A stretch of 50,154 bases of DNA, taken from NCBI GenBank assembly GCA_027037055.1, contig JALWBR010000053.1:1-50154 (forward strand). The letters are read 5' to 3'. Position numbers and translations under genes: made by a program. Positions 1-50,154 of this stretch are shown here, one piece after another. The DNA comes from Aquificales bacterium (GTDB taxonomy: Bacteria; Aquificota; Aquificia; Aquificales; Aquificaceae). Every line of letters begins with the position of its first letter. Within the stretch, counting starts at the first letter, position 1. Under the pieces are notes generated by a model. That model was not told the origin of the DNA. It did not search any database and saw only the letters and a program-made list of their open reading frames with translations.

Positions 1-1303
<1,303 letters not shown>

Positions 1304-1339
1304 GATTTTTTAAATCACCCCAGTTTTTACCACCTTCCC

Positions 1340-1382
1340 CCTATTCAGTTGCCAATGAGCCTTGACCGAAACGCAATCTAAT
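1340..1382 (-). promoter_or_regulatory. 16S leader with boxA-like antitermination element
   Basis: The transcribed leader contains TAGATTGCGTTTCGG followed by GGCTCATTGGCAA (1361-1349) and TGAATAGG. The GGCTC-TTGGCAA core resembles the boxA RNA of Aquifex aeolicus bound by NusB-NusE, as I recall it (GGCUCCUUGGCA). Almost the same leader stands before the 23S gene at 50049-50087, so two independent rRNA transcripts share one element. A role in rRNA antitermination or processing is inferred. Confidence 0.7.
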
Positions 1383-1411
1383 AATATACACAAATAACCG
1401 CTGTGCGTCAA
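1383..1411 (-). promoter_or_regulatory. 16S rRNA promoter
   Basis: On the minus strand TTGACG (1411-1406) and TATATT (1388-1383) are separated by exactly 17 bp, a near-consensus sigma-70-type promoter. Transcription would start near 1376, about 73 nt before the mature 16S 5' end. The -35 box begins only 15 bp past the stop codon of the co-directional KamA-like gene. The same TATATT box and downstream leader recur before the 23S gene at 50020-50048. Confidence 0.85.
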
Positions 1412-1425
1412 GCTTTTCTTTGCTA

Positions 1426-2556
1426 TTAAACTACACTCTCACTGCCTATTTCCGCTTTGAAGCTGTCAACCTGTTCCGTATAATCATCAAACCACCGCGC
1501 TTCTGGGTTTCTTCTGAAGACGAGAAATTTACCCCTGTTCTCAGGCGATGCGGATCTGTGATAACGGAAGTATATATACTCTTCAGTTTTGCCCAGTATT
1601 TCTATCTTTCCCGTTTCGTGGGACATCACATACAGTACCCTTGCTCCTAAACCCGACATTCTTGATCTTACTTCTTCTACCAGATCAATTGTATCTTCTA
1701 TGTAAGTTGAGTAGGCTTCATTTCCTACGGTAGGTCTGCATTGGAATACATAGTACGGAGCTACACCGTTGAAGGATAACTCTTCAAGAAGATTGTGTAA
1801 AGTATCCGCATTATCATTTATACCTTTAAGGATAGGTGTTTGATTTGTCATAGGTGTGCCGGTTTTTAATACCAATTTTATGGCTTCCTTTGCCTCTTTT
1901 GTAAGCTCCCTCGGGTGGTTGAAATGATTCATAAGATAAAGTTTTTTGGTTGGTAAGTTGTTGAACCATTCAAATAGTTCAAGGATTTCTTGATCTTCCG
2001 TTATTCTGAAGGGATTAACCGCCAACATCTTTGAGCCTATCCGTACTATTCTCACATGGGGTATTTCCGCCATACTTTCCAGAATTTTGGCAAGTTTTTT
2101 TGTGGAGAGAATAAGCGGGTCTCCTCCTGTCAGAAGGACATTGTTTATTTCCGGATTTTCTTTTATGTAGTTTAAACCTTCCGTAATGTCCCTTGCAACT
2201 TCGTCATTATCGTTCATAAAAAGTCTTTTCCTGAAACAGAAACGGCAGTATATCCCGCATACATCCGTAACAAGTAGGAGGGCTGTATCGGGATATTTGT
2301 GTTCCAGACCGTGGACTTTTGTATATTTACTTTCATTGGATGCATCCAATTTACCCCACACCTTAAGTTCATCCATGGTGGGAATGACTATTTTTTTTAT
2401 GGGATCTTCGGGATCTTCCCAATTTATGAGGGAATTGTAATAATCGTTTGTACGGAAGGCAAATTTATCCGTAACTTCCCTAAGTCTTTCTCTTTCCTCT
2501 TGCGGAATCTGATTTACATGACCTATATCAATGATGTATTTTACACGCCTCTTCAT
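1426..2556 (-). CDS. KamA-family radical SAM protein (lysine 2,3-aminomutase-like)
   Basis: A 376-residue radical SAM enzyme of the aminomutase family. The 4Fe-4S cluster motif CGIYCRFC (C100, C104, C107) and the SAM-binding GGDPL at 144-148 are intact, and Lys317 in ETGKIEIL aligns with the PLP-binding lysine of lysine 2,3-aminomutase. The two aspartates that hold substrate lysine in the clostridial enzyme (Asp293, Asp330) are not conserved: the QCD position reads QCR (Arg274), and the second falls at V310/M311. The protein is therefore unlikely to be a standard lysine 2,3-aminomutase; a different amino acid or an EpmB-like role is possible. Start ATG 2556 follows a good GGAGGTG site. It is transcribed toward the 16S gene, whose -35 box lies 15 bp beyond its stop. 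Family is certain, substrate unknown. Confidence 0.85.
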   Translation of the reverse strand: MKRRVKYIIDIGHVNQIPQEERERLREVTDKFAFRTNDYYNSLINWEDPEDPIKKIVIPTMDELKVWGKLDASNESKYTKVHGLEHKYPDTALLLVTDVCGIYCRFCFRKRLFMNDNDEVARDITEGLNYIKENPEINNVLLTGGDPLILSTKKLAKILESMAEIPHVRIVRIGSKMLAVNPFRITEDQEILELFEWFNNLPTKKLYLMNHFNHPRELTKEAKEAIKLVLKTGTPMTNQTPILKGINDNADTLHNLLEELSFNGVAPYYVFQCRPTVGNEAYSTYIEDTIDLVEEVRSRMSGLGARVLYVMSHETGKIEILGKTEEYIYFRYHRSASPENRGKFLVFRRNPEARWFDDYTEQVDSFKAEIGSESVV

Positions 2557-2670
2557 CCTTACACCTCCTTTTGGGGCTTGTAAAATGATAACCTAAATTT
2601 GGGTGTGGGGTAGAAGAAAAGGAAAATTATTTGTTGAAGGGGATTTTTATGATGAATAACAAATAAAAAA

Positions 2671-2691
2671 AAGGGGGCAAAATGCCCCCTT
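2671..2691 (-). terminator. Rho-independent terminator after the repeat protein gene
   Basis: A perfect 9-bp inverted repeat (AAGGGGGCA / TGCCCCCTT, 3-nt loop) lies 20 bp past the stop of the 2712-3281 gene. On the minus strand it is followed by a T-rich run (about 2670-2661), the classical intrinsic terminator form. It is the only clear intrinsic terminator I found in the window, and it isolates the sigma-54-driven gene from kamA. Confidence 0.85.
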
Positions 2692-2711
2692 CCGGCTTTT
2701 CTTTTTGAGGA

Positions 2712-3281
2712 TTAATATACGTTGTTGTAGGCTGTCTGGTCGTTGGTTTGGGTTGTGGTTATGCTTGTGGCGGTGGCGAGATTACCGACCGCATTAAGAC
2801 CAAGGTTTGATGCGGACTGAGCACTGTTGACCGCGGCTACAGCATTAGCATTTTCCTGAGCCTCATTAATGAGCTGTACGGAAGCGTTGTTGTTGAACTG
2901 TTCATCATCAACATCATCTTCGGTGTAAACATACTGGTCGGTGTAATCTACATAGTTGTCAGCGTACTGATCATTGGTCTGGGTTGCGACTATGTCACCG
3001 CTTGTGGAGAGGTTACCCAAGAGGTTTACACCTGTGTTATCCGCGGACTGGGCGTTGTTGTTGACAACAACATTTTCAATATCCTGTTGTGCTTCGTTGG
3101 CAAGCTGGAGAGATCCGTTGTTGTTGAACTGTTCATCGTCAAGGTCCTCGTCGTTAATAATTATCTGAATACCCTTAGCGCTGACCTCTTCCAGCTCTTC
3201 CTCTGAAAGAACTTCTCCGGATACAGCAGGTATGCTCAAAGCTCCCGCCAACAGGGTTGAAAGTAAAATATGCTTCTTCAT
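2712..3281 (-). CDS. Secreted Asn/Gln-rich two-repeat protein, functional-amyloid-like
   Basis: A 189-residue exported protein with a Sec signal peptide (residues 1-22, MKKHILLSTLLAGALSIPAV). Then comes an acidic stretch, LSEEELEEVSAKG, which resembles leader segments of other exported small proteins. The rest is two imperfect copies of a roughly 60-residue unit (about 47-106 and 126-187). Each starts DDEQFNNN, continues QL-NEAQ, N-AQSA-N-G-N--GNL, and ends TQTND. The N-x-A/Q and GxN--G pattern is reminiscent of Fap (FapB/FapC) and curlin amyloid repeats, but I cannot assign it to either family. There are no cysteines and very few positive charges after the signal peptide. It has its own sigma-54 promoter and its own terminator, so it is a single-gene transcription unit. 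Start ATG 3281 has a strong GGAGGAGG site. Function unknown; a surface fibre or biofilm component is a hypothesis. Confidence 0.75.
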   Translation of the reverse strand: MKKHILLSTLLAGALSIPAVSGEVLSEEELEEVSAKGIQIIINDEDLDDEQFNNNGSLQLANEAQQDIENVVVNNNAQSADNTGVNLLGNLSTSGDIVATQTNDQYADNYVDYTDQYVYTEDDVDDEQFNNNASVQLINEAQENANAVAAVNSAQSASNLGLNAVGNLATATSITTTQTNDQTAYNNVY

Positions 3282-3322
3282 GATTCTACCTCCTCCATTA
3301 GATTTTGGTCATATTATAAGTA

Positions 3323-3337
3323 GCAATAAGTGTGCCA
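3323..3337 (-). promoter_or_regulatory. Sigma-54 (RpoN) -24/-12 promoter
   Basis: The minus strand reads TGGCACACTTATTGC, an exact match to the sigma-54 core TGGCAC-N5-TTGC with both invariant GG and GC dinucleotides correctly spaced. Transcription would start about 12 nt downstream, near 3311, leaving a roughly 30-nt leader with a GGAGGAGG ribosome site before the ATG at 3281. The next gene in that direction is the secreted repeat protein. Confidence 0.85.
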
Positions 3338-3392
3338 TAGTCGTAAGTTCTTGACAACAGGGAATATTAGGATTTTCTAATATGCACTTTTT

Positions 3393-3494
3393 TGTCAAAT
3401 ATTTTTACACTTTTTGGAGGTGTTATATAAGTCTTTGATAAAGCGTGTAAATCGTTATGTAAAATTCTTTTACAGCATGTAAAAATGGTTTACA
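3393..3494. promoter_or_regulatory. Three 17-bp palindromes, likely enhancer sites of an NtrC-class activator
   Basis: Two perfect palindromes TGTAAA-N5-TTTACA lie at 3458-3474 and 3478-3494, centres 20 bp apart (two helical turns). A third copy with one mismatch (TGTCAA-N5-TTTACA) is at 3393-3409. Relative to the predicted sigma-54 start near 3311 they sit at about -82 to -183, the usual enhancer range. The 6-5-6 layout equals that of NtrC sites, though the bases differ. The leftmost-numbered block also contains an inverted repeat ATATTAG-N6-CTAATAT at 3364-3383. The last palindrome overlaps the end of ktrA. The cognate activator is not in the window. Confidence 0.7.
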
Positions 3495-4137
3495 TTGCAA
3501 CTTCTTCAACTATATCTTCGTTACCGAGGATGAGGAGAATATCATCCTCCTTTATTACCTCTTCACCGTGAGGATTTACTATAACCCTGTCGCCCCTTTT
3601 TATAGCTAACACATTTATTCCGTATTTCCTTCTCAAGTCAAGCTCCCTAAGGGTTTTGTCTGTAAAACTTTGCTTGGGTTTTATTTCAAAGATGCTGTAG
3701 CCGGGTGCAAAGGATACTTCTTCTATTATTCCCGAGACTATAAGCGATCTTGCAAGTTTTACCGCTATTTCCTTTTCTGGATATACTATTTTGCTTACAC
3801 CGAGCTTTTCAAGTACCTTACCGTGAAGGTGATTTATTGCTTTTGCAATAATTTCTTTTACTCCGTTACTCATAAGAATAACTATGGTAAGTATGCTTGC
3901 CTCTATATTTGCACCTATACTGACTATAACCGTATCCGCTGTAAAAATACCCGACTCCTCAAGGGCTTTTTCGTCCGTAACATCTGCCACAAAGGCTTTC
4001 GTTACAAGATCACTTATGGCTTTTACCTTGTCTTCATTTCTGTCAATTGCTATAACATCCGCCCCGGATTTTGCCAATGTTTCCGCCACATGGAAACCAA
4101 ACCTTCCTAAGCCTATAACACCGAAGGTTTTCCTCAT
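3490..4137 (-). CDS. ktrA: Potassium uptake regulatory subunit KtrA/TrkA
   Basis: A 215-residue cytoplasmic gating subunit for a Ktr/Trk potassium channel. Residues 1-135 form an RCK_N Rossmann domain: GLGRFG at 8-13 is the dinucleotide loop and the acidic end of the second strand is AIDRNE. Residues 140-215 form an RCK_C domain. Length and two-domain layout fit KtrA (about 220 aa) rather than the duplicated TrkA. The ATG overlaps the stop of the TrkH-like gene by 4 bp (ATGA), so the two are translationally coupled and surely partners. Its last codons overlap a palindrome that belongs to the next gene's regulatory region. Confidence 0.9.
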   Translation of the reverse strand: MRKTFGVIGLGRFGFHVAETLAKSGADVIAIDRNEDKVKAISDLVTKAFVADVTDEKALEESGIFTADTVIVSIGANIEASILTIVILMSNGVKEIIAKAINHLHGKVLEKLGVSKIVYPEKEIAVKLARSLIVSGIIEEVSFAPGYSIFEIKPKQSFTDKTLRELDLRRKYGINVLAIKRGDRVIVNPHGEEVIKEDDILLILGNEDIVEEVAM

Positions 4138-5465
4138 ACCAAAATCTTTGCCTCAGTATATTTTATATGCATTTCCCTTTCCCTTGGAGATATTGCCATC
4201 ATAAAACTGAGTATCCCCACCCTTCCTACTATCATTGTGGTTATAATCATAAGCTTTGAAAGGGGAGAGAAATCTGCGGAAAGGCTTTCACCTCCCGAAG
4301 AACCTACTGACAGCCCTACGGTTGAGAAGGCGGAGACCACCTCAAAAAGTATATAGAGCAGATACCTTCCTTCCGTTATTCCTATCAAAGTATTTATTAT
4401 TACTATATAGAACAAAGAAAGGGTTATTATAACCATTGATTTATAAATGGTACTTTCTGGAATCCTTCTGAAGAATATAACTGGATGCTTCCTTCCGCCT
4501 ATATAGGATATAACCGAGTACACTATCACTGCAAAGGTTGTTGTCTTTATCCCGCCTCCTGTACCTCCGGGTGATGCTCCTATGAACATAAGGGCTAAGA
4601 TTATAAAAAGGGTTGCCTCCGAAAGTATACTCAGATCTATGGTTGAAAAACCCGCTGTTCTTGAATATACGGACAAAGAAAGGGCTGTGAAAAGCTTATC
4701 CCAGAAACTCCAGTCCTCCGCCTTTACGGGATTTATATATTCCGTAATCAATATGAAAAATGCACCCGTTAACCACAGGAATATGTTTGTATAAAGCACA
4801 AGCTTCGTATGTACTGAGAGTGCATTTATCTTTCTCTTTAAATAGAACCACACATCGTTTATAACAAAAAATCCCAAGCCTCCGAGTATAACGAGCAGGA
4901 AGGTTATAAGGTTTATGTAGATATCTCCGTGGAATTCTTTGAAACTTTCTGGAAATATGGAAAATCCCGCATTATTGAAAGAGGAAATGCTGTGAAAGAT
5001 GGCATATATTATCGCTTCACTCAAAGGGTACATATTTAAGAAGGGTATAAGAAAAAGAAAGAAGCCCACTATCTCTACGGAGAATACGAATATAACCGTT
5101 CTCCTTAGGAATCTTATGAGACCATACAGCCCCGGGTAGTTTAAGGCTTCGGATAATATCATCCTCTCTTTCAGTCCTATCTTTTTACCCACGGAAATCA
5201 TAAAGAAGGTGGCAAGGGTCATGTAGCCGAGACCCCCTATCTGTATTAGCATCAATATTATCAATTGTCCTGTTAGGGAGAAGGATTCCCTTATATTTAC
5301 CACATTGAGTCCCGTTACTGTAACCGCGGATGTTGCTGTGAAAAGTATATCTATAAAACTTAGATCGGTTGTTCTTGAAAAGGGAAGATAAAGGAGGAGG
5401 GTGCCGACCCCTATGAGGGTAAGATAAGAGAGGAAAACTATTCTTTGGGGGCTAAAAAGTTCCAT
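4134..5465 (-). CDS. ktrB: Potassium-translocating subunit, TrkH/KtrB family
   Basis: A 443-residue integral membrane protein, KtrB-sized, with the four M1-P-M2 repeats of the SKT family. The selectivity-filter glycines lie in [19 protein letters not shown] and STVGLS. It imports K+ (possibly with Na+) across the cytoplasmic membrane with the KtrA-type subunit encoded just downstream. The start ATG at 5465 overlaps the end of the chemoreceptor gene by 14 bp, so K+ uptake lies in the same operon as the ODP-chemoreceptor pair. The carboxy end is basic and cytoplasmic. Confidence 0.9.
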
Positions 5466-6330
5466 TAAGGTTCTTTTCTACGCCGAGCAATGCCTGTGAT
5501 ACATTTTTTGCTTCCTTTAGGTCATCAAGTAAGGATTTTACATTGCTTTTGATATCTTCAACCATCTTGCTTTGCTGTTCAGCATTTACCGTAATTGTAT
5601 TTAAAGCACCGCTTATATCCTTTACCGATTTGTTAAGATTGTCAAAGTAACTGCGCATTTCCTTTACATCCTCTACGAGGGAGTCAAAGGCTTCCTTTAT
5701 AACCTCCATTTCATCCACCATTGATTCTACCGATTTCATAAGATAGTCCATCACCTCACCTATGCTTTTTGCAAGTTCATCAGTCTTTTGGGATAAACTC
5801 CTTATCTCTTCCGCAACAACCGCAAAGCCTCTTCCCACCTCACCCACTCTCGCTGCTTCTATGGATGCATTCAAGGACAGTATTCCCGTCTGTTCCGCTA
5901 TACCCGTTATCTGTACAACAACATCAAGCACCCTTTTCGCCGCTTCCTTCAAATCTATCATCCTTTTTATAGCCTTATTAACGGATTCATACTTTTCATT
6001 TATTGCCTCAACCTTCTTTGCTATCCTTTCATCCTCTTCTTTGGCTTCTTCAGCTGTTTTGTTAACAGTTTCATTTATCGCGGTTATGTTGTTTACTATA
6101 TCCTTAAGGGACTCCGCGAAGGCATCCATTGCTTGGTTTGTTCTGTAAGTAATTTCCTCCATATCTTCAACATTTTTTACCCAGAGCTTCACCGCATTTT
6201 TAAGTAGTTGTCTTATTACTATGGAATGGTGTATGTGGGGAGTTATGTTCTTAGTTACCGAGAAAAAGAAATCCCTCTCATAACCCTCTTGGGTTTTCTC
6301 ACCCGTTTTTTTCTGCGAAAATATGCCCAT
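5452..6330 (-). CDS. Soluble methyl-accepting chemotaxis protein
   Basis: A 292-residue chemoreceptor signalling protein with no membrane segment. The conserved MCP hairpin tip lies at about 143-176 ([24 protein letters not shown]), flanked by long coiled-coil arms, so it should bind CheA/CheW in the cytoplasm. The first 60 residues are not a recognised sensor domain and contain a His cluster (PHIHHS, H32, H34, H35). The gene is 11 bp after the diiron MBL-fold gene. That pairing matches the ODP-MCP pair of Treponema denticola, where ODP senses oxygen and iron for a cytosolic receptor. CheA/CheW are not in the window, but flagellar regulators are. Start ATG 6330 has a GGAGAGG site. Confidence 0.88.
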
Positions 6331-6341
6331 GGGAACCTCTC

Positions 6342-7115
6342 CTATCCGTAAATTTCTTCAAGCACATCAACACCGCATTTCAGATTTGCTATCCAATTTA
6401 GAAATCTATGAACATCCTGACCCTTAAATATAGCACCGTGTTGGGGAGCTATCATTGATATCTCGTATTTACTAACCTTCTCAACCCATTTCCTGCATAC
6501 TTGTGTTCCCTTCATATACCTCCTATGAAAGCCCTCCATTAATTTTAAATGATCGTCAAAATTGTTAACAATTAAATATCTGCTGCCTTTTGGAAAGACA
6601 GCAGCACCTATGTCTCCTGAGAACAATATCTTTGATCTGCTGTCATAGGCGGAGAAGTTGCCCACCGAGTGGAGATAGTGGGCGGGAATAAGATCTATAA
6701 AATCACCTGTGGGCAGATCTATCCTGTCACCCTTGTCTTCAATGGGATGAATTCTTGATGAATCTATAACACCGAAGTGGGGAAGGAATCTTGTCCACAG
6801 TTTTGAAATATAGACAGTGGCAGGAGTAACCGAGAGCCACAGGGCAACTCCTGAAGAAACATCTGGATCCTGGTGGGAGAAGAAGATATATTTTACCTGG
6901 TCAAGGTCAATGTACCTTGCAACATTTGCTACCACTCTTGAGAATGCATAGACACCCCCCGGATCAAGTAATACACCAACACCATCGTTAATAATGAGAT
7001 ATTGGTTAACCTGCACCATACCTTCATCTTCTTCCTCCTCCCACCCGAGCCATATAAACTTATGTTCACCGTCATCATAAAGCACCTTACCCTTTATAAG
7101 CTCGTCCTTACTCAT
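6342..7115 (-). CDS. ODP-like oxygen/iron-sensing diiron protein (flavodiiron-related MBL fold)
   Basis: A 257-residue metallo-beta-lactamase-fold protein of the flavodiiron type without the flavodoxin domain (flavodiiron proteins have about 400 residues). Probable diiron ligands are H81, D83 and D85 in HQDPD, then H149, D168 in FSGD and H226 in PQHG. D83 replaces the usual glutamate, and the residue after D85 is Val instead of His. Short proteins of this kind (ODP) bind oxygen at a diiron site and signal to a soluble chemoreceptor; the next gene, 11 bp away, is exactly such a receptor. It is first of the operon ODP-MCP-trkH-ktrA. Start ATG 7115 follows GGAGGTG. A simple MBL hydrolase is less likely given the partner gene. 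Confidence 0.85.
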
Positions 7116-7148
7116 GGGAACACCTCCAAATAAATAGGGTTGTTATCC

Positions 7149-7173
7149 ACCCCCAATGGGTAGCATTTATGTA
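7149..7173 (-). promoter_or_regulatory. CsoR-like G-tract pseudo-palindrome upstream of the ODP gene
   Basis: The minus strand carries TACCCATTGGGGGT (7162-7149), matching the merT operator TACCCATAGGGGGT (49834-49821) at 13 of 14 positions. A possible -10 box TACATA (7173-7168) precedes it, which would put the site just after the transcription start, the same arrangement as at merT. The -35 box is poor. A shared metal-responsive repressor is inferred. Confidence 0.4.
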
Positions 7174-7193
7174 AAAAACCATCATTTTTTGAA

Positions 7194-8360
7194 TTAATTT
7201 AGTAATATTTTATCGGTTTTCACTATAAGTTTTGCAATCCAAGGGAATATTATGGAGGATAAAGTGGCACAAAGGAGAAGGGAAGCCCTGAGATCGTCAC
7301 CTATTAAACCCGTTGAAAAGGCAATTTCACTTCCTACTATAAGCAATGTGAAGGGGAAGGATAGGGACAAGGTAACAAGGACACTTTTGGCTAAATCAAT
7401 GTTTAGAATCTTTAAATAAGGAAGTGCTACAAATCTTACAAGTATAAGCATTACTGTAAATAGAATACCGTATCCTATGGTTTCTTTTTTAAGAAATATT
7501 TCAATATCCGTATCCATACCGAAAGTTATGAAAAATATGGGTATGAGGAATCCGTATCCGAAGGCACTTAGCTTTTCAACGAGATTTTCCTTCTTCCTGA
7601 GAAAGTATGACATAAGAATGCCACCTATGAAGGCTCCGAGGATGGACTCCGTCCCCACATACCTTGTTATGAGGGCAAGACTGAACATAAGTACCAAGCT
7701 TATCCTTATTCCCATCGCTGTGGGATCTTTTTCATACATGAGCTTCTGAAAAACTTCGGGAAACCACCACACGAGGAGTTTGAGAAGGTTGAATAATATA
7801 AAGAGGGATATGAAAAGGAACAGGATTTTTGTGAAGCTCATAATTCCTTCCATGTTAAATCCGTAAACGCCGTATATATCAATGAAGGTCAGTATAAGTA
7901 AGCTCCATATCTCACCTATACCCCCTATTATTATGATGTTTTTACCCACATCCGTATTAGTAAGATTGAGTTCCTTTATTAGGGAAAAGGCTAAACCTAT
8001 GGCTATAACGGATAGGAGGGTACCTATTATTGCGGGCTTTCCCATATAATAAAGCAAGCTTGTGGATATGAGGGTTATAAGGGGAGGGTATATAAAATAA
8101 AAAAGCAGTTTGCGGGAAGGCAACTTTTCAATAAGGTTGAAATCCGCTTCTAAACCTGCTAAAAACATGAGAAGCAAAAATCCGAATTCGGAAAGGAAAT
8201 CAACAATATAAAACTCCGATCCCTTATAACCTAAGGCGTTACCTATTAATAAGCCGTAACCTATCTCCGCTATTGCAACGGGTACATGGAATAATCTTGC
8301 CAGTATGGGCGACAATAAGGCACCCGCTATTATTAGGAGTATTACAAGGGTTTCATCCAT
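7194..8360 (-). CDS. CPA2-family monovalent cation/proton antiporter (Kef/NapA type)
   Basis: A 388-residue inner-membrane protein made almost entirely of hydrophobic helices, about 12 membrane segments, typical of CPA2 exchangers (Pfam Na_H_Exchanger). It would exchange K+ or Na+ for protons. It lacks the C-terminal nucleotide-binding RCK domain of KefB/KefC. That domain is instead supplied by the separate gene ending 9 bp upstream (8370-9698), which suggests a two-subunit antiporter. A TGAGGT ribosome site precedes ATG 8360. Together with the downstream TrkH/KtrA it forms a K+/Na+ homeostasis neighbourhood. Ion specificity cannot be read from the sequence. Confidence 0.85.
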   Translation of the reverse strand: MDETLVILLIIAGALLSPILARLFHVPVAIAEIGYGLLIGNALGYKGSEFYIVDFLSEFGFLLLMFLAGLEADFNLIEKLPSRKLLFYFIYPPLITLISTSLLYYMGKPAIIGTLLSVIAIGLAFSLIKELNLTNTDVGKNIIIIGGIGEIWSLLILTFIDIYGVYGFNMEGIMSFTKILFLFISLFILFNLLKLLVWWFPEVFQKLMYEKDPTAMGIRISLVLMFSLALITRYVGTESILGAFIGGILMSYFLRKKENLVEKLSAFGYGFLIPIFFITFGMDTDIEIFLKKETIGYGILFTVMLILVRFVALPYLKILNIDLAKSVLVTLSLSFPFTLLIVGSEIAFSTGLIGDDLRASLLLCATLSSIIFPWIAKLIVKTDKILLN

Positions 8361-8369
8361 CGGTTTACC

Positions 8370-9698
8370 TCATGAAGGTATGAGAAGGGTTGAGATATTT
8401 GATTTCTTAGCAAGAAGATGGGGTGTGTAGGGTTCAAAGAAGGTTGAGGTCTTTCCCGTTCTGAAACCAAGGACGAGCAGATTGTACCCTTTGAGCTCCT
8501 TCAGTGTCTCCCTTACGGGATTACCCTCCTTTATTTTAAGTTCAATGTCCATATTGTAGGTTTTTGTATATCTGCTTACCATACTTCTGAGGCTTTTTAT
8601 ATACTCTTTTTCTTCCTCTGTTCTCATATTTTCAACCGTCGCCACATATATTATTGAACCCTTTGCATTTGTTTGCCTTATTATGTCTATTCCGCTTGAC
8701 ATTAACATATCCCTGCCGTCCGTGTTCAGGGATATAAGTATGTTTTCATAAGGGTGTGTCCTTTTTGATAAAAGAACGGGTACCTTAGCCCTTTTGAAAA
8801 CGAGATCAACAACGGATGGAGACCAGAAACCCCTCTTTATATAGTCAAAAACAAGGATTCCCGTATCCTCCGGTTGATTTCCTATTTCGCATTCCTTTGA
8901 TGCCTTTTTAACAACAGAATGAATCATCATAACCGATTTCATGTAATCTATCTCATCGTAGTGAGAGAAGTTTGTTTCAGAACAGTAAATAAGTTTATTG
9001 CCCCATCTGAGGGGAAAGTCCGGGAGCCCCTTAATTATTATTTCTACAAATATTTTGACATAGGACGGTTCTCCCACTATGAGTAGTCTGTCCCCTTGCT
9101 CAATTACCGTATCGCCTTTGGGTAAAATTACCTCTTCTCCTCTGTATATAAGAACAATTCTTACATTTCTCATACCCAGATGTTTTAAAGGTTTGTTCAG
9201 GGCGGGTGATGTTTCCGTGACAGTAACTTCAACTATTTCACCTTCCTCAAGACCAACGCCATAGGCGAATTTTACGAGGTTGCTTCCTTTTATCTGGTTT
9301 AAAAGTGACAGATATATGAGCTTCGGGACATCTATTACACTTATTTGGTACTTTTCAAATTCCGAAGGTATTTCTCCCCCTCTCCATACGCATATTATGG
9401 GTCCTGTGAAGTTAACAAGATTCCTTAATAAATTTGCTATTTCCAGGGTGAGTGTGTAATCAACGAATAGGATAACCGAGTCAACCTTTTCAATATCTAT
9501 CTCATGTTTCCAAAAGTATATGCTTGTGCCGTCTCCCTGAGCAAAGGATATTTTTTTACTTCCTTCTGTAGCTTCCTTAAGTTCCTTCAGCTTATCTTCA
9601 TCCCTTTCTATTACAAGAAGATTGCTTATCTCGGAAAGCTCCTTTATTACCCTTAGACCTGATTTGCTTAAGCCTATAACTATATGTACCTTTTCCAT
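8370..9698 (-). CDS. RCK (TrkA-type) plus universal stress protein fusion
   Basis: A 442-residue cytoplasmic protein. Residues 1-130 are a RCK_N-like fold starting VIGLSKSG with an acidic strand end (VIERDE); about 145-225 are RCK_C (GEIVEVTV to GDRLLIVG). Residues 230-442 look like a UspA region, ending LLVLGFRTGKTSTFF and STLLIPS, which resembles the nucleotide-binding GxxG-S/T loop of Usp proteins. It probably regulates the CPA2 antiporter encoded 9 bp downstream in response to nucleotides or ions. Its ATG overlaps the stop of the zinc-ribbon gene (TAATG), so it is translationally coupled. The RCK-Usp combination is uncommon. Confidence 0.82.
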   Translation of the reverse strand: MEKVHIVIGLSKSGLRVIKELSEISNLLVIERDEDKLKELKEATEGSKKISFAQGDGTSIYFWKHEIDIEKVDSVILFVDYTLTLEIANLLRNLVNFTGPIICVWRGGEIPSEFEKYQISVIDVPKLIYLSLLNQIKGSNLVKFAYGVGLEEGEIVEVTVTETSPALNKPLKHLGMRNVRIVLIYRGEEVILPKGDTVIEQGDRLLIVGEPSYVKIFVEIIIKGLPDFPLRWGNKLIYCSETNFSHYDEIDYMKSVMMIHSVVKKASKECEIGNQPEDTGILVFDYIKRGFWSPSVVDLVFKRAKVPVLLSKRTHPYENILISLNTDGRDMLMSSGIDIIRQTNAKGSIIYVATVENMRTEEEKEYIKSLRSMVSRYTKTYNMDIELKIKEGNPVRETLKELKGYNLLVLGFRTGKTSTFFEPYTPHLLAKKSNISTLLIPS

Positions 9699-10401
9699 TA
9701 TTCAATATAGAATATCCATCTTCCGCAGTTCGGACACTTTCCCTCCTTACCCTTTATAATCTCCGAATATACCTTCCCAGGAATTTTCATAGTGCATACC
9801 GAACATGCCCCGTTTTCCACCATAGCAACCACCTTTCCTCCGAAGGATTCCCTATACTTATCGTAAAATTCAAGGATTTCTTCAGACAATTTGTTTCTTA
9901 ACTCTTCTATTTCCTTCTTCTTCTTTTCTATTTTTTCCCGTGTATATTTCTTTTCATATTCAATGTCTTCCAGTTCTTCTTGAATCTCCTCAAGTTTTTT
10001 CATTATTTCCTTTTCCTTTTTTATGTTCTCTTCCGTAAGTATTTTTAATTTTTCTTTCAGTTCATCAGTTTCATAGGCAAGTTTCAATATAGTGTCCTCC
10101 TTCTTTGCCTTTTCTTTAAGGAAAGCTTTGTATTCTTTGTCGGACTTTATATATTCTTTTTTCCTCTCAAGCTGTTCAAGAATTATTTCTTCCTCCTTTA
10201 TTTTTTCTTCCTTTTCCTTTATTTCCCTTTCAAGATTTGCCTTTTTCTCCTTTAATTTTTTTAACTCTTCCTCAAGTTTTTCTTTCTCTCTTTCAAAATT
10301 TTTTTTTCCGTATCCAGCTTCTCAAGTCTTCTAAAAAGGTGTTCAAGATCTTCCTGAGCTACCTGAAGATCAAGAAGGATTTTAACTTCTTTTGCATCCA
10401 T
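9698..10401 (-). pseudogene. C4-type zinc-ribbon coiled-coil protein, interrupted by a frameshift at an A9 tract
   Basis: Two adjoining frames on the minus strand make one recognisable protein of about 234 residues of the zf-RING_7/CT398 family. The first runs from ATG 10401 (MDAKEVKILLDLQVAQED) to about 10300 and then stops shortly after. The second continues the same coiled coil and ends in a zinc ribbon (CSVC about 30 residues before CPNCGRW). The frames join at nine consecutive A residues (10301 region, plus-strand T9 at 10299-10307). One extra A, or a -1 slip, restores the full protein. This could be a sequencing error, transcriptional slippage or a true mutation. The downstream RCK-USP gene still overlaps its stop, which argues that the 3' part is translated. 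Length and ends suit the family only if the frames are joined. Confidence 0.75.
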
Positions 10402-10413
10402 CCTTATTTTCCT

Positions 10414-10488
10414 TGGTGGGCCCGGGAGGACTCGAACCCCCAACCGGGCGGTTATGAGCCGCCCGCTCTGCCATTGAGCTACGGGCCC
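10414..10488 (-). tRNA. tRNA with CAU anticodon (elongator Met or Ile2)
   Basis: The minus strand folds as a full cloverleaf: acceptor GGGCCCG/CGGGCCC, D-arm GCTC/GAGC, anticodon arm GGCGG-CTCATAA-CCGCC, T-loop GTTCGAGTC, discriminator A and encoded CCA (10416-10414). The anticodon CAT is at 10456-10454. It is not initiator tRNA: position 1 pairs with 72 (G-C) and the anticodon stem lacks the three G-C pairs. The GGGCCC acceptor is common in tRNA-Ile(CAU), whose C34 is modified to lysidine by TilS, so Ile2 is at least as likely as elongator Met. It lies 13 bp before the zinc-ribbon ATG and 39 bp after aroB', perhaps cotranscribed. Confidence 0.93.
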
Positions 10489-10526
10489 TTTAACGGGTGC
10501 AAAATTTAATTATAAGTAGTTTTGTT

Positions 10527-11504
10527 TTACTTTTCAATTATTGTTTCTTCTACCTTCATACCGAAGTGTCTTCCCGCCTCCTCTACATATCCTAACACTT
10601 CGTCACCTTCCTTTAACTCTACCACCGATACGGGAGATCCATCGGGTTTTGTAAGCCTTATAGTTTCAGCATTTTGCAATATACAGCTGACCCTTTTCTT
10701 TTCATAAACCCCTTCTATCAGAAGCATTGGCCTTCTTTCAACCTTTGATCTTCCCACATAGGCAACCCTTCCTTCACCTTTATGGTTGTATATCATAACC
10801 TCATCGCCCGCATTAAGCTCGCAAAGGTACTTTGTTTTACCCCCAGGCACCCTTATGTACATGTGCACCGCACCCGCATTAACCCTGAAAGGTCTTGAGG
10901 CAACATAGGGATTTTCTTCCGTTTCCGCATGAACCAGAAACATGCCACCAGAAGAGTTTCCTACGAGCATTCCCTCTCCCCTTGTCATCAGTGAGGTGGT
11001 ATCAACACAAACCCTGTCGCTCAAACCGAGAGGCAATATTTTTGTTATCTTAAATTTTACAAGGGGTAATCTCTCTTGGGAAGAGTTTATAACCTTTCCA
11101 ACCCTTTTTATTTCGTTAATGTCCTTCGTCTTAAGAACTACACCCTTTACACCCTTTTCAAGGATCTGTATCGCGGTCTCCGCTTCTTCCGCATTTTTTA
11201 CTACCGCGTATATTTCCTCTTTCTGTGCTATCAGGTTTTCAAGGGGGATTACTGTCCAATCGGTTGTCTCAACTATAACATTTACACCGGGGGGATATTT
11301 TGCAGCCCTTTCTTCGTCTTCTTTATTCTCTATTTTTACATATTCCACATCTTTTCCTGGCTTTAAAACCTTTATCCTTCCGAGCTTTTTTACCTTTTCC
11401 GCTTTTTCTTCGTCCGGTGTAACTATGGCGGATGCACCCGATTCAAGGGCGGTAGTTACCAGTTTATTATCATCATCTTCAAACCAAAACCAAAATTCTT
11501 TCAT
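10527..11504 (-). CDS. aroB': 3-dehydroquinate synthase II (archaeal-type AroB')
   Basis: A 325-residue protein of the archaeal-type dehydroquinate synthase family (MJ1249-like), recognisable by N-terminal EFWFW, the central [16 protein letters not shown] motif, [11 protein letters not shown] and the carboxy GDEVL. In archaea it converts 2-amino-3,7-dideoxy-D-threo-hept-6-ulosonate and NAD+ to 3-dehydroquinate, the entry to the shikimate pathway. It is unrelated to bacterial AroB. Presence in a bacterium suggests either an ancient gene transfer or an alternative aromatic pathway; the partner ADH synthase is not in the window. ATG 11504 lies 46 bp after fliA on the same strand. Confidence 0.9.
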
Positions 11505-11550
11505 GTTGATTTATTATCCATCACTCCGAAGACTTGTGCAAGGGAAAGAT

Positions 11551-12261
11551 TCACTCTTCCCTTATGTACTTTTTCATCCTTTCTAAGGCGCGGGCTTTTA
11601 TCTGGGAAACCCTTGATATAGAACAGCCGAGTATCTGTGCAACCTCTTTTAATGGTAATTCCTCATAAAAGATAAGTTGTAATACCATCTTCTCCTTTTC
11701 ATCAAGCTTTTCAACTGCCTTTCTTACCTTTTCCTCCATCTCCTTGGATATAACCGACTCTTCTATGGAAGGTGCATCCGAGTTAACTATCTCCTCGTAG
11801 GATCTTCCCTCATCTTGCTTGAATATATCTTCAAGGCTTAATATGTAGGAGAAGGATATGCTGTGAAGGTCGTGATAGAAGGATTCCACATTTTCTCCGA
11901 GTCTTTGGGATATTTCCTCATCCGTGGGTTCCCTTCCCAATTCCTTTGAAAGCTCTTCAAGTGCTTTCTTTATTTTCTTTTCCTTTTCCCTGACCCTTCT
12001 GCTTCCAAAATCAAGACTCCTGAGATAGTCATATATCGCACCCCTTATCCTTATCTTAATGTAGCTTTCGGGATTCTTTGTTTTGTCCATTCTGTCTATG
12101 GCGTTTATAAGTCCCACTATGCCATAGCCTATAAGGTCTTGAAGATCCACCGAAGGTGGAAGTTGCCTTTTTATCCGCAAGGCTATGGATTTTACAAGGG
12201 GCATGTATTTAAGTATTAGTTCTTCCCTTTCTTTTTCCGGAATACTGTAAAACTTTGCCAT
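11551..12261 (-). CDS. fliA: Flagellar sigma factor FliA (sigma-28)
   Basis: A 236-residue sigma-70-family factor lacking region 1. Region 2 (about 10-90: LVKSIALRIK, DLQDLIGYGIVGLI-A-D) binds core and the -10 element; region 3 follows; region 4 (about 175-235: LPLKEVAQILGCSISRVSQIKARA) is the -35-binding helix-turn-helix. Length and order match FliA, which directs late flagellar genes. It ends the cluster flhA-flhF-flhG-fliA and starts 2 bp after flhG. No clear sigma-28 promoter (TAAA-N15-GCCGATAA) was found in the window. Confidence 0.93.
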   Translation of the reverse strand: MAKFYSIPEKEREELILKYMPLVKSIALRIKRQLPPSVDLQDLIGYGIVGLINAIDRMDKTKNPESYIKIRIRGAIYDYLRSLDFGSRRVREKEKKIKKALEELSKELGREPTDEEISQRLGENVESFYHDLHSISFSYILSLEDIFKQDEGRSYEEIVNSDAPSIEESVISKEMEEKVRKAVEKLDEKEKMVLQLIFYEELPLKEVAQILGCSISRVSQIKARALERMKKYIREE

Positions 12262-12262
12262 A

Positions 12263-13099
12263 TTACCTTCTTAGCAGTAATGATATTAGTTTATTCCAGA
12301 AGCCTTCAGAACGCACCTCGTATTTTATGGGCAGGTTACCGAGGGTTACTTCAAGCTCCTTTACCATGTCTTCATTGAATGGCTTTTGATTCACTATACT
12401 TCTTATTATATTCTTGTTGTATCGTATTGATCCCATAAAGTGTATTTTTGCTTCCGTGAACTTATGACAGAGAATGTTAAGACTTTCGTAAACCTTCCTT
12501 CCTTCTTCACGGGACGATACCTTATTAACGAGTACATAAAAGTCTTTTACTCCGTTTTGTTTATTAGCTATCTTTATAAGGGCATAGGCGTCCGCCACTG
12601 CGGTCGGTTCTGGTGTCGTTATTACTATGGGAAGGTCAACCGCGCTTACTATTGCAATTGTATCCTCGTGTATGCCTGGGGGGGTGTCAAATACGACTAT
12701 ATCGTAGTCCGATTCCGCAATTTCCTTTATCCTTGATATAAGGTTAAGTATCTGTTTTTCCGGCATATTGGCAAGTTCCCTGACTCCGCTCCCGCTTGAT
12801 ATAAAGGCAACATTTTCCTTTATCTTAATCACTATCTCTTCAAGGGTCATCTCCCCTTTAATAACATTGACGAGGTTTTTATCGGGGGCTATACCGAGCA
12901 TAAGGTGTATGTTGCTAAGTCCGAAGTCTCCGTCTATTATCAGAACCCTTTTCCCCTGTTTTGCAAGAAGGTCAGAGATATTTATGGAGAAAAGGGTCTT
13001 ACCTACACCCCCTTTTCCGCTCGTAAGGGCTATGTACTTAGGTTCCCTCCCTTCTTTTGAAGCATCCTTAAGATGGGTTATCTGTTGGTCAACCTTCAT
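12263..13099 (-). CDS. flhG: Flagellar number regulator FlhG (FleN, MinD-like ATPase)
   Basis: A 278-residue ParA/MinD-family ATPase. The deviant Walker A SGKGGVGKT is at about residue 26, the switch DTPPG at about 136, and a basic C-terminal amphipathic segment could touch membrane. FlhG limits flagellar number and works opposite FlhF, whose gene is directly upstream. The start is set at ATG 13099, which has an AGGTG site 6 nt before it; a GTG 9 nt upstream (13108) is less likely. It overlaps flhF by 11 bp. Being between flhF and fliA rules out a plain chromosome-partition role. Confidence 0.92.
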   Translation of the reverse strand: MKVDQQITHLKDASKEGREPKYIALTSGKGGVGKTLFSINISDLLAKQGKRVLIIDGDFGLSNIHLMLGIAPDKNLVNVIKGEMTLEEIVIKIKENVAFISSGSGVRELANMPEKQILNLISRIKEIAESDYDIVVFDTPPGIHEDTIAIVSAVDLPIVITTPEPTAVADAYALIKIANKQNGVKDFYVLVNKVSSREEGRKVYESLNILCHKFTEAKIHFMGSIRYNKNIIRSIVNQKPFNEDMVKELEVTLGNLPIKYEVRSEGFWNKLISLLLRR

Positions 13100-14198
13100 G
13101 GTTTTCACCTATTATAAGTTGCGCAAGCCCCTCATAGGTTGCCATCATTATGTCATCTGGTACCCTCTGGCCCGTTGTAAGACAAAGTATGGGAAGCTTT
13201 GTTCTGAATGATACATTTATTATGCTTCCTGGATAAACCGTTTCGTCAAGCTTTGTGAATATGAACCCTTTCGGGGAAAACATGCTGAACTTTTCTATCG
13301 TTTCATACATGGCTTTCTCTTGAAGGTTAGCGTTCAGTGTTAAGTATATGTCCATTGCCGGGACTCTGTGTAAAAAGGCGTGAAGTTCCTGCAGTCTTAT
13401 TATGTCATACTGACTTCTTCCCGCTGTATCTACGAGTATTACATCAAGGGATGAAAGTTCTCCTATGTGTTCCCTGAATTTCTGGGGTGTATCGGAAACC
13501 CTTAAAGGTAGCTCCATTATGTTGAGGAAGGCTTTAAGTTGCTCTACCGCCCCCACCCTGAAGCTGTCAAGGGTTATAACACCTATCTTCTTACCCCTCC
13601 TTCTGAGTATGTGAGCTATTTTTGCAAGGGTCGTAGTCTTGCCCACCCCCGTGGGTCCCACAAAGGCTATTATCTTAAAGTTATCATCTTCTTCAAGTAA
13701 ATCCTTAAGGATGTTTATATTTTGATTCAAGCCTTCTTTTAGTGATTCAAAGCTATCGTTTTTTAGATCCAATCTTCCTATCTCATAATCGTACCCGCAT
13801 GCATCTTCAACAATCTTTTTGGCTACCTCTTTTTCAACTCCTTTGTTTATAAGTTTGTTTATAAGATTCATAGCCCTTAAGGAAAATTCGTTTTCTTCAA
13901 TGGTTACACTTGCGGATTCTTTTGTCTTTACCATATCCATAACTTCCCTGACCGTTTCCTTAAGTTTGTTAATCTCATCGTATATACCTTCTTGTTTTTG
14001 CAGTTCCTTTGCAAAATCTTCTTCATCGGGTATTCCCACGGTTATTTCAAGGACAGATCTTCTTAAAAAGGGAAGGAAGGGTATTATATTTTTCTTTATA
14101 ACCTTTGAAGAAAGGATCATCGCATCCTTACCGTAAATCTTTTTAACCTCCTCTACCGCCTCCTGCAATGAAGATGCCTCAATCTTCTTAATCTTCAT
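13089..14198 (-). CDS. flhF: Flagellar biosynthesis GTPase FlhF
   Basis: A 369-residue SRP-type GTPase that sets flagellar position at the pole. The N-terminal B domain (1-110) is basic and variable, beginning [22 protein letters not shown]-like. Then comes the N domain, and the G domain starts at about 178 with [13 protein letters not shown] (P-loop), DTAGRS and TKLDE (G4). It overlaps flhA by 11 bp and flhG by 11 bp, so the three are coupled. ATG 14198 is preferred to the TTG one codon upstream. Confidence 0.94.
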
Positions 14199-16224
14199 CA
14201 ATAATTCCTATAATTTTTATGTTAACCTTCCTCTCTAATTCATTATAAGATATAACCGAAAGCTCAGGAAGGTAGGCCTCAAGGGTTTTTCTTATATATC
14301 TCCTTATATTGGAAGAAGTAACGAGTAAGGGAGTTGTTTGATAGTTAATAAATTTCTTTATCTCATTGCTTATTTTCGGATATACATTGTTTATTAATAT
14401 ATCAAGAAATTCATCTTCTTTACCTTCCACTATGAGACCCTGTAACTTTGATTCAAGCCTGGGTGAAAGTGCTATGGCATATACGGTACCGTCTTTCATA
14501 TACAGACTTGTAATTCTCTTTGACAACTGCTGTCTTACATATTCTGTTAAAACTTCGGGATCTTTTGTTTGTTCAATGTAATCAGCAAGGGTTTCAAGTA
14601 TGGTCATAAGGTCATTGATGGGAATACCTTCCCTGAGCAGGTTTTGTAAAACCCTGTGTATGACGGAGATTGGTACCTGTTCTGGAACTATCTCCTGAAC
14701 AACCTTCGGGTATTTTTTAGAAAGGGCTTCTATGAGTTCAACAACCTCGTTTCTTCCAAGTATCTCATGGAGATTTCTCTTTATAACCTCAGATATGTGG
14801 GTTATTATAAGTGTGCTTATGTCAACAACCATGTAGCCGAGGCTTTGGGCTTCATCCTTTTGATCTTCCGTTATCCAGTACGCCTTCATTTTGAAGGCGG
14901 GTTCATAGGTTTCTTTACCTTCTATTTTCCCTCTTACATTGCCGAGATCAACCGCAAGAAGATGGTTTGGCATTATCTCATAAGAGTCAACCTCTATGCC
15001 TTTTATGAGAAGCCTGTACTGATAGGGGGAAAGTTTAAGATTGTCCCTTATGTGTACGAGGGGTATTATTAATCCGTATTCGTTGGCTATCTGCTTTCTT
15101 ATGGTTCTTATCCTTGAAGGTATGTCTCCTCCTTGTGATTCGTCAATGTAAGGTATGAGTCCGTATCCCACCTCCATGGTTATGGGATCGGGTTGGGGGA
15201 CTATCTCTTCTTCCTTTTCCTCCTCAACCTTTTTCTGTTCTTGGATAGCCTTTTCAAGTTCTTCCACCTGTTTCTCCTTTAGACTTCTAACGAGCATGTA
15301 ATACACACCCCCGAGCAATCCCGCCATGAAAAAGAAGGGTATTTTGGGAAAGCCGGGTATAAGACCTATAAATACGAGCAAGCCCGAAGCTAATATTATT
15401 GCTTTCGGTTCTTTTGAAAACTCTTGGACTATAACATTTCCGAGTTCTTCCTTTGAAGAGGTCTTTGTCATAACAACACCCGCGGATGTGTAAAGGATGA
15501 GGGCGGGTATCTGTGATGCAAGACCTTCACCTACCGTCAGCAGTGTGTATGTTCTGAAGGCGTCTCCTATATCCATACCCTTGAAGATTATGCCTACTAT
15601 AAGTCCGCCGACAAGACTTAGGAACAGTATGAGCAACGCTGCTATAGCGTCCCCCCTTATAAATTTGCTTGCTCCGTCCATGGATCCGTAAAAGGATGCT
15701 TCCCTTTCCAGCTGTTCCCTTCTTCTCTTTGCTTCAGCTTCCGTTATTATTCCCGCATTAAGATCCGCGTCAATGCTCATCTGTTTACCGGGCATGGCAT
15801 CAAGGGTAAAACGCGCAGCTACCTCCGAAATCCTTTCCGCTCCTCTTGTTATAACTATGAAGTTTATGACTATAAAGATGAAGAATACTATTAACCCAAC
15901 GAGTACATCTCCCCCCACCACAAATTCCCCGAAACTCTCTATAATATGACCCGCTGCATCCGTTCCCTGATCACCGTACAGCAGGATTCTTCTCGCCGCT
16001 GCAATGTTAAGGGACAATCTTAATAAGGTTCCGAGGAGTAGTAAGCTCGGAAAGGATGAAAGCTCAAGGGGAGTTTTTACAAAGAAGGTAAGCATAAGGG
16101 CAGAAACCGAAAAGGTTATACTAAGGGCAAGGAGTATATCAAGAAGGAAGGCGGGAAGGGGTATAATTATGGCTCCCAATATGGCAACAAACGCTAAAGC
16201 TATCCAGCCTTCCTGAAGACGCAC
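14188..16224 (-). CDS. flhA: Flagellar export gate protein FlhA
   Basis: A 678-residue component of the flagellar type III export gate. The N-terminal third has about eight membrane helices with the FHIPEP-family motif [14 protein letters not shown] at about 145. The linker at about 325-355 is highly charged, and the C-terminal cytoplasmic domain ends acidic (IIDED). The start is GTG 16224, preceded by TATTATATA and no Shine-Dalgarno, as at other promoter-proximal genes here. The N-terminal arm before helix 1 is shorter than usual, but an in-frame stop lies upstream and no better start exists. First gene of flhA-flhF-flhG-fliA. Confidence 0.94.
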
Positions 16225-16272
16225 TATATAATAAAGATAAACCTTTTTGGACGACGGGTTAAATTAAAGGTC

Positions 16273-16923
16273 TTATATATCTATGTCCGTGAATATTATA
16301 GTTTCTCCGTTCGCGGACCTTACCTTTGCTGCGGGTAAATTTTCCCCTTTCAGTATTTTTTCAAGGATGCTTCTTTTTTTCTCCCCTGTAAGGAACAGGG
16401 CAACTTCCTTGGAAGAGTTTATGAATTTTAAGGAAAGGGAGACCCTTTTAAGGCCAGTTGGATCAACTGTCCAACATGTGTAACCGTCATCGTCATACCA
16501 TACCGAGTTCGGAAACAGTGAAGCTGTATGACCGTCTGTTCCAGCTCCAAGTAGGATAAAGTCAAGGGGTGCGTGTTTTTTAAGGACTTCCGTATAAAGC
16601 CTGCAGGTTTCCCTTATCTCTTTGGATGTGTCAAAGGGAAAGATGTTAGCCTTTTCACCCAAAAAACCCCTTATCATCCTGTAGTTGCTTCTTTCATCAT
16701 CAAGGGGTACATATCTTTCATCCGTTAAAAAGAAATTGATCTTATCCCATTCCATTTCCGACTCACCGAGTATTCTGTAAGTCTCAACGGGTGTAGTACC
16801 CCCAGCAAGTGCTATATTGAAGGATCCTTTTATGTTTATGTGCTCCTTAGCTTTATTTATTATGTGTTCCGCAACTTTTCTGCTTATATCTTCAAAATTC
16901 TCTCCCCTTATAAGTTTATACAA
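16273..16923 (-). CDS. pgl: 6-phosphogluconolactonase
   Basis: A 216-residue DevB/SOL-type lactonase hydrolysing 6-phosphogluconolactone. Family motifs: ALAGGTTP (about 40), TDERYVP (about 70), LGAGTDGHTASLFP (about 120) and FLTGEKK near the end. The start is TTG 16923, overlapping zwf by 8 bp, because an ideal AAGGAGGTG site stands 6 nt before it and the family's N-terminus fits. A longer reading from 17040 would lie wholly inside zwf and add a stretch without homology. Last gene of gnd-zwf-pgl. Confidence 0.92.
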   Translation of the reverse strand: MYKLIRGENFEDISRKVAEHIINKAKEHINIKGSFNIALAGGTTPVETYRILGESEMEWDKINFFLTDERYVPLDDERSNYRMIRGFLGEKANIFPFDTSKEIRETCRLYTEVLKKHAPLDFILLGAGTDGHTASLFPNSVWYDDDGYTCWTVDPTGLKRVSLSLKFINSSKEVALFLTGEKKRSILEKILKGENLPAAKVRSANGETIIFTDIDI

Positions 16924-18298
16924 CGAGCCACCTCCTTCCGTCCCTTTCAATAAGTTCCCTTGCCTCTTCCGGACCCCAAGACCCTGGTTCGTATTCGGGG
17001 ATATAATCATCTTCTTCCCATGCTTCAAGGATAGGTTCAACTATCTTCCACGCCTGAAGGGTTTCATCCGCCCTTATGAAAAGGCTGTGGTCTCCTTCAA
17101 TTATATCCTTTATGAGCATTTCGTAGGCTTCGGGTATCTTTTCGTGGTAATACTCTTCCATATCAAAATCAAGCCTGCTTTCAACCGGGCATGAGATAAA
17201 CCTCTGGGCGGGGGGTCTTAGCTGTATCTTCAATGTTATGACATTCTTTGGGGCTATCTGGAAGGCTATTACATTGGGTTGGGGGAAACAATCAAGCAGT
17301 TTGGCGAATCCTCCAGGTATTTCTTTAAATACTATAACTATCTCCGTCAACTTTCTGTTTAATTTTTTACCCGTTCTCAAATAGAAGGGTACACCCTGCC
17401 AACGGAGGTTGTCAATGTGGAGTTTAAGCGCTGTGAAGGTTTCTGTTTTTGAATTTGGATCAACACCCTCTTCCTGTAGATAACCCTTATACCTTCCCCT
17501 TACCGCAATACTCTTTACATCCTTTTTCCTTATCTCTCTTATTGAAAGGAGGAGTTTTATCTTCTCATCCCTTATCCTTTCTGGCTCAAGACAACAGGGT
17601 GGTTCCATTGCAAGAAAAGCCAAAATCTGTAGAAGGTGGTTCTGCACCATATCTCTCAATGCTCCTATTCTGTCATAGTAACCAGCCCTTCCCTCCACAC
17701 CTATATCTTCAAGGGCGGATATTTGTACATGATCAACAAAGTTCTTATTCCATATGCCCTCAAATATACTGTTGGAAAATCTGAAGGAGAAAATGCTCTG
17801 TACCGCACCCTTACCCAAAAAGTGATCTATCCTATATATTTCATCTTCTATAAAGTACTTGTGAAGTGTATTGTTGAGCCTGTCTGCGGATAGGAAGTTA
17901 AAGCCGAAAGGCTTTTCTATTACTATCTTTCGGGGATTGCTGAACTTCCTGAGTAGGGAGCCGAGATGCCTTATTGTTGTTTCAAATAGGGTGGGGGGCA
18001 ATGCTAAGTAAAATATTAGCTCTACCCCTTTAAGGTTTTCTATCTCTTTACCTATCTCCGCATAGCTTTGGTTGGATGTTACATCAAAGGGTATGAATTT
18101 AAAAAGTTTGCTGAAATCCTCCTCCCAATCTTTAACAAGCTCGGGTAAGCCGTTCTCGTCCCTCGCGAGGGCGTAAATACCCTTTAGGTTTGATAACTCT
18201 CCTTCTTTGTACAGCTTTCTGAGGACAGGGTATATTTTCTTCCGAGCAAGATCACCGCTACCGCCGAATATGAAAAAAGCGTAACCTTTATTCTTCAT
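16916..18298 (-). CDS. zwf: Glucose-6-phosphate 1-dehydrogenase
   Basis: A 460-residue enzyme oxidising glucose 6-phosphate to 6-phosphogluconolactone. The coenzyme loop GGSGDLARKK is at 13-22, the substrate/catalytic motif RIDHFLGKG at about 155, and EKPFGFN at about 147. It is somewhat shorter than the usual 480-500 residues but complete. It overlaps gnd by 11 bp and pgl by 8 bp, so the oxidative pentose phosphate branch is a single coupled operon. In an autotroph it would make NADPH or pentoses from stored sugar. Confidence 0.95.
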   Translation of the reverse strand: MKNKGYAFFIFGGSGDLARKKIYPVLRKLYKEGELSNLKGIYALARDENGLPELVKDWEEDFSKLFKFIPFDVTSNQSYAEIGKEIENLKGVELIFYLALPPTLFETTIRHLGSLLRKFSNPRKIVIEKPFGFNFLSADRLNNTLHKYFIEDEIYRIDHFLGKGAVQSIFSFRFSNSIFEGIWNKNFVDHVQISALEDIGVEGRAGYYDRIGALRDMVQNHLLQILAFLAMEPPCCLEPERIRDEKIKLLLSIREIRKKDVKSIAVRGRYKGYLQEEGVDPNSKTETFTALKLHIDNLRWQGVPFYLRTGKKLNRKLTEIVIVFKEIPGGFAKLLDCFPQPNVIAFQIAPKNVITLKIQLRPPAQRFISCPVESRLDFDMEEYYHEKIPEAYEMLIKDIIEGDHSLFIRADETLQAWKIVEPILEAWEEDDYIPEYEPGSWGPEEARELIERDGRRWLVV

Positions 18299-19199
18299 CC
18301 TTCTTTACCGTGTGTCCTCCGAATTCAAATCTTAATGCTGCAAGAAGTTTATCCCTGAAGGAATCTTTTTGTCTTGATCTGAATCTCATAAATAGTGAAT
18401 CCGCAATATTAGGAACAGGGACTGCACTGTTTATGGCTTCAATTACCGTCCACCTTCCTTCTCCCGTATCTTCAACATATCCTTTTATTTCATCAAGATT
18501 TCCGAAGTCTTCAAAGGCTTTTTCAACAAGTTCCATGAGCCAAGATCTTATAACACTTCCGTTGTTGTAGATCCTTGCTACCTCTTTAAGATCAAGATCA
18601 AATTCACTTTCCTTCATAAGTTCAAACCCTTCCGCTATGGCTTCCATCATAGCGTACTCTATACCGTTGTGGACCATCTTTACAAAATGACCCGCCCCAG
18701 ACTTTCCGAGATAACCGTATCCAGTTCCCTTCGGTGCCAGGGCTTTGAGGACGGGTTCAATGTACTCAAAATCTTCCCTGTCCCCTCCTATCATCATACA
18801 GTACCCTTCCTTTTCTCCCCATACACCTCCGCTTACTCCTATATCAAGAAATCCTACACCCTTACTTTTAAGCCTTTTATATCTGACCATAGAGTCCCTG
18901 AAGTAAGAATTGCCTCCGTCTATTACTATATCTCCTTCCTTTAGAAAGCCTTCTATCTCATCAATGACACGATCAACTACCGTTGCGGGTACCATAAGCC
19001 ATATTACTTTCCTCTCTTGGGTGAATATATTTTCAATTTCCCCTATGTTGTTCAGTGTTTTGATGCCGTCCTTTTTCGCTTTCTCTTTGATGGCTTCGTC
19101 CTTATCATACCCAAACACGGTGAAACCATTTTTAAGCAACCTTCTGCCTATTCCCGAACCCATTCTTCCCAAACCCAATATAAGTATTTCCCTTATCAT
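18288..19199 (-). CDS. gnd: 6-phosphogluconate dehydrogenase, decarboxylating, short form
   Basis: A 303-residue 6-phosphogluconate dehydrogenase of the short bacterial class (the long class has about 470 residues). Rossmann motif GLGRMGSGIGRRL at the N-terminus, DGGNS at about 94, GVSGGVWG at about 122, K-HNGIEY at about 175. The second strand ends GYDKDEA; the acidic residue there predicts NAD+ preference, in contrast to the NRS/T of NADP+ forms. ATG 19199 is chosen over a GTG one codon upstream. TATAAG sits just upstream of the start and there is no Shine-Dalgarno, so the transcript may be leaderless. Confidence 0.92.
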   Translation of the reverse strand: MIREILILGLGRMGSGIGRRLLKNGFTVFGYDKDEAIKEKAKKDGIKTLNNIGEIENIFTQERKVIWLMVPATVVDRVIDEIEGFLKEGDIVIDGGNSYFRDSMVRYKRLKSKGVGFLDIGVSGGVWGEKEGYCMMIGGDREDFEYIEPVLKALAPKGTGYGYLGKSGAGHFVKMVHNGIEYAMMEAIAEGFELMKESEFDLDLKEVARIYNNGSVIRSWLMELVEKAFEDFGNLDEIKGYVEDTGEGRWTVIEAINSAVPVPNIADSLFMRFRSRQKDSFRDKLLAALRFEFGGHTVKKDEE

Positions 19200-19232
19200 C
19201 ACTACCCTTATATCGGTACTTAGTAGCTTTTA

Positions 19233-19261
19233 TTGAATTAGTTACCCGGGTTGGATAAATT
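19233..19261 (+). promoter_or_regulatory. Promoter of the large SBBP/ASH gene
   Basis: TTGAAT (19233-19238) and TAAATT (19256-19261) are 17 bp apart. The ATG at 19272 is 10 nt after the -10 box, so the leader would be only about 3-4 nt. No Shine-Dalgarno is present. This also excludes the TTG at 19251 as the start, since it would lie within the promoter. Confidence 0.55.
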
Positions 19262-19271
19262 AAATTTAAGT

Positions 19272-22200
19272 ATGGGATTAAAAAAACTATTTGTTTTTCT
19301 TACTTTCTTTTTCGGTTTAGCCTCGGGTATCCAAATAAACGGTAAGATCATAACGCCTTTTATACACTACGATGGTGGTACATATATAAGTGTCGGTGAG
19401 GGCTACGGTGTAATCGTTAGAGAGGACGGCAAGGTAATTTACAGGGTGGGGAATATTGATTTCGGGGAGGTGTTGGGTAAACCTTCTGGTATAAGGCTTC
19501 TGAATGAAACGAAGACAAAGGTAAGCATTTTTAAGGGTAAACCTTCTACATTTAAAAGGGGATTGAAAACCTATGAGGAGCTTAGGCTTTTGAATGTTTA
19601 CAAGGGTGTTGATGTGATATTCAAGGCAAACAGCAAAGGTATTGAAAAGTTGTATGTTTTCAAGGGGGGTGTTGATCCTAAAAAGGTAAGATTCTTTATA
19701 GAAGGGGGAAAAGTAAGGTTGAGTAAGGAAGGGGGGCTTTTTATTGAGAAGGAAGAAGGTTTATTATATTTTTCAAGACCTAAGGGTTTTCAAATAATAG
19801 ATGGAAAAAAGGTATATGTGGATGTTTATTATGAGGTGGGTGAGGGTTATTACACATTTAAGGTTAGTAATTACTCAAAGGAGCATGACCTTATTATAGA
19901 CCCCATGATAGCGGGTACTTTTCTCGGGGGAGTGTCCCACGATGAACCGGGCGGAAGAAGATCAATAGCTGTTGACGGAAGCGGTAATATATATGTGGTC
20001 GGATTTACAAAATCTTGGGATTTCCCTACTGATTCTGTAAGTCCCCCTCCCGAAACTTCGGGCGGTGATGCCTTTGTAATAAAGGTTGATCCAACCTTTA
20101 GTAGTGTTCTGGCTGTTGCCTTTGTCGGCGGTTCGGGAATGGATATAGGCAAGGGGGTGGTCATAGATCCCTCGGGTAATGTAGTGGTAAGTATTCAGTC
20201 AAGTTCTTCGGATGCACCTGTTTCTAATAATGCTTTTCAGCAGAGTAAAAGCAGTCTTTCCGATGTCTATATCGCAAAGCTATCTTCAGATTTACAGTCT
20301 TTAATTTACGCCACCTATTACGGCGGGTCCGGGGAGGACGAACCTCTCTCATTGGCAGTTGACGGAGCGGGAAACATATATGTTGTGGGAAGGACTTCTT
20401 CTCCGGATCTCTTTATGCCCATAAATGCCTATGACAGTGTATGTAATGCGGGGGGAACAACATGCAGTGACGGATTTTTAACAAAATTCAGCGGGGATCT
20501 TTCACAGGTTATCGGTGCCACCTATGTCGGCGGTCCTGAGGCGAGCCAGGTTAATGATATAGCCATTGATACCGCTGGTAATATTTATGTGGTTGGTTCA
20601 ACGGGTGCTCCGAACTCCTGTAACTTCCCCGGCACAACGGGTACCAATTCGGGCTGGTGCGGATTTATAGCTAAGTTTGATCCTTCTATTTCATCCATAT
20701 CTTCCCGTCTTACGGGTCAAGAAAAGGAATCCGCCAATGTGGTAAAGATTGATGGTTCCGGAAATCTTGTTGTTGCAGGTATAACCCAGGGTGCTCCGAC
20801 CTCGTGTTACTATGATGCGGGTACAAATCAAGTAGTATGTAAGGACGACATATTTGTAAGGATATATGATACGAGCCTGAATGAAATAGCGGGCATATTT
20901 GTGGGGGGACAAGGGCAAGACAATGTTATGGATATTGATTTTGATAGTGCGGGAAATATATACATAGTTGGTTATTCGGATTCTTCGGACATTCAAACTT
21001 TCCCCTCTTCTTTCCAGTACGCAAAAGTTAATACAGAAGACAGCCTGTATGATGGGTTTATTGCTTCCATATCTTCCGATCTTTCTCAGGTGCTTGCTAC
21101 CACATACTTAGGCGGATGCAGGAATGATCTCGCAACCTCAATAATGATATATAACGATGAAATATATGTTGCTGGGCGAACGGATTCTCCGAATTTCCCT
21201 GCAACTCAAGGCTCCATTAGGTCTTCTTACACCTTTCCGGAATATCCCTATACTATCTATGATTCGGGTGTGAATGATGTATTTTTGGTAAGACTTACAA
21301 AAGATCTATCAAGAGGTACGGATCCCCGTATCTCAGAAAGCTTATGTGTGTGGGATTTCGGAATTTACAATGTAGGTAATTCTTCCGCTCCCAAAGAGGT
21401 AAGGATATATAACTTCGGGGGGGCGGATCTGGTAGTAAGCTCTCTAACATTAGATGATACAACCAACTTTTCCATTGACTTGGGAGGAGGTTCTAATCCC
21501 TGTAATCAGTTGCCCGTAACCATATCACCTTCTTCTTATTGTTCTTTTAATATAACCTTCGCTCCCCGTTCCGATGGCACTTTTGAGACTATATTAACCG
21601 TGCAATCAAATGATCCTGTCAATTCAAGCAGACAGATTTTCCTTAAAGGTGTAGGTAAGGGTCCTAAGTTGCAGGTTTATCCTAATCCTATTGATTTCGG
21701 TCCCGTTGGAGTAGGTTCTTCTGTTTCCCAGATGGTTAGTATGAGGAACGGTGGAAGCCTTGACCTTATTATAAATTCCGTGCAAATAAGCGGTGATACC
21801 GTTTTCACCGTAACATCGGATAACTGTTCTGGCAAAACCTTGCCCCCGAATTCTTCTTGCGATATTGTAATCTCCTTTTCTCCTGTAGCCCTTCAGAATT
21901 ACAGCGCTACCGTAACAATAAATTCCAACGATCCTTCTTCACCTGCGGATGTAGAAGTTACGGGAATAGGTGCTCCTAATGAGCCTGATATAAGTGTAAC
22001 ACCCATGAGTTATGATTTCGGAAATGTGTTTGTCGGTGCAAATAAGGTTTTTTCATCCGTTGTCGTTCAGAACAACGGTCTTGTTGACTTGACTGTAAGC
22101 GGTGTTTCTATTTCTGGGTCCGCGGAATTTAAAGTCAATTATACAACATGCACCGGTGCTTCCATCCCTCCGGGCGATTCCTGTATAATAGATGTGCTAT

Positions 22201-24098
22201 TTAAGCCTCAGTCCGCTGGGCAGAAGAGTGCAAGTCTTGATATAACTTCAAATGATCCTGATACTCCCACGGTGAGCGTTTCTTTAACGGGTACGGGTGT
22301 ACCCCCGCCTGTGATAAGTGTTAACCCGACCTCCGTAGATTTCGGTAATGTTATGGTGAACACCTCTGTTGTAAGGACAATTACTATATCAAATACAGGC
22401 TCTTCTGATCTTGAGATAACTTATGTGGGTAACATCAGCCAACCTGTCAGCATAGCACCTGGGCAGACTAACCCGTGTCCCGCAAATACACCCTTTGTTT
22501 TGACCCCCAATCAAAGCTGTACTTATGATCTTACCTTTGCACCCACTCAGGCAGGTTCCATAAGTATGCAACTGCTTATAAGGTCAAATGATCCTGTTAA
22601 CGGTTACCTTTATGTGAATATAACCGGAAATGCTATATTATCGGATGTTCCTGTTATTTCCGTAGATCCATTGTCAATAGACTTCGGAGTTGAGGGAGTG
22701 GGAAAACAGACCCAGCCTTCAAGAATAACGGTAAGTAACTTAGGATCTCAAGTTTTAAGTATATCTTCCGTTACCCTATCCGGAAATGACTTTGTGGTTA
22801 TAACTGATATATGCACGGGTGTAAATCTTAACGCGGGAGATATATGCTATATTGATGTTGCTTTCTCCCCTACCACACTCGGTGCTTTGTCGGGAAGTAT
22901 TACCATAGATTCTAATGATCCGTCAAATCCTTCAGTAGTGGTAACCCTCACGGGCGAAGGTATTTATCCCGATCCCACCATATTTGTTGAGCCGTCCTTT
23001 TATGATTTCGGGGATACGAGTATAGGCTATCCCAAACAGACAACTGTTACTGTTAAGAATATAGGAGACAGTCCCTTGATGATATCGGGCGTTACCATAA
23101 AAGGTAATGATAAAGCGGATTTTGAAATAGCTAATGATACATGTACCAACAATGTACTTTCTTACAATATGCAATGTTTGATTGATGTAAGATTTAATCC
23201 TCAGTCAGTAGGTCAAAACAAATCCGCCTTTATTGAGATAGCTTCCAGCGACCCTGTCAACAGTGTTGTCAATGTTGATCTTTTTGGTAATGCCTTGCCT
23301 CCGCCTGTTATAGTTGTTGATCCTAATATTATTGATTTTGGTGTGGTGCCACTTAATACGGATAAGCAGATTGTAGTTAAGGTTACCAATGCGGGTCAGG
23401 TTAATGTGGTTATAAGGGATGTAAGGGTTGAAGGTACAAATATGGGTGAGTTTGATGCGGTAAGCACATGCTCAGTACTTAATCCTCAAGAGTCATGTAA
23501 TATTACCGTTTCCTTTATGCCCGTAGGTCAAGAAGGAGACAGGAAAGCCCTACTTGCTATCTACCTTGACAGCGGTAGCACGATAAGGGTACAGATACTC
23601 GGTTATGCCAAGGGTGATGACAGCAAACCCTTATACTTACCGGCTATGCTGGAGACTATTGAAATACTTGATTTCGGTAGAAGAAAGGTTAACACTTACG
23701 CGGAAGAGTATATTTGGGTTAAAAATGCGGGGGATGATCCTTTAAAGGTGCTTTACTTCGGATGGGCTGAAGGGGATGTGGGTGAATTCGGTGTGAGGGA
23801 AGATGTATGTTCTGGGAAAATTCTTAATAAAGGAGAGTCTTGCTATTTTAAAGTGGGATTTATACCCTCAAGGGAAGGTAGCCTTAGGACAAACTTCCTT
23901 ATATACTGGAAGGGTATTTATGATACGGAAGAGAAAGAGCATTTAATAATAGTAAAAGGGACGGGAGAGGTCAACTTATTCGGATGTTCCGCGGGAGGTT
24001 CTTCCTTTGCTGGTTATATTATTCTTGCTTTAATAATTAAGTATCTGAGTGTCCATTTCCTGAGTTCTATAAGGAGAAACAGAAGGAGGGATGAATAA
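19272..24098 (+). CDS. Giant secreted SBBP beta-propeller / ASH multidomain surface protein
   Basis: A 1608-residue exported protein. Signal peptide about 1-20 (KKLFVFLTFFFGLASG); an N-terminal domain to about 210 typical of SBBP proteins (ending DLIIDPM-AGTFLGG); about ten SBBP beta-propeller repeats, 215-680, each with a variant of AVDGSGNIYVVG; then eight ASH (ASPM-SPD2-Hydin) immunoglobulin-like domains starting near 686, 800, 908, 1014, 1128, 1236, 1348 and 1459. Most ASH domains carry two cysteines (D-C-G---PP--SC), a probable disulfide. The tail GCSAGGSSFAG, a hydrophobic helix and RRNRRRDE resembles Cys-containing C-terminal sorting signals. It shares this plan with 26521-29256. The last 85 bp overlap the convergent P-type ATPase gene. 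Likely a cell-surface adhesin or scaffold; the exact role is unknown. Confidence 0.85.
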   Translation: MGLKKLFVFLTFFFGLASGIQINGKIITPFIHYDGGTYISVGEGYGVIVREDGKVIYRVGNIDFGEVLGKPSGIRLLNETKTKVSIFKGKPSTFKRGLKTYEELRLLNVYKGVDVIFKANSKGIEKLYVFKGGVDPKKVRFFIEGGKVRLSKEGGLFIEKEEGLLYFSRPKGFQIIDGKKVYVDVYYEVGEGYYTFKVSNYSKEHDLIIDPMIAGTFLGGVSHDEPGGRRSIAVDGSGNIYVVGFTKSWDFPTDSVSPPPETSGGDAFVIKVDPTFSSVLAVAFVGGSGMDIGKGVVIDPSGNVVVSIQSSSSDAPVSNNAFQQSKSSLSDVYIAKLSSDLQSLIYATYYGGSGEDEPLSLAVDGAGNIYVVGRTSSPDLFMPINAYDSVCNAGGTTCSDGFLTKFSGDLSQVIGATYVGGPEASQVNDIAIDTAGNIYVVGSTGAPNSCNFPGTTGTNSGWCGFIAKFDPSISSISSRLTGQEKESANVVKIDGSGNLVVAGITQGAPTSCYYDAGTNQVVCKDDIFVRIYDTSLNEIAGIFVGGQGQDNVMDIDFDSAGNIYIVGYSDSSDIQTFPSSFQYAKVNTEDSLYDGFIASISSDLSQVLATTYLGGCRNDLATSIMIYNDEIYVAGRTDSPNFPATQGSIRSSYTFPEYPYTIYDSGVNDVFLVRLTKDLSRGTDPRISESLCVWDFGIYNVGNSSAPKEVRIYNFGGADLVVSSLTLDDTTNFSIDLGGGSNPCNQLPVTISPSSYCSFNITFAPRSDGTFETILTVQSNDPVNSSRQIFLKGVGKGPKLQVYPNPIDFGPVGVGSSVSQMVSMRNGGSLDLIINSVQISGDTVFTVTSDNCSGKTLPPNSSCDIVISFSPVALQNYSATVTINSNDPSSPADVEVTGIGAPNEPDISVTPMSYDFGNVFVGANKVFSSVVVQNNGLVDLTVSGVSISGSAEFKVNYTTCTGASIPPGDSCIIDVLFKPQSAGQKSASLDITSNDPDTPTVSVSLTGTGVPPPVISVNPTSVDFGNVMVNTSVVRTITISNTGSSDLEITYVGNISQPVSIAPGQTNPCPANTPFVLTPNQSCTYDLTFAPTQAGSISMQLLIRSNDPVNGYLYVNITGNAILSDVPVISVDPLSIDFGVEGVGKQTQPSRITVSNLGSQVLSISSVTLSGNDFVVITDICTGVNLNAGDICYIDVAFSPTTLGALSGSITIDSNDPSNPSVVVTLTGEGIYPDPTIFVEPSFYDFGDTSIGYPKQTTVTVKNIGDSPLMISGVTIKGNDKADFEIANDTCTNNVLSYNMQCLIDVRFNPQSVGQNKSAFIEIASSDPVNSVVNVDLFGNALPPPVIVVDPNIIDFGVVPLNTDKQIVVKVTNAGQVNVVIRDVRVEGTNMGEFDAVSTCSVLNPQESCNITVSFMPVGQEGDRKALLAIYLDSGSTIRVQILGYAKGDDSKPLYLPAMLETIEILDFGRRKVNTYAEEYIWVKNAGDDPLKVLYFGWAEGDVGEFGVREDVCSGKILNKGESCYFKVGFIPSREGSLRTNFLIYWKGIYDTEEKEHLIIVKGTGEVNLFGCSAGGSSFAGYIILALIIKYLSVHFLSSIRRNRRRDE

Positions 24099-26515
24099 AA
24101 AACAAGAAGCCAATCTGTAAACGCCAAGGGGGTAAGGTGCAAAAGGGAGGGGAAGAGATAGGTAACCGTTAGTTGAAGAATAAAGCCTATGGACAATCCT
24201 AAGAAGAGGTAGGGATTTATCATGAAGGTTTTAACCGGATTGATAAAGAAGGGTGTGTTTCTTATTGAATGAATGCCGTTTATCCACTGGTTGACCACCA
24301 TGGATGTGAAAGTAACGGTAACAGCATGTTCATAGGGGAATCTTTCTAAGCAGTATATAAACAGGGCTAAGTTTATTAAGCCCATAAAGATTGCTGTTGT
24401 GATTATGTTAAATATTTGTATGCCATCAAAAAAGTTTATTTTGCCCGATTTCAAAGACATTTCCTGAGGGTCTTCTTTTGTGAAGGGAAATGCCTTATCT
24501 TGCACACCATCCGTTATTAGATTTATCCAGAGTATCTGGGTAGGAAGCAGGGGAAAGGGAAGTCTCAACAAGAAAGCAAGGGTAAGGAGTGTTATCTCTC
24601 CGAAACTGCTTGACAGTAGGTAGTAAATTACCTTTTTTGTATTTATTCCTATTATTTTCCCGTACTTTACCGCTTCCGTTATAACGGATAGGTTATTGTC
24701 AGTTATGATCATCTTTGCCACATCCTTTGCAGCTTCCGCACCGTTCCCCATGGCTATGCCCAAATCCGCCACTTTAAGGGCGGGTACATCATTTATACCG
24801 TCGCCCGTAACAGCTACTATCTCCCCTTTGCTTTGGAGCACCTTTACTATTCTGTATTTATCTTCAGGTAGAGCCCTTGCAACTATGCTTGTCCTTTTAA
24901 GGATGGTGTATAACTCTTCATCGCTGTACTCCTTTAACTTAGTTCCTGTCAGAGCAATGTCCCCTCCTGAGTATATACCTACCTCCCTTCCTATGGCTTT
25001 TGCGGTTTTTAGATTGTCGCCCGTGATCATGATAACCCTTATACCCATCTTTCTGCACCATTCCACCGCTTCCTTTGCTTCCTTCTTCGGGGGATCCCTG
25101 AAGGCTATAAGTCCCGCAAGGTTTATAGGTACTTTGCCCGGGTCTTCTGGCTGACTATTCGTATATGCATACCCGATTGCAAGTACCCTGAGTCCTTCCT
25201 CCGCGAGCTTATCATGAACTTTATTCAGTCTTTCCGTTCTTTGAGCATCACTATCCATTAAGGAAAGAACTTCAAATGCTCCTTTTATAACCAGTAGATA
25301 CCCTCCGCCTTCTTTATAAAGGGATGCGGTGTATCTTTTTCTTATGTCAAAAGGGAAAATCTTTACCGGTGTTAAAGGATCGGTGTTAAGACCTTTTTCT
25401 TTAACCCACTCTACTATTGCAGTTTCTACGGGATCTTTGGATGAAGAATGAGAGGACAGATATATGAGTTTATTTAAAAATTGCTCTTCAACTACTCCGT
25501 ATGTTTTAAAAAGTTTCAGTTTACCTTCCGTTATTGTTCCCGTTTTATCCGTTGCTATATAAGTTGCACTTCCTAAGGTTTCTACCGCGGGCAGGTGTCT
25601 GACAAGGACCTTCCTTTTGGCAAGTCTTAAAGCTCCCACCACAAGTACAAGAGTAATGACCAGGGGCAAACCTTCTGGGACGGCGGATACGAGTTCTGAT
25701 ATAACCAGTAAAAACAGCTGGGAAATTTCTCTTTTTTGAAGTACTCCTATTATAAGTAATATGCTCAGGGAAATTATCAAAACTACCATCCATTTTTTTG
25801 AAAAACTCGTTATAGCTTTTGTAAAGGGACTCGGAACAGATTTTACTTGTGTTTTTTCCACGATCTTTCCCATTTCCGTATTTTTCCCCGTTGCGAATAC
25901 GACTCCTATACCCTCTCCCCTTACAACCACCGTACCTTTAAAAAGGATATTTTTTCTTTCATAGAGGGGTGTGTTTTCATCAAGCACAACACCGCTGTCC
26001 TTTTCCACAGGTATGGATTCACCAGTAAGGATGGACTCGTCAATGAGTATCTCCCTATCCGTTATAAGCCTTATATCCGCGGGGACAACATCACCTTCCC
26101 TGACCTTTACTATATCTCCCGGTACGACCTCCGACATGGGGATAGTTATTTCTCTGCCTTTTCTTATAACCGTTGTTTTAAGATCTGTTATCTTTCTCAG
26201 GGATTTAAGTGAAGTTTTTGCTTTAAGTTCCTGGACGAATCCGAGTACTCCGTTTATAAGGACTATTCCTATTATGAGGTAAAAATCAAGCAGATTTCTT
26301 AGGGTGAGGGATATCAGTGCCGCAACAAGAAGAATGTATATAAGGGGATTGTGAAATTGCTTTAGAAACAGAATAAGGTTACTTTCTTCCTCCGTCTTTA
26401 TGATATTAGGTCCATGTATCCTAAGCCTGTCTTCCGCTTCTTTTTGGGAGATTCCCTCCCCGTTTGAGTTCAGTTCCCTAAGGGTTTCTTCTACGGTTTT
26501 TGAGTGAAAGGACAT
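24014..26515 (-). CDS. Cation-transporting P-type ATPase, P2 (SERCA/PMCA-like)
   Basis: An 833-residue P2-type pump. Actuator TGES at 164-167, M4 ion-site PEGL at 280-283, phosphorylated Asp323 in DKTGT, nucleotide-domain KGAFE, hinge TGDGINDVPAL, and M6 NLITDG. In M5 the SERCA calcium ligand Asn768 is replaced by Ser (SSSFGE), while the Glu771 equivalent and the M6 Asn-Thr-Asp set remain. Ca2+ is the most likely ion, but Mn2+ or Na+ cannot be excluded. ATG 26515 is 5 bp after the stop of the SBBP/ASH gene, whose last codons hold an AAGAAGGAAA ribosome site. The final 85 bp are antisense to the other SBBP/ASH gene. Confidence 0.92.
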   Translation of the reverse strand: MSFHSKTVEETLRELNSNGEGISQKEAEDRLRIHGPNIIKTEEESNLILFLKQFHNPLIYILLVAALISLTLRNLLDFYLIIGIVLINGVLGFVQELKAKTSLKSLRKITDLKTTVIRKGREITIPMSEVVPGDIVKVREGDVVPADIRLITDREILIDESILTGESIPVEKDSGVVLDENTPLYERKNILFKGTVVVRGEGIGVVFATGKNTEMGKIVEKTQVKSVPSPFTKAITSFSKKWMVVLIISLSILLIIGVLQKREISQLFLLVISELVSAVPEGLPLVITLVLVVGALRLAKRKVLVRHLPAVETLGSATYIATDKTGTITEGKLKLFKTYGVVEEQFLNKLIYLSSHSSSKDPVETAIVEWVKEKGLNTDPLTPVKIFPFDIRKRYTASLYKEGGGYLLVIKGAFEVLSLMDSDAQRTERLNKVHDKLAEEGLRVLAIGYAYTNSQPEDPGKVPINLAGLIAFRDPPKKEAKEAVEWCRKMGIRVIMITGDNLKTAKAIGREVGIYSGGDIALTGTKLKEYSDEELYTILKRTSIVARALPEDKYRIVKVLQSKGEIVAVTGDGINDVPALKVADLGIAMGNGAEAAKDVAKMIITDNNLSVITEAVKYGKIIGINTKKVIYYLLSSSFGEITLLTLAFLLRLPFPLLPTQILWINLITDGVQDKAFPFTKEDPQEMSLKSGKINFFDGIQIFNIITTAIFMGLINLALFIYCLERFPYEHAVTVTFTSMVVNQWINGIHSIRNTPFFINPVKTFMINPYLFLGLSIGFILQLTVTYLFPSLLHLTPLAFTDWLLVFYSSLLLFLLIELRKWTLRYLIIKARII

Positions 26516-26520
26516 ACTTG

Positions 26521-29256
26521 TTATACATTATATTTCCTTCTTAACAAGGATATTATCATTATGCATATAAATATGTATGTGCCTGTAAAGAGGGAACAAC
26601 TGTCTTCTTTTATCTCAATACTGTGGCTTACAACGGTAGCGGTAAGTTCTATAAGGAAGGGATTGTTATTTTCATCATCAGAGGATACGAGAATGGTTCC
26701 CTTTATATTGCCGGATCGTGTAGGCTTTACTTTAATTCTTATAATGCATCCCGTCTCTGGTTGTATGACCTTTCCGCTACATTTGTCCTCGTAGATGATT
26801 ACGGGATCGGAGACAGTTACATTACTTATGGTCAGGGGATAATCCCCCTTATTGATTATAGGGATCTCCTTTATATATTCTTTGTTTGCTTCTATGACTC
26901 CGAGATTAATATTTGTTGAGGGAGAATATATCTGGGGTGAAGATCCATAACCGTTCAGTTCTATGGCTAAAAGGTTTGACTTAGGATCGTTTGATTCTAT
27001 TTTTAATATATCTTTGAATGATCCCTTTTCTTTGGGTTTAAAGGATATTTTAAGTGAACATGAGCTACCTTGAGGGATATCCTTTCCTGTGCACAGATCT
27101 TCTTTTACCATGAAACCTTTAGACCCTTCTGTGAAAACATTAATTATTTTTAAAGGATAAGGACCTCTGTTGATCACATTTATTGTCTTTACATTGCTCT
27201 CTTTACCCACCTTCGTGTTGCCGAAGTCAAGGCGACTTACATTTGTATATATTGCCGGATTTGATAGGGTTGGATCAAATTTGGCTACAAATACATCCCA
27301 GAATCCCCGTGAGGAAGGCTGGGTGGTCACGGGGATATCGGAAGAGGTTGTTTTACCTGTTACATATATGTTATTTTGGGAATCAAGAACAAGGCTCCTT
27401 ATCAGGTCATCATTGGAACCTCCGTAGTATGTGGAATATATGAGGGTGGTGAGATCTCCCGAAATCTTAAACACTATCCCGTTATCCCCGGGCGGTGGTT
27501 CTTCCATAAAGGCGTACCTTGTTACAGGAAACCCGAGAACATAATTATGTCCCACACCTACTATATTGCCGTTCCCATCTATTTTGATATCGTAGATTTC
27601 TTCATCCGACCTGCTTCCTATGTAAGTTGATGCCAAGATTTGTTTGAGATCTCCCCTTAACTTCGTTATAAAACCATCACCCCACGAGTAGCCTCCCTTG
27701 TTTACCGTTTGGTATGCTCCTGAAGTTACAGGGAAATCAAAGGACTTGGTTTTCCCCGCCACATATATATCACCGTTTTGATCAACCTCTATGGCGTTTG
27801 AATAATCAAGGGAGGTGCCACCCAGATGGGTTGAAGCGGATAGCTGAGGTGTTACCGTATCAATTATGGAAACGAAGACATCTGGAGCACTTGATATAAG
27901 CGGTTGAACAACACCAGAAGTTGTGGGGAAGTTGGAGGAGTTGGTATATCCTGTTATGTAGAGGGTATTATTCCTTATTTCCACATCGCTTAAACTTTCT
28001 ACACCGTCACCTCCCAGATAGGTTGAGAAAAGCAGATTTGAGAGATCCGGTGTAAATTTTGCAAGGATAATATCGTATCCCCCTGCAAGGGTGTTTTGGA
28101 TGGGATTTGCCAGCGGTATGTCCGTGCTATTTGATCTTCCCCCTATGTAAACATTACCGGAAGAGTCTATATTCACTGATGAACAATACTCATGGGCGCT
28201 TCCCCTGAAGAGGGTGCCTCCGAGTATGCTGTCAAGGTCCTTCGTCAATTTGAGTACAAAGCAGTCATAATCATTACTGTTATAGGGTCTTGAAGCTTGG
28301 AAACTGCAGAAGGAACAGTTGGGATTAGCATTGCAATCGCAAAGTCCGGGCATATCTCCTGAATCCGTATCTCCAACTATGTATATACTATTTCCCGATA
28401 TTGCTATATCTTTCCCGTACTCGGTCTGGGAACCGCCTATGTAAGTGGCGGATACGAGGTTGAAATCGGGATCAAATTTTGCAATGAAAGCGTCCCACCC
28501 GTTGCGGGTTTGATCCACCGCTGTAGAGGAAACGGGAAAGTCATAGGAATAAGTTGTGCCAGTTATATAAATGAAGCCCTGATCGTCTATCTCTATGTCC
28601 GCGCTGGAATCATTATAAGATGCGTATATTACTTCTCCATGAAGGAGGGGGTCAATGGTAATGGGGGATTCGGGATCATATTCACCCTTTATTTTGAATC
28701 CGTAAAAGTTATTTCTTATCCAATAAGCAACTGCCACCTTTTTACCCTTTTGGAAAGCTATGGGACTGGTAAATATTAATTTTTCACTTTTTAAATTGAC
28801 AACCAAATTACCTTCCTTGTCTTTATATATATCCTTTGCGCCTTCTATCTTAAATCTTAACCTTGATATGTCCTTTGCCTTAGAAAGTCTTATTATTTTT
28901 TCTACCCTGCCTTCTCTTAATACAAGATTTATCTTTAAATCCTTCCCTTTAAGAATGACCGATTTGTATGCCCGGAGATTTCTTTTCCAGCCCGTTTTAC
29001 CTTTGAATATATTGATTTTTGCCTTTAATTTATTTTCTCCTTCAACTCTTATAACTTTTAGACCTTCTATCCTTTCAGTGAATTTTTCCTTTTTAAGTAA
29101 ATACTCTATTTTTCCATCGGAAAGTATATTAATTGAGTAATATTTTCCATAGTTGATAAATTTACCCTTGTCTATTTCAATAAATGCGATAATATTTCCC
29201 GGCGATAAGCCTGCGAATAGTATAAGTAACCCTATTACCAATAAAGCACGACTCAT
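26521..29256 (-). CDS. Secreted SBBP beta-propeller / ASH surface protein
   Basis: A 911-residue relative of the 1608-residue protein. Signal peptide about 1-24; N-terminal SBBP-associated domain to about 210 (ending SPITIDPLLHG); about seven to eight SBBP repeats (IDSSGNVYIGG, VDQNGDIYVAG and similar) from 220 to 660; two ASH domains at about 665-765 and 770-870, each with a Cys pair (LCTG to SSCS; KCSG to TGCI). The tail is CSLFTGTYIFICIMIISLL then RRKYNV: cysteine, membrane helix, basic end. It follows the TolC-like gene by 18 bp and precedes the P-type pump by 5 bp, so it is in an operon adaptor-OMF-SBBP-pump. The domains point to surface display. How it relates to ion or drug export is not known. 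Confidence 0.85.
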   Translation of the reverse strand: MSRALLVIGLLILFAGLSPGNIIAFIEIDKGKFINYGKYYSINILSDGKIEYLLKKEKFTERIEGLKVIRVEGENKLKAKINIFKGKTGWKRNLRAYKSVILKGKDLKINLVLREGRVEKIIRLSKAKDISRLRFKIEGAKDIYKDKEGNLVVNLKSEKLIFTSPIAFQKGKKVAVAYWIRNNFYGFKIKGEYDPESPITIDPLLHGEVIYASYNDSSADIEIDDQGFIYITGTTYSYDFPVSSTAVDQTRNGWDAFIAKFDPDFNLVSATYIGGSQTEYGKDIAISGNSIYIVGDTDSGDMPGLCDCNANPNCSFCSFQASRPYNSNDYDCFVLKLTKDLDSILGGTLFRGSAHEYCSSVNIDSSGNVYIGGRSNSTDIPLANPIQNTLAGGYDIILAKFTPDLSNLLFSTYLGGDGVESLSDVEIRNNTLYITGYTNSSNFPTTSGVVQPLISSAPDVFVSIIDTVTPQLSASTHLGGTSLDYSNAIEVDQNGDIYVAGKTKSFDFPVTSGAYQTVNKGGYSWGDGFITKLRGDLKQILASTYIGSRSDEEIYDIKIDGNGNIVGVGHNYVLGFPVTRYAFMEEPPPGDNGIVFKISGDLTTLIYSTYYGGSNDDLIRSLVLDSQNNIYVTGKTTSSDIPVTTQPSSRGFWDVFVAKFDPTLSNPAIYTNVSRLDFGNTKVGKESNVKTINVINRGPYPLKIINVFTEGSKGFMVKEDLCTGKDIPQGSSCSLKISFKPKEKGSFKDILKIESNDPKSNLLAIELNGYGSSPQIYSPSTNINLGVIEANKEYIKEIPIINKGDYPLTISNVTVSDPVIIYEDKCSGKVIQPETGCIIRIKVKPTRSGNIKGTILVSSDDENNNPFLIELTATVVSHSIEIKEDSCSLFTGTYIFICIMIISLLRRKYNV

Positions 29257-29274
29257 ATCCTTCTTATTAATTTA

Positions 29275-30513
29275 TTAAAAAATCATCTGACCAACAAGCC
29301 TTTTAAGATCACTTATCTTCAAGTTATAGTTAAGGATCGCATTAAGATATCTTACTTTGATTTCCTCATAAGTTTTCCTTGCTTCAAGTATGTCAATGTA
29401 GGTGCTTATACCCGCTTCATACTTCCTTTCAACCGAATTAAGTATTTTCTTAGATGTTTCCAATTGGGATTTCCAAGCTTCTATTTCCGCCTCAATGACT
29501 TTAAGGTCCCTTTCAATATTTTCTACTTTCACCTTAAGTTTCTTTCTGAGATCCTTTATCTTTTCCATCTGTTTTATGGCTTCTATTTCGCTTTTGGCTA
29601 CCTTTGCCTTCGTATTTAAACCGTCAAACAAAACCCAGTCAAGCTTTACACCATAGCTGTATCCCGATTTAAATTTTTCAACAAGCCTGAAATTTTCAAA
29701 ATCCATATAGTTCCTTCCCTGATAATTAAAGAAGGCGAAAAGCTTAGGATAATAATTACTCGCATAAGCATTTTTCTGATCCCTATAAATTTCAAGGGTT
29801 TTTAAGGCGACCCTATAGGTGGTGTTATTTTTAATAAAGTTTTCTTTATCGTATTCGGGTTTTTGTTCCTTGATAAGTTCACCTTCTACATCTTCTATAT
29901 CCTTTCCTATAAAGGCGGAGAACTCCTTTTTTGCATTTTCAAAATCGTTTACAGCCTTTTTATACTCATATTCCGCTACCTTCCTTTGGGAGTTTGTTCT
30001 CAACAGATCAATTTCCGAGACTATACCTCTTTTATAAAGAAGCTTCACCTGTTTCTCCCTTTCCTTCCAGTATTTAAGCGTTTCTTCTTTCAGCTTTATA
30101 ATTTCCTTTTTGTAAAGTAGCCCGTAGTACATCTTCCTTGTCTGATTTGCCACTTCCGCTTTTACATCTTTTATTATTTCCTCTTGAAGTTTGACACCCT
30201 TCTTTGCTATCTTTATTGCCTCAAACACCACCTTGTTAAATAGTGCCTGCTGGACTGATATGCCGTACTCCTTTTGTTCTTCCGGGATAAAGGAGGATAT
30301 AAAATTGGGATCCCATTTTAAATATGATGCTGATAGGCTAATTACGGGATAAATACCTGATTTTGCTTCCCTTATTTCCTGCTCAAGTTTTTTTAAGTCA
30401 AGCTCGGAGGAAATAACCTCAATGTTATTTTCCAAAGAAATCCTGACCGCCTCTTCCAGCGTTATACTCCATGAGAAGCTAAGAATAAGAAAGCTTATAT
30501 ATAACCATCTCAT
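29275..30513 (-). CDS. TolC-family outer membrane efflux channel
   Basis: A 412-residue outer-membrane factor. Signal peptide about 1-16 (MRWLYISFLILSFSWS), then the two OEP repeats: ITLEEAVRISLENN starts the first, and long coiled-coil helices with VSEIDLLRT and GISTYIDILEAR mark the equatorial and periplasmic segments. It gives substrates of the RND pump an exit through the outer membrane. The start overlaps the adaptor stop by 4 bp. The cognate inner-membrane pump is divergent, at 31625-34654. Confidence 0.92.
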   Translation of the reverse strand: MRWLYISFLILSFSWSITLEEAVRISLENNIEVISSELDLKKLEQEIREAKSGIYPVISLSASYLKWDPNFISSFIPEEQKEYGISVQQALFNKVVFEAIKIAKKGVKLQEEIIKDVKAEVANQTRKMYYGLLYKKEIIKLKEETLKYWKEREKQVKLLYKRGIVSEIDLLRTNSQRKVAEYEYKKAVNDFENAKKEFSAFIGKDIEDVEGELIKEQKPEYDKENFIKNNTTYRVALKTLEIYRDQKNAYASNYYPKLFAFFNYQGRNYMDFENFRLVEKFKSGYSYGVKLDWVLFDGLNTKAKVAKSEIEAIKQMEKIKDLRKKLKVKVENIERDLKVIEAEIEAWKSQLETSKKILNSVERKYEAGISTYIDILEARKTYEEIKVRYLNAILNYNLKISDLKRLVGQMIF

Positions 30514-31571
30514 TTAATCCTCACCTTTACATCTTCCTTCAGCTTACTGCTGTTGTCTGTAACCACCAGATCATCTTCTTTTATGTCCCCTTTTATTAAA
30601 AGCTGGTTGTCCTCTTTGGTTACTATGGTTACTACCGTTCTTCTAACGGATTCACCGTCATACACCCATACAAAGCTTGTATTTCCTGAAAACTGAACTG
30701 CGTGTTCTGGCACCCTGAAAACCTTTTCTTTTCCGACGGATATCTTGGCTATACCGAACATACCCGGCTTTACAGATTTTTTATCCTTTTTTATTTCCGC
30801 TTTAACCCTTATCATCTTGTCCCTGTCCGCAACTGGCGAAATGTAAACAATTTTACCTATTACTTCACCCACACCTTCTATCTCAATGGGTATCTCCTCA
30901 CCTTTTGATAGCCTGGTTATGTATCTCTGAGGTATCCTGAAAACTCCGTACAGTTTATCCGTGCTGACAAGCCTCAACAGTTTATGTTGGGGAGATACAT
31001 TTTCTCCCTCGTCTATGAATATCTCAACTATCTCGCCGCTGAAGGGAGCCTTTATTTCAGTATAGGATAGTCTTAATTTCAACAATTCTATATTTGCCTT
31101 TATACTTTCAATTTGTGCTTTATAAGCCTTTAATGAAGATTCAAGCTTTGATAACTCTTCCTCGCTCACAATATCTTCCTTCTCAAGATCTTTTCTCCTT
31201 TCATACATCTCCTTTGTATTTTCATAGTTGGCTTTTACAACTTCAAGTTCGGATTTTGCCTTGTTGATAGAAGCCTTTATTTCTTCATCGTCTATCTTTA
31301 TAAGTAGATCTCCCTTTTTTACCCTTTCTCCCTCTTTAACAAATACCTTAACAACCGTGCCTCCCACTTTGGGTAGAAGGACAACATCCTTATCCGCTTC
31401 CAGAGTTGTATTTGCTTCATATAGTATTTCTATTTCCTCTTCTTTTAATTCAATTACTTTAACATCTACAACTTCTCCCACCGGCTGTTTTGCTTGACTG
31501 TTTTCCTTCTGGGTAGAGCATGAGTAGATTAATGATAATAATACTGCTAAATGAAGGATCAATTTAAACAT
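30510..31571 (-). CDS. RND efflux periplasmic adaptor lipoprotein
   Basis: A 353-residue membrane fusion protein. From ATG 31571 it begins with a lipoprotein signal ending LIYSC (lipobox, Cys about 18), then the lipoyl/barrel-sandwich half (VGGTVVKVFVKEGERVKKGDLL), a coiled-coil hairpin (about 100-160) and the second lipoyl half (IKAPFSGEIVE). Beta-barrel and membrane-proximal domains follow. It links the RND pump to the TolC-like channel. A reading from 31604 is rejected because it would start upstream of the promoter. The ATG lies 6 nt after a TATAAT box with no Shine-Dalgarno. Confidence 0.9.
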   Translation of the reverse strand: MFKLILHLAVLLSLIYSCSTQKENSQAKQPVGEVVDVKVIELKEEEIEILYEANTTLEADKDVVLLPKVGGTVVKVFVKEGERVKKGDLLIKIDDEEIKASINKAKSELEVVKANYENTKEMYERRKDLEKEDIVSEEELSKLESSLKAYKAQIESIKANIELLKLRLSYTEIKAPFSGEIVEIFIDEGENVSPQHKLLRLVSTDKLYGVFRIPQRYITRLSKGEEIPIEIEGVGEVIGKIVYISPVADRDKMIRVKAEIKKDKKSVKPGMFGIAKISVGKEKVFRVPEHAVQFSGNTSFVWVYDGESVRRTVVTIVTKEDNQLLIKGDIKEDDLVVTDNSSKLKEDVKVRIK

Positions 31572-31577
31572 GAAATG

Positions 31578-31614
31578 ATTATAACACACTGACTGACCAG
31601 TCATACATTATAAT
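31578..31614. promoter_or_regulatory. Divergent efflux promoters flanking a TetR-type operator
   Basis: Two TATAAT boxes face outward: minus strand 31583-31578 for the adaptor, plus strand 31609-31614 for the pump. Between them is the inverted repeat TGACTG-AC-CAGTCA (31590-31603). Neither has a good -35 box, so the palindrome occupies the place where RNA polymerase would sit for both. This is the usual layout of a TetR/AcrR-family repressor controlling a divergent pump. No such regulator is encoded here, so the protein is inferred. Confidence 0.65.
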
Positions 31615-31624
31615 ATTGAACATC

Positions 31625-34600
31625 ATGTACAGATTTTTTATCCGCAGACCAATTACCACTTGGATGTTCATGATTGCCTTTATGATCCTCGGTATAGCTT
31701 CCTATCTCAGAATTCCCATAGATAGATTTCCCGATGTGGACTTCCCCATGGTTGCTGTGGGAACACCCTTTCCGGGCGCTAACCCTTATGTTGTTGATGC
31801 AAATGTTACGAGGGTTATTGAGGAAGAGCTTGCAACTATAAGCGGTGTGGATTCAATAATTTCTCAGAGTTTTACGGGCATGTCAAGGATAATAGTTATG
31901 TTCAATCTTGATAAAGATATTGATAAGGGTGTTCAGGAGGTGAGGGATGCGGTAAGGAGGGCAACAGGAAAATTGCCTCCCGGTGCGGAACTTCCTTCAG
32001 TCAGCAAGGTGAACACCTCCCTTTCCCCCATCCTCGTTGCAATCCTTCACGGAGGTAAAGACTATGAAACAATGGCATACTATGCTGAGCATGTTATAAA
32101 AAAGGAATTTGAAAAAATAAAAGGTGTGGGAGAGGTACACCTTGGGGGATACAGGGATAAGGTTTTGTGGATAAGGATTGATCCAGAAAGGCTTTATTCA
32201 AGGGGTCTTACCGTTAAGGATGTGGTTAACGCCTTTAAGGCTAATCATATTGAAATGCCTTCTGGTAGGATATACAGCGGGAATAGGGAATATATACTGA
32301 GGGTTTACGGTAAGGCAAGATCACCCGAAGAGGTTAACGAGTTTGTTATAAGAAACGGTGTAAAGATAAAGGATATAGGCAGGGCGGAATTTACCTATGA
32401 TGAAAGGAGAAGTGTTACAAGGTTTAAAGGTGAAAGATCTGTTGTCCTCGTTGTTTATAAGCAGGTTAAGTCAAATACGGTAGGGACCGCTAATCTTATT
32501 AAGGAAAAGATAGAGGAACTGAACCGCAAATTGCCAGAAGGTATGCGTATAGATGTTAATTATGATTCTTCCGTTTTCATAAAAAGGAGTGTTGATGATG
32601 CCCTTATAGAGATAGTACTGGGAAGTTTGCTTACATCCCTTGCGGTATTCCTTTTCCTCGGAAATCTGAGGATGTCCCTCATACCCGCCATGGCTATACC
32701 CGTTTCTATACTCGGGACCATGTTTGTTATAGGAAACCTCGGCTACTCCCTCAACATGATAACCCTTATTGCCCTTGCTGTAGCTGTAGGTATAGTTATT
32801 GATGATGCCATAGTTGTCCTTGAAAGCATATACAGGAGGACTGAGGAGGGATTGGAAGGGAAGGAGGCTGCGGAGAAGGGTACAAGAATAGTAGTTTTTG
32901 CCCTTCTTGCTTCTACCGCTTCTATAGTAGTAATATTCCTACCCATAATATTTCTTAAGGGTGTTATAGGTAAATTCTTTAATGCTTTCGGCGTAACCCT
33001 TATAACAGCCATAGCTATCTCCTTTATTGTCGCCATATCCTTTACGCCTATGCTTTCCGCAAGACTTGTAAAAAGGTCTGAAAAAGAAAATCCCTTTATG
33101 AAGATTTACAGGCATTTTGAAGATGCCTTTGATGTGAGTTTGAAGTGGGCATTAAATCATAAATGGGTTGTTATAGTTCTATCTATCCTCAGTATAGTAG
33201 GCGGTTATTTTATGTTAAAGGCTACCAAAAAGGAATTTCATCCTATGACCGATGAGGGAAGATTCGTTATAAGGTTTGAGACGCCTTCGGGTTCTTCTCT
33301 TGACTTTACCGATAGTAAAGTAAGGAAGCTTGAGGGGATACTCGGGAGTAATCCTTATATAAAGCAGTACTCCATAGCTTTTGGTGAGGGTATTTTCGGT
33401 AGGGCTGATGTTAACGGAGGGATGGCTTTTGTTACACTCATAGATAGAAGGAAGAGACCTCATCAGAAGGAAGTGATGCAGATGGTAAGGGAAAAGATAA
33501 AAGAGATTAAAGATTTTAAGGCGACGGTTGAAGTGCCTTCCATAGTGGGAGGAGGAGCGGGAAGGATGGTTGATATCCAGTATGTTATAAAGGGTCCTTC
33601 CCTTGAAAAATTGGAGGAGATTGCAAATGTGGTAACGGAAAAACTTAAAAAGATGGGTGGGTATGTAGATGTTGATACAAATCTGAAGATAAACAAACCG
33701 GAGGTAAGGATATACATAGATAGGGCTAAAGCGGGAGAGATAGGTGTTACTGTGGAAGATATAGCTTTTACCCTTAATGCCCTTTTCGGAAAGATGAAGA
33801 TAGCTACCTACGAAGTGGGGTCTGAGAGCTACGATGTTTATATAAAGGCGGATGAGGATTTTCTCAATAACTTTGAGAATCTGAAAAAGGTTTATGTCAG
33901 AACACAAAGGGGGGATATGGTTCCTTTGTCTTCCCTTATAACCTATGAATTAAAGCCCGGATACAATGTTATTAACAGATACGACAGGCAGTATTCCTTC
34001 AGTCTTTTTGCAAATCTTTACGGAAAAAGTCAGGGGGAAGCCACGGCGGAGATTGAAGATCTGCTGAATGATATACTGCCCGACGGTTATACCTATGAAG
34101 TGGCGGGCATGGCAAAGGAGTTCAGGGAAGCCTTTAAGGGTCTCGCTCAAGCCCTTGTTATTGCACTCGTAGGTATGTATATGATCCTTGCTTCCTTGTT
34201 TGAAAGCTTCCTTCACCCTTTTACAGTTATGTTAACATTGCCCCTTGCCATCTCGGGCGTTTTCGGTCTGTTATTGATTACGGGAACATCACTCAGTGTA
34301 CCTTCTTATTTTGGAATAATCCTGCTCATGGGTATAGTGGCAAGGGATGCTGTTTTGTTTATAGAAAGGATTATTCAGCTGAGAAAGGAAGGCATGGAGA
34401 TGAGGGATGCCATAATGCAGGCGAGGAAGGAGAGGTTAAGACCCATACTTATGACGACAATAACTATAGTTTTTGCCCTTCTTCCGGTAGCCTTGGGTTT
34501 GTTTGAAGGTAGTGAAATAAGGAAGCCTATGGCTATAGCTGTTATCGGGGGAATAATGTCCGCCTTGCCCCTCAGCCTTTATGTTATTCCGGTGATATAT

Positions 34601-34654
34601 GAGATTGTAGATAGGATCAACCTGAGGAGACTATTTCCTCTTCGTCCTTCATAA
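31625..34654 (+). CDS. RND efflux pump inner-membrane subunit (HAE family)
   Basis: A 1009-residue proton-driven exporter of the hydrophobe/amphiphile RND class. It begins [12 protein letters not shown], the usual cytosolic N-terminus before TM1. There are two large periplasmic loops (about 35-330 and 550-850) and twelve membrane helices. TM4 has the proton-relay pair in [11 protein letters not shown] (about 395). Likely substrates are drugs, detergents or organics. The ATG at 31625 is 10 nt after TATAAT, so almost no leader. Its 3' end overlaps cimA, convergent, by 38 bp. Adaptor and outer-membrane channel are in the divergent operon. Confidence 0.93.
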
Positions 34655-36203
34655 GCTTGTATATCAAGCTATCCGTTAGTGCTATCCAAGAAGCTTCAAT
34701 GATATTGTCGGAAACACCTATGGTACTCCATTTCTTTCTTCCGTCTGTACACTCAATGAGCACCCTTACCCTCGCAGATGTACCCGCGGACTCGTTGACT
34801 ATCCTTACTTTATAATCAAGCAGTTGAACTTCTCTGAGGTTGGGATAGAATTCAACAAGTGCCTTTTTAAGAGCCTTATCCAGGGCGCTAACGGGACCGC
34901 TGTCAAGGGCTGCTGTGTGTTCATTAACTTCGTTTATGAAAAGTCTTACTGTTGCTTCCGATACCGGCTTTTCATCCATACTCCTTTTGGCTATAAGCAC
35001 CCTGTAGGCATCAAGTTCAAAGTAATTCTTTAGTAAACCGAAGTGTTTTTTGCACAGAAGTTCAAGGGAAGCTTCCGCTGTTTCAAAATGATACCCTTCA
35101 CTTTCCATCTCTTTTATCTTCTCAACAAGTTTTATAACCTCCGGAGATTTTTCATCAACAGATATTCCAAACTCCTTCAGCTTGTATATAACATTGCTTC
35201 TACCAGAGAGGTCTGATACGGTTATCTTTCTTTGATTACCTACAAGCTCCGGGTTTATATGTTCGTAAGTTTCCGAATGCCTTAATACTGCGGAGGCGTG
35301 GACACCCCCCTTGTGGGCAAAGGCACTTTCACCCACATAGGGCATGTTCCTCGGGAGGGACATGTTTGATAATTCCGCCACGAACATGGCAAGTTCTGTT
35401 AGCCTTCTCATGCTATCTTCGGGGATAACCTCATAACCCATTTTTATCTGTAAGTTGGGAATTATTGAGCATAGGTTGGCGTTGCCCACCCTCTCGCCTA
35501 TACCGTTTATAGTACCGTGAACCTGGGTGGCTCCTACAAGGACACCCATAATGGAATTAGCTACCGCGGTCTCGGAATCATTATGCATATGTACACCTAT
35601 CTTTGCTTCAGGAAATTTTTCTCTCACTTCGCTTACTATTTGGCTAACCTCGTGAGGTAATGTTCCCCCGTTTGTGTCGCATAGAACTATCCAATCCGCT
35701 CCCCCTTCAAGGGCTGATTCCAGAACCTTTAAGGCGTATTCTTTATTTCTTTTAAATCCGTCAAAGAAGTGTTCTGCATCAAAAATAAGCTCTTCCACAT
35801 CCTTCCTTAAAAAGCTCAGAGTTTCCCTTATCATGTTGAGATTCTCTTCAAGGGAGGTCCTAAGTGCGTGGGTTACATGCAGGTCCCAACTTTTGCCGAA
35901 AATGGTTATAACGCTTGTACCAGCCTTAAGCAGGGCTTCTACAAGGGGATCCTTATCAACTCTTATACCCGCCCTTCTTGTTGACCCGAAGGCTGTGAGT
36001 TTTGTGTGTTTAAGTTTGAGTTCCTTCGCCCTTGAAAAAAATACATTGTCCTTAGGATTTGAAGAGGGCCATCCTCCTTCTACATAGTCTATACCGAACT
36101 CATCAAGCTTTTCCAGTATCCTTAACTTATCTTCAACGGAGAAGTTAACACCAAAGGCTTGGGCGCCGTCCCTCAGTGTTGTATCATATATATATACCTT
36201 CAT
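34617..36203 (-). CDS. cimA: (R)-citramalate synthase
   Basis: A 528-residue enzyme that condenses pyruvate and acetyl-CoA to (R)-citramalate, opening the threonine-independent route to isoleucine. DRE-TIM barrel with the catalytic DTTLRDGAQ at 7-15, divalent metal HMHND at about 206-210, and GERVGNANL. The C-terminal region is a LeuA-type allosteric domain for isoleucine feedback. The long citramalate-type form (CimA2) with LCDTNGG separates it from 2-isopropylmalate synthase. Own promoter ATGACA-N17-TATCTT (36240-36212); the ATG comes 8 nt after the -10 box. Confidence 0.92.
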
Positions 36204-36211
36204 AAGGGAAT

Positions 36212-36240
36212 AAGATACATTAAAAGGGGTATATTGTCAT
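36212..36240 (-). promoter_or_regulatory. cimA promoter
   Basis: ATGACA (36240-36235) and TATCTT (36217-36212) on the minus strand are 17 bp apart; the cimA ATG lies 8 nt downstream with no Shine-Dalgarno. The -35 box overlaps the divergent transglycosylase start codon (36239), so the two genes share this short region. Confidence 0.6.
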
Positions 36241-37939
36241 GCACAATTTAGCAATTTGGACCGCTTTATACCTTCTGCTTTTAAATGCCTATCTTGTCTT
36301 CGGCGGGTTACCAGCGGAGTATAAATTGCTTCTTGAGTACAAAAGAACTAAATCTATTGATAAGAGGATAAAAATAGGCAAAAAGATAATAACCGCCTAT
36401 CCTTCCGCTGTATTTATAGATGACCTTAAGGTTTTGCTTGCCCGAGATCTTTTGAAGAAGGGAAGGAAAAGGGAAGCTAAGGAAATATTGGCTCTTATAA
36501 ATATCAAGAGGATAAAACCTGACCTCACGGAAGTTTTTTTAAATGTTTCCAAAAGGCTTGGATATATAACGAAGGAAATGGTTCTTAACTTCCCTGAAAA
36601 ACTTTATCCTTACATAGATAGGTTTTCTTTTAATGAGGATGAAATCCTGAGGATATTTAACAGGATGTATAGGATGGGGAAGAGGAGGGAAGCTCTCAAG
36701 TTAATAGATGTATTTAAAGAACGGTATAAGAAGCTTTGTTATATTGAGGCAAGACTTTTATACAGCAGGGGTAACTTTGATAGGGCGTTGGATGCCTTAA
36801 GGGATTGTCCACATCCAAACGCTGAAAAGTTTAAACTCAGGATATTTTTAAGGGAAAGGAGATATGACAAGGCTTTATCCTTCATTGAGTTACACGGTAA
36901 GGATAAGTCGGATATGTTTTTGTTTGCTGGTAAGTATGTTTTCAGGGACGGTTTTCCCATGTTAAGCAGAATATTTTTTGAGAAGGCTGATGATAGCTTT
37001 GATAAGTTCTTTTTCTTGGGACTTATATCCTATGCGGAGTATGATTTTAGGAGAGCGGTAGGATATTTTAAAAGGGCTGTAAGCTTTTCTTCAAATAAGA
37101 AAGAGTTGTCAAGGGCAAGTTTTTGGGTTTATAAAGCCCTTTTAGCCTTGCGGGAAAGGACGGAGGAACCTTCGGATTATCTGCTTTTATCATCCGTTGG
37201 TGAGGGATTCTACTCCGCCACCTCCAAGGTGTATCTCGGTAAAAGGGTTGCTAATATTGAAACCTTAAAGGTAAGTTACGGGGAAAGGGAGTCAAAATTG
37301 GTTTCCTCCCTTATTGAAATTAAAAGGGCTGGTTTTCCCTATTACATGAGGCTTGAAGCTCTAAAAAAGGCAAATTTGTTTACAAAAATGGATGTTTTAA
37401 GACTTTCCCGTGAAGACACTTACATAGCTATGAAGATAGCTATAAGGAGGTGGGGTCCTAATTCTGACATTTACAAGGCGATTTCCTACAAGATGCCATA
37501 CAAAAATATTGTTTTTCGTGTTTCAAAAAAGTACAACATAGATCCTTATCTTGTGTATGCCATAATGAGGCAGGAGAGTTTGTTTGATCCATTTGCGGTA
37601 TCTGTGGCGGGGGCGAAGGGACTTATGCAACTGATGGATAAAACCGCGAGGTGGGTTTCAAGGAAATACGGTATAAAATTAAGGAATATATATGACCCCA
37701 AGCAGAATATAGAGATAGGGGTTGCTTATCTACACTATCTTAACAATATGTGGAAGGGGGATTTGGCAAAGATAATAGCTTCCTATAATGCGGGTGAGGG
37801 TGCTGTAAGAAGGTGGTATCCCTATGAGGATGTTTACCTATTTATAGAGAGCATACCTTACACGGAGACAAGAAACTATGTTAAGAAGGTTTTATACAAC
37901 TTCTATATCTATTCGGAAAGGGATCTGAATTCGTTCTGA
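36239..37939 (+). CDS. Soluble lytic murein transglycosylase (Slt70-like)
   Basis: A 566-residue periplasmic enzyme that cleaves the MurNAc-GlcNAc bond to 1,6-anhydro ends. Signal peptide about 1-22, then a long all-helical superhelix of TPR-like hairpins (about 30-415), then the C-terminal SLT catalytic domain (about 420-555). The catalytic Glu is in IMRQESLFDP, followed by GAKGLMQLM and ASYNAGEGAVRRW. Closely matched to Slt70 in plan, a bit shorter. It converges on the DUF2203 gene, overlapping it by 31 bp. A TATATT box lies only 3 nt before the ATG, so the true promoter is unclear. Confidence 0.9.
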   Translation: MHNLAIWTALYLLLLNAYLVFGGLPAEYKLLLEYKRTKSIDKRIKIGKKIITAYPSAVFIDDLKVLLARDLLKKGRKREAKEILALINIKRIKPDLTEVFLNVSKRLGYITKEMVLNFPEKLYPYIDRFSFNEDEILRIFNRMYRMGKRREALKLIDVFKERYKKLCYIEARLLYSRGNFDRALDALRDCPHPNAEKFKLRIFLRERRYDKALSFIELHGKDKSDMFLFAGKYVFRDGFPMLSRIFFEKADDSFDKFFFLGLISYAEYDFRRAVGYFKRAVSFSSNKKELSRASFWVYKALLALRERTEEPSDYLLLSSVGEGFYSATSKVYLGKRVANIETLKVSYGERESKLVSSLIEIKRAGFPYYMRLEALKKANLFTKMDVLRLSREDTYIAMKIAIRRWGPNSDIYKAISYKMPYKNIVFRVSKKYNIDPYLVYAIMRQESLFDPFAVSVAGAKGLMQLMDKTARWVSRKYGIKLRNIYDPKQNIEIGVAYLHYLNNMWKGDLAKIIASYNAGEGAVRRWYPYEDVYLFIESIPYTETRNYVKKVLYNFYIYSERDLNSF

Positions 37940-38316
37940 CTTTCCTCTATTATCTCTATGGGTTTCCTTCCGCTGAAGCCGTCATTAAGCTCATGCCAAT
38001 ATATTATTGTTTCTTCATCTTCCTTCCAGCACAACCATATATATCTGCCTTGGAAGTAAGACAGGAAGTCAATAAGTATGGGATCTTCACCCTTTATAAC
38101 TCCACCGAGATTTTCTATCATCTGAAAGTGTTCCCTAATTTCCGAGTCAAGGGTGTTTATTGTACTCTTTATATATATCCTTTCAAGCTCGTCGTTTTCT
38201 TCTTCAAGTTTGGAGAGCAAGTCATATATCTCCATCCTTTTGTCATTTATTGCTTCAACAAGGGGTTTTATTTTTACAAGAACTTCCCTTGCTTCGTCCA
38301 AGGCAAATACCTTCAT
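37909..38316 (-). CDS. DUF2203 family protein
   Basis: A 135-residue cytoplasmic protein: a helical, charged N-terminal half and a C-terminal FQGRYIWLCWKEDEE-type segment leading to YWHELNDGFSGRKPI, the signature of DUF2203. Members occur in many thermophiles, function unknown. It has its own divergent promoter. Its carboxy end is antisense to the transglycosylase end by 31 bp. Confidence 0.85.
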   Translation of the reverse strand: MKVFALDEAREVLVKIKPLVEAINDKRMEIYDLLSKLEEENDELERIYIKSTINTLDSEIREHFQMIENLGGVIKGEDPILIDFLSYFQGRYIWLCWKEDEETIIYWHELNDGFSGRKPIEIIEESQNEFRSLSE

Positions 38317-38324
38317 GGGCTATA

Positions 38325-38364
38325 AAGATAATAATGTATATGTATTTTGTCAATAACATATAAT
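38325..38364. promoter_or_regulatory. Overlapping divergent promoters of the DUF2203 and CRP-like genes
   Basis: Minus strand: TTGACA (38353-38348), 17 bp, TATCTT (38330-38325), ATG 8 nt later at 38316. Plus strand: TATAAT (38359-38364), ATG 7 nt later at 38372, -35 poor. Neither start has a Shine-Dalgarno, so both messages look leaderless. The two promoters overlap, so they may compete; the CRP-like protein could regulate both. Confidence 0.65.
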
Positions 38365-38371
38365 AAATGTA

Positions 38372-39058
38372 ATGGAAACAGCAAGGCTGACGAAGGATCT
38401 TGTAGATCTGTTGAAAACAAGAGGCAGGGAGGTTGAATTTAACCTCGGTGAAACAGTGATTGAGGAGGGAAAGGAGGCGGACAAGGTTTACATAATAGAA
38501 AAAGGTTATGTGAATGTGCTTAAAAGGGATCCTATGGGGAATCAGGTTCTTGTGGGTACAGCAGGACCCGGTTCCATAATAGGGGAAGCGGGCATATTTA
38601 TGGATACGGACAGAACCGCCACGGTGAGAGCTGTTTCCGATGTGAAAGCATTAAGTTTTAACAAAGAGGAATTTTTGCAAGCTATAAGCGAATTACCTCA
38701 GCTTTCCTATTATATTATTTCGGTGTTGGTCAGACGACTTTCCCATCTGAATAACAGACTTGTTAATGCTGTGAATTCTAAGCTTATGGTAATAATAGGC
38801 AACTATATTCTTGATGTGCTTAATGATATGGATGAGATTTCTTTGGATGTTTCCGCGGTGTCCTTTGAAACGGGTATTGATCAAGAAAAAATAATCATGA
38901 CGATAAGTAATTTTGCCCGTGCGGGTGTTGTCGGGGACCTTGAAATAGAAGAAAGATTGCATGAGGAATCGGGTGTGAAGAAATATTTTGCTAAATTTAA
39001 AGTTGTTCCCTCCCGCTTAAAAACCTATATTAAAACCATCTCTTCCGTTAACCTTTAA
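38372..39058 (+). CDS. CRP/FNR-like protein with cyclic-nucleotide-binding domain
   Basis: A 228-residue protein with a clear cNMP-binding fold at about 15-125 (GETVIEEG, VYIIEKGYV, GSIIGEAGIFMDTDRTATVRA, where the phosphate-binding cassette has GEAG and R-TA). A long dimer helix follows (about 115-145). The rest is compatible with a winged helix but the DNA-recognition helix is not a good match to CRP. It has no cysteines, so an FNR-type iron-sulfur sensor is excluded. It may bind a nucleotide such as cAMP or c-di-GMP. The gene shares a divergent promoter region with DUF2203. Confidence 0.85.
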   Translation: METARLTKDLVDLLKTRGREVEFNLGETVIEEGKEADKVYIIEKGYVNVLKRDPMGNQVLVGTAGPGSIIGEAGIFMDTDRTATVRAVSDVKALSFNKEEFLQAISELPQLSYYIISVLVRRLSHLNNRLVNAVNSKLMVIIGNYILDVLNDMDEISLDVSAVSFETGIDQEKIIMTISNFARAGVVGDLEIEERLHEESGVKKYFAKFKVVPSRLKTYIKTISSVNL

Positions 39059-39076
39059 ACTGGCTCTATTTTAAAA

Positions 39077-39082
39077 TATATT
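39077..39082 (+). promoter_or_regulatory. -10 box of the M29 peptidase gene
   Basis: TATATT at 39077-39082 stands 7 nt before the ATG at 39090, in the 31-bp gap after the CRP-like gene. A TTTAAA lies 17 bp upstream, a weak -35. No Shine-Dalgarno, so a leaderless transcript fits. Confidence 0.4.
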
Positions 39083-39089
39083 ATTGATT

Positions 39090-40172
39090 ATGTACGAGGA
39101 CAAAATAGAGAAACTTCTTAGGGAAAACTTGAATATAAAAAAAGGAGAGAGTGTTTTAATCTTTACGGACAGGGAGAAGGATTATTATGAGCATTTGTTG
39201 GATGAATTTGTGGATGTGGCTAAGAACTTTACCTATGATGTTAGATATATGATATATGAACCTACGAAGGTACACGGTCATGAACCACCTGCGGATCTGT
39301 GGAGATTGGCTGTAGGGGAAGAGGCTGTTGATGTTCTGATGGAAGAAGGCTTTATGGAAAAGATTATTAACAAGGATAAATACTCCGCGGAGGATGTGTT
39401 GAACATAATTAAAAGATTTAATATATCCGCTCCCGATGTAGTGATTGCCTTTCCTTATTACTCTACAACCCATACCTTTTTCAGAAAACTCCTAACCGAC
39501 AACTTCGGAGCAAGATATGCATCAATGCCCCTTTTTGAGCCGGAGATGTTCCTTACATCTATGGATGTTGATTGGCATGAGGTTGCATCTTTAAGCAGAG
39601 ATATATCAGATATCCTTACAGAGGCTACATGGGTTCATGTAAAATCGGATTACGGCACGGATGTTGAATTTTCCATAGAAGGGAGGAAAGCCTTTGCTGA
39701 TACGGGGCTTTTCCACAATGCGGGGGATTTTGGCAACCTGCCCGCGGGAGAGGGTTTTATAGCACCCGTTGAAACGGAAGCTTATGGGAGGCTTGTTATA
39801 ATATACGGTCCCGATAGGAAACTTGAAAGACCCATTACTTTTAAATTCAACAGGGGTGGAGTGGAGGACATAGAAGGCTTTGAGGAATACAGATACTACA
39901 TTGAGGATATCTTTAAAAAGATGCCCGAGGCAAGATACATAGCCGAATTCGGAGTGGGAACGAACCCTAAGGCGAGTAGGGCGGATAACATTTTGGAGGC
40001 GGAGAAGATACGCGGAACCGTTCACATTGCTATCGGTGATAATCATACCTTCGGCGGAATGAACCGCGTATCTTTTCATACCGATTATGTGGTTTTTGAA
40101 CCAACAGTAGTGGTAGGAGGAAAAGGATGGGAAAAAAAACTATTGGAAAAAGGCAATTTAATGAAGATTTAA
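39090..40172 (+). CDS. M29-family aminopeptidase (aminopeptidase T/S type)
   Basis: A 360-residue cocatalytic metallopeptidase family M29, known from thermophiles and Thermus aminopeptidase T. Metal ligands lie in the C-terminal half: Glu in IAEFGVG, Glu in DNILEAEKIRGT, His in VHIAIGDN, then FHTDYVV (His and Asp). It is shorter than the classic 400-410-residue enzymes; the N-terminal Rossmann-like domain seems trimmed. ATG 39090 chosen over TTG 39084. It overlaps the downstream CRP/FNR gene by 46 bp. Confidence 0.88.
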   Translation: MYEDKIEKLLRENLNIKKGESVLIFTDREKDYYEHLLDEFVDVAKNFTYDVRYMIYEPTKVHGHEPPADLWRLAVGEEAVDVLMEEGFMEKIINKDKYSAEDVLNIIKRFNISAPDVVIAFPYYSTTHTFFRKLLTDNFGARYASMPLFEPEMFLTSMDVDWHEVASLSRDISDILTEATWVHVKSDYGTDVEFSIEGRKAFADTGLFHNAGDFGNLPAGEGFIAPVETEAYGRLVIIYGPDRKLERPITFKFNRGGVEDIEGFEEYRYYIEDIFKKMPEARYIAEFGVGTNPKASRADNILEAEKIRGTVHIAIGDNHTFGGMNRVSFHTDYVVFEPTVVVGGKGWEKKLLEKGNLMKI

Positions 40173-40849
40173 AGATAAATATACTTAAGGATGTAAGTAT
40201 CTTTTCTGTGTTAAATGCGGATGAGTTGAGGGAAGTTGCTAAGTATATGAGTATAAAGAGGTACGAAAAAGGAGAGTATTTATTTTTTGAGGAGGAGGCG
40301 GAACCGGGTATATTTATACTTGTTGAAGGTATAGTTAAGATCATAAAGGAAACGCAGGACGGTAAAACTATAATAGTGAGGCTCGTTTTTCCCAAAGATG
40401 TCTTTGGATGGATAGAGTGGGATAACAAGGCTGTAAAGAATACTTACACCGCCAAGGCTGTAACGGATACCCTCGTTCTTTATATATCAAACAGGGACTT
40501 TATAAATCTGGCTATAAAATATCCCGCTGTTGCTGTTAAGATGACCTGCGATGCTACGGTAAATCTTTTGAATACATACGAGATATTAAAAAGTATAGCT
40601 TCGGGTAGAGTTGAGGAGAGGATTGCGAAGGTTTTGCTTGAGTTGGCGGATAAAATAGGAGAGAAGGTTGACGGAGTTACAGTGATAGAGGCACCCATAA
40701 CCCGTCAAGATATAGCGGAGATGACTGGTACTACTGTTGAAACTACTATAAGGGTTATGAGTAAATGGAAGAAGCAGGGTATAATAAATACGGAAAGGGG
40801 ATATATTGAGATATTAAATAGAAGGGAACTTGAAAAACTGGTTGTATGA
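40127..40849 (+). CDS. CRP/FNR-family transcriptional regulator
   Basis: A 240-residue regulator. The N-terminal cNMP-type jelly-roll spans about 18-130 (FSVLNADELREVA, GEYLFFEEEAEPGIFILVEG). A dimer helix follows, and a canonical C-terminal Crp winged helix (about 165-230) has TRQDIAEMTGTTVETTIRVMS as recognition unit. No N-terminal Cys cluster, so it is not an FNR oxygen sensor. An ideal AGGAGG lies 6 nt before ATG 40127, supporting the 46-bp overlap with the peptidase gene. The stop overlaps the region of the protease start, so it is coupled with ctpA. Its signal is unknown. Confidence 0.9.
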   Translation: MGKKTIGKRQFNEDLKINILKDVSIFSVLNADELREVAKYMSIKRYEKGEYLFFEEEAEPGIFILVEGIVKIIKETQDGKTIIVRLVFPKDVFGWIEWDNKAVKNTYTAKAVTDTLVLYISNRDFINLAIKYPAVAVKMTCDATVNLLNTYEILKSIASGRVEERIAKVLLELADKIGEKVDGVTVIEAPITRQDIAEMTGTTVETTIRVMSKWKKQGIINTERGYIEILNRRELEKLVV

Positions 40850-40869
40850 TCGTGAAGAGGAGTGAGCTT

Positions 40870-43669
<2,800 letters not shown>

Positions 43670-43673
<4 letters not shown>

Positions 43674-44605
43674 CTTAGTTTATGATACCCCATAAGAGAT
43701 CTTTCCATAGCTTCTTTAAAACCTATGGCAGGTCTTCCACATATTTTTTCAAAATCAAAAGCTTGACACTCTTCACCTGTACATATATTCTCCTTCCACA
43801 TCATAAGTATCTGATCTGAAGAAAAGGGAGGAGGTTCAAGAAAGAATTCAACAACCTTTCCCAATAAGTACATAAACCTTTTGGGTGCGGACAGTACGAA
43901 CACCTTCCTGTTTATATGAGAAAAGAAGTAATCAAGAATATCCTTCATCGTAACCCTGTCGGGTCCGCACACTTCATATATCTTGTTATCCGTTGTTTCT
44001 GTTTCCATGGATCTTAAAACCGCACAAACCAAGTCTTCAATATATACAGGTTGAAAGTGGTAACTGTCCGCATCGGGAAGCAGAATAACCCTTAAAAATC
44101 TCGTTAAATTATCCATATCCGAAAAGAGCCTTTGTTCGGAACCGAGTATAATGGAAGGTCTTAAAATCGTGTAGGTAAAACCAGATTCCATTATCTCCTT
44201 TTCAGCGAGGTACTTAGTTCTATGGTATCGGGAGGGTGCATTGTCGGAAGTTCCGAGGGCACTCATATAGACAATCTTTTTAATAGGTAGTCCCTTGCAG
44301 GCTTCACACAGATTCTTGGTATATTCGTGATGTACCCTTTCAAAGGTTATACCCTTACTTCTTATTTCTTGAAGTATGCCTATTAGGTGAATAACAACAT
44401 CGGGAGAGGTTTCCTCAAGGAGGTTCCTTATTGAGTTTATATCAGAGAAATCTACCCATTCAATAAATACATCGCTTCCCAGAATGCTTACAGCCTTCTC
44501 CTTGTTTCTTACGGGGCATACAACCCTGTAATTTCTTTCCTTTAATGTTTTTACAATATGCCTTCCCACAAAGCCCGTTGCACCCGTGACCAATACATTT
44601 ACCAT
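43670..44605 (-). CDS. NAD(P)-binding SDR, NDUFA9/complex-I-associated type
   Basis: A 311-residue extended short-chain dehydrogenase of the atypical NDUFA9-like group. GATGFVGRH at about 8-16 binds the cofactor; catalytic YHRTKY keeps Tyr and Lys (YxxxK). The start is set at ATG 44605 (MVNVLVTGATG), typical for the family; an in-frame ATG four codons upstream overlaps a TATGTT -10-like box. Substrate unknown; relatives include quinone- or nucleotide-sugar reductases. Divergent from dinG by about 33 bp. Confidence 0.85.
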
Positions 44606-44638
44606 AATTTTTAACATAGTTTAAACTAAAACGAAGTA

Positions 44639-46534
44639 ATGGGAATATATGACTTTCTCGTAAACAAAGGCTTTGAGAGAAGAAAATCCCAAGAGATAAT
44701 GATGGATCTTGTAAGAAAGGTTATTGAGGAGGGAGGGATTAAGCTTATAGAAGCTCCTACGGGAACGGGAAAAACCTTCGGTTATCTGATACCTATTATG
44801 GAGAGTAAAACCAAAGCCATTATATCAACGGGTACCAAGGTGCTTCAGGATCAACTAAGGAGGGACATTGAGTTTCTTTCCGCCCAATTTCATATTATCT
44901 ACGGAGAAGACATAAACTATGCTGTTGTTAAAGGCAAAGCAAACTATCTTTGTATTGATAGATATGAATCTTTTGGAAAGATAAGGGAGATAGAGAGGCT
45001 TTTGGAGGAGGGTTGGGACGGAGATCTGTCAAGGGTGGTTCTGAATAGTGTTGATGCGGAAAAGATAAACATAGACGAGGACTATTGTACATCCGCGTAT
45101 AGAAGGGTCTGTCCTTATTATGATATGTGTCTTTATTGGATTAAGCTGAAGGATATGGAAAGGAAGGCGGACATAATCGTTATCAATCATGCCCTTTTAG
45201 GTTTGAAGGAATTTGAGGATTCAAGGAACAGGATACTTGTAATAGATGAAGCCCATGAGCTGGATAAGTACCTCACCTTGTCTTCTGGTCTCTCCGTTTC
45301 CCTTTACTTCCTCTATCAGATAAAAGGTTATTTGGAAGATCTCGGAGAGAATGTTTCCTTTAATCCCGAATACTTCTTCAGGCGCTTTTTTGAGGGATTG
45401 TTGTCGGAAGAAAAGGAGGAGGTGCCCCTTGAGAACTTCCTTCCTTATGCAAAGGATTTTGAAAAAGATATAACTAAACCTGTTCTTGATACATGGAAGA
45501 GGGTGAGGGAAAATCTCGTCACAGAGCTTGAGGATTTTCTGAAATCAAGGCTTATGATAAGCTTTAAATTCAAAACATACCTTGAAAATGTAGGAATTGT
45601 GGACAAGGAGACCCTCTCTTCAATAAAGGCGGGATATGAAGAGGAGACGGAGGAGGAAAAGGTATTTATAAAAAAGGTAAAATCTTATGAATTCGTCCTG
45701 AAAAAGATAATGAAGCTTGAAAGGTTTACGGAGATCATGAAAGAGGCACCCGAAGAATTGGGTTATAAGGTTTCAAGGAGTTGGAGTAAGAAGCTCGGAA
45801 CCTTTAACTACAAGATGGAAATCTTTCCCATCTTTCCCAGGGGTATAATACATCCCGAGGATTACAGAGGAATAGTAATGACATCCGCCACCGTTGATCC
45901 TTATGATATTGAGCTTACAACCGGGATTACAGGTGAATATCATTCTTTGCCTTACAATTTTGATTACAGCAAGGTAACCTTTATAGTAAGAGATGCAAAT
46001 CCGAAAGAGGAGGGATGGGAGGAATGCCTTAAAGAAGCCTATCTGTATCTTAAAACTCTGCACAGGAAAATACTTGTTCTGCTTACAAATAAAAGACATC
46101 TTAATCTCTTTGAGGGTAAGGATGTGGGAAGGCAGGGTGAGGCTCCCCTCGTGGTTTTGATGGAGGATTTTTTAAAAGACAGGGTGGATGTGCTTGTAGG
46201 TCTGGACAGCCTTTGGACGGGTGTTGATTTAAAAGGGGAAAAGGGTATTCTTATGGCAAAACTGCCTTTTGATAGTCCCGATGATCCTGTAACCTTTCAC
46301 AGATTAAGATTTTTAAGGAATACGGGAAACGATCCTTTTATATATCAAAGGAAGAGGGCTTTTATAAAGTTCAGACAAGGATTCGGAAGACTGATGAGGC
46401 AAGCCAAGGATTTCGGAACAGTTATTATATGTGACAGAAGGATATGGAGATACTCAGAGTTTATTAACTTTTTAAAGTCTTTGGGTGTCAGGATAGTTTA
46501 CAGAAGTAACAGGGGAGTAAAGAACCGATATTAA
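44639..46534 (+). CDS. DinG-family (XPD-like) iron-sulfur DNA helicase
   Basis: A 631-residue superfamily 2 helicase. Walker A APTGTGKT at 39-46; four cysteines C105, C150, C158, C164 for a 4Fe-4S cluster between motifs I and II as in XPD/DinG; DEAH at 203-206; C-terminal motifs with SATVD and GFGRLMRQ. It should move 5'-3' on DNA or resolve R-loops and G4. It lacks the exonuclease domain of some Gram-positive DinG. It ends 5 bp before the rhodanese gene. Confidence 0.92.
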   Translation: MGIYDFLVNKGFERRKSQEIMMDLVRKVIEEGGIKLIEAPTGTGKTFGYLIPIMESKTKAIISTGTKVLQDQLRRDIEFLSAQFHIIYGEDINYAVVKGKANYLCIDRYESFGKIREIERLLEEGWDGDLSRVVLNSVDAEKINIDEDYCTSAYRRVCPYYDMCLYWIKLKDMERKADIIVINHALLGLKEFEDSRNRILVIDEAHELDKYLTLSSGLSVSLYFLYQIKGYLEDLGENVSFNPEYFFRRFFEGLLSEEKEEVPLENFLPYAKDFEKDITKPVLDTWKRVRENLVTELEDFLKSRLMISFKFKTYLENVGIVDKETLSSIKAGYEEETEEEKVFIKKVKSYEFVLKKIMKLERFTEIMKEAPEELGYKVSRSWSKKLGTFNYKMEIFPIFPRGIIHPEDYRGIVMTSATVDPYDIELTTGITGEYHSLPYNFDYSKVTFIVRDANPKEEGWEECLKEAYLYLKTLHRKILVLLTNKRHLNLFEGKDVGRQGEAPLVVLMEDFLKDRVDVLVGLDSLWTGVDLKGEKGILMAKLPFDSPDDPVTFHRLRFLRNTGNDPFIYQRKRAFIKFRQGFGRLMRQAKDFGTVIICDRRIWRYSEFINFLKSLGVRIVYRSNRGVKNRY

Positions 46535-46539
46535 ATGTG

Positions 46540-47451
46540 ATGATTGTATTGGCTGTATTACTGATTTGGAGTTGTGTCAGCTTTTCCCTTCCTAAGCTTA
46601 TCTCTCCGGAGGAATTGAAGCAAAATCTCGGCAAGGATAACCTTGTAATTTTGGAATTCAGCAATATGCAGAGTTATCTTATGGACGGGCATATACCCGG
46701 TGCGGTTCTGACGGAAAAGGAGGAGTGGAGGATATTTAATGAGGTGAATCAGGCTCTTGTAAGAAAACCCATTAAGGATTATGAAATAATGCTAAGGGAG
46801 AAGGGTATATCCAATGACTCTCATGTGGTTATATACTACAAAGGTAATAACCTCAACGAAATATTGGGTGCGGTGTATGCCTACTGGATTTTGCATCTTT
46901 TGGGTCATGAGAAGGTAAGCATACTTGACGGGGGATGGAGGGCATGGGTATTAAAGAAGTATCCTGTGGAATATGACGAGGTTGAACCAGATGAGGGCAA
47001 TTTTAAGGCTAAATATGTAGGTTACAAGGAGGTAAACTGGAAGTATGTTCACGAAAACATAGGAAAGATCCCTATAATTGACGGAAGACCCGCGGGTCAT
47101 TATTTTGGTGTGTCAAAATTTCCTTCCGCTAAAAAGTACGGTCACATACCCTGTTCCGTTCCCTTTCCTTGGGAATGGTGGATAAGAAAGGATGAAAAGC
47201 TTGATCTTCTATATGTAGAGTTTCCCCACTATACAACCCAATTCCTTAAGAATATGGGAATAGGTAAGGATGATGAAGTTATATTATTCTGCTTCGGAGG
47301 GACGGGTGCCGCTTTTCTTTATTTTGTCATGGATGTTAAAGGTTTTAAGGGCATGAGGGTATACGATGCATCAAAAAGGGAGTGGGAGTATCTTGATCTT
47401 CCTCTTGTCAAGTACAAATGGGAAACCTTTGATCAATGCTTGAAGAAATAA
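46540..47451 (+). CDS. Exported two-domain rhodanese-like sulfurtransferase
   Basis: A 303-residue thiosulfate/3-mercaptopyruvate sulfurtransferase type protein. An N-terminal signal (MIVLAVLLIWSCVSFS) predicts export; the Cys in LIWSC could even be a lipobox. Two rhodanese domains follow: the first inactive (about 20-150, SILDGGWRAW), the second with the active-site loop CFGGTGA (about 246). The loop is longer than the CRKGVT of E. coli and keeps Cys. In a sulfur-oxidising thermophile it could move sulfane sulfur in the periplasm. The ATG 46540 is preferred over the adjacent GTG 46537. Convergent with queF, 2 bp between stops. Confidence 0.88.
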   Translation: MIVLAVLLIWSCVSFSLPKLISPEELKQNLGKDNLVILEFSNMQSYLMDGHIPGAVLTEKEEWRIFNEVNQALVRKPIKDYEIMLREKGISNDSHVVIYYKGNNLNEILGAVYAYWILHLLGHEKVSILDGGWRAWVLKKYPVEYDEVEPDEGNFKAKYVGYKEVNWKYVHENIGKIPIIDGRPAGHYFGVSKFPSAKKYGHIPCSVPFPWEWWIRKDEKLDLLYVEFPHYTTQFLKNMGIGKDDEVILFCFGGTGAAFLYFVMDVKGFKGMRVYDASKREWEYLDLPLVKYKWETFDQCLKK

Positions 47452-47453
47452 GA

Positions 47454-47834
47454 TCATTCATATTTATTGTCACTTCGTACCCTTATTATGGTGTGTACAT
47501 TCCCGCGCGGGTTGAAATCTCCTATTACTTCCAAAAATCGCGGTTTAAGTTTTTCGTATAAGGCGGTGTAGATCTCATTGGTAGCCTGTTCATGGGAGAT
47601 GTACCTGTTTCTGAATTTGTTTAGCCACAATTTTAGGGATTTAAGTTCTATTATGTATTTATCAGGTATGTACCTTATTTTAATGGTTGCATAATCGGGG
47701 TATCCAGACCTTGGGCAAAGACATGAAAATTCGGGAAAGGTTATCTCTATAAGATAATCTCTCTCTGGGGCGGGATTTTCCCAGGGTTCAAGTTCTGCCC
47801 TTTCAATCTCCTTCTCTCCGTACTTCTTTTCCAT
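47454..47834 (-). CDS. queF: NADPH-dependent preQ0 reductase QueF
   Basis: A 126-residue unimodular QueF, which reduces 7-cyano-7-deazaguanine to preQ1 in queuosine synthesis. Catalytic Cys40 and Asp47 in [12 protein letters not shown]; the QueF motif [14 protein letters not shown] and conserved FNPRG near the end. The start at ATG 47834 leaves 14 bp after merA; a longer reading from 47903 overlaps merA and has no homology. TATATTATTA lies just before the ATG, so it may also have its own promoter. Odd neighbour for a mercury operon. Confidence 0.93.
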
Positions 47835-47848
47835 AGGGTAATAATATA

Positions 47849-49474
47849 TCACTGGGCACAGCAGGATAACTTTGATATATCTCTTACAAAGCTTAAGGCA
47901 CACAACTTTACTGATTCCGAGAGGGTAGGGTATATATCTACCATCTCTATTACATCTTCAACGGTAAGACCGTACTTTACTATAGGGACCGCCTTATGAA
48001 TTATTTCCGCACCTTCTTCCGCAAGTATATGTACACCGAGGATTTTATTTGTTTTTTCCTCTGCGAGCATCTTTATAATTCCTTCCTTTTTACGGCTTAG
48101 GATGGCACGGGGAACCTTTGAAAATTCAAGCATAGTTGATCTATAGGATATCCCCCTATTTTTTAGCTCTTCCTCTTTGTATCCCACGGAGGCAAGCTCT
48201 GGATCGGTGAATATAGCGTGGGGTATAGAGTTGTAATCAATCTTTTTAACATTGCCGAGCAGTGCATTCTCTGAGGCTACCGCACCCTCTAATGCTGCCA
48301 CCGTTACAAGCATATATCTTCCAACACAGTCACCTGCCCCATAGATTTTTTCCTTAGTTGTCTGTAAATATTCGTTTGTTATAATAAAACCCCTTTCATC
48401 TATTTCAACGCCCACTCTATCAAGACCTATATTTTCCGTGTTGGGTTTTCTGCCCGTTGCTATAAGTATATCAGTACCGCTAATTTCCGTAACTTTCCCG
48501 TCCCTCATAAGTTTCACAGTTACTCTTTCTCCTTCCCTTTTAACTTGCATAATGCGGGCGGAGGTCAGTATTTCCATGCCCTCTTTTTCAAGCAATTCCC
48601 TTAACCTCTTAGTTAATTCGGGTTCTTCGTTTCCCCCTATGCGTTCGGTTGCTTCAATAATTGACACCCTGCTACCCATCCTGAGAAATGCCTGTCCTAT
48701 CTCAAGACCTACTGCCCCCGCGCCTATTATTATCAGGTGTTCTGGTAAATGGTCTATATCAAAAATGGAATCGCTCGTATATGCTTTTACATGCTCAATA
48801 CCCGATACGGAAGGTAAAGAGGGTCTTGATCCGGTTGTTACAATAGCCTTAAAGAAAGTGATTTCTTCACTACCTACCCTTGCCCTTTTCTCATCAATAA
48901 ACTCACCCATTTCCTGTTTGTAGTCAATCGTAGGGTAGGCATCAAGAACATCCCAATACTTTTCTTTCCTCATCTTTTCTATGAGCATCTTAAGTTCCGC
49001 TAATACTTCCTTGAAATAAATCTCACCTTCGGTGTTTTTAATACTTCCATATCTCGGTTTTTTTATTCTGTAAAACTCCTTGGCTACATCTATTAAGAAC
49101 TTTGAAGGTATACAACCTCTATTAAGACATGTTCCCCCTATTACATTGTTTTCAACTATTAAAACTTTTGCACCGAGATCGGATGCCCTTATTGCAGCGC
49201 TGAAACCTGCAGAGCCCCCTCCAAGGATAAAAAGATCATATACATTACCCTTGGATATATAGATCTGCGGATGCTCTTCAATCTTTTCAGCCTTGTAACC
49301 CGTCTTTTCCACTGCTTTAATTAACTCGGATAATTTTGCTTCCCCCTCAATTTCCGCGTAGCCTTGAAGGAAGAAAACTTCTACCTTTTTAACCCCCTCA
49401 ACACCCTCCAATGCTTTCTTTATTTTGATTGCACAGTGCTCACATGTCATCCCATAGATTTTTAACCTTATCAT
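47849..49474 (-). CDS. merA: Mercuric reductase with N-terminal HMA domain
   Basis: A 541-residue flavoprotein reducing Hg2+ to Hg0. HMA metal-binding domain at 1-66 (GMTCEHC, C11, C14); FAD GGGSAG; redox disulfide GGTCLNRGC (C116, C121); [15 protein letters not shown]; dimer domain; and the diagnostic C-terminal vicinal pair C538-C539 (SCCAQ) that delivers Hg2+. This separates it from lipoamide dehydrogenase. The HMA fused to MerA may stand in for the absent MerP. ATG 49474 has a GGAGG site embedded in the last codons of merT. Aquificota are known carriers of deep-branching merA. Confidence 0.95.
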
Positions 49475-49476
49475 CT

Positions 49477-49812
49477 TTAACCTCCGTAAATCTTAACAAA
49501 CACATAGGGATATACTGTTGCGAATATAAGAAGAAATAAAGCGGTCCATGTGATACCTTTGCTAAGTTTCTTTATCCGGCGGGGTTCTTCGCATGCGCAT
49601 TTCGGATCTTTTATATAAAGTTTGTAGAAAGAGTAGGCTACAGCAACATATCCTATTGTTAAAAAAATGGGTCTGTAAGGTTCAAGTACTGTTAAGTAAC
49701 CGAGTCCTCCTGCGGATACACCGAACACCACAAAAAGGGTGGGTCCTATACAGCATGATGCTGCCAATAGGGATGCAATCGTTCCGAAAAGACCGCTTAT
49801 CATCTCCTTCAT
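49477..49812 (-). CDS. merT: Mercuric transport protein MerT
   Basis: A 111-residue inner-membrane protein with three predicted helices. The vicinal Cys pair C20-C21 in TM1 (AASCCIGP) and a second pair C72, C74 on a cytoplasmic loop (DPKCAC) carry Hg2+ inward to MerA. The start is ATG 49812: the next in-frame start upstream (49872) lies at the promoter -35 box. The transcript start at about 49837 leaves a short leader holding GGGGGTATAGG. No MerP or MerR follows or precedes. Confidence 0.92.
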   Translation of the reverse strand: MKEMISGLFGTIASLLAASCCIGPTLFVVFGVSAGGLGYLTVLEPYRPIFLTIGYVAVAYSFYKLYIKDPKCACEEPRRIKKLSKGITWTALFLLIFATVYPYVFVKIYGG

Positions 49813-49817
49813 ATACC

Positions 49818-49872
49818 TATACCCCCTATGGGTATAATACAGAATTATAGGATTATTAACCCAATATGTCAA
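49818..49872 (-). promoter_or_regulatory. merTA promoter with CsoR-type operator
   Basis: Minus strand TTGACA (49872-49867), 17 bp, TATAAT (49849-49844): a perfect sigma-70 consensus. Starting at about +1 is the inverted repeat TATACCC-N5-GGGTATA (49836-49818) with a G-tract (ATACCCATAGGGGGTAT), nearly the ATACCCTACGGGGGTAT operator of B. subtilis copZA bound by the copper repressor CsoR, as I recall it. MerR operators look different. The repressor gene is not in the window. Confidence 0.8.
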
Positions 49873-50019
49873 TATTTATAAGGCCCGTTGGAAAAATACC
49901 CCAAGACTTATGAAAAAACCAGGGGATTAAGACACAATAAAAGGGGCTTATACAGAAGAAGGAGACTTTTTTATTCCCTTTCCCCTTTTTGTTTATATTT
50001 TTTAAACGGGCTGTATTTC

Positions 50020-50048
50020 TTGACACCGTGTATGGGATGGTATATATT
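50020..50048 (+). promoter_or_regulatory. 23S rRNA promoter
   Basis: TTGACA (50020-50025), 17 bp, TATATT (50043-50048): near-perfect consensus on the plus strand. Same -10 hexamer and spacing as the 16S promoter. Transcription would start at about 50055 and run directly into the 23S gene, about 53 nt on. The 148 bp before it (49873-50019) hold no gene I can support. Confidence 0.85.
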
Positions 50049-50107
50049 AATAGATTGCGTTTTGGCACATTGGCAATTGAATAGGTGTTAGCGGGAGAGA
50101 AGGAGGA
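50049..50107 (+). promoter_or_regulatory. 23S leader with boxA-like element, near copy of the 16S leader
   Basis: TAGATTGCGTTTTGG, then GGCACATTGGCAA (50064-50076), then TTGAATAGG; the 16S leader reads TAGATTGCGTTTCGG, GGCTCATTGGCAA, CTGAATAGG. The main difference is a 6-nt deletion between the two blocks. Such conservation in an otherwise unalignable region implies function or recent duplication. Confidence 0.75.
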
Positions 50108-50154
50108 ATGCAAGGTAGTAAGGGTCCGGGGTGGATGCCTCGGTTCCCGGAGGC
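50108..50154 (+). rRNA. rrl: 23S ribosomal RNA, 5' end only
   Basis: The last 47 bp read AAGGTAGTAAGGG, then GGGGTGGATGCC and CCCGGAGGC, the conserved 5' end of bacterial 23S (E. coli: GACTAAGCG, CGGTGGATGCC, AGAGGC). Counting back from GGTGGATGCC puts the mature 5' end near 50108. No 16S or tRNA precedes it on this strand. The remainder lies beyond the window. Confidence 0.9.

Follow-up and report, generated by a model that had tools for sequence, protein, structure and literature searches.

Gene organization of the ODP-MCP locus

The window (the whole stretch of DNA analysed, 50,154 nucleotides, from a 1.67-Mb genome in 54 contigs, G000) carries six genes in one same-strand run, transcribed from the minus strand in the order TrkA-like gene, CPA2 antiporter gene, ODP, MCP, trkH and ktrA. 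Its last four members encode an oxygen-binding di-iron protein (ODP; 6342..7115, 257 aa; PF19583, E = 7e-77), a soluble chemoreceptor comprising only a signalling hairpin (MCP; 5452..6330, 292 aa; PF00015, MCPsignal, E = 5e-33), the K+ uptake channel subunit TrkH (4134..5465; PF02386, E = 1e-60; TIGR00933, 357.7 bits, above the cut-off of 331.15 bits) and a KtrA/TrkA-type RCK regulatory subunit (3490..4137; TrkA_N, E = 2e-27; TrkA_C, E = 1e-16). ODP and MCP are separated by 11 bp, trkH begins within the MCP gene (14-bp overlap), and trkH and ktrA overlap by 4 bp. An earlier note on this DNA, which delimited the operon at 3490-7115, had these four genes right, including the overlapping trkH and ktrA downstream of the MCP gene, but stopped short of a further ion-transport couplet at 7194-9698.

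This second couplet shares the strand of ODP and lies directly upstream of it, across a gap of 78 bp. It consists of a CPA2 monovalent cation/proton antiporter (7194..8360, minus strand; PF00999, E = 9e-46; TIGR00932, E = 6e-44, below that model's cut-off) and, across a 9-bp gap, its partner with TrkA_N and TrkA_C domains (8370..9698, minus strand; E = 6e-9 and 4e-17, respectively). Comparison between same-genus genomes gave dN/dS values of 0.007-0.081 for the locus genes, a sign of strong purifying selection, and they are therefore more than chance open frames. These low values show that the genes are retained; they say nothing on whether the products work jointly.

Downstream of ktrA, after 208 bp, the window encodes a secreted-looking protein of 189 aa with two similar Asn/Gln-rich repeats (2712-3281), for which Pfam and NCBIfam returned no match. 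An open reading frame of equal length occupies the corresponding position in locus L049.

The ODP and its predicted di-iron site

The window ODP scores 258 bits against PF19583 (curated cut-off 27.2) and aligns end to end with both ODP structures in the PDB (6qrq, E = 4e-104; 6qnm, E = 8e-99). Its fold class is that of the metallo-beta-lactamases, and a Pfam scan returned no flavodoxin domain, in agreement with the earlier description of a flavodiiron-like protein lacking that domain. Seven residues (H81, D83, D85, H146, H149, D168 and H226) are invariant in 12/12 aligned ODPs, including all six encoded in this genome. Six of them (all except H146) align with flavodiiron metal-ligand positions in 1vme, and the invariant residues are the predicted ligands of a di-iron site.

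Might the protein instead be an O2 or NO reductase, that is, a flavodiiron enzyme rather than a sensor? ODPs belong to the same superfamily as the flavodiiron proteins, and the window ODP shares with 1vme and 4dik the metallo-beta-lactamase core and common metal-ligand positions. Unlike those enzymes, it lacks the flavodoxin domain, carries the extra invariant H146, and reads HQDPDV where 1vme reads HTEPDH, so that the glutamate and the second histidine become aspartate and valine. Together with the retention of an MCP partner gene alongside, these differences make an enzymatic role very improbable. Assignment to the flavodiiron proteins proper was rejected, given the missing flavodoxin match and the HQDPDV sequence in place of HxExDH.

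Four of the six ODP genes in this genome have no MCP neighbour, so an ODP alone is not sufficient to mark a chemotaxis protein. Among the ODPs unlinked to MCPs, those at L039 (7120-8777) and L081 (1162-3381) lie in same-strand runs with a gene for the copper chaperone PCu(A)C, joined at L081 by SCO1/SenC and a thioredoxin-like gene; L082, L084 and L035 resemble these runs in gene sizes and spacing. Such runs would point to cytochrome oxidase copper assembly, with the ODP as oxygen sensor or assembly partner. At L042 (2694-3981), 4 bp separate another lone ODP from a gene for a peptidase M54 (archaemetzincin-type). Downstream of ODPs of the Acidithiobacillus type comes, at a spacing of -4 to 12 bp, a small gene of about 114-125 aa (L100, L112, L114, L115, L117-L121, L123 and L125); the one product scanned, from L120, had no Pfam match.

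A soluble chemoreceptor reduced to its signalling domain

The MCP consists of 292 residues of signalling domain, with no sensor domain. A Kyte-Doolittle scan found no strongly hydrophobic, membrane-spanning segment (best 19-residue mean, 1.19), and the AlphaFold model (mean pLDDT 86, pTM 0.47) is a single hairpin of two long helices with a turn near residue 162. The scan, the predicted hairpin and the 11-bp junction thus bear out the earlier proposal of a membrane-free MCP immediately following the ODP. A Foldseek search with the model retrieved MCP structures, including the soluble Thermotoga maritima receptor 3g67 (chain B, TM-score 0.90 by target). Like that receptor (3g67/3g6b; TM-scores 0.87-0.90 by target, B chains), the window MCP is a cytoplasmic hairpin; unlike it, the window protein is about 80 residues longer.

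In an alignment with 18 ODP-linked MCPs of other lineages, the window MCP is only 18-28% identical to them, a point against the sensor-pair reading. Its most conserved stretch is the signalling tip. We considered a docking motif at the MCP termini and rejected it: in a comparison that excluded L069 and L090, N-terminal residues 25-65 were fairly conserved in Spirochaetota (0.67-0.69) and did not rise above the bundle in Aquificota (0.44-0.57). When length classes were compared with the genome's other MCPs, the bundle ends aligned poorly.

In Treponema denticola, the gene of the ODP TDE2498 is linked to that of the receptor TDE2496, an MCP without transmembrane and sensing modules; this receptor modulates CheA activity, and deletion of the ODP changes CheA ordering (PMC7666581). 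The window pair shares with that system an ODP gene linked to an MCP devoid of transmembrane and sensor domains. It differs in that the operon goes on into trkH-ktrA and in that the genome encodes two ODP-MCP pairs plus four additional ODPs. TREND (PMC7319448) has already described operons that combine ODPs with MCP genes, in either of two orders, as well as with further genes for signalling.

Chemotaxis genes in the genome

The genome encodes the machinery through which such a receptor could act. One cluster (contig C20) carries genes for FliM, FliN, CheZ, CheY, a CheV-type protein, CheA and CheW, and a second cheA cluster lies on C35. On C39, cheR and cheB are directly followed by the second ODP-MCP pair (L040, 4165-7637). 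The four genomes of the genus all share this order (L207-L210; in L207 a contig end cuts the MCP). An absence of che genes, named in the earlier note as grounds for abandoning its reading, is thus not the case: CheA, CheW, CheY and motor genes are all present, with two cheA clusters and cheR-cheB.

Across 37 genomes of the family, CheA occurs in all 10 that carry an ODP-MCP pair versus 8/27 without one (Fisher p = 1.3e-4; G025 was counted as pair-bearing from a partial MCP). Arranged by CheA, the same counts place pairs in 10 of the 18 genomes with CheA and in 0/19 without it. Counted by genus, the association is not significant (4/4 versus 2/7, p = 0.06), so common ancestry may account for some of the co-occurrence.

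Phylogeny of ODP and MCP

Phylogenetic analysis of the ODPs (60 rows) placed all 48 MCP-linked sequences, along with two lone ODPs of genus g10, in one group (support 97/85). Their hosts span Aquificota, Thermotogota, Synergistota, Spirochaetota, Dictyoglomota, a Thermococcus and an unassigned bacterium. The window ODP falls within this group, and the four ODP paralogs of this genome that lack an MCP fall outside it. For the trees, 12 of the 76 unpaired ODPs were used, and four truncated sequences from the window lineage (L128, L129, L130 and L154) were left out; L017/L198 (both from G025), L207 and L063 were excluded from the pairs, their MCP being cut or unrecognised. One locus comparison left out 14 duplicate loci.

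The window ODP and MCP share the same sister lineage, genus g5, in both trees (90/82 for ODP; 100/98 in the tree of 48 MCPs), and the MCP tree is weakly supported at its deep branches. A fixed partnership would be expected to leave such parallel descent, yet adjacency alone would yield the same pattern.

The two lone ODPs of MCP type, both in genus g10, sit on long branches. In G019, which has no CheA match, the protein (L206) keeps all seven residues; in G031, where the CheA match is split over two frames, the ODP (L205) has no adjacent MCP. Decay of the ODP-MCP system in these two genomes is possible.

The identity of both proteins, the chemotaxis genes, the single MCP-linked clade and the agreeing trees together place the window pair in the published ODP-MCP chemosensory system, of which it is a genuine new Aquificota member. 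The earlier assignment to a Treponema-type ODP-MCP pair is upheld, with both families confirmed, che genes in the genome and the ODP in the MCP-linked clade. The primary account of the ODP is reportedly that of Muok (2019, PNAS).

Ion-transport couplets and gene order across relatives

In relatives, the two couplets that flank the sensor pair occur as separate units. Outside the genus, ktrA follows trkH at 22/23 trkH loci (the remaining one is cut by a contig end), a TrkA-like gene precedes CPA2 at 22/26 CPA2 loci, and the 4-bp overlap of trkH and ktrA is general in Aquificaceae. The window couplet resembles other KtrA/TrkH K+ uptake couplets in that overlap; unlike them, it is preceded by ODP-MCP, an arrangement seen only in this genus. 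The order CPA2-ODP-MCP-trkH recurs in 4/4 same-genus genomes, with the TrkA-like gene visible in three and ktrA in two, the rest being cut by contig ends. A search of relatives for the four-gene order from ODP to ktrA, suggested in the earlier note, gave a positive answer within the genus and a negative one elsewhere: none of the four ion-transport genes occurs in the available flanking sequence of any of the other 44 ODP-MCP pairs (which, for 41 of them, covers 300 or more downstream bases), and conservation of an O2-K+ operon outside the genus was rejected.

Within the genus, ODP and MCP proteins are 90-100% identical across the four genomes. Shared gene order is thus expected from descent, and these genomes are not independent witnesses; order among such close relatives is weak proof, backing co-transcription at most. 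As gene order, the potassium link exists, and it is confined to one genus.

This distribution bears on two further explanations. Unrelated cassettes may have been joined by chance operon shuffling in the genus ancestor and kept by descent, without any benefit from co-expression. Aquificales are known for mixed operons, the order is limited to one genus, and the sister lineage g5 has the ODP-MCP pair without trkH, all of which fit this explanation; ion-transport couplets on both flanks show more of a common theme than random joining predicts, although that theme was noticed post hoc. We regard chance joining as a serious contender, if on balance not the probable one.

Alternatively, the state of the ODP, or the MCP, could alter the activity or amount of TrkH/KtrA, making the locus one redox-ion response module. 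The ion-transport couplets on either side of the pair lie apart in 9/9 non-genus genomes having both, and the overlapping reading frames are retained across the genus. Set against this are the absence of the four ion-transport genes from the available flanks of the other 44 pairs and the close relationship of the genomes that show the order, and we know of no contact of MCPs with TrkH or KtrA. We consider such a module unlikely.

Regulatory signals

An alignment of four same-genus genomes and a pattern scan revealed no convincing terminator or conserved promoter in the 78-bp gap between antiporter and ODP (7116..7193, minus strand), which carries a Shine-Dalgarno-like GGAGG. Promoter pattern hits stood at chance level (24 versus 22.2 in shuffles). 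A TTTACA block in this gap was evaluated as a promoter and rejected; the block is conserved, but no conserved -10 accompanies it. The gap could still contain a promoter. An Rfam scan of window positions 1-14000 found no riboswitch that might explain co-regulation and returned only a 16S rRNA cut at the contig end (1-1303, minus strand) and a tRNA (10417-10488, minus strand).

Proposed function and significance

Collectively, we favour a two-protein cytoplasmic receptor for O2/Fe(II) chemotaxis, formed by ODP and MCP and made together with ion transporters, with no direct signal to TrkH/KtrA, and consider this reading probable. By analogy with the Treponema system, iron would bind the di-iron site of the ODP, which would react with O2, and the ODP in one of its states would dock onto the MCP hairpin. 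The hairpin is envisaged to insert in the CheA/CheW array and, if CheA is controlled as in Treponema, to alter CheY phosphorylation, which would shift FliM/FliN motor switching.

Judging from gene spacing, co-expression of the sensor pair with the ion-transport genes is likely. Shared transcription across the six-gene run, with translational coupling, would be the likeliest route by which sensor and ion transporters are made together; the coupling is proposed because trkH starts inside the MCP gene. The link from oxygen sensing to K+ import drawn in the earlier note is possible as signalling but stays conjectural. Its fuller form has a slim chance of being correct: a genus-specific module that adjusts swimming bias as well as K+ flux to O2 or iron state, by way of shared expression or of the RCK subunits. 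Searches of a partial collection of the literature turned up no previous account of an operon joining O2 sensing to K+ transport or TrkH to an MCP.

These findings put the ODP-MCP receptor in thermophilic Aquificota. Genomes of this genus carry it twice, and one of the two pairs lies within a cheR-cheB operon. The potassium link, as it stands, is a lineage-specific gene order; were it true that O2 sensing sets K+ flux, a chemoreceptor operon would here be coupled to a new kind of output.

Follow-up and report, generated by a model that had tools for sequence, protein, structure and literature searches.

Split 16S and 23S–5S rRNA units in an Aquificaceae genus: possible origin by boxA-to-boxA deletion in a duplicated operon

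Bacterial 16S and 23S rRNA genes are as a rule neighbours and cotranscribed. Separate 16S and 23S–5S rRNA units are known from Helicobacter pylori, Borrelia, Thermus and Dehalococcoides (PMC7761764, PMC8708148), and the driver of rRNA operon splitting has been described as uncertain (PMC7761764). In H. pylori the 16S is transcribed apart from 23S–5S, and an antisense RNA lies over the 23S–5S leader; RNase III processing of both precursors is experimentally established there (PMC8708148, PMC7761764), and is predicted from sequence in the genus considered here. Thermus, Dehalococcoides and Borrelia resemble this genus in having 16S and 23S far apart and small genomes, with some being thermophilic (PMC7761764, PMC8708148). 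No report of split rRNA genes in Aquificota was found in our literature search, whose scope did not include the principal survey (Brewer et al. 2020). The split operon is a known but uncommon arrangement, to which an Aquificaceae genus adds a new case with an unusually legible origin. H. pylori, which also has two copies of each rRNA unit, belongs to another phylum, implying an independent origin. Unlike H. pylori, the genus keeps tRNA-Ile and tRNA-Ala behind one 16S, and its 23S leader reads as a fusion with a 16S-type leader. Thermus, Dehalococcoides and Borrelia differ in belonging to other lineages; the Aquificaceae genus keeps RNase III and a 2:2 ratio of unit copies.

The window, the whole stretch of DNA analysed (50,154 nt), is the entire contig C53 of a draft genome (G000) of 1,669,334 nt (1.67 Mb) that is 99.96% complete. 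G000 is an Aquificaceae-like bacterium, and its genus is represented by the four genomes examined. All four are draft metagenome assemblies; none displays all eight rRNA junctions, and the middle part of 23S is unassembled in every one. Both window ends are contig ends, at which assembly breaks cut the 16S and 23S genes; nothing suggests that either is a gene fragment. The paired contig ends share exact overlaps, of 127 nt in G000 and G001 and of 151 nt for the two 16S contigs of G002, a genome with public contigs named k151. Overlaps of this kind mark a two-copy repeat, at which a de Bruijn assembly graph breaks, and this accounts for where the window stops.

The right end of the window (50108–50154, plus strand) holds the 5′ end of a 23S rRNA gene (copy A). 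These approximately 45 nt align with 23S starts at 17 loci of relatives, whose 23S genes were located by DNA search. Since so little of the gene is assembled, Rfam searches for 23S in the window and in G000 returned no match. Upstream lies a predicted sigma-70-type promoter (50020–50048, plus strand), comprising a −35 element TTGACA (50020–50025), a 17-nt spacer and a −10 element TATATT (50043–50048), from which transcription would be expected to start near 50055. It fits the consensus at 11 of 12 positions. Promoter-like matches occur in the window at chance level (4 found versus 3.4 in shuffles), so the match alone is little proof. At the counterpart 23S ends of G001 (C231) and G002 (C106), TTGAC and the spacing are kept, as are 43 of 43 nt from the −10 element to a downstream repeat, whereas the 90 nt upstream of the promoter are alike at only 20–34 positions. 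A conserved core against diverged flanks is the mark of selection, here apparently on promoter and leader. Sequence and conservation together indicate that the 23S–5S unit has its own promoter. The leader (50049–50107, plus strand) is a hybrid, 16S-type as far as the repeat and then of the spacer type found before 23S. The repeat itself, TTGGCAATTGAATAGG (50070–50085, plus strand), is 16 nt long, and the same box precedes 16S and 23S in most relatives; we presume it to be boxA-like purely by resemblance to boxA of E. coli and B. subtilis.

A single 16S is present in the window, at the opposite end, on the minus strand and facing outward (copy A, 1–1303, truncated on its 3′ side where the contig ends); together with one tRNA it accounts for all Rfam matches in the window. 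16S-A and 23S-A are thus two separate, divergent loci 49 kb apart, far beyond a normal spacer, and the 49 kb upstream of the 23S hold no 16S on the plus strand. The preliminary description had recognized this layout, with a promoter-bearing 23S lacking an upstream 16S, and both parts of that reading stand. The 16S also has a predicted promoter (1383–1411, minus strand) with TTGACG at 1411–1406 and TATATT at 1388–1383, spaced by 17 nt as before 23S. It is followed by a boxA-like repeat, TTGGCAACTGAATAGG (1340–1355, minus strand), which falls within the predicted 16S leader–trailer helix. Whether a 23S follows the 16S to the left of position 1, as the preliminary description had asked, is answered by contig C45: it begins with the last 53 nt of 16S-A and then carries tRNA-Ile, tRNA-Ala and protein genes, the nearest of which encodes a PAS-GGDEF-EAL protein. 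Upstream of 16S-A is a KamA-like radical SAM gene (1426–2556, minus strand), a homologue of which sits a few kb upstream of 16S in the linked genomes G007 and G022. A homologue of a C45 gene is located about 6 kb downstream of the linked operon in G007. Judged by these homologues, the 16S-A locus retains its old linked-operon neighbourhood on both sides.

The separation extends across the genus. In all four genomes one contig starts within the last 49–72 nt of 16S, followed by the two tRNA genes (Ile, Ala) and, beyond them, by protein genes, and no 23S was found in the 3–20 kb past the 16S 3′ end. Both 16S copies of G002 (on C6 and C80) have 3′ flanks without 23S. C6 passes unbroken through the tRNAs into protein genes; C80 diverges from it precisely where tRNA-Ile begins and, over 18.9 kb, contains neither a tRNA nor any match to 23S. 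Both 23S 5′ flanks of G001 consist of protein-coding or insertion sequence (IS) DNA preceding the same promoter-leader. We regard the unlinked state of 16S and 23S in the genus as well supported and highly likely. In contrast, among relatives of the same family whose 16S was readable with its downstream flank, 15 of 15 loci in 12 genomes are linked in the order 16S, tRNA-Ile, tRNA-Ala, 23S. Three loci from another family are also linked. Linked Aquificaceae-like genomes (G005, G007 and G011) share the boxes before 16S and 23S and the same tRNA pair, but have 23S within about 50 nt of tRNA-Ala, where the split genus has none. Because all 12 readable family genomes are linked, and because the window groups with linked genera of the family in a 16S tree (support 94/92, below the starred threshold), the split was probably derived within the family.

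Copy number was assessed from the flanks of each gene. Two 16S 5′ flanks are present in G000 (C53 and C43), two 16S 3′ flanks in G002 (C6 and C80) and two 23S 5′ flanks in G001 (C231 and C182); in G000 only one 23S 5′ flank was found. Each of these three genomes, at about 99% completeness, has exactly two 5S flanks, which by sequence fall into two types shared among them, X and Y (tmRNA side). On G002:C4 the 5S directly follows the 23S, 40 nt from its 3′ end. Combined, the drafts contain two 16S and two 23S–5S loci, all separate, which bears on the copy count that the preliminary description had proposed to check and supports its claim of unlinked rRNA genes.

A further linked operon could have escaped assembly, leaving the separate genes as extra copies. 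Bins often lose short spacer contigs, and the 23S middle is missing throughout the genus. Such an operon would, however, require one more flank than the two seen, for 5S as well as for the 16S 5′ end, since every gene needs equal numbers of 5′ and 3′ flanks. With exactly two 5S flanks in each of three nearly complete genomes there is no room for one, barring contigs absent from all three drafts. Flank searches of G000, G001 and G002 never gave more than two for 16S or 23S, and C6 of G002 is continuous from 16S through the tRNAs into protein genes; we consider a hidden operon very unlikely. Chimeric contigs or a strain mixture at conserved rRNA might also be suspected, as the drafts are of low coverage and the breaks fall in rRNA genes, a weak point of metagenome assembly. 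Against this, assemblies produced independently and at differing k-mer lengths show these flanks again, on which ground chimeric assembly was rejected, and three genomes whose surroundings have diverged have an identical joint of promoter and leader. An assembly or binning artefact is accordingly exceedingly improbable.

The preliminary description had suggested that the divergent genes could be what an inversion left behind after breaking a normal operon between 16S and 23S. The outward orientation of 16S-A and 23S-A fits this. A simple inversion, however, would give neither an rrn promoter on 23S nor duplicate units; here the 23S bears a hybrid, 16S-type promoter and each unit is present in two copies. 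The tRNAs have also stayed with 16S-A, and linked-operon neighbours are conserved on both of its sides. The proposal is not supported by these comparisons, and we rate an inversion as highly unlikely. Loss of RNase III as the cause of the split was also rejected, as the gene (rnc) is present; it was found in the linked G007 and G011 as well.

The origin of the split may be recorded in the 23S leader. In most linked relatives TTGGCAACTGAATAGG or a closely similar box occurs twice, upstream of 16S and in the stretch from tRNA-Ala to 23S (the box is degenerate in genus g10). Upstream of the box, the window 23S leader aligns with the 16S-A leader with a score of 31, against 9.5 for the best of 2000 shuffles. 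Genus g5 also has the ATATATTAATAGA of this part at its 16S promoter, and in the spacers of relatives this position is occupied by tRNA-Ala. As in the spacer, the box before the window 23S has a GGT end and is separated from the gene by about 24 nt, whereas the window 16S box ends in GGG. By these affinities the 23S leader is a fusion, with a promoter half of 16S type and a 23S-proximal half of the old 16S–23S spacer type. As the halves differ in affinity on either side of the box, the joint is placed at the box, as expected if box–box recombination deleted 16S and the tRNAs. We propose that the rrn operon was first duplicated. One copy would then have lost 23S–5S after tRNA-Ala, and the other would have lost 16S and the tRNAs when the boxA-like repeats preceding 16S and 23S recombined, a deletion that would fuse the rrn promoter to 23S. 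Duplication with complementary deletion is the origin that we favour with some reserve. The full reading, in which the whole genus has four separate rRNA loci (two 16S and two 23S–5S) after a boxA-to-boxA deletion in a duplicated operon, has in our estimate an even chance of being correct.

The predicted folding of the precursors is consistent with independent units. Pairing of the 16S leader and trailer, both taken from G000, gave −61.0 kcal/mol, compared with −25.2 (sd 4.1) for shuffles. The predicted 5′ strand of the 23S helix (50072–50115, plus strand) was recognized by complementarity to the 23S–5S spacer of G002, with an 89% match to its complement; with this G002 trailer the duplex reached −73.7 kcal/mol, compared with −28.9 (sd 4.4) for shuffles. 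In the proposed working, which resembles that of the H. pylori units, 16S (copy A together with tRNA-Ile and tRNA-Ala) and 23S–5S would be transcribed separately from their own sigma-70-type promoters, each may undergo antitermination through its boxA-like element, and RNase III would free 16S and 23S from separate precursors at their own helices. Linkage would not be needed because each unit has its own promoter and RNase III release, and the 2:2 copy number would hold the supply of 16S and 23S in balance. Overall, it is very probable that the genus has separate 16S and 23S–5S units, in two copies each, with their own promoters and leader–trailer helices, their likely source being a duplicated operon.

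If true, the still legible joint offers a directly testable route of rRNA operon splitting in bacteria, and small- and large-subunit rRNAs would be under independently tunable promoters. The leader suggests both a specific route, by recombination of a repeated boxA-like element, and what must stay, namely promoter, box and processing helix. Amplicon surveys spanning 16S-ITS-23S would miss the genus.

Directly before the 23S promoter lies a 129-nt MITE-like element (49883–50011), a deletion derivative that carries both ends (GCCCGTT...) of an IS with a DDE_Tnp_1_5-like transposase. Larger copies of this IS adjoin 16S-B (G000:C43, L062 160–600) and 23S-B (G001:C182, L059 3290–4085), and an IS end seems to adjoin 16S-B in G002. 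A link between the IS and the split is disfavoured, 23S-A of G001 being without IS. The relic is probably outside the split mechanism, and the IS near rRNA units look like later insertions close to active promoters.

Among relatives, the two sites L135 and L136 of G036 (another family; G036:C1 near 354.5 and 822.0 kb) are extra copies of the 23S 3′ part with 5S, additional to a linked operon; neither 16S nor a 23S 5′ part was found in the 8 kb scanned upstream. The 23S of G011 (L029, minus strand, query ~2292–2946) is interrupted by about 650 nt of inserted sequence whose ORF bears a LAGLIDADG-like motif, WVVGFTDGEGCF, probably a homing-endonuclease intron. In the window, mercury-handling genes (47849–49872, minus strand), for MerT and for a MerA-like reductase that carries an HMA domain, lie directly upstream of the 23S unit and are transcribed away from it. 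The window also encodes two large proteins combining SBBP beta-propeller repeats and HYDIN/ASH-like Ig domains, of 1615 aa (19251–24098, plus strand) and 911 aa (26521–29256, minus strand), with a P-type cation ATPase between them.
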